Below are positions 1 through 64,000 of a stretch of DNA of 64,000 nucleotides, piece after piece; position 1 is the first letter of the stretch, and each line of letters starts with the position of its first letter. The position numbers and the translations under genes are program-made. Origin of the DNA: Syncephalis fuscata (Eukaryota > Zoopagomycota > Zoopagomycetes > Zoopagales > Piptocephalidaceae); NCBI GenBank assembly GCA_025786725.1, contig JAHLTZ010000053.1:1-64000 (forward strand), given 5' to 3'. The notes beneath the pieces were generated by a model. That model did not search any database and had not been told where the DNA came from. It saw only the letters and a list, made by a program, of their open reading frames with translations.

Positions 1-319
1 CAATTTGACACAAGCGCCCTGACTAACATAACTGACATTAACGCTATGTTTTGCATGACCCCTATTTATTACATCGATAAAGGGAGCTATTCTATTTTGA
101 GCCCCCTGCTTTAAACTGGGGGACAAAAAGATCAATAGCTTAAATATTAAACCGTCGATCAGTTTTAATACTGAGAATTGTTGTTTGTTGAAGCGATGAT
201 ATGCCAACTCCGTATTATTTTCAATATCCGATGTGTGTAAATAATGGATAAATAATAGTAATAAACAAGTGTTGATCCATATTATTGTTGCTGTAAAGTA
301 TTCAGGCAGTATAATTTAA

Positions 320-430
320 TATTTAATGTCACTCACCACCCATCATCATGTTCAATATATTGAATGTTATTAAATAAAGCTATTTTAAGCACAAATCATA
401 CTAAATGGCTAATAAATTCAATTTAGTTGT
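320..430 (+). repeat. dispersed repeat, fragment related to the 31.1-31.9 kb hairpin
   Basis: This stretch contains a CACTCACCACCCATCATC block, then GAATGTTATTAA, then CTAAATGGCTAATAAATT. The same ordered blocks occur at about 31815-31930 and 58500-58595 (plus) and inverted at about 31145-31190. It looks like a terminal fragment of a dispersed non-coding element. Confidence 0.5.
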
Positions 431-540
431 ATACTAATGTTAAATGACACACAATATTTTATACAACGATGCAGTTTATTTAACTCAATTAACAAGTATC
501 AAAATTAAAAGTTAAAAATGAAATGGTACATAGCATGTAT

Positions 541-884
541 ATATTAACGTAACAACAACCAGTGCGGAATGGCATGGAATTGCGATCATATGGCTTCCAT
601 TAATTTTCAATTAATCTTCCTACACACAGCTAACAATGATTGGTCTTAAATGTTTCAAAGAAATCAAATAAAATGCTACATTGTTTATTTAAATGCTTAA
701 AATAGCAGCTATTGATACAATGTTCTGTTACAATTAATCAATTATATTTTATGAAAACAATAATGGACAATAATATTATATTAATATTTATTGTAAATGA
801 TGACTTAAACACAAATCAATTGATAGAATTATTACGATTAATTGCGTAAAAAGCTTTACTACCCTGGGGAGAGTCAAAGTAAAA
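541..884 (+). mobile_element. Fanzor-like transposon relic, copy 4 (C-terminal end)
   Basis: The plus strand keeps the C-terminal zinc-ribbon/RuvC-III part of a Fanzor (eukaryotic TnpB-like RNA-guided nuclease) reading frame: a CG..WNxDxMAS-type motif near 560-600 with the acidic residue still Asp, then a stop and an FQRNQ-like tail near 650-670. The same block occurs at 11.65-11.79 kb and, inverted, at 39.65-39.75 and 46.42-46.50 kb. The right end (about 866-884) carries the family terminal motif GAGAGTCAAAGTAAAA. I could not locate the left end; it may lie before the window or be interrupted by the dispersed repeat at about 320-430. The fragment has in-frame stops and no intact N-terminus, so it is dead. 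Family assignment is by motif memory, not a search. Confidence 0.55.
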
Positions 885-2004
885 CTCGGCCATTAAAACA
901 TTGTGATATCCATTTATTATTGTTGTCATTCCATCACCCTAGACTACCCGTTGTGTATCCAAATTTCCAAATTTAGTAATCTATTAATTAATTACTGTTA
1001 GTCTCTCAAACTGTCCTACATCAGGCAATGACATTCATTGCCTCCTTCGTTCTGATACATTCCTCCTATTTTCACCACCTCCATTTCTTCTTCTTCTTCT
1101 TCTTCTTCCTATATTCTATGCCTATTCGTTAGCCGCCAGTTCTATTTTATCTCGTCGACTACTTATGCTTAATATACTCTATCGCACTCTTGTTATTTTG
1201 ACGCTATTCGTTTTGTGAATTTGCAAGTACTGTGAAACTGATTGCTGGCCAAATAATTCAGTCTATCGTTCACCACGCAATTTTGGAAAGTCGTTTTGAT
1301 TCTGCATAGTAGTTCTTTGCTTTCCTGTTTAGGTGTAAGCACGTAGTACTATAGCTCCTTGTATGAAAGGCTGTACTGTTTTTATTATTATTGTGCAGCA
1401 CCTGCATAACTGTTTGCAACGGTTTGCAACTGCTATCCTATTGAATTAGTACCTGCTAGTTGACGACGTGCATCTTCCGCTAACAGCGCTGGCCTCGAGG
1501 TCTTATATTCAAGCCCTTAGTATTTAATTTCAAGCTAGTATTTATCTTTTTACTTTATTATTTGACTTTTCAATCCTGCGTAATCTTCTGAGAGCATTGT
1601 CGTGGCGCCATAGTTGGCGTCTAACTAGCTGCTACCTAACACCGCTTTATAATTCTCCGCTCATCTCTACTCTTTATTTTTAACGTTTTATTCTGCGCTG
1701 CATTCGTATATTTTAATACTTCCAATCGCACTGCAACAGCTGCAGTATTTATTTTAATTTAGCACTTACTAAAAAGGACCTTAATCACCGTCTTATTGAC
1801 TATTGTTAGTACTATTGGTACTGGTCTTCCTTTTACTGCTACTACATTACTACTACAACTACTACTACAACTACTACTACAACTTAGCGTTCATATTAAT
1901 TAACGCGCTTTTGTCATCTATTTTATTCATTTACATTTACATTTACATTTACAGCATTTACACGATTGCTATCTTGTTGACCAGGAGCATATTCGTTATT
2001 CACG
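885..2004. other. intergenic region and leader of histone-fold gene 1
   Basis: I see no convincing gene here. The stretch turns pyrimidine-rich towards the downstream start and holds a (TTC)n run near 1086-1110 and TAC/AAC triplet runs near 1845-1885. That is compatible with promoter plus 5' untranslated leader of the gene starting at 2005. Confidence 0.5.
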
Positions 2005-5000
2005 ATGACTGAATCTCTAGAAGGTATGTTGTACAGATTACTATAATGGTCCAAGCTACTGAATAGAATGAGAGAGATAAAGGATATGCTGTTCTCTCTC
2101 TCTTTCACTTTAATCGCAAGTGAATTCTAATGTATACTAATGAATTTCCGTTTATTAGAAGCGCGATATATTTCACTGCCTGCGGCACGTACAATTTGTC
2201 GTCATCTTAGTTTAGAAAACATCACCGATGATGCACTCTCGCTTATCAACTCGTTTCTTGATGACTTTCTCAGCCAGTTGGTAGAAATGGTCATGCAACG
2301 GAAACGTCGTCTTGTCGTGTCTACAGCACGTAGTGCCGTCTATGGCCTACTACCAGCCGGATCATTTGCCACCGATTGCGTTGCAGTGGCTGATCAAATG
2401 CAGCATCGCACTGGTGTTGAGCGTGGCTGGCCTGAACGTCCAGAGGCCGTGGTACCTGGCTATGTGCATGAACGTCTGCGCAACATTACACTTGTCCACA
2501 TTCTAGGCGATACATCAGCCAATAATACTAATAGCCATACAGGTAGTAATTCGGTACTAAGTGAAGCAGATGCCATTTCAGGCTCTACTGCGCGCTATCT
2601 TACCGGCATACTCGAACATATTGGTCGACAATTGCTAGCTTATGCTGTTGAGAATGCCTATGGAATGCGCCGTGATACTGTGGAGCTTGAAGATGCGACA
2701 CGTGCGTTACACTTTGATGCCCAGATTAAGCATCTACTCGACCACATGTCGTTTCGTGATCATTCAACGGTAGGTACCCGTTTCTTGGGTGGTATTATTG
2801 TGTGTATGAAGTTTATTACTTTATAACAATTATATGTGCCAAGTATATATGTATCAGAACAAAAAGGGCTCTGATACAATATATGTGTGCATAAACCGTT
2901 TTAAATTTTATGTGGGGACATGATAACAGATATGGTCTACATTGTATTATACCAATCTATTTCAATCTTTCTATTTTGAATCTTGTGTGTGGACATACAT
3001 GTGTCTGTGCGTGTGTGTATGGAAAGAGTAACAGATATGTATGATAGTCGTGTGTACAGTAATGGTAGCACTGTTAATACAACCACACAGTTGTTAGATC
3101 ATGCTGTAACAAAACCGGTATCGTTTCACTTGTTACTCTTTATCTAAGGCCATACTACTATTCTTTGTCTGTTTCCTCTATACGTATTGTATTTTTTAAC
3201 CTTTTGCTAATTCCGCCTCTGGCACTGTAGATATTGCATAATATTTCGCTGCCAGCCCCGTCATACGCACATACCAGCAGCAGTAGTTCGTCTTTACCAC
3301 TAACTGCGTCCTCTGCTAGTAGCATGACATCGGTTAATAAGCCTCGTTTGTCGCCAGGTCTCTCACCGAAACTACCTCCGCGTGCCCCTGGCCGTCAATT
3401 AAACGCACAAATGGATTCTCCTATGTTGTATTCACAATCCACGGATGGCACAAACATCCAGGATCAATTGGATACATCGCCATTACCTCCGTATGCAGAT
3501 TTAGAACCGAGTAGGCACTCTACAGATGCAACAATGTCTTCCCGGTCGTTCCCCGATTTTGCTTATCCGAATAATGATAGCAACAACGGCGAATATAGTA
3601 ACAACAACAATAACACAAGTACAAGCGATAACGGTTATATCCATAATAGTAAAATACGTAAATATTCGGCCGATAGTGCGTTTGGTAAGTTTTACCAAGT
3701 CATTCCGAGTTCTTAATAACCATATTGGTTATTTTTTTAGATTCCACTACAAAGTCAGTGCAATTAGAACGCAGCACAGCACCGACAACGCCTACGGGTT
3801 CTATTACTACACCCACACTTAGTCATTCCAGTTCTAACGGTGCATTGGGCAAATTATTTCGCCAATTTCGCGGTAAACGTCTAGACGATAATAGTTTACC
3901 GCCCACACCAACACCACCAGCACAACCACCGATGCCGCTATCTGCCACTTCATTAAACTTTAATCGATCGGATAGTACCGGTCGACATCAGCCTACCAAT
4001 TCGATTTCATCAATGGCCAGTGATCCATCTCATGGTGGGCGTCATACGAAATCGTATTCGATAAAGGTTGAGCCAGTTGAGACGGCATCGGTATTGGGCC
4101 GTTCAACAAGTAGCGAAGAAAGTGATCACAGTGTACAGCTTACACCAGCAAAGCGACGTACGCCCAATCTATCGCTTCGAATATCAAAAAGCCAGGGCGA
4201 TTTACGACGTAAACATAACGAACTTGCATCACCAAAGTCTTTAACGGTAAGTAATTAAACGATATAATGTAAATAAATAAATGATTAATGTTAACTATAG
4301 TCACGGGATAAAATGATGGAGTTTGAAGCACTTATTAGTACAACAGAAACAAAAAAGATGTCATTGACTCCGGCAAGAATGCGCACTATTGAGTCGAATG
4401 ATCATAAAAAGCTACAGCCTCGTGATCCAGCACGAGCATTAAAAAAGCTATTTTCATCGGCTACAAATAGTGTGTCAAATGCTTCTAATAAATCACGGCC
4501 TTTATCAATTAATCTACGAAGAAAAGGTACATCTAAATCACAGCCTACTTCACCTACAAAGCCAGATATAGAAGTGCCACCTATGCCTACAGATGCTGAT
4601 ACTTTCCACAGTTTTAACAATATTTCGCAGCATCAAACGACTTCTATGCCATCATTAGCACAGCCAGCATCAGTTAGCGATAAACCCCGGCAACGATCTA
4701 AACGTGCTTTAAAGCATGTTGGTCGAATGGAAGCTTTAGGCGAAGATATTCATGAAGAGGCTACCGATGATGACTCATTACCGGCAACATCACGTAGCCA
4801 AAGTCCGGCTTCAATTGCCACTAATTCGACACCACGAACTACAGCATCACGACCGGCATTACCACCACAGTTAAGTGTTACGGCCGAGTCATCTGAAGCT
4901 GTGGCACAACATGGTGAACCAGTATTATCACCAGGACGTTATTCACTTAGTGTTGCAGCCCCTCGACCATGGGTAGAGGTACAACGGCCAGTATCTACAG

Positions 5001-6603
5001 ATACATCTACTTATAACAACAACATTAATCATGGCTATACTCATCAGCAACAGCAATACGTGAGTGGTAGTGTTTCAATGACCGCATTAGAAACATCATT
5101 ACACACACCATCAAAGAGCCAGCCTAGTCTGCCCAGTCCTCGATCATCAAGAATTACTCGACGCACTCTATCTGAAGAGAGGCATCAAGCAAACAAGCCA
5201 CAAGATGTACCAACAATGGAAGTAAGATATGAATCACCACGTAGTACTCCGCCGAGTTCACGATCATTTGCTGACTTGGAACGTGAGCATCGTGCCAAAA
5301 TGGAACTATCTATGTCACGTAGTTCATCGCGTGATAGTAGTAATCGTCGTAATTTGACCATTACTGATGATAATAGCGTATTAGTACCTCCTACACGATG
5401 TGCTTCATCGTCAACACTCGAAAAAGGAACGACAATGCGTGCAACGCCCAAGCCTATTACACCTGCAAAACTGCCATTGATAGAATCATCGGCTGCATCA
5501 ACGCTGCCTAGTGAAACAAGACGTCCTTTGGTAAAATCGCTTTCGTATAACAGTACAATGAATACACATACACAAGCAGGTGACCGTACATCGATTTGTT
5601 CAATCAATTCGTTTGTAACAGCTAATGAGAGTGATTACGAAGGACGGTCACGTTGTACAAGCGATGCCGCTGATATGAATACCAATCAGCATACGGTAAT
5701 GCCACGCTCACGTAATATTACAATCAATACACGTAAAGAGTCGACTGCACCATTAAATGCCATTTCAGCACTTGTAACACCTCCAGGAAATGATATGCCA
5801 ATTCAAATGCATGTTGAAAAGCATAATATGACTCGATCCACTGAGTATAACGTGTCTGTAATACCCAGCATGCAATTTGACAACACGTTAGAACATGCAC
5901 TTTCTTCTCCTTCTCCTTCATCTATTATTAGCGTATCTGAAATTACTTATTCAGTTGATTCACCTACCATACCGCCTACTACCATGATAGCAACAACAAC
6001 AACAACAACAACAATGGTACCATCACCACTGTTCTCACCACTTAATCATGTTGATACGCAACAGCCACCACAAGTAGTGGCACGGGAAAAGGCCGAATTA
6101 CGGCGAGCGTATAGTTTTGGCAGTCTAAGTCACCACGCCCTCATCGTGACTTTATGCAAATTGATTTATCGATCTGGCAATCACCAGATCTTCAATCGCC
6201 TACACGATCATCGATTACTTCGCCTACCTATGAAGCATCGGCCTTTTCCTATGTCACCTCACCGGCTATTGGCACGGCACCACCACAACTACCACCGCTA
6301 TCTAACCACCTTACCAAGATCCTTAGTAGCGACACACTACCATCGATAACGTCACCGTTAGCCACTTGTCGCGATAACGATGTGGATGCACAGCGTATGA
6401 TTGTACAACTACAGGAACAAGTGGCAAGTCTACAACGCCAACTAAAATCTGAACGAGCAATGCGTCAAGAACTAGAAGAGCTTGTCACTTGTCTTGAACA
6501 ATTGAGACATAAGGAAATATTTGGTAATAGTAGTAATGGTAGTGAATCCAATTTTGTATCCACACATGTTGCCAGTGCTGCTGATCACAGTAGTAATGTT
6601 TAG
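2005..6603 (+). CDS. histone-fold-like protein with long Ser-rich tail (paralogue 1; one frame break)
   Basis: Five exons are proposed: 2005-2023, 2159-2769, 3231-3684, 3741-4246, 4301-6603 (about 1297 aa if one missing base near 6121-6138 is restored). The start was chosen because a 19-nt first exon with a GTATGT donor restores the exon 1/exon 2 boundary seen in the tandem paralogue at 7602. The N-terminal ~210 residues look like two helical, histone-fold-like units: one beginning ISLPAARTICRHL, the second around GSTARYLTGILEHIG. A low-complexity Ser/Thr/Pro tail of over 1000 residues follows. Exon 5 opens with an EFE...MSLTPARM motif shared with the paralogue, and a coiled coil lies near the C-terminus (QLQEQVASLQRQL). 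The reading frame steps -1 between about 6121 and 6138 with no plausible intron. A nuclear or cortical scaffold role is conceivable; function is unknown. Confidence 0.7.
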
Positions 6604-7601
6604 TTATTTTTTACGTATGTTATTTTTGTTGTTATTTTCGATATTATTTTAAAGTTAAATGAATATAAATTTATATGGTTATTGCATTAAATTATTTAGA
6701 TTAGATTATTTATTATTATCAACGATATACGGTATATTACTTGATTGTATATTGGTGAATTGCAGATTATATACTATGTAGTCTATTTTATTCCATTTTA
6801 CTAACCAGTATGTTAGACGCTGATTATTGGTGATTTCATGACCCACGTGGATCTTTTCATGCATCTCAATACATAATATTGTGTGAGTGATCATACAGGC
6901 ATGGATTTAATGCCAATTCATTCTCCATGCTTCTATTGCCTAATTAAATAGCCATTGTGTATTAATTCAAATACCGCTTAAATGTCCGTCTTTCTGATCT
7001 ACAACTAGCCAATCACTTTGCGTACTTCCCTTGACTTGTTTCTGACTTGAAATAATGAACACACACACACACACATTGTGTGAATATAGGTGAGTGTATT
7101 AAATTGTATAGGTGGATGGAGTACAAGTTACTGAACGCGTGCTTACTTTGACGGGTTCGATATGCACACATCACTCACTCATTCATTTATTCATTGAAGT
7201 GCACGTATACACACACACACACACACATTTCTTTTCTACTCTTTCACCTTCAAACTATACTTGCTGTATTAAATACTACTGCCTGCTATTAACAATACAC
7301 AAGCTATTTCTTCTTTTTCTATTATTACACTATTATTATATTATTATTACTTATTCTAGTACTTTTTATTTTACTTGTTTGTTTGCTTGCTTGCTTATTC
7401 TGTTTGGTGGCGGGTCTTGTTGGTCATCTTATTGTTGGTCACTCTTTCCGTTTACATCATCCTTGCTTTGTCGGTTAAAGACTCGTCGGTATTGCGTGTA
7501 CGCCACGAGTAATAATAGCAATAATAGCTATAATAGTCACTACTATTTATTGTTAGACTGATTGCACCGCGTGCACAGCTGTCTATTCATACTAGTTACT
7601 C
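6604..7601. other. intergenic region between the tandem paralogues
   Basis: No gene is visible. There are (CA)n runs near 7058-7075 and 7209-7228. From about 7300 the sequence is a pyrimidine-rich leader resembling the one upstream of the first paralogue. Confidence 0.45.
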
Positions 7602-10600
7602 ATGGCTGCCCCGGCCGCAAACGACAAGTCTTTCCTTGAGTTGGGTAAGTACTTGGGACGCCGTGCCTATTCTCAAAGTATAACACGACTAATTTTTGTA
7701 CAACCGGTTTCTGTATGGCATAGACGTGCGCTATGTATCGCCCCGTGCGGCTAAATCTATTGTCGCCCAATGCGGTAAAATTAAGCCCACTACTGAGACA
7801 CTCCAGTCGGTCAATGCGTTCCTCGATGAATTAATTATGCATTGTGCACAGCTATTGTATACACAACGCCAATCGGGAAAATCATTTCCGATCGATGTTG
7901 AACAAGCGAAACTTGTACTAAGTGAACTTATAGAGCCAGGTGTATTTTATAATGAGCTTTTATCGGCTGCAGCAGTGGCAGTACGCCACCAATTGCGCAC
8001 TCCCAAATCACCTGGTCCACAGTCGACATTTGGTTCATTGACGGCCGCGACAATTACATCGGCCGATGCATTGGCCCAGCTTTTACGGGCCCGCTGTCTT
8101 TATTATAGTACACTAGGCGGTGATGCATCTAGTTTCCAAGCCGCTTGGGAATCAGATATTATTGATATGCAATCAGCGGTGTTCTTTGCCACTGCCGTTG
8201 AATTTATTGGTATGCATGCATTAAGAGAGGGTGCACGTGTTGCACTATACAAGGAGCGTCCACTAGTTCGCATGCAAGATACATATAATGTATTGGCGAC
8301 CGATGAAGCAGTAGGTCCATTCTTTCAACAAACGGCCATATACCGTAATTTAAAGGTAAGTTTAATGATCCTTTTGTTTTGGTTTGTCCATATGTATTTT
8401 GTTTTATTTTTATTTTGAATGATCGCTGAATAGCACGGTCGATATTACAGTATAACAGTATTAGTATAGCATTAGTATAGCATTAGTATTAGTAATATTA
8501 GTTTATTAGTATTAGTACTGCTGTAAACGATTGGCTTAGCGTTAACATTACAAAATGATATATTATTACGATAAATCGTAATATCAATATTTTCTTTTAT
8601 CCATCGATAGCAATTATTATTGTCGGCTAAAGCGTCTGCATCTTCCACTCGTTTATCCTCTGCTACTGCATTACAGGCACACGTAACTGTAGAACCAGTC
8701 CCACAACTAAGTGCTGCAAAATATCCTGATTTGCAACCATCTATTTCACCAGGTAAGTACATTAATGCAATTGCTATTGTTACATCATTCATTTAATTAA
8801 ATATATACAAATAGCCACATCTCTTTTATTAACGGATGAGTCAAGTAGAAGCCCATTAGCGACTAAATCACCAACTGTTGATCGTTCAGATACTGATCGT
8901 TTGCAATCACCCAGCAGTGGACATCAAGCGGCCAATCAAAGTGAAGCACCTCTTAGTAGTAGCCGCGAACGTTCACGTGGCAGTTCTGATGCATTGTCAT
9001 CAAAGCAGTCAAATGAAGGTAATGAAGTATGGCGTGTTATGGGTCTCAATAGTCCTACACGCACTACAGATCAAGTAAGTTATTTAGAATGACATATTAA
9101 TAATACATTTATGTATTAATATGATTATGTGTACTATTAGGCATTGGAATTTGAAGATTTATTAAAGGGAAAAGATACCATTAAAGTATCATTGACTCCT
9201 AATCGACTTAATAACATTGAAGTGGCAAAGAATGTGGCACCTATTAGACCACGTGCAGCTCAAAAGAATAATATTAGTCTTTTGACTGGCCGACGGGCCA
9301 GTATTGTACCACCTCAAAGTAAAGGCAGCCTGCTTACCCCGCCAGCTATTGGCGATGACGATAATAGTGATCTTAGCGCTGATGAAGATATAGATGATCA
9401 AGGACATCCACGCAAGAGAGGTGAAACTTTATATGAGTTTCTTAATAGTACAGGTCCTGAAGATTTGCCGCCTAATAGCCGTGCTGGAGTTAAAAAGCAA
9501 GCATCACACTCTGGCAATCTTAATTCAGTACGTGAGGAAGCGAATGGAAGTGCTACGCGGCCCAATGGTGCTCGTTTCAACACTGTTACTGGTGCGCCTG
9601 GTGAAAGTTTCTCATCCCACTCTATGAGTGGATCACAGGCTAATAATAATAATAATAATACCAACAAATACGACGATAGTGATGATGACGACGATGATAT
9701 ACTACTTGCAGGGCAGAGACGTCGTAAAGAACCCAAAGAAGAGTCGCTGGCCGACTTTCTACGCAGCACAGGGCCACCAGAACCAGTGACGACAGCTTCT
9801 ACTTCTCCGTCACCTGTTCCTACTAAACGTCCTAGTCGTGGTATGATGCGTTTATTTTCACGGTTTAACAGTGGTTCATCAGCCTCACCACCCAACTCTA
9901 ATGGAACTGACCAAGTATCGCGCCGTTCCTCAGTCAATGGCTCAATGTCGATGAATGGTACGTCCGAGTCGCCTCTTAACTCAACAGGAAGCGCCAGTTC
10001 TCGTCGTCATATTGCCATTAAAATTCCTTATTCTCCTCCACTTTCTGAACCAACTGCTTTGCGGTCACCTATTCTACCATCTCCACCTATGGCTTCACCA
10101 AAGCCTGTATGTGAAGAACGTGGCACACAAGCAAGTGAACCAATCATTGCTACTAAGGAAAAAGGTACTCTGGCACCTTTACCAGTTATGGCAGAGATTG
10201 GTATACAAACAGATGTTATTGTCGAAGTTATTCCTGAGCCAGAAGCTGTTGAAGAGAAGGTCGAGCCTATTGTCGAGCCAGTTGAAACACTGGATGCTGA
10301 GACACAAACTGAATTTGAAATAAATGCAGCCGTAGAAACAGAAGTTGTTGAGCCAAAAGTACCTAGCCAGACTAAAGTAATTCAGGTTGATCTAGCACCA
10401 AAGGATATATCATTGCCAAAATCCACTGCCGAGGAAGAAATAGAATTACTTGAAACGGAAGAAGAACGTGAAGCAGCACGCCAACAGCTAGCAGCAAGTG
10501 AAGAGATAATTCGTGTTCCAGCTGCTGTACTAGATTTAATTCGTGAAGCACTTCCTACACTTATCGAATCAGGAGAAGTTAATACTTGTATGGAGTTTTT

Positions 10601-10823
10601 GGAAGAACTACTTACAAGTGGTACATCAGTACGTCTTGTGAATAGCGAGACACAAACACGTCTTAGCAGTAACGATTGGCTATTCCAGCCTACTGTGCTG
10701 TCAAGTAAAACGATTAAGGATGTGGCAACATCGGCCGTAACTACTTGCGACAATTCAACGGCAACAACATCGATGCTCACTGCAGTACCAGTGTTACCTG
10801 AGCGTCGTCGATCCATTGTTTAA
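7602..10823 (+). CDS. histone-fold-like protein with long acidic/Ser-rich tail (paralogue 2)
   Basis: Five exons join without frame conflict: 7602-7644, 7724-8355, 8611-8752, 8815-9074, 9141-10823, giving 919 aa. Exon positions and phases match those of the upstream gene, including the intron just before the EFEDLL...VSLTPNRL motif, so the two are tandem duplicates. The N-terminal ~225 residues are predicted helical and histone-fold-like (VSPRAAKSIVAQC..., then AVFFATAVEFIGMHAL). The tail holds two LxxFLxSTGPxE motifs about 100 residues apart, an Asp-run (near 9672-9700), poly-Asn, and a Glu-rich region with repeated (T/I)Q(T/A)-type turns. Function is not recognised. The family resemblance is to fungal histone-fold proteins with Ser-rich extensions, but I cannot name an orthologue. 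Confidence 0.75.
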
Positions 10824-11271
10824 ATGGCGCTTTTGTATCAATCAGATATTACCTAACCGTATTGACATCTGCCCATCATTTTTTCTTTTTCCATTGAAGT
10901 TATAATAATAGTAATAATAATAATAATACAATAATTATTAATGTGTTGTAATAATGTTGGCCATAGTAAATGTAATCATCGGTGTTATACAGCTCAACAA
11001 TAATTAATTGCCATATCTAGAGTACATAATTAGAGACTAACAAATAAACAATAACCTATAAATATGCGTATAGAAAATACCCTATAATAAATTAAATTGC
11101 ATTTAATACCTTGTTCAAGTGGATAATCGTGTAAGTTTAAATTACTAACAAATTCATATAAAAATACATACAAGCATTATTAAATATATTTATAGAATTT
11201 CAAAAAGCAATTATATATACAATTTTTTAATACGGTTTAGATAGCAAACGATCATTGAACAATCAGAGCTA
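10824..11271. other. intergenic, AT-rich
   Basis: This is the 3' flank of paralogue 2, with a (TAA)n run near 10905-10930. Nothing else is recognisable. Confidence 0.4.
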
Positions 11272-11930
11272 TTGCACTTTGACTTTTATATCTTTTATTT
11301 ACTTATTTCGCTTACTTTTTTAATACTTTTAGACAACTTTAAACATTTATCTATCACTATTACATGTATAATATTACATCCGACATTAATTAATTCATGT
11401 GTAAGCCATCAATACAGCAATGTAATTAATTAGTTATATTTATTATTGTTTTAATATATACATTGTCATTTATAGTATTAATTGTTTAAAATGCCATTTA
11501 TTTAGTCAGATTACTTACAGAAGAAGTGGCTGTTTAATAAACAACACTTATAATTATTATATTAATATTGATCTTACATTGCAAATATGCCCAAAATGCA
11601 ACAGTAGAATATTAGAAAACAGAAGAGATCATTCAGATGCAATAATCCATACTGTACATAAATGCAACAGCAACAAATGCGGAGCGATATGGAATTGCAA
11701 TCATGTAGCTTCTATTAATATTCGATCAATTTCTCTACACATGAGCAACAACAATAATTGGCCTCAAATGTTCCAAAGAAATCAAATAGTATGTTACACT
11801 ATTTATTTAAATCAATTTATTAACAATATTTTAATAGGAAGTAATATAACTATGTTGTGCATAATAACGACATGACTCTGATTTGAGCGAATTTTTGCTA
11901 TGAGGCTTCAAATGTGAGAGTCAAAATAAA
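11272..11930 (+). mobile_element. Fanzor-like TIR element, copy 3 (decayed)
   Basis: The element is bounded on the left by TTGCACTTTGACTTTT and on the right by GTGAGAGTCAAAATAAA, a degraded version of the terminal inverted repeat TTTTACTTTGACTCTC seen at the 39.5 and 46.3 kb copies. A 98-residue open frame at 11579-11875 starts in a CPKCNSR zinc-ribbon half, continues through a second Cys pair (KCNSNKC), and then has WNCNHVAS where Fanzor/TnpB proteins have WNRDxxAS. The RuvC-III acidic residue is therefore Asn here and the product would be catalytically dead. No N-terminal nuclease part remains. It is an internal-deletion derivative of a once larger element. Confidence 0.6.
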
Positions 11931-12382
11931 TGTTAGTCAAGACAATAAATTGTACTTTCCCTATTTTACAAAGCTACACTTTTCTTATTAATATTTAATA
12001 ATAAAACTATGTTCTCTCTCTCTCGTACGACCAGCCTTAATATTAAATAGTTTTACATGCCATGAAGTATATTATAACTGATAGTTTTCAACAGTATAGA
12101 ATGTTATATTGCTCAAACCATGATACACAAGTCTGGCTATTTTAGTGTAACATTTGCTTTCATTGTATTTAATGATCATAATGAACCAGACTAATCTAGA
12201 CCGCCTATGTTTTAGCATTGCATTCTGCAGTAATACAGGTTTTACTATATATAGTTCATGATGCATGGGGATAATACATATTTATGCTTATTATTCATTA
12301 ATGTGCTCAAAACCTTGTATAACTAACATCAGATATAATAAGACACACACCCATGACAATATATATATCTTGCAACATTGAT
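11931..12382. other. intergenic, AT-rich
   Basis: No gene is seen. The stretch lies between the Fanzor-like relic and the left arm of the 7TM inverted repeat. Confidence 0.4.
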
Positions 12383-13660
12383 TTTAATAGGCGAAAAATC
12401 CATTTACTCATACTTTTAGTCGTATAAACTTTTAAAACTTACAATAGCCATCCACTTACTTGACTATTTATTCTTCTTATACTAATACAAATAATTCATC
12501 TTGTTTATACTATATTATAACAACAACAACAATGCCATTTATTGACGATAGCCGCGGTGTAAACCGTGAGCGACTGAATCATCTTTCAAAAGAATGGAAT
12601 ATGACTGTTGATTCGCTTGGCAATATACAATTATACGATTTTTACATGCAAGCTACCGGTAATATTCACGAGCAGCGCAATCGATTACTAGGCATTCAAA
12701 TGCAGATGGTGTTGTTATATATAGTGCTGTATGTATCTACACACAACTGTATTACTGCCAGTAGAATGATTATAGCACGACCGTATACAATAGCCGCATG
12801 GTGCTGTTTAATTCCATCTTTTATGGGTTTTCTAGCTGGAACATTTGTTATAATTGCGGCACTAGGCGGTTCAATGGCTTGTCGAGAAATTATACTGATA
12901 AATGTAGCTGGAATGGCCATTGTTAATCCATGTAACAGTTTGGTCTTACTTCAAAAAACATATTTAATACTATCACGTCCAAAATGGATTATATACATTG
13001 GTACTCCGCTTATACTAGCTCAACTAAGCTTTATAACTGTGCTTTTCTATAGCATATTTACTATCGAAACAAAAGTCGGCTGCGTAGATTATCATCCAAA
13101 GCTGTTTTTATGGTATTGGTTTTCTGTTTCTATGCCTGGTAACATACTGTTTTCTGTCCTTTTTAGTCGGATTGCACTAAAGCAATATCGGATGTTTGGC
13201 TCAGACATGTGGAAGCGATTAGCCCGTGATGGTTTACAAATAATGTCCATGACTGTGCTGTGCAATACTATATGCTGTGTGGCCGTTGTGTCTCGAATCG
13301 GAGGAGATAATGCTGATCTATTCTTTATTGTCGATTGGTAAGGGGTGGTAATATATAATATTGCGTAAACTAATTGGTCAATATATAGGGTGGTTATTGC
13401 TACGCTACTGGCCAAACACTGTAAAATAATGCGCAAAACTAGGGGTGAATCAACCCGACCCAAGACCAAATATATGCTTGGTGTATCACAAATTACTACT
13501 GCAGCGCCAACGGCAGAAAATGATAGCTTGAAATATAAAATATAGGCCGCTTTTATATATCGTAAAAATTACAATTAAGTTAATAAATTGTAAATATCAT
13601 TATATATGCGTAAAAGGTTATATAAGCTTGTTATTTTTGATTTTTTAAAAAACTACTCAT
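12383..13660. repeat. inverted repeat, left arm (1,278 bp)
   Basis: By eye this arm is identical to the reverse complement of 16468-17745. It spans the promoter, both exons, the intron and the 3' flank of 7TM gene A. Outside the arms identity stops abruptly at about 12382 and decays after 13660. The ~2.8-kb spacer contains 7TM copy B. Confidence 0.85.
12532..13545 (+). CDS. seven-transmembrane receptor-like protein A
   Basis: There are two exons, 12532-13337 and 13389-13545, joined in phase 2 through a GTAAGG...TATATAG intron; the product is 320 aa. The start at MPFIDDS follows an A/C-rich leader and is conserved in all four copies. About seven hydrophobic segments are visible: roughly residues 62-85, 92-115, 125-150, 158-180, 195-220, 240-262, and the last completed by exon 2 (VVIATLLAKH). 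A basic, Thr-rich cytoplasmic tail follows. The length and topology are those of a small G-protein-coupled-receptor-like protein, but I cannot assign it to a named class. The gene is identical to copy C at 16589-17596. The 7TM-RGS protein at 25.4-27.3 kb is a possible pathway partner by inference only. Confidence 0.75.
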
Positions 13661-14512
13661 CTATGTAAGTATTCTTTGTGTAGATAGAAACTACCATTTG
13701 CTTATTGTTGATTTTAATAATATATGGTTTGATATTGTTTATAACACAATGCAGATTTTATTTAGTATATTGTAGCTTTTGTGTTAATTTCTATTTATGA
13801 TCGATAGATTAAAGCAATTTAGCTGGTTTAAACTTTAGTATTGTATCCTATTACAGACACATGGTTTATCATATCCAGATCATGCTGAAATAGTATTACC
13901 AATTGCATGCTTATCAGTCACCGATGATTTAAAACTGTGAATTAATTTAAACTATTACTGGTTTCCCAATACACCATAATTTAGCTATAAACCATATTAC
14001 AGCAATACATACGACAAGTATATGATATCACTTATTAGTTATATTACTGGTATGTATTTGTAGCTGCGCGCATAAAGCAATATAATATGCAAATATAAAT
14101 ATACATCATGGTAATCCGATGTTGTTATACATATAAAGTGTGAGTAGAATATAGATTTATTGCGCACTAAGTATAAGTTTGTATATGACGGTCCAGATCT
14201 GATGTAATACATTATCTATAAAGCCATATTGCTATATTTTGTTATCAAATGAGTAATTGGTTTGTTAAATCAACAATAGATAATAAAGTTTTGAATTAAG
14301 CCATAAAAAGACCACTCGTCCATGAAATCGATATAAATCTTTTGAATCTCTGTTGTAATAACTCCTCTAGACTTATTTTGTATATAATTTGCTTTTTTAT
14401 AACATATTGATGCAGTCAATGAGTTTGTTGCAAATGAATTGTTCTTTATCCATATTTCGCTATCAATGATAAGCGCTTAATTTCTATAATATTAATAATG
14501 TGCCAAAACTGC
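13546..14512. other. intergenic between 7TM copies A and B
   Basis: No gene is seen. The sequence is AT-rich, and the first ~115 bp belong to the inverted-repeat arm. Confidence 0.4.
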
Positions 14513-15524
14513 TTATATTTCATGTCTTAAATCACCATTCTCTGCTATTGGTGTTATAGTAATGATCTGTGATACACCACGCATATATTTGGTCTTGGGT
14601 CGATTTGATTCATCCCTAGTTTTGCGCATTCTTTCACAGTGTTTGGCCAATAAAGTAGTAACAATCATCCTATACATTGATCGCTTAGTTTATATAGAAC
14701 CATATATTATGCATTCTTACCAATCGACAATAAAGAATAAATCTGCATCATCTCCTCCAATTCGAAATGCAATGGAAGCGCAGCATATAGTATTGCACAG
14801 CACAGTCATGGACATTATTTGTAAACCATCACGGGCTAATCGCTTCCACATGTCTGAGCCAAACATCCGATATTGCTTTAGTGCAATCCGACTAAAAAGG
14901 ACAGAAAACAGTATGTTACCAGGCATAGAAACAGAAAACCAATACCATACAAATAAACTTGGATAATAATTATGCAGCCGAATTTTGCCTCGATAGTAAA
15001 TATGCTATAGAAAAGCACAGTTATAAAGCTTAGTTGAGCTAGTATAAGCGGAGTACCAATGTATATAATCCATTTTGGACATGATAGTATTAAATATGCT
15101 TTTGAAGTAAGACAAAGCTATTACATGGATTAACAATCGCCATTCCAACTAAAATTGTTAATATAATTTCTTGACAAACCATTGAACCGCCTAGTGCCGC
15201 AATTATAACAAATGTTCCAGCTAGAAAACCCATAAAAGATGGAATTAAACAGCACCATGCGGCTATTGTATACGGTCGTGCTATAATCATTCTACTGGCA
15301 GTAATACAGTTGTGTGTAGATACATACAGCACTATATATAACAACACCATCTGCATTTGAATGCCTAGTAATCGATTGCGCTGCTCGTGAATATTACCGG
15401 TAGCTTGCATGTAAAAATCGTATAATTGTATATTGCCAAGCGAATCAACAGTCATATTCCATTCTTTTGAAAGATGATTCAGTCGCTCACGGTTTACACC
15501 GCGGCTATCGTCAATAAATGGCAT
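14513..15524 (-). pseudogene. seven-transmembrane receptor-like protein B (frameshifted copy)
   Basis: On the minus strand the start is at 15524 and the stop at 14513, with the same two-exon layout as copies A, C and D. The first ~115 codons are identical to copies A and C. Further on the sequence diverges, and a one-base contraction of a T-run (minus strand A-run) near 15098-15103 shifts the frame after LLQK. Downstream the correct frame resumes (14717-14926 and the final exon) and stays open to the normal stop. It is therefore either a very young pseudogene or a functional gene with one missing base in this sequence. Confidence 0.7.
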
Positions 15525-15737
15525 TGTTGTTGTTGTTATAATATAGTATAAACAAGATGAATTATTTGTATTAGTATAAGAAGAATAAATAGTCAAGTAA
15601 GTGGATGGCTATTGTAAGTTTTAAAAGTTTATACGACTAAAAGTATGAGTAAATGGATTTTTCGCCTATTAAAGGTTGATACCATATGGTATATTACAGT
15701 GCGTATATGTTGTACTGGGCCCCAATACTAGTTTATA
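15179..15737 (-). repeat. tract identical to copy C (~559 bp)
   Basis: The promoter and 5' coding part of copy B match 17251-17809 by eye. Identity is lost on both sides: the downstream coding part differs by many substitutions. An abrupt identical block inside otherwise diverged paralogues is what gene conversion leaves behind. Confidence 0.65.
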
Positions 15738-16467
15738 CAAGGTCTCAAATACGCTAATTGGATAATAAGCATATGCGTGCACCACTGTCACGCGGCATGA
15801 GCTGTGAACAATAAAACCTGTATTGCTGCAGAATGGAAGGCTGAACATAGGCGAATTCATTTATTCTGATTTTTAGTCATATAATGTTCTGTTACGCAGA
15901 TAACGTAAATATACATCACGCAAAAAATTATCTTCATCCCTAATCCTTGACTCTAATAATATCCCTAAGATAAAATTAAAGCCATGGCTTCAATTTATCA
16001 GGGAGATTATTAGGGAAAGAAGATTAGAGATGAGGTAAGTTTTTTGCGTAATGGAAAATATTTTTGTTTAAAGCGTAATTTTCATTATCCTAAAAAGGAA
16101 ATTGTGGATAATCAGCGTAAATACTATAAATAATGACTAAGATCATGTAATGTATTAGAAAATATATAATATATTATGAAAAATTATTAACTATTTAAAA
16201 ATCTATAAACATGTGCGAAAACACCTAATTTCATTATTAACCAATTTGGGAAATATTATATAAACTGATGTATTTAATTTAGCATTTTGTCCAAGCGTGC
16301 GATGACTTATAAGATATCTAGCGCATCAACCAGTGTTGGAGCTAGGTATTATCGCAAATACTTATGACCAGCGTCTAGCTGATGATTTACAGCACAATAT
16401 AATATAACTTTTCAATGTTTATAAATGCATTTCTAATGCTTAATTTACACAGAGAATACTTACATAA
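15738..16467. other. intergenic between 7TM copies B and C
   Basis: No gene is recognised. Near 15922-16050 there are short inverted segments (TTTTTTGCG-type ends around a TATCTTCATCCC / AGATTAGAGATGAGG pair) that could form a small hairpin. Confidence 0.35.
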
Positions 16468-17745
16468 ATGAGTAGTTTTTTAAAAAATCAAAAATAACAA
16501 GCTTATATAACCTTTTACGCATATATAATGATATTTACAATTTATTAACTTAATTGTAATTTTTACGATATATAAAAGCGGCCTATATTTTATATTTCAA
16601 GCTATCATTTTCTGCCGTTGGCGCTGCAGTAGTAATTTGTGATACACCAAGCATATATTTGGTCTTGGGTCGGGTTGATTCACCCCTAGTTTTGCGCATT
16701 ATTTTACAGTGTTTGGCCAGTAGCGTAGCAATAACCACCCTATATATTGACCAATTAGTTTACGCAATATTATATATTACCACCCCTTACCAATCGACAA
16801 TAAAGAATAGATCAGCATTATCTCCTCCGATTCGAGACACAACGGCCACACAGCATATAGTATTGCACAGCACAGTCATGGACATTATTTGTAAACCATC
16901 ACGGGCTAATCGCTTCCACATGTCTGAGCCAAACATCCGATATTGCTTTAGTGCAATCCGACTAAAAAGGACAGAAAACAGTATGTTACCAGGCATAGAA
17001 ACAGAAAACCAATACCATAAAAACAGCTTTGGATGATAATCTACGCAGCCGACTTTTGTTTCGATAGTAAATATGCTATAGAAAAGCACAGTTATAAAGC
17101 TTAGTTGAGCTAGTATAAGCGGAGTACCAATGTATATAATCCATTTTGGACGTGATAGTATTAAATATGTTTTTTGAAGTAAGACCAAACTGTTACATGG
17201 ATTAACAATGGCCATTCCAGCTACATTTATCAGTATAATTTCTCGACAAGCCATTGAACCGCCTAGTGCCGCAATTATAACAAATGTTCCAGCTAGAAAA
17301 CCCATAAAAGATGGAATTAAACAGCACCATGCGGCTATTGTATACGGTCGTGCTATAATCATTCTACTGGCAGTAATACAGTTGTGTGTAGATACATACA
17401 GCACTATATATAACAACACCATCTGCATTTGAATGCCTAGTAATCGATTGCGCTGCTCGTGAATATTACCGGTAGCTTGCATGTAAAAATCGTATAATTG
17501 TATATTGCCAAGCGAATCAACAGTCATATTCCATTCTTTTGAAAGATGATTCAGTCGCTCACGGTTTACACCGCGGCTATCGTCAATAAATGGCATTGTT
17601 GTTGTTGTTATAATATAGTATAAACAAGATGAATTATTTGTATTAGTATAAGAAGAATAAATAGTCAAGTAAGTGGATGGCTATTGTAAGTTTTAAAAGT
17701 TTATACGACTAAAAGTATGAGTAAATGGATTTTTCGCCTATTAAA
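16468..17745. repeat. inverted repeat, right arm (1,278 bp)
   Basis: This is the reverse complement of 12383-13660 and contains 7TM gene C. The flank beyond 17745 matches the upstream flank of copy B (to about 17809) rather than that of copy A. Confidence 0.85.
16583..17596 (-). CDS. seven-transmembrane receptor-like protein C (identical to A)
   Basis: The minus-strand start is the MPFIDDS codon at 17596; exon 1 ends at 16791 and exon 2 runs from 16739 to 16583. The 320-residue product is identical to copy A, including the intron sequence, because the gene lies in the other arm of the perfect inverted repeat. Upstream it shares its promoter with copy B. With A and C identical and D about two-thirds identical, the cluster mixes an old duplication (D) with very recent copying or conversion (A, B, C). 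Confidence 0.75.
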
Positions 17746-17809
17746 GGTTGATACCATATGGTATATTACAGTGCGTATATGTTGTACTGGGCCCCAATAC
17801 TAGTTTATA

Positions 17810-18741
17810 TGAAATTTCGAATACGCTAATTGGATAATAAGTTTATGGGTACTATTGCTATGCGATATGTTCTATGAATTATAAAGCTTGTATTTATTGC
17901 AGACTACACGGCAAAACATAGGTGAGTTAAATTATTTTGATTTGTTAGCCATATAATAAAGATTGGCATTATAGCAAATGAATAGAATTATGTAATGTAC
18001 TAAAACTATATCATATATTGTTAAGATTATCAGTTAGGCAATAGGTTGTAAATACTTGTGATAATGCTTAATTTTAATGCTGAATGTACAAGACATATTG
18101 TATAATTGTTGCATCACATTTAGTATCTTTCCAAACGTGTGCAGAATGATAAATTCAGGTTACTAGTAAATTGAAATCAAAATGTGTGCAGATATTATTG
18201 AATTTATTTATAAAATTTTAAAACGTGAAATAGTTTATATTATTCTTTTGTACAATTAATGTTGGTATCAAGTGTTTTTACATGCATTTGTAGTCCGTTG
18301 CTTAGCTGATGGTTTTAACAATATATAATATGCTTTTTAATACATTATACATTTCTCGTCATTTTGCTATAATGCTGATCTTTATTTTATAGCCAACAAA
18401 TCAAAAATAGCTAATTCGCCTTTGTTTGCCTTGTATTATGCAACAAATACAGGTTTACTGAGGATAGATCATGTCGCGTGACAGTAGTACACGCATGTTT
18501 ATTGGCCAATTAGCCCACTCAAAACTTGTATAGACTAGCATTGAAATGCCAGCATAACATACATTTACTGCAATATATACCATGGCATCGGCTTCTAATA
18601 GGCGAAAACCCATTTACTTATTTTTCTTAGTCGTATATAATCTTAAACTTGCAATATTTATCCAACCTCTTAATCTTTTATTATTCCTATTATTATCCAA
18701 ATAAGATATCTTGTTTATAATATATAAAATCAACAACAACA
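17810..18741. other. intergenic between 7TM copies C and D
   Basis: No gene is seen. Around 18598-18720 the sequence resembles the immediate upstream region of the other copies (TAATAGGCGAAA...CCATTTACT, then an A/C-rich leader), so this part is the conserved promoter block. Confidence 0.45.
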
Positions 18742-19755
18742 ATGCCATTTACTGATGATAGTGAAGGTTTAAACCTCAAGCGACTGCATAGTATTGCAAA
18801 AGAATGGAATACAACTATTGATTCGCTTGGTACTATACCATTATACGATTTTTACATGAAAGTTACTGATGATATCCATGAACAACGCGATCGATTATCG
18901 GCTACTCAAATGCAAATAGTATTGTCAACTGCAGTAATGTATGTATCTATACACAACTGCATTACTGCCGGCAGAATGATCATAGCACGACCAAATACAT
19001 TAGCTGCATGGTGCTGTTTGATTCCATCTTTTGTAGGCATTTTATCTGCGATATTCGTTGCAAATGAGATGTTAGGCGGTTCAGCGACTTGTCGAGACAC
19101 CCTGGTGGTAGCTTTGGTTGGAATGGTCCTTGTTAATCCATGTAACAGCTTGGTTTTACTTCAAAAAACATACTTAATACTTTCACGTCCAAAATGGATT
19201 ATATGCATTGGCATTCCAATTATACTAGTCCAACTAAGCTACATAAGTGCGCTTTTCTATAGTATATTTACTTACGAGCCAAAATTCGGCTGCATAGATT
19301 ATTATCCAAAAATATTTATATGGTATTGGTTTTCTATTTCTATGCCTGGTAACATACTGTTTTCGATCCTTTTTAGTCGGATTGCACTAAAACAATACAG
19401 GCTTTTTGGATCGGACATGTGGAAACGATTGGCACGCGATGGTTTACAAATAATGTCCATGACTGTGCTGTGCAATACAATATGCTCTGCGGTCATTGCG
19501 TTCCGAATTGGAGAAAACAATTCTGAACTATTCTTTACTGTAGACTGGTAAGAAATGCTACTATATGCTGCTAAATACACTAACTTATGAGTTTATAGGA
19601 TAGTTGTTGCTACATTATTAGCCAAACATTGTGAAATAATGCGCAGAACTGGGGGCGAATCAAACCGGCCCAGGACCGAATATATGTTTGGTGTATCACA
19701 GATCGCAACCGTGGCTTTAGTACCAGAAAATGATAGTTTGGGATATAAAATATAA
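18742..19755 (+). CDS. seven-transmembrane receptor-like protein D (diverged paralogue)
   Basis: Exons are 18742-19547 and 19599-19755, with the same 320-aa length and intron phase as copies A-C. The protein keeps the NPCNSLVLLQKTYLILSRP and LQIMSMTVLCNT blocks, but differs widely in transmembrane segments 1-3 and in the loops. The C-terminal tail again ends in a short Lys-rich motif. As the diverged member with an intact frame, it shows the family is under purifying selection and is not just a repeated fragment. Confidence 0.75.
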
Positions 19756-20903
19756 ATCGCTTTTTATATATCGTAAGAATTATAATTAAATTAATAAGCG
19801 GTAGCAACTATAAATGTATATATTTAAAATATAATGTACGAAAATTGTTAATCTTTAGTTTTTAAAGGTTATTCACTTATCTAGACATTTTTGTGTAAAT
19901 GGAGACTAACATTATAAACACGATTAAAAACATTTAACATAATGTTATATTGTAAACCATAAACCAGACAATACGCTATAAATACGCGTGAGAATGCTTA
20001 GTCTCAGCACTGGACAACACAGGAGATATTGTATGAATAATTACACGTTTGAGTAAAATGTTAAATTAAATGCATTGGCTTATATTGTCACAATAGGAGC
20101 AGCGCTGGGACGTATCAAGCCAACACTGGATATCTGATAAAATAAACTAATAAAAAGACACTTGACAGCTAAGTAAAATAATACTAATGATTTTCATTGA
20201 TAATGAAAAATAATGAATATTTACATTAGCTAGTTAAAGCGGTAAAATGTCTTTTAAGTACCCATGCATTTGTTCGCGTCGATCGTTGATACGAATACTT
20301 TGTTTGTGTTACATCATAATATTCCCTATATCGATTAATACTGAAAATATTATTATATAAACTACGAATAGTTTTATTATGTAAAGTGTTAAATTATTTA
20401 TGTTGTAAACATAATTAACTGATCGCAGAATGGTCACTGATACTAATTATCATGCCGACAACACAATTTGATAAATATTCAGCAAGCATTGTGGAGTCAT
20501 GCAATTATAAATATTATTCTAATAGCTTGCAGAATTAATATTCAAAGTATCATATAAACTGTGACGATAGTAGCAACTCTAACACAAATTAATTACATTA
20601 TTCCTACTATTATTATTATACTATAAGTATCAAATTAGCGTATAAATTATTTTATTAATTAAGTAGAATATTTATTACATTTGAATTACTCAATATACAT
20701 ATTCATTTGAAAAAACCTTTTATTGTTTCAATCACAATTGCGCATCCAATTAATGCGAGTTGGGCGACACATATGATTATAATCGAAATCAACTATTACA
20801 ATACCAAAAGATCAAACATAGCATCGTCAACTCAGCTACTGTTATCATTTCAATCAGTCCCATCATAACAATAAGCGCACAGATAAACAAAACTAGCGAG
20901 TAA
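19756..20903. other. intergenic, AT-rich
   Basis: No gene or structured element is recognised between 7TM copy D and the end of SEC66. Confidence 0.4.
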
Positions 20904-21622
20904 TTATTTCTTGCCGCTCTTGCCACGGCTTGATGTACGCTTTCGCTCTTCTTCTTCACGGATCAGCTCTGCCGCTAGTCGCTCGCGTTCCCGATCGGCC
21001 CGTTCCTTCTCCTCTTCTTCCGCTTGTTGCTGCTCTTCACGTTCTCGTTGCTCTTGAAGCGCTTGTTCATTTTCCTGTTCTTTTTGCATTTCCTCCATTT
21101 CACGCTGCTGCTCTTTCTGTCGCTCGTGCATTACCATTTCCGATGCTGTCTGGAAGATTTGCTGGCCCCAGCCTTCTTTTAGATGATTAGCCTCCTGGAC
21201 AACCTCCATCAACTCTAATTCCATTTCGTCTTCAGCCGCTTGGAACTGATTCCAAACATCTTCGCCAATCTGGCCACTTTTAACCAAAGTGCTAAGCGAA
21301 GGCTTTTGCTCTCGCAACTCATATATACGACCAACATCCTCCATGGCGCGGCGCACTAGTGCGGTCTTTAAATCAGCCTCAGAGGCTTCGGGCTCTTGTT
21401 CTTGCAAATCATAATACTGTTCACGCGTTTTGTGTTCAGGAAACCAGCCTTCTGCCACTCGATTTACTGGCCGTGCGTAATAGATAAGGTAAGTCAGTTA
21501 GCATTAGATATGTTGTCACTTTAGCACCTACCAGTGGCTTTACGCTTGTGATAACAGTAAGCAAATGTGCCAAATACAACCGCCAGTCCGGTCATATACG
21601 CAGAAGCAAGTCCTAGAGACAT
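20904..21622 (-). CDS. SEC66: Sec66/Sec71-like subunit of the ER post-translational translocon
   Basis: There are two exons on the minus strand, 21622-21532 and 21466-20904, totalling 217 aa. Exon 1 encodes a short N-terminus with one membrane anchor (about residues 8-26), followed by a basic HKRK stretch. Exon 2 begins with the family hallmark WFPEHKTREQYY, then the helical Sec66 body (ALVRRAMEDVGRIYELREQKPSL), and ends in a Glu/Gln/Arg-rich coiled-coil tail with a Lys-rich terminus. The yeast protein (206 aa) is part of the Sec62/Sec63 complex that drives post-translational import into the ER. Length, single anchor and signature motif agree; the highly charged tail is longer than I would expect. 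Confidence 0.85.
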
Positions 21623-22512
21623 TGTGCAGTGATCTTAATGCAATAGTTTGATGAGTCGAGTCGAATAGACGCCAGTAGAAGGTAGACGAATGCGCAAAAC
21701 AAAAGAACAAAAAGTAACAAGGGGATTGATAGCTATGGCTACAAACATAAACAGTGCTCTATTGGAACTGAGTGCGTACCATGTGTGGTATAGATTATGT
21801 GTGGCGAGAGCTGATTGGGGAAATGTCCTCATTCCCACAAGTGTTTATTAATGACTGCCCAGTCAGATCAATACGATGAAGGGCCTTGTCTATTGACATG
21901 TCACAACTAACAACCCGTCGATGATGAGTGGGAGCTAAACGCATAGCTCGTATCTGCAGTAGTGATACTGTAGATCGGTGTCCTGGTTATTTATTTAATC
22001 TGGGTACGTGTGCGCGAGGAGTGTTCGCCCCCAAATACCACCTTTTTACGGATACTCTTACTCCTATCTGAGCGGTGTTTTATAGTTATAATTTAAATAG
22101 AACAAGAAACAATTGATAGACAACAATGGATTGGTGCAGTTGTATATAAATTGCATTACATGTGTTAAGTAGACAGGTATGCAGTATTGTGTTTTTATTT
22201 CAGCTACGTAATATAGGTGATATAGATTACTGCTTATCAGTAATAGTCAAACAAATAAAATCGCTTAAACTGCATAAACTATTGTAGCAATAAATAGAAA
22301 TGCAATTTATTTATCATAAATAGTTTGTATAGTTGGAGACACTATTAATAGCGTAGATCATTAATTATAAACGAACAAAATAGTGGTAAAATATGATTAG
22401 CACACAATTTTAATGAGTACCGTTTTGGACAGTATAGACACTGCCAACAACTGTTCATAAGTAATATCTCCTTTTCCCATTTAACACCAATTTACTTTTG
22501 TATAAATTAACA
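21623..22512. promoter_or_regulatory. divergent intergenic region, SEC66 / KEX1-like gene
   Basis: The 890 bp lie between two divergently transcribed genes and have no convincing open frame. If the carboxypeptidase gene has an upstream signal-peptide exon, it would have to lie here, but I could not identify one. Confidence 0.4.
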
Positions 22513-24556
22513 ATGCATTTAAGCTGTAAGTACGCTTGATCTTTAAACGCCTTTTATAAGGCATGATAGATGTTTTATATTAACCATTTCAATAGCTGCC
22601 GACTACTACATTCACAGTCTGCCCGGTCTTCCTTCGAATGTAACAATTCGACAATACTCGGGGTAATAGGACACCGGTCTGCAATTAGAGTCACTGCGAA
22701 CTAACAAAAGTCTAGGCATATTCCTCTAGACGACCAGCATGGAACAAATTTGTTTTTTTGGCTGGTAACAAAACAAGAATTTCAATCTAAAGATCGCTTG
22801 GTATGTTAGAACGTGCTATGTTATCAATCGGCTAATAAACCGGCTATTTGTAGGTGATATGGTTTAATGGAGGTAAGCTACAGTTGTTAATAAAATGTCA
22901 AATACAAAGTGTTGAGCTTATTATAGGTCCAGGATGGTAGGTGTTTACTTATTGTTAGGTAGACAAACAAATACTGACAATGGTATGGACATACAACGAT
23001 AAAGTTCAAGGCAAGTGTTATTTAATCATATTAATTGATTTAATTAATCTGTGGCAATATCAATGATACAGTATGGATGGTGTGTTTATGGAAAATGGCC
23101 CATATCGACCCCGAAAAGATCTTCAGCTTGATATTAATCCGTATAGTTGGCACAAATATGCCAGTGTTTTATTTGGTAAATAGATTGTCATGCCATCATT
23201 AATGAAAACTAATGACAATGATAGTGGATCAGCCAGTAGGTACAGGATTTAGTTATTCTGAGAGTAAAAGCAACGTACACGATCTTCCAAGTGTGGCAAG
23301 AGATATGCGTCTATTTCTTAAGAAATTTATGCAAATATTTCCCGAGTATAGCAATAGCGAGGTAGTTTGGCAAAATGACATGATTTAATGGCAGGCATTG
23401 ATTAATTGATTAGATATACTTGGCCGGCGAGAGTTATGCAGGTGTATATATTCCGTATATCGCAAAAGAGTTTGTAGATGCTAGCGAGAAACCAAATACC
23501 GACTTTAAAGTAAGAGCAAAATGGTTATTAATAATTAGTATTAACATAAAAGTTTAGGTAAATTTAGCAGGATTGGCCTTAGGTAATGGCTGGATCGATA
23601 GTTATACGATTGTAAGAGTTGCAGAAACAAAAAAAGTTATATACTAATAATGGATTTATACGCTAGTATATGAGCTATGTTGAATTTGCTGAGAAATATA
23701 ACTTAATGAGCGGCGAAAGTTTGGTAGGTTAACCAATAGAATGGTGATAAATGTTATTTATTAGCCATATATATATATATTGTAGGAACAAGCCAAACAG
23801 TATACCAAAGAATGTGATTTAGAATATAAAAAGTATGGCGAGAAAATTAAATATGATAAATGTGAAAAGATATTTAGTACAATTCTTGATTCATCAATTC
23901 AAATGTATGTAATGTCATTTATCGACCATTTTATATCATTATTAATCCATATATACTAGTGACAAGGCTGGCAATAAAACATGCTTGAATATCTATGATA
24001 AGCGATTGCGCGACCCATATCCGCAGTGTGGTATGGCGTGGCCTCCTATTCTGCCGTATGTTTACTCCTACTTGAAGGCAAGTATTAGAGTAGTTTATTC
24101 GTGTATCTGAATGTATTAACAATGGCTAGGACACAGCGTAAAGATGTAGTAAAAGCAATCCATGCTGAGAAAAAGCCTACCGAATGGATTGAATGTGATA
24201 ATACCGTTTTAACCTCTTTAGAGAGGGATAGAAGCAATTCTTCTCATCTGGTAAGCATAACAATAACGATAACACTAGCAATAGTAGAACACAGAGTGTC
24301 ATATCTAATTTAATGCTATTTATTATTAGCTTTTACCAGATCTGTTAAAGAAAATGCGAGTGCTATTTTTCGTGTATGTTTTAGTAATATTAAGCTTCTA
24401 TAACTGACTTTTATATTTATAAATCGTTTTTATTTTTATAGAGGCGACGAAGATACATTATGTAATCGTATAGGACTAGAACATACCATTGAGCGCATGA
24501 CGTGGAATGGTAAAAAAGGATTTCAGGTAAAATGATTAATTGTAATTATTTTAAAT

Positions 24557-24591
<35 letters not shown>

Positions 24592-25168
24592 ATAATAATA
24601 ATAATAATAATAATTAGGATACACCTCAGTTCTTTTGGAAAATTGAAAATAAATCTGTTGGCTTATGGCAGGAGGATCGTAATGTTACCTATGCCCGTAT
24701 ATTTCATGGAAGCCACATGCTGGCAGTTGACAACTCACTCGAAGCATTCGATATGATGAATCGGTTCATGGGTATAGAAAATACATCATCAGCATCCGAA
24801 ATATTAACTGCTGTAAGCATTGTGTCTAGCATAATTGAATATATTATTTTTAACAATTTAATATAGAGCGCGGTAATTTCAAAACTAGAACACAACAAAA
24901 ATGGAGAATCCACGGGTACAGTGCAAGTATTACAGACAAGCATTTTAATTATTCTGTATTAACAATCAAATATGCGTTTAGTGCCAATCTGTTCTGGGTA
25001 GTTGGTGTTATAGCAGTGCTGGGTCTGTTTGCCACTTATTTTGTTCATCGGCAACGGCGTAGATCAGCGAGAAAGCCAGTGATAGAAGAGGAAGCACTTA
25101 TGTTTTCGTCAGAGCTCGAGCCAATCCGAACAGAATCAAATGAGCCGGAATCATTGCACGATAATTAA
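22513..25168 (+). CDS. KEX1: KEX1-type serine carboxypeptidase, membrane-anchored
   Basis: Eighteen exons join with consistent phase to 519 aa: 22513-22525, 22596-22662, 22716-22800, 22854-22872, 22927-22936, 23072-23175, 23225-23361, 23414-23509, 23558-23611, 23667-23723, 23786-23904, 23960-24077, 24137-24250, 24330-24373, 24442-24526, 24618-24812, 24867-24922, 24982-25168. Family motifs are in order: SLPGLP, LFFWLV, WFNGGPGC, VDQPVGTGFSYS, the catalytic-Ser site GESYAG, the Asp site GDEDTLCN, and the His site SHMLAVD. A C-terminal transmembrane segment and an acidic cytosolic tail follow, as in Golgi KEX1, which trims C-terminal Lys/Arg after Kex2 cleavage. Two introns (donors at 24078 and 24923) need GC-AG splicing. 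Oddities: no signal peptide on the tiny first exon, and the two Ser that normally follow GGPGC are absent. Intron 15 holds a (TAC)n/(TAA)n microsatellite. Confidence 0.8.
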
Positions 25169-25408
25169 TATATTCGTATATATACACACATATATATATA
25201 TTTGAACATTGGTGAATAACTACACTGATTCGTGCTTTTAACTCTTTAAGCATCAATCTTTACTATAAATTAATTTATCAAAATTATAAAGTTAATTATG
25301 ATGATTTTTACTTAGTAGCACATGCAAGACTTGGAATAAAAGTGGGCAATGATTATTGTTTGAGAATGCAATTAATATTTTGTTCAATAAATACACCCAA
25401 TAAATGGA

Positions 25409-27337
25409 TTATTTTCTAGAATTAGCGTGACGAGTGTAGCGCGGATAAGTGTGACGATACATAAGACGCCATACTTCCCAGCGTGCCTCCTCGAACATGT
25501 TTGGACTCCAGTTGTTTTCACGTACACGCTCATCAATTGCATTTCGCATTCGGTGGGGTATATTGACTTCCAGTGGGGCACCATTTTGAAGAAAAGCCTC
25601 GTAAATCTTGCTCAGTTCCTCGCGTGTTTGGGAAGAGCAATGACGTCGTGTATGATGAGTACCTTCCATAACACTACGACAACGGTCGTAAAAAAGCGGA
25701 TTTTCTACACTAAATTCACTCACTGCAAATCCACAAAACTATATTATTGTGCCAAATTGTTAATGACTATTGATTATATAATGTCCCATTTACCTTTTCA
25801 AAGTCATTGGGACGATGAAGAATATCCATAAACCCGTCTTCAGATGTTGGGTCTCTTAAAAGATAGGTAAATGTCCAAACAACAGCCGTGGGTGAGATGA
25901 CCGTCAGAAGGTGACCAGCCACCAAATAGAAGGCAAGCCAGTTGCCTAATGGCTGTATTGCCTCAACATGTTTTCGAATTAGTGGTGACGTAGACATTAC
26001 TAATTGGAATAGCGATAGAAAAGCACCGACTACCACAGTGGCACAAAGCTCAACGAACAAGCCATACGTGTCGGCTGAACGATAATAAATCTAGTATAAA
26101 TTTATATTTGTTTAACTTAAATGTAGCAGCGTATCTGTTTTACTTACTGTTAGCATGATTGGCAAAGCACAAAGACTATAAAGAATTGCAAAAATATGCA
26201 TTGGATAGAATTCGGGACCAAAGCGGCAATCGGCGCTATCGCTCAATCCAGTCTTCATTCGATCGCTAACTCCATAAGCAATGCCCGTCGACACAATAAA
26301 TATGATGGTTAAAACAAAGATTACCATGAAAATCCATTTGGTTGATACCCATACACGATGACGGTAGCAGAATTCACGTTCAAGTACTTCGAATACGCCA
26401 CCAATATTGCTATTTCGGTTGTCACCCTTACTAATACTCTCTAAAATGTGGGACGCATCCTTAGGCTCTGCAAAGTAGGAATGGGCGCGAGATGGAGGCA
26501 AGGTAACCGATGGACTATGGCAAAGTAAAGGACGTTCAATTCCGCTATAGGATGAGCATTCAAGCAATCCATTGTGGTAGATGGTAGAAGTCTGGCTTGG
26601 GCCATATAAAGATTTGGCAGGTGTTGATAAATAAGCGGTAGAGTCGCTTATAATACTAATGGTCTTCAATACAGGCTTCACTTCGGTCGGCGTAGGTAGA
26701 ACTATAGTGCCGTCCGCTAAAAAGGCCGGTAGCGGCGGAACAGGTGGTATTGACGAGCGCCCGCGTCGTCGTCGGTCGTTTGACACGGAAGTGCCGGTAG
26801 ACATCGTAGACCGTGATCCGGAAAAGGATCGTGAGCGGGATGAAAGACTGGCATGTGCCAACGATACATTCGAAGGACTATGCAGTAAGGATCCAAATGA
26901 TTTTCTAGAGGCTAGAGAGCGAGCAAATGTCGAAGATTTGCGCTGAACAAGCGTCAGTGCCGCCACTAATTTACTGCGCGTCGATCGATGCAAAAATATT
27001 AAACGCCCACATCTATTAGTTATCATGTTATTATTAGCTTGGCAAAGCGTGACTGTTGGCTAATTACTTGCCGACAAACTAGAATGGACCACCATAAGGG
27101 CCATAAGATACTTTCAAACCAAAGCCCCAGCCAGCAGGGTATAGCGCCATGATAAGCCTCACGAATTAAATAGAAGGTGGTCAGTATGACCGACACTATT
27201 GAACTAAACATGGTTAATGGTACTGATCGATGCTCAAGCGCCGAGTCTTGGCGTAATAAATAAAATATCCATAGTGATAGCATCACTACAAATATCCATA
27301 TACCAAGAATGGCGCTATAAAGTGCTGCATCTGCCAT
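25409..27337 (-). CDS. 7TM protein with C-terminal RGS domain (G-protein signalling regulator)
   Basis: Four exons on the minus strand, 27337-27072, 27012-26148, 26090-25794 and 25738-25409, give 585 aa. Three hydrophobic segments occupy residues ~5-88. A Ser/Arg/Pro-rich cytoplasmic loop follows (~90-310), then segments at ~315-337, 357-377, 386-408 and 425-451. The C-terminus is an RGS domain: FCGFAVSEFSVENPLFY, then EVNIPHRMRNAIDER and FEEARWEVWRLMYRHTYPRY. RGS domains accelerate GTP hydrolysis by G-alpha; 7TM-RGS fusions are known in plants (RGS1) and as a fungal receptor class. Intron 1 has a GC donor (GCAAGT at 27071-27066); the alternative GT two bases on breaks the frame. The intron 3 acceptor was chosen because it completes the RGS N-terminus in frame. 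Confidence 0.8.
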
Positions 27338-28784
27338 AATAGTTTAATAACGAATTTGTTTTGTGTGTAAAATGTATCTATAATTGCTAATTCAGCAATA
27401 ATAATAATAATGATAATGATAATAATTGAAATTAATAACAATTATAAGATACGTTAAAGGTTTAGGAGCAATTGGGTTTTTCTTGTTTAATAGGTGGGCG
27501 TTGCTTGTGCGTTATGCAACGTATACTATCGTTATTATCGATTGTAGGAACATGAAACCGTATACGGGTGTAGAGGTGAAGAAGGATACGGATAAATGAA
27601 TGGAAAGGCGAAAAGCAAAACTCGTCGATAAGTGTGTGCACAAAGTGTGTAATATATATATTAAAAGATCGCGTAGGTTGAAACTTTACGTAGCATTGTT
27701 TGAGATACACGAGCCGATGCCATCCAGCTAGACAAAATGTGATAATTAAGTTACTTGGCAGCCAATAGGGACTTGATTATTGAGCGACCAATCCTAGGAG
27801 ATGCCATTATTGCTTGAGGTGCCCTTGAACAACCGACGCGATCCTCATTAATAGGCCTTAATCGACATAGTCAAAACAAAAAAACAAAGGTGATTTTTAC
27901 GTGAGACCGAGTACAAGTTTGTACATCATCTATATCCACCGCTTTATTAGGACTATCTTCATTTGAATAACTTGTTTACACATGCACGCAAGCAGATGTC
28001 AATCTATTTATTGAATACAACTTTTCGGCACAGCCTTGCTAGTCTATTTATTAATTTGCGTAAATTTTTTTATCATTCAAACCATTCTGTAACTCATTAT
28101 CCGTATCACAACCACGGAACAAGTTTCGGTGGCACATTAAATAAATTCACGTGTTGTTAAATGTAATGCAGCACATCTCGATACGTGAAGTAACAGTGCT
28201 ACAACTGCATCACTATACTCAAGCTCCTTATTAGCATAAAACTTGCCATTACTCCTAGTATTATTTGAATCAGTAACACTGATATCACTGTTATGGTTAT
28301 TATGACAATGACAATGACAATGGCTATGACTATGACTATAACTATGACTATTGTTAATAGTTCGCCTTTATTAATACCAAGGTTTGACTACATTAATTAC
28401 CTTATATGAATATTCATAGGCCATAGTCTAAAGCCATATGTATTTAAATGGCAATAGATGATAATAAATACTTGCCAATAGATTTAATCGCGTGTGTATG
28501 ATGATCTTATCAAGAAATACCATTATTCACTTCCTCCCCTCGCTCTCTCTCTCTTCTCTCACACTCCTTTATTTGCTTCCCTGCATTGATATCTATATCA
28601 AAAGAGGAAACTCAGTATTGCCTTCAGTTTAATAACAAGGCGTCTAACAAGTAATGTTCCCCTTGAACTATCGTATTCTCCACAAGACTCTTCGTGCGTC
28701 CGTTACCACTATCAACGGTACACATTGCTCGCGCCTTCTAACTTCACCTCACTTTGTTCGTACACCAGTTTCACCACCCGTACT
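27338..28784. promoter_or_regulatory. divergent intergenic region, 7TM-RGS / alanine aminotransferase
   Basis: No gene is supported in these ~1.4 kb. There are TAA/TGA-type microsatellite stretches near 27405-27435 and 28295-28350 and a CT-rich leader from about 28530. An ATG at 28654 opens an Arg-rich frame that does not join the aminotransferase frame (see findings). Confidence 0.4.
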
Positions 28785-30968
<2,184 letters not shown>

Positions 30969-31139
30969 ACGACGCGATTGAAAAGAAGAAAGAATAGTTA
31001 TAACCGCCAATCAACTACCATGAATTGCGCTAATAAATGCCATTAAATAATGGTTTTAAACAAAAAGTTTTATATTGCTATATTTGTTTATTTTTTGTTA
31101 ATTATAATGTGATGCGGTGTTAAATGATTACATTGACAG
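30969..31139. other. 3' flank of the aminotransferase gene
   Basis: AT-rich sequence with possible polyadenylation signals (AATAAA-like near 31030); no gene. Confidence 0.35.
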
Positions 31140-31865
31140 CATCCATCTGTTGAACATGATGATGGGTGGTGAATGACATTAATCATTGAAATACTTATCG
31201 TTATAGATTCATTATTAGTATGCATATATCCACCATTTACTTATATCATTCTTCCTACTACATTCTATGCTATACTAGACACATTCTATTGTTTATGTGT
31301 TCCAATGCATTTCACTCAGTCACTCATCACGTTATATGATTATAACCTCAACGCAGCTTATCGCACACTTTTTTTTGTATATTTATCCTATTGTATATTA
31401 TTTTATTATAATACAACCACGTTCTATCCAGGGCTGTTGTCGCTTTAACTCTAGCTGCATTGACTATGAAATTCGGCTCATTATTAGCTCAATAAGTCGG
31501 AATGAGCTGAAATTTACTAATAGTAAATCTAGACGCAAACGAACAACGGTTTGCATAGAGCGTGGCTAGCTGAGCATAAATTGGCATAAATTAGAATAAA
31601 TATACAACGGAAATTGTATGATAAGTGATGTTAAAGTTATAGTGCATATAGCGTAATGACAAGAATGAGCAAAGTTTATTGAAGTATATGAACAATAGAA
31701 TGTGTCTAACATATTATAGAATAATATATAGTAGTATGGAATAGAATGGAAATAATAAGTAAATGGTGGATATATGCATGCTAGATAATAATCTATAACG
31801 ATAAGTATTTTGATCGCTAATAAAAACTCACCACTTGGCCCCATCTTCAATAGATTAAATGTGTA
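31140..31865. repeat. imperfect inverted repeat (hairpin element), arms ~270-300 bp
   Basis: The left arm (about 31145-31440) and the reverse complement of the right arm (about 31570-31860) share long blocks in the same order: GATGGG(T/G)..., ACTTATCGTTATAGATT, TGCATATATCCACCATTTAC, TAGACACATTCTATTGTT. The arms are separated by ~130 bp. Related single fragments occur at about 320-430 and 58370-58600. The open frames on both strands here are mirror images of one another and look non-coding. It sits between two convergent gene ends. Confidence 0.7.
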
Positions 31866-32526
31866 GTTCAGTTGCGCGAATGTTATTAAAAATAGTCATT
31901 TGACCCCCAAATCACACTACATGTAATAAATTGTTGATTGGTAGTTATTTTGCCACCCACCCCATATTCAATAAAACAAACATTTAATTTAATTATACAA
32001 AGCTATCAGCTATAATCATTTGGCAATATAGTCGTTACTGTATTTTATTTTTGTTTTAATGAGATTGATAAAAATAAATCTCACCCAATTACTACGACAG
32101 AAGGAAAATTCGGATATCAATAGATAGATAGCGAGAGAGTGAGAGCGGGGGAGAGAAAGGAAGAGAGAGAGAGAGTAAAGAACAGTTCAATCATAGAATG
32201 AAAACAAAACGTGACCTTTTTAGTAATGGTCGTAGTAATAGTCGTTGAAGTAGTAGCAAATGCGTATATACTTTTTCTTTTAGTTAAAAGTATCACGTTT
32301 GTTAAAGCAAACATTTATATCCAAAAATGGAAATGGGTCGTGATATATCCAATTGAAGAAATAAAAGTAAACGTGCAATGGCAAAAGTGTTATTGGTCAG
32401 CATACTATATACCATATACCATACATAAATAAATAAGAATAAATATCTATATGTATGTGTAATACACAACAATAAGTGGGCGCGCAACTGAAACGAATAG
32501 AACACAAAAACATATAAACGCTACTA
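31866..32526. other. intergenic, convergent gene ends
   Basis: AT-rich, with a (GA)n-rich stretch at about 32130-32175. Nothing coding is recognised. Confidence 0.35.
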
Positions 32527-35500
32527 CTAATTTGAGGATTCAAATACAGAGCGGAATGCGTCAAGTTCTTTTGATTCAGATGATGAGCGCTCCGCTTCAT
32601 GCGACAACGATCGAATAGTATCGGTAGTTTGACGCAAGAACCAGAAAGCACCTTCAGTATTTGAATCACTCGTTGTGTTGATGGCCATTGGTTGGAATAG
32701 CATTTCTTCATCTTGGCCACTAATATCAAGCCATTGTGCAAGACGGGTGCGTTCAGGTGCAGCCAATCCATGCTTAATAATACCTGCCAGACTGCGATCG
32801 ATAGCTTCACTACCCAGTACCATGCATGGACGTGGACCTGAAGTCTGCTCAAGGCGAACGGCTTCCATAATACGAATAATATAGCCGATGGCTTCGGCAG
32901 ACGCGACTTCACCTGACTCTACAAGTTGGCGTACTGTGTCAAGCAAATGAGGTGCTGGACTTTGAGTCGATGTACGACGGCGACGTGGTGGCGAAGCAGT
33001 GATCGAGTTGGCAGCCGCCGATAATAGCGATGACGATGGCATGGTAGTCGATAGAAGTGTATTTGCTTCAGCAGGATGTTCAACGACCGGTGGTGGAATA
33101 AGTATCGGATGTGAGTTAGATGCTACACGACGATGACTAGTTGGTCGTGATGGTGAGGAAGAACGAGAGTTGATTGGCGATCCGGATAAAGAGTTACTGC
33201 CGCCAAGCATGTCGTTGTCAGATGTTGGAAAATGACCCACAGATGCATCCAATGCACGCGACTCAAACTTGGCCAGCCAGTGAATGAGTACACGGCGTCG
33301 TGTGGTGGCAGGATCATTGGGTTCGCTGCATTGAGCGAGTACTTTAGCTGATGGGCGAGGTGGATTAAACGAGCTGCGACGACGACCACGCGTGCCACTG
33401 CCAGCACTGCCATTACGGCCTAGACTGCCAGTAACAATACCAGCAATTGACGCGTCAGGTAAGCTCGATGTGGACAGCGGAATGGCATTCATAATAGGCT
33501 GAGGCATTAAGGGTAGTGCTTGTTCAACAGGGCTTGATGGAGCCGTCAGTGTTAACAACTCAGTCTTTTGTTCAACTTCAACCGCATCGCTTGGTGTTGC
33601 TGAGCTGTTTTCGGCTAATTCGAGAATTGGTGGCTCCAAACGCAAAACATCAGGCAACGAATTAGGACGTGATGGCTTAATGCGTGGTGAACTTTCACGG
33701 CTGTTATCACCACCCGATAGCTCGCCACTCATAGCAACATTACGCATTGGACCAAAGAACAGTCCACGGCGTTGTGTCATACGCAAAGCTGCGCTAGCAT
33801 CGGGTGTGTTAGCATTGCGGAATTCAACAGAAGCACCGACTTTAAGATCTGGCCATGCTACGGGAATAATATCTTCATCAGAAGAAAACCACTTACGGCC
33901 TGGCCAGATGCACCGGGTAGCAATGATGTTGTCGCTGTAATAGGCGTAGGTGCAACAATATCCGGCACATTGCTACGAGCCAACAAATGACGAGTTGCAG
34001 GCGCATCGACTGTTTGTCTAAACTTGCGTTCAATGGTTGGATATGCGTCGCAAAGTCGTTCCCAAAGTCGAGCACGTTTATCGCGTATACAGCGCTGAGC
34101 TAGCCAGCACCAAGCTGATTGTACACCCTCTTTAAAGCCAATATCATTACATACACCAAGCACACCAATAGCACGTTCTAGATCGCTATTAAGTTCACGA
34201 GCAAACTGTTTCGTATACATCAGCTTAATTGTCAAATGAAATGCATTCATTTGGACTTTAGATGCGTGAGCTGGCAAACGAATAAGCAAATCTACTGGAT
34301 TACCTGGACCTGGCGCAGGTGCCGATCCATCCATATCGTCAAGATTTGTAAGACGATCGCGGAAGAAACGTGCTTGCAATAGAACAATTGAATGCAAATG
34401 AAGCACTGTTGGCAATGAACAATTGGCCGCCAATGCACCTTCATCTTCAAATCGTAATCGAACATCACTATACATAAGCGGATTATGCCAAAGTAATTCA
34501 CCAACTGATGGATAATGCTCAACAGAACGGGCCGTTGATTTGGTGTTACCTTCATTATCGATCAATGCCATACCTGTAGCACTGTTATCATTATCGTTTT
34601 CATCACCACTAGAATTGCCAGTTTGACTAGACATAATATGCGATGGTAGTGATTTTACAACGTTGTCATTTGGAGATGCTTGTGAAACAACAATACGAGT
34701 AATTGTGTTAGCACGGCCACGACGGGTAGGTTTTGAAGCAGCTGGTTCAGTGTCTGTTGGTTCTAATACAGTGGCGGCACGTAGTGGACTAGATGCAAGT
34801 GGCGAAAAAGGCGCAGCAGCAGCAGCCAATAAGTTATTTTCATTGGCGCGCTTTGTATCAATCGATAGCTTAATGTCTTTAGGTGAACTAATCGACATAG
34901 GACGAGAGCCATAGGTGTTGGCACGTTGTCGAATGCGTCTAGCGCCGTTATTAGCTGATGGTATCGAAAGTGGCGTTGGCAATGGCGCTGGTGTTGTTTG
35001 CATCGATTCAGATGCTAATTCGTTAACACGGCCACGAATACTCGATACATCTGCCAATGGCATTTGTGGCACATCAGGGAATGGCTCGGTACTAGATGTT
35101 GATAGAAACGATTCAACGCTTGCTGGCAATGTAGTTGGCATTTTTTCCGTGGATGTATGCATCAATGAAGGTGGTGAAATGCGTATATGGACTGGTGTAG
35201 GTGTATCAGGCGTTTTTGGTGTTGGTACGCTGCATTCACTGTCGGATGTGTACATAGAACTGGTGGCAGATGATGTCGAGGGAGCATGGCTCTGTATATC
35301 TTTAGTGGCGCTAATTTTGGATGCTGACGGATCGACCATCGTTGTTGTGGTGGTGGTAATGGCTTTGTTCGTTGCAGACGATGTAATGGTACGTGTTGTC
35401 GTGCAAGTCGATGTTGTGGCAGTCTCACCAGCACCAATGCTTGTTTTAGCAAGTCGTATAACTTTTGCTTCATCACAAGCAGTTACTGGATCGGTGGGAA

Positions 35501-35932
35501 TGGTTGTGGTAGTAGTCGTAGTCATAGTAGTCGTAGTCGTAACGGTTATAGTTTCCAAAGGACTGGCCGAGGTGCCAGGCGTGAAGCACCAGTATCAATA
35601 CCAGGTGCAATTACGGCAGCAGCATCGCTATCGGCTACTTCTGGTAAAGATACTGGTCTAGCAGGTGTGGTCTGTGCAGAGAAGCCGGCCGTCGAATAGC
35701 TGGCTGCTCTGTGACGTCTACGGCGAGGAGAAGACGGTGTTGGGCCTGCCGTAGCGCTGCTGGGGGACAGGACTGCAAGACTTCCCACCGGTGAAGGTGG
35801 TGGTGGTGGTGACATGAGAGGTGAATACGGCGTCAGAAACGTTGCGGCAAGTGATAAAGAACGGAGAACACGGGACCTACGCGTAGCAATAGAAGCAGTT
35901 GAACGAGAGGAAGCGGTGCGTTTATCGTTCAT
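32527..35932 (-). CDS. large BTB/POZ-domain protein (two frame breaks)
   Basis: The gene is read on the minus strand from ATG 35932 to the stop at 32527. It appears intronless: three long frames cover the whole span if one base is restored near 35582-35590 and another near 33896-33908, giving about 1135 aa. The N-terminal third is Pro/Ser-rich, then Thr-rich (poly-Thr around 35490-35550). The centre holds a BTB/POZ fold: YPSVGELLWHNPLMYSDVRL, LHSIVLLQARFFRDRL, then AFHLTIKLMYT and GVCNDIGF. The C-terminal ~420 residues are Ser/Pro-rich with a helical segment (DTVRQLVESGEVASAEA). BTB domains mediate dimerisation or Cullin-3 adaptor binding; the role of this protein is unknown. Both breaks require the same -1 step. 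Confidence 0.7.
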
Positions 35933-38900
35933 ACACCGGCTCAGAAGCGAGATTGACAAAAAAGAACAACGGAAGGCGTAGAACAAAGAGAACAGTCGTT
36001 ATTTTGAAAGATCGAAGTGTCACTGTCGCGGAAATCGTAAACGCGTCAGTAGGAAACGACTTGCTGTGGCAAGCCGTAGTGAGAAAGGATGAACAAAAGG
36101 AAAAAGGTGTAGAGAGGCCTGGAAAAAGCGGCCGGACAAGTGTTTTAGCCTTTGTTCAGTCACGGAAAAGAATAATATAGTAGTTAGTAAAACTCGTTTC
36201 ACACCAATAGCTTTCGTAAAATGGGAAAAAACAGTAGGATAGGCGCTCGGCTAAAGAATAAATGTAGAATATGCTATCTGCGATACGCTTGCGCTTTTCA
36301 AAAGACTGCTGCGTCAATGTTTAGTATTGGTAGGGTGATAGTTGGTTGGTTGATTGGGTGGTAGTATAGTGAGGATATAGATAGCAATATGAAAGCAGAG
36401 AATGGTCAAGGAATGTTAAAACGTAAAGAACCACATACACTTGCATGCGCATAGGATGAAAGTATGAAATAAAAGTACGACTAATAACGTAAGTCGGGAA
36501 AGTGCTAACAACGAAGTGGAATCTTTAAACGTGTAACGGCGATGCTTTGTGCTAAAATATGAAGTTGAAACGACGGAGAGGAATGAAAAAGAAGATTGCA
36601 AGCCAAGCAAAAGATCCAAGCTTACGCTGACCATCACAAGGCTGCCAATAAACGCAAAGCAATATAAAGGAGTAGTGAGTGAGTGAAGAGTGAGTGAAGA
36701 GTGAGTGCCGTAAGATGGGCAGAATGGATAAGGGGAAAAGGCCAAACTTGTTATTTGGTTAATAATAAATGGCCATTACAGGATTGAATGATAAAACGGA
36801 GACTCAACGTGCGGAATAGAAACGCAGTGTCAGTTCATCAAGCATGACAATTAGAAACAAAACCGCAACTAATTCAGGCCAATTCAAACTACGGCCTTAA
36901 ACAGTCGCCAATTAATAAAAGTAGCAAATACTTTACCAACTAAAGATAGCATTCTACATATACAGATGCGGCCTTGCCCCTTGACCACAATAGCATGAAA
37001 TGGGTGACTTCACTTACCGGCAATTGCTCCTTTGGATCTCTGGTAAAACGTCGTACTGGCTATAGCCGTGGTAGACGTGAAACAGGGCAGATGGATATAG
37101 AATTGTGTGGTGTGCGTGTGTGTATAGACTCAAGGCAGGTGTACGCAGTTTGCAATGGTGGTAGCTGTGTACAATGGCTAGAGGTCAAGGTCTGTATAGA
37201 AGTGCAAAGACGTGTCACTAAGTAAAGAAATCAAAAGCAAATGGTATAATAACAATCAATGTAGCAATAATAATTAAGTTATCGCTATGGCTATCGATGT
37301 TATGGTTATTTTCGTCGTCGTTGTCGTGGTAGTAGTTGTAGTAGTTGTAGTAGTAGAGATAGTATAATACTGGCGGTAGTAGTAGTGGTGGTAATAAGAC
37401 TAGTGCTTGCTTGTACGCTATTACTAATACGTAAATAACCGTTGTAGCCTTAGAAGAGAAGAAAAAAAAATAGGAAGCAGAAAGTTGAAGCGGCGAAAGA
37501 TAGTTTGGCAATAACGTATCGATAGATACGAAATACGTATACAAGAACGCAAGAGAGCGTAAGTTAGTGGGGGAAAGGGGGAAAGAAGATTAACTAGTCG
37601 GAATAGTAAACGTAGAGATAAACTTGGCAATAACAAGCAAATGATTTAGTAGAATAAGCGTTAGCAGCGTTGAAGGAAAAGTCCTAGAAACGATCAGGAA
37701 GATGCTACTACTCTTACTACTATTATTACTACTATTACTGCTACTGCTGGGAAAGAAAGGTGAGCAACGATACGCATGCAGTAAAGGACGGCTAATTAAA
37801 GCGCATGGACACGCAAGCGCTAAGCGTGGGCGTGTTTGGATTGGCAATAAAGATGAGAGAGAGAGTGTGTGTGTGTGTGTGTGTGGAATGAAATGAAAGA
37901 TCGCGTGGAGGCCGCGTGCGTGATGTGCCTAGCTTGCTTTCCGTTGGCTACCAATTGCCAAGGCCACTCTGAACCAAAATGTGCCAAAAACGGAGACTGA
38001 TAAATGCAAAGCGAACTAAATGGATGTTGATGTTGATGTGATGAACGTAAGAAATCGTAACAGAGTGTGCGTGTGTTTGCGTGAATGAAATAATAACAAC
38101 AATGGAAAAGCGAAACAAATGATAGATTAAGGCAATCATGTTACTTAAAATACTAGAATGCTCCGAACCAATAGTGCCCTACAAACTGGCCTGTTTCATC
38201 CCAGTGCTAGGATGAATCCACATGAGCCTGATGCTGTGTACGCCTAGCCTTCCTGGGAGTAGTACTACATTGTAGAGTAATGGCGACTGCATTGATAATG
38301 ACCATTATGCTAAGCATAACACACACACAACGCCATTGCGGCAATAAAGCCTCATTTCTGTCCTATCTGTCGTCATCGATTTTAGTACTTTTTTATTGTC
38401 GTGGAGAGTAGGTTATTGTGACTCGATGCCGTGCAATACAATGCCTGTTTGCCGAACCGAAACGTCAACCAATTGTTCTATTTAACACGTGTAATCTGTT
38501 TTTCCTTATTATAATAACTGTAAATAAGTAAATAGTTGTGTAAAACAGGCACCATCAACTAAAAAAACTATATCACGTGCCATGTATCACCGCGTGTTAA
38601 TACAGCATTATTTATTTATTTTTCACTAATTATTAAACGATTAGTTGTATAGTAGGTGCAGAATGTAAGTACAATAATCACGCTGTTATTATTATCACGA
38701 GTAGCATTAAAGTGCCATTGATATATCTGCACCATCATCATCATCATCATCATCACAAGTATTCCTATCACCATCTATAACATTGGGATCAACATCTGTA
38801 ACTGATCACATGTTTTAATTCGCCTTTACAGTTATTTCCCATTGATTCTGTATTTACCGAAATCAACGCTAACAATGAACGGAAATCTACTGCAAAATAA

Positions 38901-39542
38901 AAGGCATGAAATTGGTAAAAATAGACATTAGATTAGGATGTGTTCCACTGCGTATTGTGTACGTCCTTCAAATAAGGCGTAACTCTCGAACGTTTCGCAA
39001 TATCACCTGACCCTTCAAAGATCAGCATTAGTTTATTAAGATTTCTACTGGCTTAAGATTCTGTAGCACTTGCCGCTACTACTCGTGCCCCATTTAACTG
39101 TGGTCATGCATTAAGGCGGCAGCTGATCCATCAATGATGCTACAATGGAATGACCGAATCTATGCCCTTGGCCAAGAAATAGCGGATAAAACTTGACTAT
39201 CATCTATAATAAAATGATTATCATTCTTTGTTACAAAATATGCATAAAAATAGAAATACTGACGTATTCGTCATGGCAATAAGGTGCATTTGCATGCGAA
39301 TAAAATAATAGAAGTATTAATAACTATGGCTATTATTAGTTAATAGATATATAAATAACACATGCTAAATAAATCAGTATTTACTATTATAGATCTAATG
39401 CTAAAATAATACAACCATAATAATAATAGTTATAAAATATAAATAGAATCAAAAATAATATAAACTACAATTAATGCAATTATTATTATTAAATGTTTAT
39501 GTAAAGGTAAATATAAAAGCAAAGTGAGTAAAAATGGCTGAA
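35933..39542. other. long gene-poor region upstream of the BTB gene
   Basis: About 3.6 kb with no supported gene. The first ~1.9 kb is purine-rich on the plus strand (pyrimidine-rich on the BTB sense strand), as expected of a long leader/promoter. Microsatellites: (TAC/TAG)n near 37330-37395 and 37700-37745, (GA)(GT)n near 37855-37885, (CAT)n near 38728-38755. Confidence 0.45.
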
Positions 39543-40288
39543 TTTTACTTTGTGCTCTCTATTTGAGTTTACAAAATAAATTCATTTCAATCGAAGTCAT
39601 GTCGTTGTTATAGCAACATAGTTATATAAATTTCTAATAAAAACTGTAACATATTATTTGATTTCTTTGAAATGTTTGAGGCCGATTATTATTGTTGCTG
39701 GCTATGTGTAGAAAATTGATTGGATATTAATAAAAGTCATATAATTGATTTTATATCATTTCATAGTTGTTATTGTTGTTACTATGTACAGTGTGGTTTA
39801 TTGCGTCTAAATGGTCTCTTCTATTTTCCAATCTTCTACTGTCGCATTTGGGGAGATTTGCAATGTGAGATACTCGTCTATGGTGACAAAAAGGTAGGAC
39901 GACTAGCGTTTCTAATGTTCACTACTCTCTTGAACATCCTTGGTATCAACTTGGTAGGCGCAGATTATTTGCCAATCATTGATGAAGCAAATCGACCTCC
40001 ACCATATGCAATAATTATAGGTTGAGTGTCTTTATTAGAAAGATATTGTGGTGACAGTTGTAACCAGAATATACGGCATGCCGTTGAGGTTACTTGAACA
40101 GATGTTGATGTAAATAAGAGAAATAAATACTAGTGATTGAATATGTTATTTATTGATGTTTATATATACATGCTATTTATATTGTTATATTAACATTATC
40201 ACATAATATATTACTGAGTAAAACAATAGGATAGCAATAGGAAAAGGAAATGAAATAAGTAAATAAAAATGTGAGAGTCAAAGTAAAA
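39543..40288 (-). mobile_element. Fanzor-like TIR element, copy 1 (non-autonomous)
   Basis: The 746-bp element starts TTTTACTTTGTGCTCTC and ends GAGAGTCAAAGTAAAA, i.e. imperfect terminal inverted repeats. On the minus strand it keeps decayed Fanzor-type C-terminal pieces in the expected order: an IIIAYGGGRFASS-like block, SAPTKLIP, an IDEYLT-like remnant before the zinc ribbon, CDSRRLENRRDH, and a final RPQTFQRN. Stops and frame changes interrupt them, and the WNxDxxAS segment is deleted. The 101-codon plus-strand frame here is antisense to this. It is about 97% identical to the copy at 46278-47050 over ~640 bp. Confidence 0.65.
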
Positions 40289-41339
40289 TGATTTGATCAT
40301 ATAAATATTACGCGCTCAATTCAATATTTTGTTTTATTTTAATATATAGCTATACAACTTTTATTAATGCTCAATAAATAAAATAATCTGTTTTTCTATT
40401 ATTGCAATAATGTATAATATAAGCTGCTTACTCTAATAACTAGTTAGATTAAGCCTTATAATAGTTGGCTTAGTTGGTGGTCGTGTACATGTAAGTATTT
40501 AAGAAGTTATAATGTGATTGGGAATATTTATCCATACAAACAACTAGAATTATGAATTATAGTGACAATGTCAAGTTATTTAACTACTAAACTTAATTCA
40601 ATTTTATTTACATCTCTCTGTTTTCTGTGCGTTATCTCAGTTTAACGTTGCTGCTGTTCTAGTCGCATCAGCAACAGCCAACTTTTGCTAAGTATAGTTC
40701 AACTTAGCATAGCTATAATGTTTTGCTATAGATTAAACCAGTAAGCCTGTGAGCTTTCAATTGCTTTCCATTGGTTTCTGCTCTGACTTGTTCTTCTATA
40801 TTCTATTTTGTTTGACTTGTCAGAAGTGGTTTTAAAAATGTGGACAGCACTTAGGCCTTGGATGATTACCGGTTTATATGCAATCCATAGCCATTATGCG
40901 CTCGAAATTGCTGATATTTGGGTAGAAATTTCCATTGTGTCTAGTCTAGTGTCTGCATATGGTATTGCGTGTAGTTTAGCCGATGTAGTTTAGTTTGCAA
41001 CTGAAAACTGATAAAAATGACTTGTTGGAATGTTCCGCTGTTCAAAATACTGTGATGCATCATGCTACAAATAGTACTTATTGTATAGTCGGTTTCAGGT
41101 GGCTTGAATTAGTTTCCATCTGAATGATAGCAGTTGCACATATTTCATGATATGCCTAGATGTGATGCATTTGTGAATTCAAAACAATGATTACCCCTGT
41201 AACAACGGGCATAGTGACGAATAAAATGCATGCATGTACCAATCAGCACACTTTATAATTTAAGGAGTTATAACTGATTTATGCATGGCAGTAAGACCTG
41301 TATAAAAATACCAGTTTAATATATTAGACTTGTTTTTGC
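40289..41339. other. intergenic, AT-rich
   Basis: No gene is supported. A 61-codon frame at 40808 has no family resemblance or splice context. Confidence 0.4.
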
Positions 41340-41830
41340 ATCAGTGTTGTATGCTATTTTGTATGCATGCAGATATTGAGGACCGAATTGGTAGAAATGG
41401 CAGCGAAGACATCATTATTGTTTTACAAAACCAAACAATATACTTGTTTCCACCGATTAGTTAAACTGTGTAACAAACATACAAAATGGTGTCATGTCTC
41501 TATCGCATATGTACTGGATTATGAACATCATTACATCATTCATGCGAATAACTGACAGATTGAAGTAAAGATTAAACAGGTTGTGCGTTATTTTGTATGG
41601 ATGCGGATATTGGGGAGCGAGTCATTTAGTAGAAGCAACAGGAGACATTATTACCGTTTTTACAAAGCTAAAACAATATACTTGTTTTCACCAAATAGTT
41701 AGATCGTTTAATAAAAAAATACAAGATAATGTACATGTCTCTATCGCATATGTGCTGTTCATTGGAATTGCCGCGTCATTTTTGTAAATGCCGAGCAGGT
41801 TGAAACCAAGATTGGGCATGTTGAAACCAA
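41340..41830. repeat. diverged tandem duplication (~230-bp unit)
   Basis: Two units, about 41340-41570 and 41570-41790, share blocks such as ATTTTGTATG, CAATATACTTGTTT, and ATGTCTCTATCGCATATGT in the same order. A shorter GGTTGAAACCAAGA(T/C)TGGG motif is doubled at 41798-41838. The short frames in each unit do not look like real proteins. The duplication lies just upstream of the microexon gene promoter and could be regulatory. Confidence 0.55.
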
Positions 41831-41975
41831 GACTGGGAAGCATGCTGTCACGCCATGAATCTACTGGTACACGCGCACCTCAAAGTATTATTTGAATTGC
41901 TTTATTGGTTCATATTACACATCAATGGTATATTTCGTATACTGCAGCATACTAGCATCTCAGCATAGCCATAAG

Positions 41976-41983
41976 TATAAATA
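41976..41983 (+). promoter_or_regulatory. TATA box of the microexon gene
   Basis: TATAAATA lies 145 bp before the start codon. It is followed by a C/A/T-rich, G-poor leader (about 41990-42120) ending in CAATATCACC before the ATG. This is the layout of a strongly expressed fungal gene. Confidence 0.65.
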
Positions 41984-42120
41984 GCCCACAAAATATACAC
42001 ATTCAACTAGAATATCATCATCACACTCTACTTTCTGCTAAACACACACTACTCTCCACTTTACACCAGTCACATTCTACTATCTTTCTTATTTGTTTGT
42101 CTTAACAAATCAATATCACC

Positions 42121-44780
42121 ATGAAGCTTTCTATTGCCGTCGTTTGCACCATTGTCGTTGCGCTTGTGGCCGTTACAGCCATGGTGGATGCTAAACCAGC
42201 CTTAGTTCGTCGTGGTGGTATGTTGCAATAACATAAATATGCCATAGTTTTATATTTACTAACAGTATTTCTAAATAATAATTACAATAGATCGTAAGTT
42301 ATATTGTATATTAGCTAATTACTTACTGATTATATACCATGTACTGTGTTTATAAACAACTAAATATCAATAGCTGGTAGGTTGCGTTACATATTAATAG
42401 GGCATACACTAATTATGTGTTATATACTGTATCTATCAACAACTTAATATTAGCTCAATGTAAGTTGTATTGTATATTAATTTATTACTCACTAATTGCA
42501 TGTTATGCGCCATGTGTACCAACAACGTAATACTAATAGGCGGTAAGTAATACTGTATATTAATTGATTATACATTAATTATATACCATGTATTGTGTAT
42601 ATCAACAATTTAATATTAATAGCTGGTAAGTCGTACTGTATATTAACTTACTATGCGCTAATTGTATACCATGCACCGTGTATATCAATAACAATATTAA
42701 TAGCATGTAAGTTGTATTGTATATTAGTTGAGCATTATTTAACTGTATATTGTGTATTATATGTATCAATAACTTGATAATAATAGGCGGTAAGTAGCAA
42801 TATATATTGCTGACTTATAAATTAATTGTGTGTCATGCACTGTGCGTATCAATAATTTGATGGAATAGTTGGCAAGTAACATTACATATTCACTGATTAT
42901 ACACTAATTATATCCATGCATTGCGTGTTTCAATAACTTAATATTAATAGAAAGTAAGTTGTATCGTATATTAGCTAATTACTTACTAATTATACCCATG
43001 TATTGCGTGCATCAACAAATATTAATAGACTGTAAGTAGCATTGTATATTGGTTGACTATGCATTAACTATGCTATTTACTGATTGTATCGATTATTTAA
43101 TATTAATAGGCAGTAAGTGGTATTTTATATTAACTGCCCATATATTAACTGCTATTTATTGATTGTACCAATTGTTTAATATTAATAGAGAGTAAGCAAT
43201 ATTGTATATTAACTGACTATATATTAACTGCTATTTACTAATTGTACCAATTGTTTAATACTAATAGGAAGTAAGTTGTACTGTGTATTAACTGACTATA
43301 CATTAACTATGCTATTTACTAATTGTATCAATTGTTTAATACTAATAGGAAGTAAGTTGTATCGTGTATTAACCGACTATATATTAACTGCTATTTACTG
43401 ATTGTACCAATTGTTTAATATTAATAGCTGGTAAGTAGTATTATATAACAATGAACTATAAATTAATCACATTTTATTGATTGATTGACCGATTATTCAA
43501 TACTAATAGGCTGTAAGTAGTATTATATATTAATTAACCATGCATTAACTAAGCTATTTATTGATAATATTAATTATTTAATATTAATAGTGGGTAAGTA
43601 TTATTGTATTTTAATTAACTATACATTAACTATACTAATTACTAATAATATTAACTATTTAATATTAATAGATTGTAAGTGATATTATATATTAATTGAT
43701 TATTTACCAATCGTATATGATGTACTATGCGCGTCAACAACTCAATATAATAGGGGGTAAGTGATATTGTATATTAATTATGTTATTTACCAACTGTACT
43801 GATTATTTGATACTAATAGGCAGTAAGTAGTATTATATATTAATTAACTATGCATTAAATATGTTATTTACTGATTACACCAACTATTTAATATTAATAG
43901 AATGTAAGTTTTATTGTATATTAGTTAACTATACATTAACTCTGATATTAACTGATTATACCGATTATTTATATTAATAGGTCGTAAGTGGTATTGTGTA
44001 TTAATTAACTATAGATTAACTGATATTTACTGGTTGTACCAAATACTTAATATTAATAGGAAGTAAGTTATATTGCGTACTAGCTAACTATATATTAACT
44101 GCTATTTACTACTTGTACCAATTATTTAATATCAATAGATGGTAAGTGGTATTGTGTAGTAACTAACTATGCATTAACTATTATATTTACTAATTGTGCC
44201 AACTATTTAATATTAATAGGCAGTAAGTAGCACTGTATATTGACTAATTACTCACTAATCACATGCTATTTACTGATTGTACCAATTATTTAATATTAAT
44301 AGGCTGTAAGTGGTATTGTATATTAACTGCCTATATATTAACTGCTATTTATTGACTGTACCAATTATTTAATATTAATAGGCAGTAAGTGGTATTGTGT
44401 AGTAACTGACTATATATTAACTATTATATTTACTGATTGTGCCAATTATTTAATATTAATAGGAAGTAAGTTGTACTGTGTATTAACTGACTATATATTA
44501 ACTTCTATTTACTGATTGTATCAATTGTTTAATATTAATAGCGAGTAAGTTGTATCGTGTATTAACTGACTATATATTAACTGCTATTTACTGATTGTGT
44601 CAATTGTTTAATATTAATAGTTTGTAAGTAATATTCTATATTAATTGACTATAAACTAATCACATGTTATTCACTATATATATCAATAACTTAATAATAA
44701 TAGGCTGTAAGTAGCATTATATATTGATGGCTTATGCATTAATTATATGTCATGTAATATCTTTATTTGTAAATACAGGA
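42121..44780 (+). CDS. secreted six-cysteine peptide precursor built from 31 microexons (30 of 3 nt, one of 6 nt)
   Basis: Exon 1 (42121-42217) encodes an N-terminal signal peptide (hydrophobic core ~residues 4-20), a short propeptide and a VRR dibasic site at residues 29-31. It ends in phase 1 at a GTATGT donor. Then come microexons starting at 42291, 42374, 42454 (6 nt), 42540, 42623, 42704, 42787, 42869, 42951, 43029, 43110, 43189, 43268, 43349, 43428, 43510, 43591, 43672, 43754, 43820, 43901, 43981, 44060, 44139, 44220, 44303, 44382, 44463, 44542, 44621 and 44704. Each sits between an AATAG-type acceptor and a GTAAGT-type donor (GTAGGT at 42377, GTAAGC at 43192, GCAAGT at 42872). The last exon begins at 44779. 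Joined in phase 1 the product is 64 aa, with Cys at 37, 40, 44, 55, 60 and 64 (C-x2-C-x3-C-x10-C-x4-C-x3-C). The stop codon is completed by the first two bases of the last exon. A defensin-like, signalling or effector role is possible; function unknown. Confidence 0.9.
42218..44778 (+). repeat. tandem intron array, ~81-bp period, 32 introns
   Basis: Thirty-two consecutive introns resemble each other: a GTAAGT donor, then TATTGTATATTAA-like and CTATACATTAACT-like blocks, a TACTGATTGTACC-like block and a TTTAATATTAATAG acceptor. Spacing between microexons is 78-83 bp almost throughout; exceptions are 66 bp (43754 to 43820) and 75 bp (last). Similarity is highest in the second half (about 43080-44640). 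The introns are related by descent, while the 3-nt exons between them differ. Confidence 0.9.
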
Positions 44781-46277
44781 TAATCGATGGTCTCAAGACA
44801 TTAGCATTGGTAGTGCAATCAAGCCACTATTCCAATACACTTTAGGTATATATTCGGTGAAAAGCAAGACCATTTGACAATTACGCCGTCCAGTCCACCT
44901 ATATATCAAGTTTTGGCTAATGCTCCGGTTTACCCAGTCTTTAACCAATGGAATCATTATGTTACCAACAAGCTTGCAATCAGTTGTCTCTATTCAACTT
45001 TGCAAGCTTATAGTAATAAACCTATGGTTTCATCTTAACTATATACAATCAAATTGCTATATCTATAACCATGTTTTATTTACATTCGATAATTAACAAC
45101 TATTAATCAAATAGTTAAATTAACAAAATGTATATGATCATATCACCTAAGCTATAGGCATAGATTGGTATGAATAGTAGCAAAGCTATCATTATCATAT
45201 AGCCAAATAATAGTATGCTGAAACTAGAATAAAAACGCTTTTTTAATAGAACATGGCAATAAAGCATAGGATATTATAATACAAAATAAATAGACAAATC
45301 AAATACGTGAATAGTGATAGTGAAACTATACTGTATGCAATTGGCCAAGAGTAATGAACTAAATGAATCAAAATCTGCTAAAAGAATACAGTTAGCAATG
45401 AGCTTTTAGCCTTTGTTAGTATAATTTTTACAATTTACAATATTAATGGTATAGATGGTCATATAGTACAAATACACAGGATAGATATGCACAGTACAAT
45501 AATAATGATAAATAAATAGCTTAATAATCAATGACACTCAACAGCCAGTTTCATTTTCAATAAAGCGGATATTTTGTTTAAATGTGTGGCTATTATAGCT
45601 ATTTAACTGCCAAGTCACATCAAACAACCAATAGTGTGCTTAATATTATCAAAAAAGTTATTTTATTTAGTTAATAAAAATATTATAAGATTCAATACAA
45701 ATCAAGTGGTTTAAATGATCCGTCACAGCACCCTTTTAAGCTTTTTTTGCCATGTTCCATGACTTTTTTAAATTGGAACATTGGAGCGATTACTGCGACA
45801 TTTAAAAGTAGATGTTACGAGTAGATTGTTATAGTTTATCAATGACAAATGCCATGTTGACGGTTTTATTTTGCATATCTTTACTCTTGCTTGATAAACC
45901 AACTAATTAATTTAAGTTGATCAAAGCAATAACACTTTTATGTAATTTATAATTATTTAATTGCTAAATCTGATATTTGAAATGCTCTAAATAAGCCAAT
46001 CTAATCTTATTTGTTGGTTATTTTTTTGCTTGCATTAAAATTTATTTATTTATTTTAATGTTTGTTTCATTAGTTGTTTGTTTTTATTTTTCAATAAAGA
46101 CATTTATTTTAACATTAACTACTATGCCAACATTATTATTCTAATTTTTACAGAGCATGTTTTTTATTGTATTTTTTGAGTTGCATTTGCTACAATTAAC
46201 TAAACTATGTAAATAAACAAAGTTTTAAATTAAAATTCGTTGCATTTATTGTAATTGGCTTTTTCAAATTTTCTCTA
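44781..46277. other. 3' flank of the microexon gene and intergenic DNA
   Basis: The first ~230 bp are probably the 3' untranslated region (AATAAA at about 45013). The rest is AT-rich with no gene recognised. Confidence 0.45.
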
Positions 46278-47050
46278 TTTTACTTTGACGCTCATATTTT
46301 GAGCCCTTAAAGCAAAACTCATTCCAATTGAAGTCGCACTGCTATACATAACAATTATATTGTTTTTTATTAAATATTGTTAATAAATTGATTTAAATAA
46401 GCAATACAATATAGTATTTGATTTCTTTGAAATGTTTGAGGCCGATTATTATTGTTGTTGGCTATGTGTAGAAAAATTGATTGGATATTAATAAAAGTCA
46501 TATAATTGATTTTATATCGTTTCATAGTTGTTATTGCTGTTACTATGTACAGTGTGGTTTATTGCGTTTAAATGGTCTCTTCTATTTTCCAATCTTCTAC
46601 TGTCGCATTTGGGGAGATTTGCAATGTGAGATACTCGTCTATGGTGACAAAAAGGTAGGACGACTAACGTTTCTAATGTTCACTACTCTCTTGAACATCC
46701 TTGGTATTAACTTGATAGACGGAGTTTATTTACCAATCATTGATAAAGCAAATCGACCTCCACCATATGCAATAATAATAGGTTGAGTGTTTTCACTAGA
46801 AAGATATTGTGGTGACAGTTGTAACCAGAATATACGGCATGCCGTTGAGGTTACTTGAACAGATGTTGATGTAAATAAGAGAAATAAATACTAGTGATTG
46901 AATATGTTATTTATTGATGTTTATATATACATGCTATTTATATTGTTATATTTAACATTATCACATAATATATTAATGAGTAAAACAATAGGATAGCAAT
47001 AGGAAAAGGAAATGAAATAAGTAAATAAAAATGTGGGAATCAAAGTACAA
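46278..47050 (-). mobile_element. Fanzor-like TIR element, copy 2 (non-autonomous)
   Basis: The left end is TTTTACTTTGACGCTC and the right end GGGAATCAAAGTACAA, the same terminal repeats as the copy at 39543. About 640 bp of the interior is ~97% identical to that copy, including the decayed Fanzor-type C-terminus on the minus strand. It is in the same orientation, so the pair forms ~6.7-kb-spaced direct repeats around the microexon gene. Confidence 0.65.
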
Positions 47051-47701
47051 TAGCTTCTTAGTGTTAAATAATTTATTAGTAGACCCATATGATTCAGTGT
47101 CAAAAGACTAAAATTGACATATTTAATTGAACTACGCATTTGTTATTCTACTAAACATGGAACTAGGTGGTGAGTTATATTAAATATCAAAATTATAATG
47201 CTTTGAGTACTTCAAAGCAATAATATAAATTAACATTTATTTATACTATTATTTATCTATTTATTATATTTTATTGCTAGTAACATGAAGTAATATTTAA
47301 AACTTACTTCGATATTGAAAATAGTACGGAGTTGACATAGCGCCACTTCAACAAATAATAATTTTAATATCAAAAACTGATTGATGATCTATTGTTTAAT
47401 TTATTAATCTTCTTTATCCCTCAGTTTGAGGCTAAGTGGCATAAAGTAAAATAGCTTTTGGAAGATAAAAAGGGCAAAATATGAATATCGTCATTATTGG
47501 TAATGGGTGGGAGTCTGAGTTGTCGGATTACGATGAAATTAACCGAATAGATGATACGATCAGTAATGATAGTAATAGTAATAATAGTTAGTAATAGTGA
47601 TATAATGATAATATGTAGTGGTACAATTTGACTTTTGTCACCGACCAGCGCTTCTCTTTTTCTTTTGCGGCTTTCCTTGGTTCTTTCTTTTTGATATAAT
47701 T
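47051..47701. other. intergenic upstream of IDH2
   Basis: AT-rich; a (TAG/TAA)n stretch near 47565-47600. There is no gene. Confidence 0.4.
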
Positions 47702-49448
<1,747 letters not shown>

Positions 49449-49704
49449 TTAATCTCCTGCTTATGTGCGTGTATGCGTCACTAGAATGCTTATCTGACAA
49501 TGGCTACACACTTGTCAACATCAATAAACACGTAATGATCGCTGTTATACCTAAATAAGATGGTGTAATTTACTAATGAATGAGAAAGAAAAGAAAAAAT
49601 GTAATATCAACATTATAATAATTGTAATAATTCAAAGCATATATATTTTCTATGAAAAAGACTGAAAATAACAAAAATAAAAGACAGTTACGCAAATAAT
49701 GGTC

Positions 49705-51228
49705 CTATCCACAATTATATTGATGATAATCAGGTAATGATTGTATTAGTGTACGTTTACCGTCGTCTATCAAGGTAACAAGTGCACTGCGCACTTTAAT
49801 TAGACACGGCAATCGACAGAATCGTAATTGCCAAGGCGCATAGGCTGTACGGAACTTTTGCCATATCATAATACTAAGTGTATCGTGATAGAGATACGTA
49901 CCACAGTGCCAACAAGTATCGCCTGTTGCATCAAGTAATGATGTAGTACCATCCAATCTACTCGATTGACGTAATCCAATAGGCAAATGATGTGGCATTG
50001 TTGTAGTTGTAGTTGTAGTTGTAGTTGCTGAGTAGTTATTCTGTTGACCCACTAGTTGTATACACTGTGAATAGAGACCGTAATTATGTGCATAGACTTG
50101 AAATGGTACTTGATATACACCACGCTTACTTCGTCTCTTTCTTAGTTGTGATGGCTGTACACCCTCAAACTTAACTGGTAATCCTGTCCACCATTCATGA
50201 CTAGGCAATGCATCATTGGTATCGATATCAATAGATGTATCGATATCAATAGATGTATCGATATCATTTATAGTGGTGGCACTATGTGAAATGGTCGATG
50301 AATTCGGATCTACTATCGTGTGAAATTGTCGTAACCAAAAGGGACATGGTCGATCTTCAATCATCGGCATACTAGATGTTTTAGATTCTCTTGAATGTTC
50401 ATCATCCAATCGAATGGTTGGTGCAATCATTAATGGATTATCTTTAAACCAAAAGCATACTAGCAATGCTTGTTGACATAATTCAGCCGGTAATGACTTT
50501 AGTCGATTACCGGAAACATCAAGTGAACACAAATCTTTGAGTTCAGCCAATTCTTGTGGCAAGTGTTCCAAGCAATTATTATAAAGATTAAGATTATTAA
50601 GTCGTTTCAATTGTGAAATGCCTTTGGGCAGTGTACATAATTGATTGTTGGATAGATCCAACTCTTCCAATCCAGCTAATCCATAAATAGAGGTTGATAA
50701 TTGAGTAATACAATTATTACCAAGTCTTAGAATACGTAATTGTTGAAGTTGAGGCAATGCCAGTGTTAAAACACGCTAAATAATAACCATTAATATTTAT
50801 ACAAATATATACATATGGATATTACTTACAAAATTGGTAATATGTTGCCGTGTTAACTGAATCATATTTGTGGCCGTAAATGGTACTTGAATAGTTTCAA
50901 CCGGTGTAGTTAACTTTGGTCTCGTTGTTGATAGTCGTGATGACCTCGTTGACCGCTTCCCTTCTGATAGAGGCGGCGATGGCAGTTGCGTATATTGAGA
51001 CGTCATATTGATTGGTATGTTTTGAGAAGTGATATGCTGTAACGGTTGATCGTTCTTATTATAGTCATTAGTCTGTCCCGTAGTAGCTGCCATTGCTATC
51101 GCTTCATCGTAGTCTGACGTATCTTCATCAATTGGCTGCAATCTCTCCTCGCTATAATAACGAGACAGTGTATAGCCATCCTCGTTGTCTGCCCGCAAAC
51201 TCCAAAGAATGATTTCATTACACGTCAT
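49705..51228 (-). CDS. leucine-rich-repeat protein with C-terminal cysteine-containing domain
   Basis: Two exons on the minus strand, 51228-50830 and 50775-49705, give 489 aa. The N-terminal ~110 residues are polar and unstructured. Exon 2 opens with about five Ras-group-type LRRs of ~23 residues (LRILRLGNNCITQLS, LEELDLSNNQLCTLP, LNNLNLYNNCLEHLP, LCSLDVSGNRLKSLP). A linker follows with a repeated Asp/Ile/Ser motif (DTSID, near 50220-50265) and a nine-Thr run (near 50000-50030). The C-terminus has two Cys pairs (CWHCGTYL and CRLPC) that could bind zinc. Small fungal LRR proteins of this type are often signalling adaptors. I do not recognise a named orthologue. Confidence 0.8.
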
Positions 51229-51553
51229 AGTTAAAGATAGAAGAATGCCCGCTAATCAGTAGAAATAACCATTAATGCAGTATCTCATTCAGACGCAATA
51301 GATAAGCTGTTGAATACTTGATCAACTAGGCAATGCTATGCTTACTGACTAGAAGAATAAGTCAGTGTGTGCTGTGTAAGGGGAAAAGAAAAAGAAACGT
51401 TGGTCACCGTTAAGAACGAGAGAGTTGCGGTATTTTGACCACTGTTCTATTGGTAACAATAGTAAAATATGATTAATATTATCGCCGCCTTCTTATCGTT
51501 TAAAACTTTTCCTTCTTTTTATTCTATTACTGTACAAGAATATACAAAGTGTG
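51229..51553. promoter_or_regulatory. bidirectional promoter, LRR gene / ARP6
   Basis: These 325 bp separate two divergent start codons. No clear TATA box is seen on either side. Confidence 0.5.
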
Positions 51554-53776
51554 ATGTCGACCGACCGTACACTAGCTATTGTCGATAATGGGGCTTACAG
51601 TATTAAGGCCGGGGTGATGGGCCGCGATGAACAGCCACAGTAAGTGGAAAGAGTACAGGAAGGGACGCAGTGTGACGCTTGCACAGTACAGTCGTGATTA
51701 ATAGACCTTTATCAACGGTATAGCGTAATGCCTAACTGCTTGGCTAAAGTAAAAGGGGCACGGCAATGGCTTGTAGCGGATGAGTTGAATTCTACGCATA
51801 ATTATGCTGGTCTTTACTATCGATTGCCCTTTGAAAAGGTAATACTAATAGTGAAGTAGCTAATAAATAGTAATTAACATAGAACTAATGTTAACTAGGG
51901 TATTCTAGTTGATTGGGATGTTGAACGTACTGTTTGGGAACGACTATTTTCATCAAATCTATTAAATGTAAGTTAAAAAGAGATATGTAAATACAAATGG
52001 TTAATCAATTATATTACAGTGTAATCTTGATACAACGTGGTTATGGTTGACTGAACCTTGTTTAAATCTACCCAATGTACAAGAAACATATGATCAAGTA
52101 TTATTTGAAGAGTTTGGACTGGATGGATATGCACGCCACACAGGTAATTAGATGAATATATATATGTGTGTGTGTAGTTATTAATATAATCAATTGTATA
52201 GCACCGGAATGGTGTATTAGAAATGATTTAAGTAATTTATTTAACGATTCAATAGCACCTTCAGTCAATGAATTAAATACAGCCACCATATCAACTATGC
52301 CTGATACAAATATATACGATAGAGACTGTGTACTTATTGTAGATGTTGGTTACTCGTTTACCCATGCTGTTCCATTTCTAAATGGACAAATGATTAGTAG
52401 TGCTATTAGAAGGTAAATCTGGCTAATTAACAGCCATAATGTTGATCTTACTAAACTATTACAGATTAAATGTAGGAGGCAAATTCTTAACAAATCATTT
52501 AAAAGAGATGATTTCATTTAGGTAATTATTAGTAATATACGAGCTATCTAAAGTTGTATTTAATAATATTGATATTAGACAGTGGAATATGATGGATGAA
52601 ACGTATTTAGTTAATCAAATTAAAGAAACGTGCTGTTTTGTATCTTCAGATATCTATCGTGATCTTCGTATCTGTCAGTAAGTATTTGTATCATTTAAAT
52701 ATCCTTTACTAGATAGATAGTTGTAATAATAATAACAATTATCATTATTATGTATAATTTAGAGATAATCCACGATCTAATGACATTTTACAAGCTTATA
52801 TATTACCCGACTTTGTTGATACACATCAAGGCTATGTCAAGGTAAGTAGTAGCAACTTTATAATAATTAATATTTATTGTAATAAAATTAGACACCCGAA
52901 CAAGTGAAATCGGCACCATTGGCCGAAGAACAAGTAAATTAAATCAAATCAGACCAATTCTTTGTATTCCTAATTGTACTTATTGTTTCAGGTGTTATGG
53001 ATGAATAATGAGCGATTCACCGTGCCTGAGGTACTATTCCATCCCTCAGATATTGGTTAGTATGAATAGCTAAAGAGTATTATGGTAGAGTCAATACGAT
53101 AATCTTTACCAAACATAGGTATGTCACAAGCCGGTTTGGCCGAATTAATCCTGCGTGCCGTCCAAGCCACTCCTGAAAGTAAATATAAACGATTTAATAC
53201 GTACCCATGAAGACACTATTTACATAGATTATATATTATAGCATTACACGCTCTATTATATGCCAATATCATTATAGTGGGTGGCAGTGCCCAATATCAA
53301 GGCTTCTATGATCGATTGTAAGTAGAAATAGCGAATATAATAAATGTAATAAATGTAATAAATGTGATATAATATCTGTAATAATTAGATATTCTGAATT
53401 GCGTTCAATTGTACCCTCTGAACACAATCTCCGTATTGCCATGCCTCAAACGTAAGTTAATAACCACGTGTCACAATAAATGGCCTTTTGCATGGCCATT
53501 GCTTTAAATCAACGCTTTGTATCATCGTCCATAGACCACTGATCTAACCTACTACTATTATACTATTATGCCATCCTACTATCATTTATCTCTCTTATCT
53601 CTTTTGTTACACGTTAAAGGCCGGAACAATATGCTTGGCAAGGTGCTTATCACCACATCCATCAACATGCATTGTCGCAGCTAAAAGAAGACATAGTAAC
53701 GCGTGCTGAGTATCAAGAAGAGGGCTCATCTGCACATCATCGTCGTCGTCGTCATCACCGTCGTCGTCGTTATTAA
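51554..53776 (+). CDS. ARP6: actin-related protein 6 (SWR1 chromatin-remodelling complex subunit)
   Basis: Fourteen exons join in frame to 433 aa (yeast Arp6 is 438): 51554-51639, 51724-51838, 51899-51967, 52020-52143, 52202-52412, 52465-52521, 52579-52677, 52763-52841, 52892-52933, 52992-53055, 53119-53178, 53242-53317, 53389-53451, 53620-53776. It has the actin-fold start LAIVDNGAYSIKAG and the Arp6 signatures VLIVDVGYSFTHAVPF, LNVGGKFLTNHLKEMISFRQ and MDETYLVNQIKE, then the phosphate-loop 2 region VVGGSAQYQGFYDRL. Arp6 helps SWR1 exchange H2A for H2A.Z. The C-terminus ends in an unusual His/Arg-rich tail encoded by a (CGT/CAT)n-like run, which the yeast protein lacks. Confidence 0.9.
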
Positions 53777-56080
53777 TATAGTGGCTATTCACTATAACAT
53801 AACATACTATTATAATAAACAAGTTGTTTTTATTTACATGTCATTTAGTTTTACAAAAGCACTTTGAATATCTAACCATGTATTCTTCTCTCTCTATATA
53901 TACACATATATATATATATCATCTAGTATGTATCGACACGATAACCATACTAAATATAAACACGGCTATAACGTTGTTTAATACTGTGTGGGTATATCTG
54001 TCCTTGAAGTGATGAAACTCGCACAATGATTGACTCCTTGTTACTCCTACTGAATAAACGACCTTGATCACACTTTTCTACGTATTATTACTAAAATACT
54101 AAAATAAGTAGCAACTACTACCGATATACACACACACAGCAGTGAATGTGAGAGAACTCGAAAGATAAAAGATGGTCTTCATCATTCACACACGCCTGCA
54201 TCCAACGACAAATCCCTTATATTCCCACCCATAACATCCTCCTTTCCTTTTCTCAACCACTCCTGCTCTTTTCTCTTTTGTTCGCCCGGCCGCTTCATCT
54301 TTCCTCGTTCATCATTGCCTGCTACTCTTACTTTCGTTCATTTCTTTTCATCAGGACTTACTACTTACTACTACTTACTACTACTACTTACTACTACTAC
54401 TACTACTACTTACTACTTTGACATATTTCCACTTGGTTTGTTCGTTTGTGCGTTGTTCGTTTTAGCGCGTACTCCTCCAGTTTGCGACGTCTCTCTGTTG
54501 TAGTAACAACAACAACAGCAGCAATAACACGCCATACTAGCGTTTAGTACGCTCTAAAGCTTTCTCTCACTTTCACTTTCACTTTTTTGTTTAACTTGTG
54601 CGTTTTCGGTCACGCTCGCTCTTCATTATCATCTGAAGCAATTATACCGTTTGGTGTTTGCCACTTGTTTGTTTGTTTGTTTGTCTGTTTGCTCAACCGT
54701 TTATTTGTTTGTCTGTTTGTGTCCGCGTCCATTGACTCGGTCATAGCCTTGCCTTTACAGCTATTTGGATTGTCGTGTGATTGTTTGGTATAATAGTGTG
54801 CGTGTGTACCCTTATTATACTAGTATTACAACTTTGGTACACGCCAACTATTAATCCGATCTGCCTCCATTAGCACATCATTGCCATACTCTGCACGCAT
54901 ATACGCAGACACACGTCTCGATTATCACGCGCTCATCTGTTTTTTTTCATTTCACGCTGTGAACTTGACTAAACACACACACACACGCCCATCCACGCAC
55001 ACACTTACACACACATATATATATAACAACTGTGGCCGCTCATCTATCAATAACGGCACAACGATCCACACCTTTTCGGTTACTTTTGAAAAACGTATAC
55101 TTTGATCTTACTGATTACTGTATTGTGCTAGCACAGATCTCTGTTCATCAAACGCAACACTAAAAAATCACTATTATTACTGCTACTGCTACTACTATTA
55201 ACACTCCTACTATACTAGTACTACTATTCCTACATTTGCAACAACAACAACAACAACTATACTGACATTTGCGTGCACTTGCTTCTATTTGGCCTAAATT
55301 ATAACTATTGCCGTTATTAGTGTTATCCATTTATATAACACTACAGATTCGTCCACTTACAAGCAAGACTGCAAGTTTGGAATTGCACCTTCACTCGTTT
55401 CAACTTGTGTGTAGGTAAGCACGAGTAACTTGTTAATACATTTCAACATTGTCTAACTATTAATGTGCATTTATTACACTCGACGTGGATTTATTTCATA
55501 TTATAATTATTATTGATTGGCATTTGTGCTTTAATATTAGTTATCCATTCTTTATCGACGTGTATAGCTTGCCTTTCGTGCAGTTTTTTGTTGCTGTCAT
55601 TACTGCTATTGTCGGTTTATTCTCGTGTGCTTTTCGTTGCAGCAAATACTATTGCTCAGTATTATTTTAAAGGTATGTGCATTAATACTACTATTTAACG
55701 GTCTAGCTATATTAATAAGTCAATAGAGTAACTTGTGATACGAATTTGAACGTCTCCCTCCTTCCTGCCATAATCCGCTGTTATTAGTATTTGAATAACA
55801 TTGCCATTTGTGGTATTAAGCTTTGTGCTTTCTTTCTCGCATTCTTTCTTTTGCTAGACCTTGTTTCCACGCATATTACACCACGCATACTCGCGCACTT
55901 TCCAACTGATTTATTTACTACTACAAACCAACCATTTAAACGCCACCTTTACTACTTGTCCGCGCTCCGATTGCAACGCATTTGACCGGCCAATCTATTA
56001 ACTTGGTTCGATCGACCTTTGAATTTTTTCTGCACTTATACTTGTCTTTGCGCTAGTCGCTTATTTGTTTTTATTTTAAC
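53777..56080. other. gene-poor region upstream of the STRAP-like gene
   Basis: About 2.3 kb with no supported coding region. It is strongly pyrimidine-rich on the plus strand, with (CTA)n near 54357-54415, (TTTG)n near 54665-54720 and (CA)n near 54975-55015. GTAAGC and GTATGT donor-like sites at about 55415 and 55674 suggest a spliced 5' leader for the downstream gene, but I cannot fix its exons. Confidence 0.45.
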
Positions 56081-57795
56081 ATGATGCCCTACCGCCCACC
56101 ACAACGCCAACAATCCCCTGCTCGTCAGCGTACTCCTCCGCTTCGTCAGCCATCGCCAACGCATCAGCGTAACTCGAGCTATAGCCAGGCCACGAATAAC
56201 TCGGATCCATACGGCTCACCATCCAATAGCCGAAACCAAACCAGGCTGGTCCAACGATGGTACCAGGCCATCCAGGTGGCCAATTAACACAGGTAGCGGT
56301 GGTATTAAACAAATACCGCTTACCTGTTCTGGCCACACACGTCCGTTGTTCAGCTACAGTTTTCGCCAGTACTTGAAGATGGCAGCTATTTATTAATTAG
56401 CGCCTGTAAAGACGGCAATCCTATGCTGCGTATTGGTGCAACCGGCGATTGGATCGGAACATTCAAGGGCCATAAAGGTGCTGTGTGGTGTGCACGTCTT
56501 AATATGGATGCTTCACGTGCTGTTACCGCTTCAGCTGATTTCTCTGCTAAAGTATGGGATACATTCAGCGGTGAAGTACTGCATACATTCCAACACAAGC
56601 ATATAGTCCGTGCCGTCGACATTTCACCTGATGGCCGCTACGTTGTCAGCGGCGGTCACGAGAAAGTCGTGCGTATGTACGATCTATCATCGCCTGATGC
56701 TGCACCTCGTTTGGCTATGGGCCACGAAGCAACCATTAAAGGCATTGTTTGGGATCAATGGCATGGCGTGTTGATCACGCATGCCGAAGAACGTAGCGTT
56801 CGTATTTGGGATTTACGTACGCTGAAGCAGACCAACTTGCTTGAAACGCAAGAGCGCGTCACCTCGGTCGAATTATCGAGCGATGGTGCAGTCATTAGCG
56901 CTACAGCCGGCAAGGCGGTCTATTTCTGGGATGCAGATACCTACGAATTGGTCAAAACGATCAATATGACCTTCGAGGCTAGCTGTGTTACTCTACATCC
57001 TACACGGGCCAGATTTGTTGTTGGTTCCAGCTCGGATCTATGGGTTCGTGTCTACGATTTGGCATCTGGCCAAGAGCTAGAATTGTACAAAGGCCATCAC
57101 GGACCAGTGCACACCGTCAGCTACAGTCCCGATGGTGAGGTGTATGCAACGGGTTCGGAAGATGGTACAATTCGTTTGTGGCAAACCATTCCTGGTACCG
57201 AGTATGGTCTATGGCAAGCTCAGTACACGGACGAAGAAGCTGCGCACTAGCTGCATTGGCTGCCGATGAAGAAGAAGCTATGTTGGCTGCCGCTATTGCC
57301 GCCGAATTAAATGGCGCGCAACAACATTCACCACCACAGCAACATCAAGCTTTGTCACAAGGCTATAGTCCACAACAACACAGCAGCAGCACAACAACAC
57401 AGCAGCAGCAGCAGCAAGCGCAGCAGCTGTCACCACAACAGTTGCAACAGTTACAACAATTGCAACAGCAGGAGCAGCAATATCAACAGCAGCTCCAGCA
57501 ACAAATCCTCCAGCATTTGCAACAGCAACAACAGGGACTTGGCTCTGCTGGTCTAACAAGCAATTTCCCACCACAAATGCAATATTCACCACAGCCACAG
57601 CAGCAGCAGCAACAGCTCGCCTCAATGATGGCATCTGTTCAACCACAAGGATCGCCACCTCTGCAACAACAAGGCATGCCACGCACATCTGGTGCCTATG
57701 TCCCACCACATGCACAGCGTATAACAGGTCGACCTGGTAACCAAGCTGCCGCTGCTCCATACGGAGTTCCATCTGGTCTACTTGCTTTCCAATAA
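56081..57795 (+). CDS. STRAP: STRAP/Unrip-like WD40 protein with poly-Gln C-terminal extension (several frame breaks)
   Basis: WD40 repeats run from about 56310 to 57240 and follow STRAP (serine-threonine kinase receptor-associated protein): IPLTCSGHTRP, GDWIGTFKGHKGAVWCA, KVWDTFSGEVLHTFQHKHIV, ELYKGHHGPVHTVSYSPDG, GSEDGTIRLWQTIPGTEYGLW. Human STRAP binds the SMN complex. Upstream is a Pro/Gln/Ser-rich N-terminus from ATG 56081; downstream a Gln-rich tail of ~180 residues runs to the stop at 57795. With no introns, single -1 steps are needed near 56230-56240, 56290, 56343-56346 and 57240-57248. Four restored bases make the full span divisible by three (about 572 aa). The two central steps are well supported by conserved sequence; the two N-terminal ones are inferred. 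Confidence 0.75.
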
Positions 57796-58369
57796 AGCAT
57801 TGATTAGACGGCTATTTAGATGGTGGATAATTATTAGCAATTTAAACAAAACGTGCTACATCTCAAGTAGTTGTACACGAGGCATTATTGCTACTATTAT
57901 GCTGTGTAAGCATTTGCCTAGATTATTGTACCAGTTTAACTGGCACCATGTCCCCTCCACTCTGCTCGCTTTGCTTACATTGTCGGATCGCGACAATGTT
58001 TGATACCAACCATTGACCGATACCGTTTTAATTTGACGCCCATACAATCAATATCATTACTACATTTACTACTATGTTTATCCGCTTACATATGCACATT
58101 CATTACTGTTATTCTATCTCATGACGATGATCACGACGATGACGACGATGACGACTTGAATAATGGCCTGAATTCAACTCCATTGTGCTCAGCTGCCCTT
58201 TGTATCTAAGCATTTACGTTTTACGAGAGCCTTTGAATAGAATTGTTCTTGTTGATTTAACTTTGTTGTCTACATTCATGTTTATTACTGTGTAAAGTGT
58301 ACTAATTGTTTAAATGGTAAAATGGCACTAACCTATATATAAACTCTCTATTCTTCTACAATGCTATTA
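57796..58369. other. intergenic, 3' flank of the STRAP-like gene
   Basis: A (GAT/GAC)n run occurs near 58123-58155. No gene is recognised. Confidence 0.35.
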
Positions 58370-58600
58370 TTATATACTTGCATTACTGCATACCATTCTA
58401 TCATATAATGATGTACAGTAGTATAATTGTGCAATAGAAGTGATATATACATATGCATACTGGATAATAAATCTATGCTGATGAGTATTTTTATTCTTGA
58501 TGTCATTCACCACCTATAATCATCTTCAATAGATTTGAATGTTATTAAGTGCTAGTCATTTTACATTCAAATCACACTAAATGGTTAATAAATTGTTTAG
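58370..58600 (+). repeat. dispersed repeat fragment related to the 31.1-31.9 kb hairpin
   Basis: This shares ordered blocks with the right arm of the hairpin (GGATAATAAATCTATG, CATTCACCACC, ATCTTCAATAGATT, GAATGTTATTAA, CACACTAAATGG). It lies between two genes, as the other copies do. Confidence 0.5.
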
Positions 58601-58728
58601 TTTTTACAAAAAGAAAATATTATCTTTATTTAATAATAATTCACAGATGACTACAATTTTCATTAATAAATAATTATAAAACTTTATTTCCTAGTTTATA
58701 CGATTCATATACTATACACTAAGCAATC

Positions 58729-59943
58729 ATGCTGCGTAATGCAATAACTAGGTCGTGTGCCTATTCGGCAAGACAAAGCACTGTATTTCAGACGAGTATT
58801 TTACCCGCCATCTTTACCGAGCAGCGACGTCATGCAGGACATAGTAAATGGGCTAAAATCAAACGCACTAAAGGTGCTGCTGACATGAAGCGCGGCCTTG
58901 TCTTTTCTAAAATTAGTTTAGAGATCGTGTCGGCAATTCGGCGTAGGTATAGTACATAAGAAGTAGCTAGTGAGTGCTTATACTCGGTAAATAGATCAAG
59001 GACCTGATTCCAGCTTGAATTTGCGCTTAGCGGCAGCACTTAATAAAGCACGCGCTCATTCTTTACCCAAAGAAAATATTGATAAAGCCTTTAAGAAAGC
59101 AAGCTACTGCATAGACTGTATGACTACCAAACGGCTGACTAAAGCAAACTAGGCAACTAGCAAGGCACAGGGTGGCGCTGATGTTGAAGATGTTGCCTAT
59201 GAAGCATTTGGAACACATGGCGTGGCTCTTATTATGTTAGTAACTTGTAATGTGTTAATGTCAAATCTTTAATCATATATTTATTAGTGAAGCAGTAACA
59301 GACAATCGTACCCGAACAATCATGAAAATACGCTCTACATTAACTAAATTCAAGCAAGTATTGCCATAGTACCTATCAAACTGATCTAATACAAATAGTT
59401 TAGCGGTCAATTAACACCCGTAGCTTATTTATTTGAACGAAAAGGTAGATACACAGAATGCTATTTATTAACTACTAAACATTGCTATTGTGTTAGGTGT
59501 TGTACAGTTTAGTCCTGCTTCATCTTCGGTAGACGCTCATGTGGCAGAAAATGACGAGTCCAACGGACTTGACGATTCAGAATTAGATCAAGCGATGGAA
59601 GCAGCCATTGAAGCAGGGGCCGAAGATGTAGACGAGGTGTCACCCGGTCTACTAGAGGCAAGTAGCAGTCCAGGCTAAATGGATCGATTATATCTAATCT
59701 GCTTGCTATTTAGGCGTTTGTGCTGTATCCGAACTACAAGCAGTATCGCGCGCTCTGGCCAACTTGCCTGCCTACCAAATAGAAGCTGTAGAGCTGCGCT
59801 ATCAAGCTGAAACTCCAATCGATGAGCCGCAGGATCCAGAAGCGCGCGAAGCTCTAGGCAGAATGCTTGAAGATTTAGATTCGATTGAAGACGTTGTACG
59901 TCTCTATACCAATCTGCCAACCAACAGCTCGCTTCTGCCATGA
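58729..59943 (+). CDS. TACO1: TACO1/YebC-family mitochondrial translational activator
   Basis: Seven exons: 58729-58942, 59001-59098, 59165-59235, 59288-59353, 59404-59444, 59497-~59661 and 59714-59943. The N-terminus is an Arg/Ser-rich mitochondrial presequence, then the YebC signature AGHSKWAKIKRTKGAADMKR. KENIDKAFKK, YEAFGTHGVALIIEAVTDN, TPVAYLFERKGVVQF and the C-terminal EDLDSIEDVVRLYTNL follow. Family members (human TACO1, yeast Dpc29) help mitochondrial ribosomes translate respiratory-chain mRNAs. Introns after 59098 (GCAAGC) and 59353 (GCAAGT) use GC donors by frame. The exon 6 donor is uncertain: GCAAGT at 59655 is out of phase, so GTAGCA at 59662 was preferred. Confidence 0.85.
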
Positions 59944-60397
59944 TACCAAAGCAAGCTTGTAGTATCTGCATTTACAATAAACATTTACGCCCTTTAAGCA
60001 CTACCATGGCATTAAATCCGATTGTTTTGTCCGCCATTCGATTACTATAACCATTTTCTTTAAAATGGCAGTATAGAAATGTAATTTTTGAGTAAAATGT
60101 TTGTATATGTTTTAATGTGTTTGCATGGTGTCGACAAAATAACCAACCCATGTTTATTTATCGACTTTTGTAGCTCAACAACGGCGGCGGTCACATATGG
60201 AACAACACAGCGCTTTTTTACTTTTGGCCCTTTTCAGCGGCGGCCTGACCGACAAGTTGTCCCTTTTCTTTGCTTAGTTTCCTTACATCCAACGTCTTCA
60301 TTGACGCGTGCTGTCTTAGATCTTATCATCATCTCTTTCCAACCAGATTACCACATCGGCACTTGCCAGAGTAGTGAGTCGCCAACCAGCCAGTAGC

Positions 60398-61894
60398 ATG
60401 AGCGACAGCGTATCCGAGGGGCCTACGCTAAGAACCTCGTCAGGTCTTAAGATCCGTATAAAGCTTTCGGGCTTGTCGCGGCCAGGTTCCACGGTGGGTT
60501 CGCCTGAGTCGTCGCCAGTAGCTACGTTGGCCGGTTCCTCTACGTCCGGCGAAAATGGCCACAATATCGATATGTTAACAGCACTGCCATCACCAGCAGG
60601 CGCTGGTATATCAGGTGGATCAGATGATATGGCAGCTGGTGGGTTTAATGCTAGTGCACGAAAACGCCGAGCGCGTACTAGTGCCACTCCATCGGACAAT
60701 TCGCCACAACAGCCACAGAAACGACGACGACGTACAAAGAAGCAAATAGAGGCAGATCAGGCAGCTGAATTAGAGTGCGTAAATCGTAGTTGGGTATTGA
60801 TTTAAGCTAACTGTACAAATTGTTAGATCTGGTACTACAACACCATTAAAAATGGAGGCTATCAGCGCTGGAGACAATTATCCCCGTACCATGGTTACAT
60901 CTAATAGTAACAGTGGTAACGGTGCCAGTAATACTAACACTATTAGCGATTCACTAGGTGGGTATCGTTTGTTATTGTAGCTGTATTTATTTCGTTTTAA
61001 ATACATAAGCTAATGGCAACTGAATAGCTCGTACGGAACGAACTACTATGGCCTCAGCTGTATCGGCTCAGTTAAAGCAAGCAACGGTTGTAAATCGCAT
61101 TAGTTATACATCAGCCGAATACCGTGCAGCACGACCCCGTCATTGGACATGTCAGCCAGTTACAATACGCACACTTGGTGGTGGCAGTATTCAAATACAA
61201 TCATGGCATTCACGTAAGTATTTATTTATACTAATGTCAAATATCTAATAATAGACATTTAGGTGACAAATTAGCTATGAACCATGTTGTAAGACAGCCA
61301 ACCACTAATGCAGCATCGTCATCAACGACATCAACAGCCGCAGCAACGACAATACTAGCTCATGGTGATTCAAGTGGACATTGGGGTGAGTAGCACTGAT
61401 AATGTTATTCATAGATATTGGATACTAAGCTATTTATCAATTTAGATGACCTTAATATGATATCAGATAGTCAGGGTCGCCGACCAGGATTATATCGTGA
61501 AGACTCTGGCTTACTTGATGTAACAAACAATCCTACACCTAGTGATGAAGAGATGGCTTTTAGTGGCAACGGGATTCCACACGGTATGCCTATCGCTTCT
61601 AATGCAGGTCACAAAAAGGATAAGCCTTTTGCATGCAGCTATCCAGGTTGTACACGGGCATTTGGCGATCAACCTGGCCTGACACGGCATATTACCGTAT
61701 CTCATGGTGAACGGCCATATGTCTGTGAATATGAAGGATGCGACCGTCGATTCTACGATGCAGCTAAACTACGACGACATCATGGTGCACATGCTCGATT
61801 GGAAATACAGCGAAAGGATAAACTACCTGCCACTCCAGAATCTATACACGGTAAACGACCAAATCAAAAACCAGCTATTGAAACCAGTGGATAG
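60398..61894 (+). CDS. C2H2 zinc-finger protein (two fingers) with basic region
   Basis: Five exons join in frame to 421 aa: 60398-60774, 60827-60957, 61028-61213, 61263-61385, 61446-61894. The N-terminus is Ser/Gly-rich with a bipartite-looking basic cluster (ARKRRAR and QKRRRRTKKQIEADQ), likely a nuclear localisation signal. A conserved-looking central block (ISYTSAEYRAARPRHW, then VTIRTLGGGSIQIQSW) follows. The C-terminus holds two fingers: C-x4-C-x12-H-x4-H beginning FACSYPGCTRAF, and C-x4-C-x12-H-x3-H beginning YVCEYEGCDRRF. It is probably a nuclear DNA-binding or chromatin-complex protein; I cannot name the orthologue. The intron 1 donor (GTGCGT) was chosen by frame. Confidence 0.8.
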
Positions 61895-62193
61895 TAATAG
61901 TAATAACATCAATAATATTAATAATGCATGGTTATTAGATCAACAAAACTATTATTCATTTAAATGTCCTTTATGACTTTATTCCATTGTTTTTTTTGCT
62001 TTCATTTGCTTTTGTGCGTGCCTGTGTGTCGTTAATTTTCCAATAATAATAACAATAAATAAATGTTAATAATATAATTAGTGATTACCATTATTGTTAC
62101 CACCATTATTGTCGGATGATTGAATGACGTAGGACAGAAATCAACACTTGACAGTATCCAACTACTTATTCTATTCATCATCAGTAACTCATC
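61895..62193. other. short intergenic region, zinc-finger gene / AIP1
   Basis: AT-rich; a TAATAATAACAATAAATAAA stretch near 62043 suits polyadenylation of the upstream gene. Confidence 0.4.
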
Positions 62194-64000
62194 ATGTCGT
62201 TTACCAAGCGTAAGTTTTATATATATACATAGTTTTATTTACTTGAATGACCATGATAATATACATATATATATATACATATATAAATATATAGAAAAAG
62301 TATTTTCCGCTTTGCCAGCTACCGAGCGAGGACGAGCTGTTTTACTAGGCGGTGACCCCAAGGAAGGCCGACGAGTAGTCTATTGTAATGGCCGCACAAT
62401 TATTCTACGGGACTTGGCGGTAAGACGAGTATAATAGCGCTGTATATATATACATATATATAGTATTCATTTACAAATGTCTAACCACTATAAACAATAT
62501 AACCAACCAATATATAGGACCCGGTGCATCGGTGGAGTATGCTGGTCATTCTTTTACAACAACAACGGCTCGTATCTCTCCTACCGGCTATTATGTAGCA
62601 TCTTCAGGTATAATATTTATAATAGGCGTGGTTGCATCCATCTAATAAATACTAGATATACGAGGTACTGTTCGTATCTGGGATGCTACACAACCAGAAC
62701 AGATTTTAAAATCCGAATTCCATATTTTGGGCGGTAAAATTAATGATTTGTCCTGGGATGGCGATAGTCAGCGAATTATTGCTGTAGGCGAGGGTCGTGA
62801 ACGGTAATTATTATATATATTATATTGTATTATACACTTTAATGAGTCATTTATTTAATGATCCTAGATTTGGACATGCATTTACATTTGATTCAGGCAA
62901 TAGTGTTGGTGAAATTATCGGTCATAATAAACCGATTAATTCATGCCATATTCGATCAAATCGTCCTTATCGAGCAGTTACAGCTGGTGATGACAATATC
63001 GTCTGCTTCTTCCACGGACCACCATTCCGTTTCCAGTTCTCCATCAAGGATCATAGTCGATTTGTTAACTGTGTTCGATTCTCGCCTAATGGCGATCATT
63101 TTGCCAGTGTTAGCGCTGATACTAAGGTAGATCTATAGTGCGAAACAATCACAATGATACTAATAAGTATATTTAGATGTTTTTATATGACGGTAAATCG
63201 GGCGAGCGTGTTTCCGAAATGTCCAGCAGTACAAATGAAGGCGGCCACACTGGTGGTATTTACTCTCTAGCTTGGAGTCCAGATAGCACTCAAATATTGA
63301 CATCATCGGCTGATGGTAGCACTAAGATATGGGATGTTGCTACCGGCAAAGTTGCAACGTTAGTAGTTATTTATTAGATAGATGATGTACCTCATGTTTG
63401 TTTATTGGTGAATAGAACCTTCAAGTTTGCCGAACAAGCCAATGTTGGACACCAACAAGTCGGCAATCTTTGGCAAGGAGATCATTTGGTATCGTTATCA
63501 TTGTCGGGTGATTTGAACTGTCTTGATCCACGTGCACCTGAAAAGCCATCACGTATCGTCAATGTAAATATTATAAACTGGCATGACTAATATTAGATAG
63601 ATGCTAAGCTTTACATATATGTATATATAGGGACATCAATGTGCTATTACAGGTTTGGCTGTTCAAGGAGAAAAGACCATGTGGTCGTCTAGTTATGACG
63701 GTAGAGTCTATATCCTTTATCTGTATACATTATAGCCATTTGTATGATGATTAGCATCTAACATAATAATAACCTTGACTTTTTGCTACGCCAGTGGGAT
63801 GTATCGACGGGAGAGACATCGATTATTGCCAATGATAAACCTATATCGTCAACCATTGGATTGGTACGTGATCCAACAGTTGATCGTATTTATACAACTG
63901 GATTAGATGAGCAGCTACGAGCAATTCCTAATGGTAGCCAGTCGTTTGCGTAAGTATTTGGCTGGTTATGATACATCAGAGTAGTAATACAGATAATATT
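62194..64000 (+). CDS. AIP1: actin-interacting protein 1 (WDR1), 5' part, runs off the window
   Basis: Nine exons are visible: 62194-62209, 62295-62419, 62518-62607, 62656-62803, 62868-63126, 63177-63358, 63416-63563, 63631-~63702 and 63795-63949. The gene continues past 64000. AIP1 binds cofilin-decorated actin filaments and promotes their disassembly; it is a double seven-bladed WD40 propeller. Matches: [24 protein letters not shown], [73 protein letters not shown] and [19 protein letters not shown]. The exon 2/3 junction is one base short in frame (GCGGTAAGA donor), another possible missing G. The exon 8 donor is weak (GTCTAT). Confidence 0.88.

Follow-up and report, generated by a model that had tools for sequence, protein, structure and literature searches.

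Tandem arrays of one-codon exons appear to encode a large family of cysteine-rich peptides in the fungus Syncephalis fuscata

In the genome of Syncephalis fuscata, a zoopagomycete from the family Piptocephalidaceae, most codons for the mature part of a small, cysteine-rich peptide appear to be spread over an array of microexons that are, with few exceptions, exactly 3 nt long. We are highly confident that such arrays are spliced into coding mRNA, a judgement made from the genome sequence. The gene from which we started lies in a window of 64,000 nt (contig JAHLTZ010000053.1, positions 1 to 64,000), and it belongs to a large gene family. In the following, we describe this gene, the family and its intronless paralogues, and discuss how the arrays may be processed and how they may have evolved.

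An earlier note on this DNA had proposed 31 microexons, thirty of 3 nt and one of 6 nt, between a signal-peptide exon and a terminal exon. A splice-site dynamic programme that is blind to reading frame and has no exon-length preference, with weight matrices trained on strict 3-nt-spacer sites from 21 loci, the window among them, recovered exactly this arrangement, with 32 introns of 63–80 nt each. The resulting gene model is as follows, with microexons 2 to 32 as placed by the dynamic programme:

41976..41984, + strand: TATA-like box TATAAATAG, found by eye some 140 nt before the ATG, in a region alignable with those upstream of array and intronless paralogues
42121..42217, + strand: exon 1, 97 nt, predicted signal peptide and short pro-region ending in ...KPALVRRG; ends in phase 1; conserved among paralogues
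42218..42290, + strand: intron 1, donor GTATGT, with a conserved start motif whose consensus recurs in the genome
42291..42293, + strand: microexon 2, ATC
42374..42376, + strand: microexon 3, CTG
42454..42459, + strand: microexon 4, CTCAAT, the only one of 6 nt; paralogues often carry an exon of this length at the same ordinal
42540..42542, + strand: microexon 5, GCG (codon of Cys1, T|GC)
42623..42625, + strand: microexon 6, CTG
42704..42706, + strand: microexon 7, CAT
42787..42789, + strand: microexon 8, GCG (Cys2)
42869..42871, + strand: microexon 9, TTG; its donor is of the GC type (GCAAGT)
42951..42953, + strand: microexon 10, AAA
43029..43031, + strand: microexon 11, ACT
43110..43112, + strand: microexon 12, GCA (Cys3)
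43189..43191, + strand: microexon 13, AGA
43268..43270, + strand: microexon 14, GAA
43349..43351, + strand: microexon 15, GAA
43428..43430, + strand: microexon 16, CTG
43510..43512, + strand: microexon 17, GCT
43591..43593, + strand: microexon 18, TGG
43672..43674, + strand: microexon 19, ATT
43754..43756, + strand: microexon 20, GGG
43820..43822, + strand: microexon 21, GCA
43901..43903, + strand: microexon 22, AAT
43981..43983, + strand: microexon 23, GTC (Cys4, TGT)
44060..44062, + strand: microexon 24, GAA
44139..44141, + strand: microexon 25, ATG
44220..44222, + strand: microexon 26, GCA
44303..44305, + strand: microexon 27, GCT
44382..44384, + strand: microexon 28, GCA (Cys5)
44463..44465, + strand: microexon 29, GAA
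44542..44544, + strand: microexon 30, CGA
44621..44623, + strand: microexon 31, TTT
44704..44706, + strand: microexon 32, GCT (Cys6; its final T opens the stop codon T|GA)
44779..45014, + strand: terminal exon 33, which completes the stop codon with two bases and continues as 3' UTR; 3' limit approximate (AATAAA at 45015 by eye)

Joined in this way, the exons form a coding sequence of 195 nt for a precursor of 64 residues, MKLSIAVVCTIVVALVAVTAMVDAKPALVRRG-DPAQCAACVENCKRRTGLDWGKCRNGSCRTIC, with a hydrophobic N-terminus and an RR site recognizable by eye. As had been predicted, the product contains six cysteines within 28 residues (C-x2-C-x3-C-x10-C-x4-C-x3-C), and its TGA stop is created at the last junction. 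The predicted mature peptide has 33 residues, starts with GDPAQC and would weigh 3573 Da prior to disulfide formation. By contrast, exon 1 joined straight to the terminal exon reads GGA TAA (...VRRGG and stop) and lacks the mature peptide. The array units are tandem repeats, and the proposed framing by AATAG-like acceptors and GTAAGT-like donors is borne out by 27 strict matches to AATAG-N3-GTAAGT in the window, every one within the array, where 0.05 would be expected in the window. Rfam gave no match in the window. In this gene alone, the frame that reads each microexon as a codon is likewise open, so single-gene coherence is weaker than the earlier note had claimed, and the proof of coding comes from the family.

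Genome-wide, AATAG-NNN-GTAAGT occurs 3,183 times in 28.95 Mb, against 28 occurrences of a reversed-pattern control. Other spacers stay closer to their controls, with 59 versus 58 for 2 nt, 54 versus 50 for 4 nt and 38 versus 19 for 6 nt. The strict pattern fits 580 of the 741 three-base exons in 25 solved arrays, which hold 29.6 such exons per array; by simple arithmetic, up to ~4,000 three-base exons in ~140 arrays are expected in the genome. Exon 1 has at least 150 matches in its own genome (150 of 330 candidates scored), and the consensus of the intron 1 start, as a motif count alone, has 103 genomic sites at ≤3 mismatches against one for the control. Some matches to the spacer pattern, among those listed, are isolated and stand singly elsewhere; the arrays that were fetched had been chosen by their leader exon.

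The 25 solved arrays come from 38 array-type loci; the 13 without a model are ten fragments of 460 bases, L044 (at a contig end), L045 and L087. In L073, no exon 1 was recognized. Six arrays were added later, of which four were solved, and stand outside all counts. Among the internal exons of the frame-blind models, 741 are 3 nt long, 37 have 6 nt and 14 have another length; most arrays hold 24–49 microexons (17 in one array and 7 in a non-closing one). Their introns span 57–110 nt, apart from three of 155–159 nt and five of 494–890 nt. A spacer fixed at 3 nt despite varying intron length is what a reading frame would require. In four loci with an inserted element, ARAGORN detected no tRNA. 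A first splice model detected the terminal exon poorly and was dropped: 12 of 21 loci, three intronless ones among them, were left without a model, and others were joined wrongly. With a variant favouring certain exon lengths, the models are plausible for L046 and L054 but deteriorate for L085, L086 and L049.

These arrays contribute 792 junctions before the terminal exon, 771 of which were tested because both neighbouring exons have lengths divisible by three. Not one of the 771 forms a stop codon in phase 1, whereas shuffling exons within genes gives 48.0 on average (sd 5.1, minimum 29 in 2000 permutations). Adding the 21 junctions next to odd-length exons brings in one stop in 792. The 16 non-redundant arrays lack stops both at their 486 tested junctions and at all 502, against a permuted mean of 29.0 (minimum 16 in 5000). 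It is thus across the family that the coherence of the phase-1 reading proves to be non-accidental. The third phase contains 78 stops in 771, and the phase in which exons are read as codons just 5; since the latter is also rather open, the frame is fixed by permutation and homology.

Further signals cross the introns. Cysteine codons are formed at 138 junctions of the 25 arrays, double the 68.4 (sd 5.9) arising by chance, and the last base of a microexon shares 0.265 bits with the first two bases of the next one, with an intron in between, compared to 0.044 (sd 0.009). A profile built from 11 intronless mature peptides scores the spliced window peptide at 13.9 bits, its other phases at 5.6 or not at all, and 20 exon shuffles at ≤6.0. 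The same profile ranks 12 of the 25 arrays above all 20 of their own shuffles and 13 not. With the length-favouring model, 17 of the 25 arrays are open to the terminal exon. The other eight each have an exon length that is not a multiple of three and are therefore either pseudogenes or mis-modelled; the frame-blind model closes L085 and L086. A preset six-cysteine pattern fits 9 of the 25 arrays (0.01 expected), which indicates that the cysteine framework varies.

Further evidence comes from paralogues without introns, in which leader, mature peptide and 3' sequence are contiguous. We found 12 such loci, encoding 11 different proteins, and then more in a set fetched later. Six invariant mature cysteines are common to 9 of the 11 proteins put in one alignment, and the framework of L091, counted by eye, is C-x2-C-x3-C-x12-C-x4-C-x3-C, resembling that of the window peptide. 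The region upstream of seven intronless loci, namely those with upstream sequence at hand, aligns with that of the window gene, over 154 bases in L032 and ~1.2 kb in two pieces in the others. Likewise, the 3' sequence of terminal exon 33 is contiguous with coding sequence in intronless genes such as L040 and L064, and the 3' sequence of those inspected by eye starts like array terminal exons. A special C-terminus, ...ANP, is common to the arrays L085 and L086 and the intronless L067.

The closest correspondence links array L046, with 49 microexons, to intronless L078. The predicted spliced end of L046 reads CTYSECMEKCKTYC, and the same 14 residues are contiguous in L078. At the nucleotide level, an ungapped block of 48 nt, identical at 43 positions, extends over 16 consecutive microexons, 15 introns and 1.2 kb of array. 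It scores 35.5, compared to 11.5 for the next of 23 intronless genes and at most 14.5 for 1000 shuffles of exon order. Four of the five mismatches are synonymous and one exchanges Asp for Glu; the codon straddling the block start also differs. The 49 three-base exons are those of the length-favouring variant; in the frame-blind model, two of the 49 are 10 nt long, including the microexon with which the matched block opens. Together with the junction statistics, these paralogues support the proposal that the array encodes a spliced, secreted peptide.

In a tree of leader and 3' sequence (29 array and 16 intronless rows, 207 columns, 10 of 40 inner branches starred), both forms are interspersed, with ~9 changes of form, at least two of them forced by starred branches. 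Reverse transcription of spliced messages, followed by recombination, is the most likely origin of the intronless paralogues, the direction being that of intron loss. For a plant gene containing a 1-nt exon, PMC8831610 likewise attributes intronless copies to a loss through cDNA.

Constraint on parts of the arrays shows in five pairs of recent duplicates. Splice sites, with differences at 16 of 2486 positions, diverge ~4x less than intron interiors, with 291 of 10493 (P ~1e-12), and exon 1 differs at 4 of 485 bases (P 0.006 relative to intron interiors). Microexon bases differ at 17 of 512, about the intron rate (P 0.41), so purifying selection on codons is not visible in these five pairs. The picture is one of variable codons inside a conserved splicing frame. 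In nine pairs with near-identical flanks, microexons differ at 17 of 498 bases versus 298 of 20546 in introns (P 0.002), but we do not claim positive selection, given that some matched units are non-orthologous and the window gene is used twice in this set; large microexon excesses in the pairs of the window gene with L043, L051 with L059 and L058 with L059 come partly from aligning different units.

The units themselves turn over. If recent duplicates and best matches inside one gene are disregarded, the first four introns of an array have their best relative in another gene at an identical ordinal in 80% of 96 cases. This share falls to 10% of 150 for introns 11–20 and is 53% of 83 for the last four, counted from the 3' end. 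This comparison of introns indicates that the middle of the arrays has been reshuffled between paralogues while both ends are largely collinear. For 223 of 809 introns, the best match lies inside their own gene. In the window gene, introns 2–13 are closest to those of L043 at the same ordinal and later ones are shifted or out of order, while introns 12, 14 and 15 match introns 27, 29 and 30 of the same gene at 92–96%. Close paralogues differ by whole units: L047 and L048 have 35 and 32 internal exons, L051 and L059, which differ in other ways as well, are set apart by four successive units lying between near-identical introns, and L060 and L061 by one unit. In four pairs, the median identity of the flanks is 0.887 at 10 changed and 0.973 at 123 unchanged microexon positions (P 0.0016), which is suggestive of codon changes coinciding with swapped units. 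Read at the level of the genome, the data establish the array architecture with its strict 3-nt spacer, its phase and joining order, the coding homology, the constraint on splice sites and the turnover of units.

Could the array instead be a non-coding minisatellite of duplicated introns, with exon 1 spliced to the terminal exon and the AG-NNN-GT motifs left over from tandem duplication? The units are indeed tandem repeats, and the direct join, with its immediate stop, would give a possible short product. This account is nevertheless hardly credible: it would leave the lack of stops at 771 phase-1 junctions, the contiguous reproduction of 16 spliced microexons in an intronless paralogue, the conservation of splice sites amid diverging intron interiors, and the combination of a fixed 3-nt spacer with variable intron length to coincidence. 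A milder version, in which the family was once coding, most arrays are now decaying copies and the intronless genes are the working form, would fit the recurrence of intronless forms on the tree and the odd-length microexons or inserts of some arrays, e.g. L043, L053, L059 and L062. We consider it unlikely, as exon 1 and the splice sites are constrained between recent duplicates, the non-redundant arrays lack junction stops, 17 of the 25 arrays are open to the end and the window gene is intact.

The interspersion of both forms on the tree, with its forced changes, and the likeness of array introns to each other would also suit the reverse history, in which intronless genes are ancestral and arrays grew by repeated intron gain at every codon, for example from an introner-like element. 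Thirty insertions, all after the first base of successive codons, are implausible, whereas the loss of all introns through cDNA is a single event and tandem duplication accounts for both phase and spacing; intron gain therefore seems distinctly improbable to us. A last alternative concerns use rather than origin. If the arrays mainly served alternative splicing, skipping of microexons, a use also proposed for schistosome micro-exon genes, would yield many in-frame peptides per gene; all 3-nt units are in phase, and even shuffled junctions form stops in only ~6% of cases (48 of 771). Against this, the full-inclusion product fits a six-cysteine peptide in the window gene and in other arrays, which argues for one main isoform. 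As the main role of the arrays we thus find it rather unlikely, although such use is compatible with, and not exclusive of, the explanation that we prefer.

According to this preferred explanation, an array gene consists of a conserved leader exon, exons of one or sometimes two codons split by tandem introns of ~78 nt, and a terminal exon with the stop codon or its end, and its pre-mRNA would be spliced with all microexons joined in phase 1. With 3 nt between acceptor and donor, two flanking introns can probably not be assembled simultaneously. From this geometry and by analogy, we infer that the introns are probably removed stepwise, every junction regenerating the next donor, in a recursive splicing that would leave one codon per step. 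Introns near 78 nt suit intron definition. The product would enter the secretory pathway by its hydrophobic leader, be cut after the RR of the pro-region and fold by disulfides between its cysteines.

Since each intron-plus-codon unit is in phase, its gain, loss or exchange would alter the peptide by whole codons without a frameshift. This leads to a broader reading, which we put forward tentatively and short of an even chance, of the arrays as a diversity generator at codon resolution: each codon would be a mobile in-phase module, which recombination between nearly identical introns may insert, delete, duplicate or swap, with optional skipping at the RNA level adding isoforms. As to function, we regard variable effectors or defence peptides, directed at fungal hosts or competitors, as most likely, and we lean, if modestly, towards a role against fungi. 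This is the least certain step, drawn from lifestyle (Syncephalis species are called mycoparasitic in PMC8481835), family size and variability. Modelled on an alignment of three rows, the intronless protein P0126 is predicted to form a helical hairpin (mean pLDDT 63.6), a result that was left out of the evidence; a PDB search with this model found no match at E ≤0.001 (best E 2.0).

Protein searches returned only S. fuscata hypothetical proteins, with 4 hits and, for the profile of the intronless family, 13 hits, under a requirement for shared 5-residue words that distant relatives may escape. All 13 public proteins were compared with spliced products, intronless ORFs and translated array introns. 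Six (P0121, P0125, P0128, P0129, P0130 and P0132) match contiguous ORFs and P0126 is contiguous in the genome, while P0127, P0131 and P0133 have no good match in any of these three sets. For P0122, P0123 and P0124, the best matches are translated array introns (scores 105, 71 and 88), which implies that gene prediction has misread this class of secreted proteins. No array product was recognized among the 13 (best score 49), which may reflect misannotation or non-use. A mycovirus survey names a virus from Syncephalis fuscata (PMC7482067), so RNA data may already exist.

If the proposed splicing is correct, exon size has been pushed to one codon across a whole gene family, and the spliceosome would have to remove ~30 tandem introns lying 3 nt apart, accurately enough for a six-cysteine peptide. 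Stepwise splicing and intron definition could then be tested on a system that occurs in nature. The arrays also suggest that evolution can proceed by shuffling codons as units, and, should they act as diversity generators, protein evolution, and possibly expression, would proceed with the codon as exon.

The closest known systems are the micro-exon genes (MEGs) of schistosomes, whose exons of 6–36 bp make up ~80% of the coding region (PMC5825161). Like the arrays, they have many short symmetric exons, and their products are mostly secreted and thought to yield protein variants (PMC5825161). As the earlier note had anticipated, MEG exons are longer: 741 of the 792 internal exons in our arrays are 3 nt and 37 are 6 nt long. 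Compared by description, the arrays of Syncephalis fuscata further differ in being fungal, one-phase and built of tandem repeat units, with cysteine-rich products. Aphid bicycle genes have exons of tens of nucleotides. They are described as large, fast-evolving families of putative effectors whose many small internal exons start almost without exception at codon position 2 (PMC9168663), as the microexons of the arrays do by virtue of phase-1 introns. With ~17 exons on average (PMC9168663), they have fewer than the window gene; 31 of its 33 exons are 3 or 6 nt. Bicycle genes belong to insects, and, compared by description, repeated one-codon units do not appear in the text available from PMC9168663.

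Single tiny exons are spliced elsewhere. For the 1-nt exon of Arabidopsis APC11, intron definition and recursive splicing were proposed, and simultaneous recognition from both sides was argued to be unlikely (PMC4674806). In Drosophila homothorax, a single 3-nt microexon is spliced (PMC7392893). Both are lone microexons between other exons, whereas the arrays have dozens in a row. Ratchet points, or zero-nucleotide exons, leave no nucleotides, while each array step would leave a codon. The stepwise removal that we propose otherwise resembles ratchet-point recursive splicing, which is mentioned in PMC4674806. The array architecture was not found in the accessible text of the literature on fungal and Syncephalis microexons and on 3-nt or shortest exons, a coverage that included few subscription papers or preprints.

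With regard to the product, conotoxin precursors have a conserved signal peptide, a basic cleavage site and a variable mature part with a cysteine framework, encoded by few ordinary exons. The array peptides share the conserved leader, the RR site and the variable mature part with its cysteine framework, a likeness of layout only. SP7 of Rhizophagus was set aside as a parallel, as the available description speaks of hydrophilic tandem protein repeats rather than microexons. Isolated 3-nt exons and micro-exon gene families are thus known; genes in which nearly every mature codon is its own exon, as proposed for Syncephalis fuscata, did not appear in the literature covered, and the unit structure of the arrays suggests a distinct mode of evolution.

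The leader exon of the microexon-array family is not confined to the six-cysteine type of mature peptide. In three public hypothetical proteins of S. fuscata (P0128, P0130 and P0132) and at four family loci (L089, L092, L101 and L102), a common leader exon is followed by mature parts that differ considerably, some of them rich in lysine and histidine and some cysteine-rich but of another kind; this points to reuse of the leader outside the six-cysteine family. Within the genome, leader exons also occur in pairs, tens of kilobases apart and in inverted or direct orientation:

G000 C1:475325/534304, leader-exon pair
G000 C1:576389/609265, leader-exon pair
G000 C2:225326/244718, leader-exon pair

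From their placement, these pairs appear to be recent duplications. Several leader exons lie close to contig ends, which may mean that they are subtelomeric or that the assembly broke at repeats.

For three further public gene models (P0122, P0123 and P0124), translated array-intron sequence gives a better match than do the spliced products or the intronless ORFs, and the family is therefore probably mis-modelled in the public proteome of S. fuscata.

The window also contains three copies of a membrane-protein ORF, identified by eye:

12448-13341, membrane-protein ORF
16787-17680, membrane-protein ORF
18721-19551, membrane-protein ORF

Two look identical and lie in opposite orientation, and one is diverged; judged by eye, they would represent a receptor-like gene with a recent inverted duplication.

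Intron 6 of the array L039 holds about 415 bp of additional sequence, a repeat with further copies (81-99% similar to the one in L039) inside or close to array introns at L045, L049, L059, L085, L031 and L036 and near the intronless paralogue L057. A tRNA-like promoter was suspected in it by eye, and ARAGORN found no tRNA at four loci with the inserted element. Its source could have supplied the reverse transcription required for the intronless copies. With an intron stretch of ~15 bp repeated on both flanks and an ATTTT-rich end, the L039 copy resembles a retroposon.
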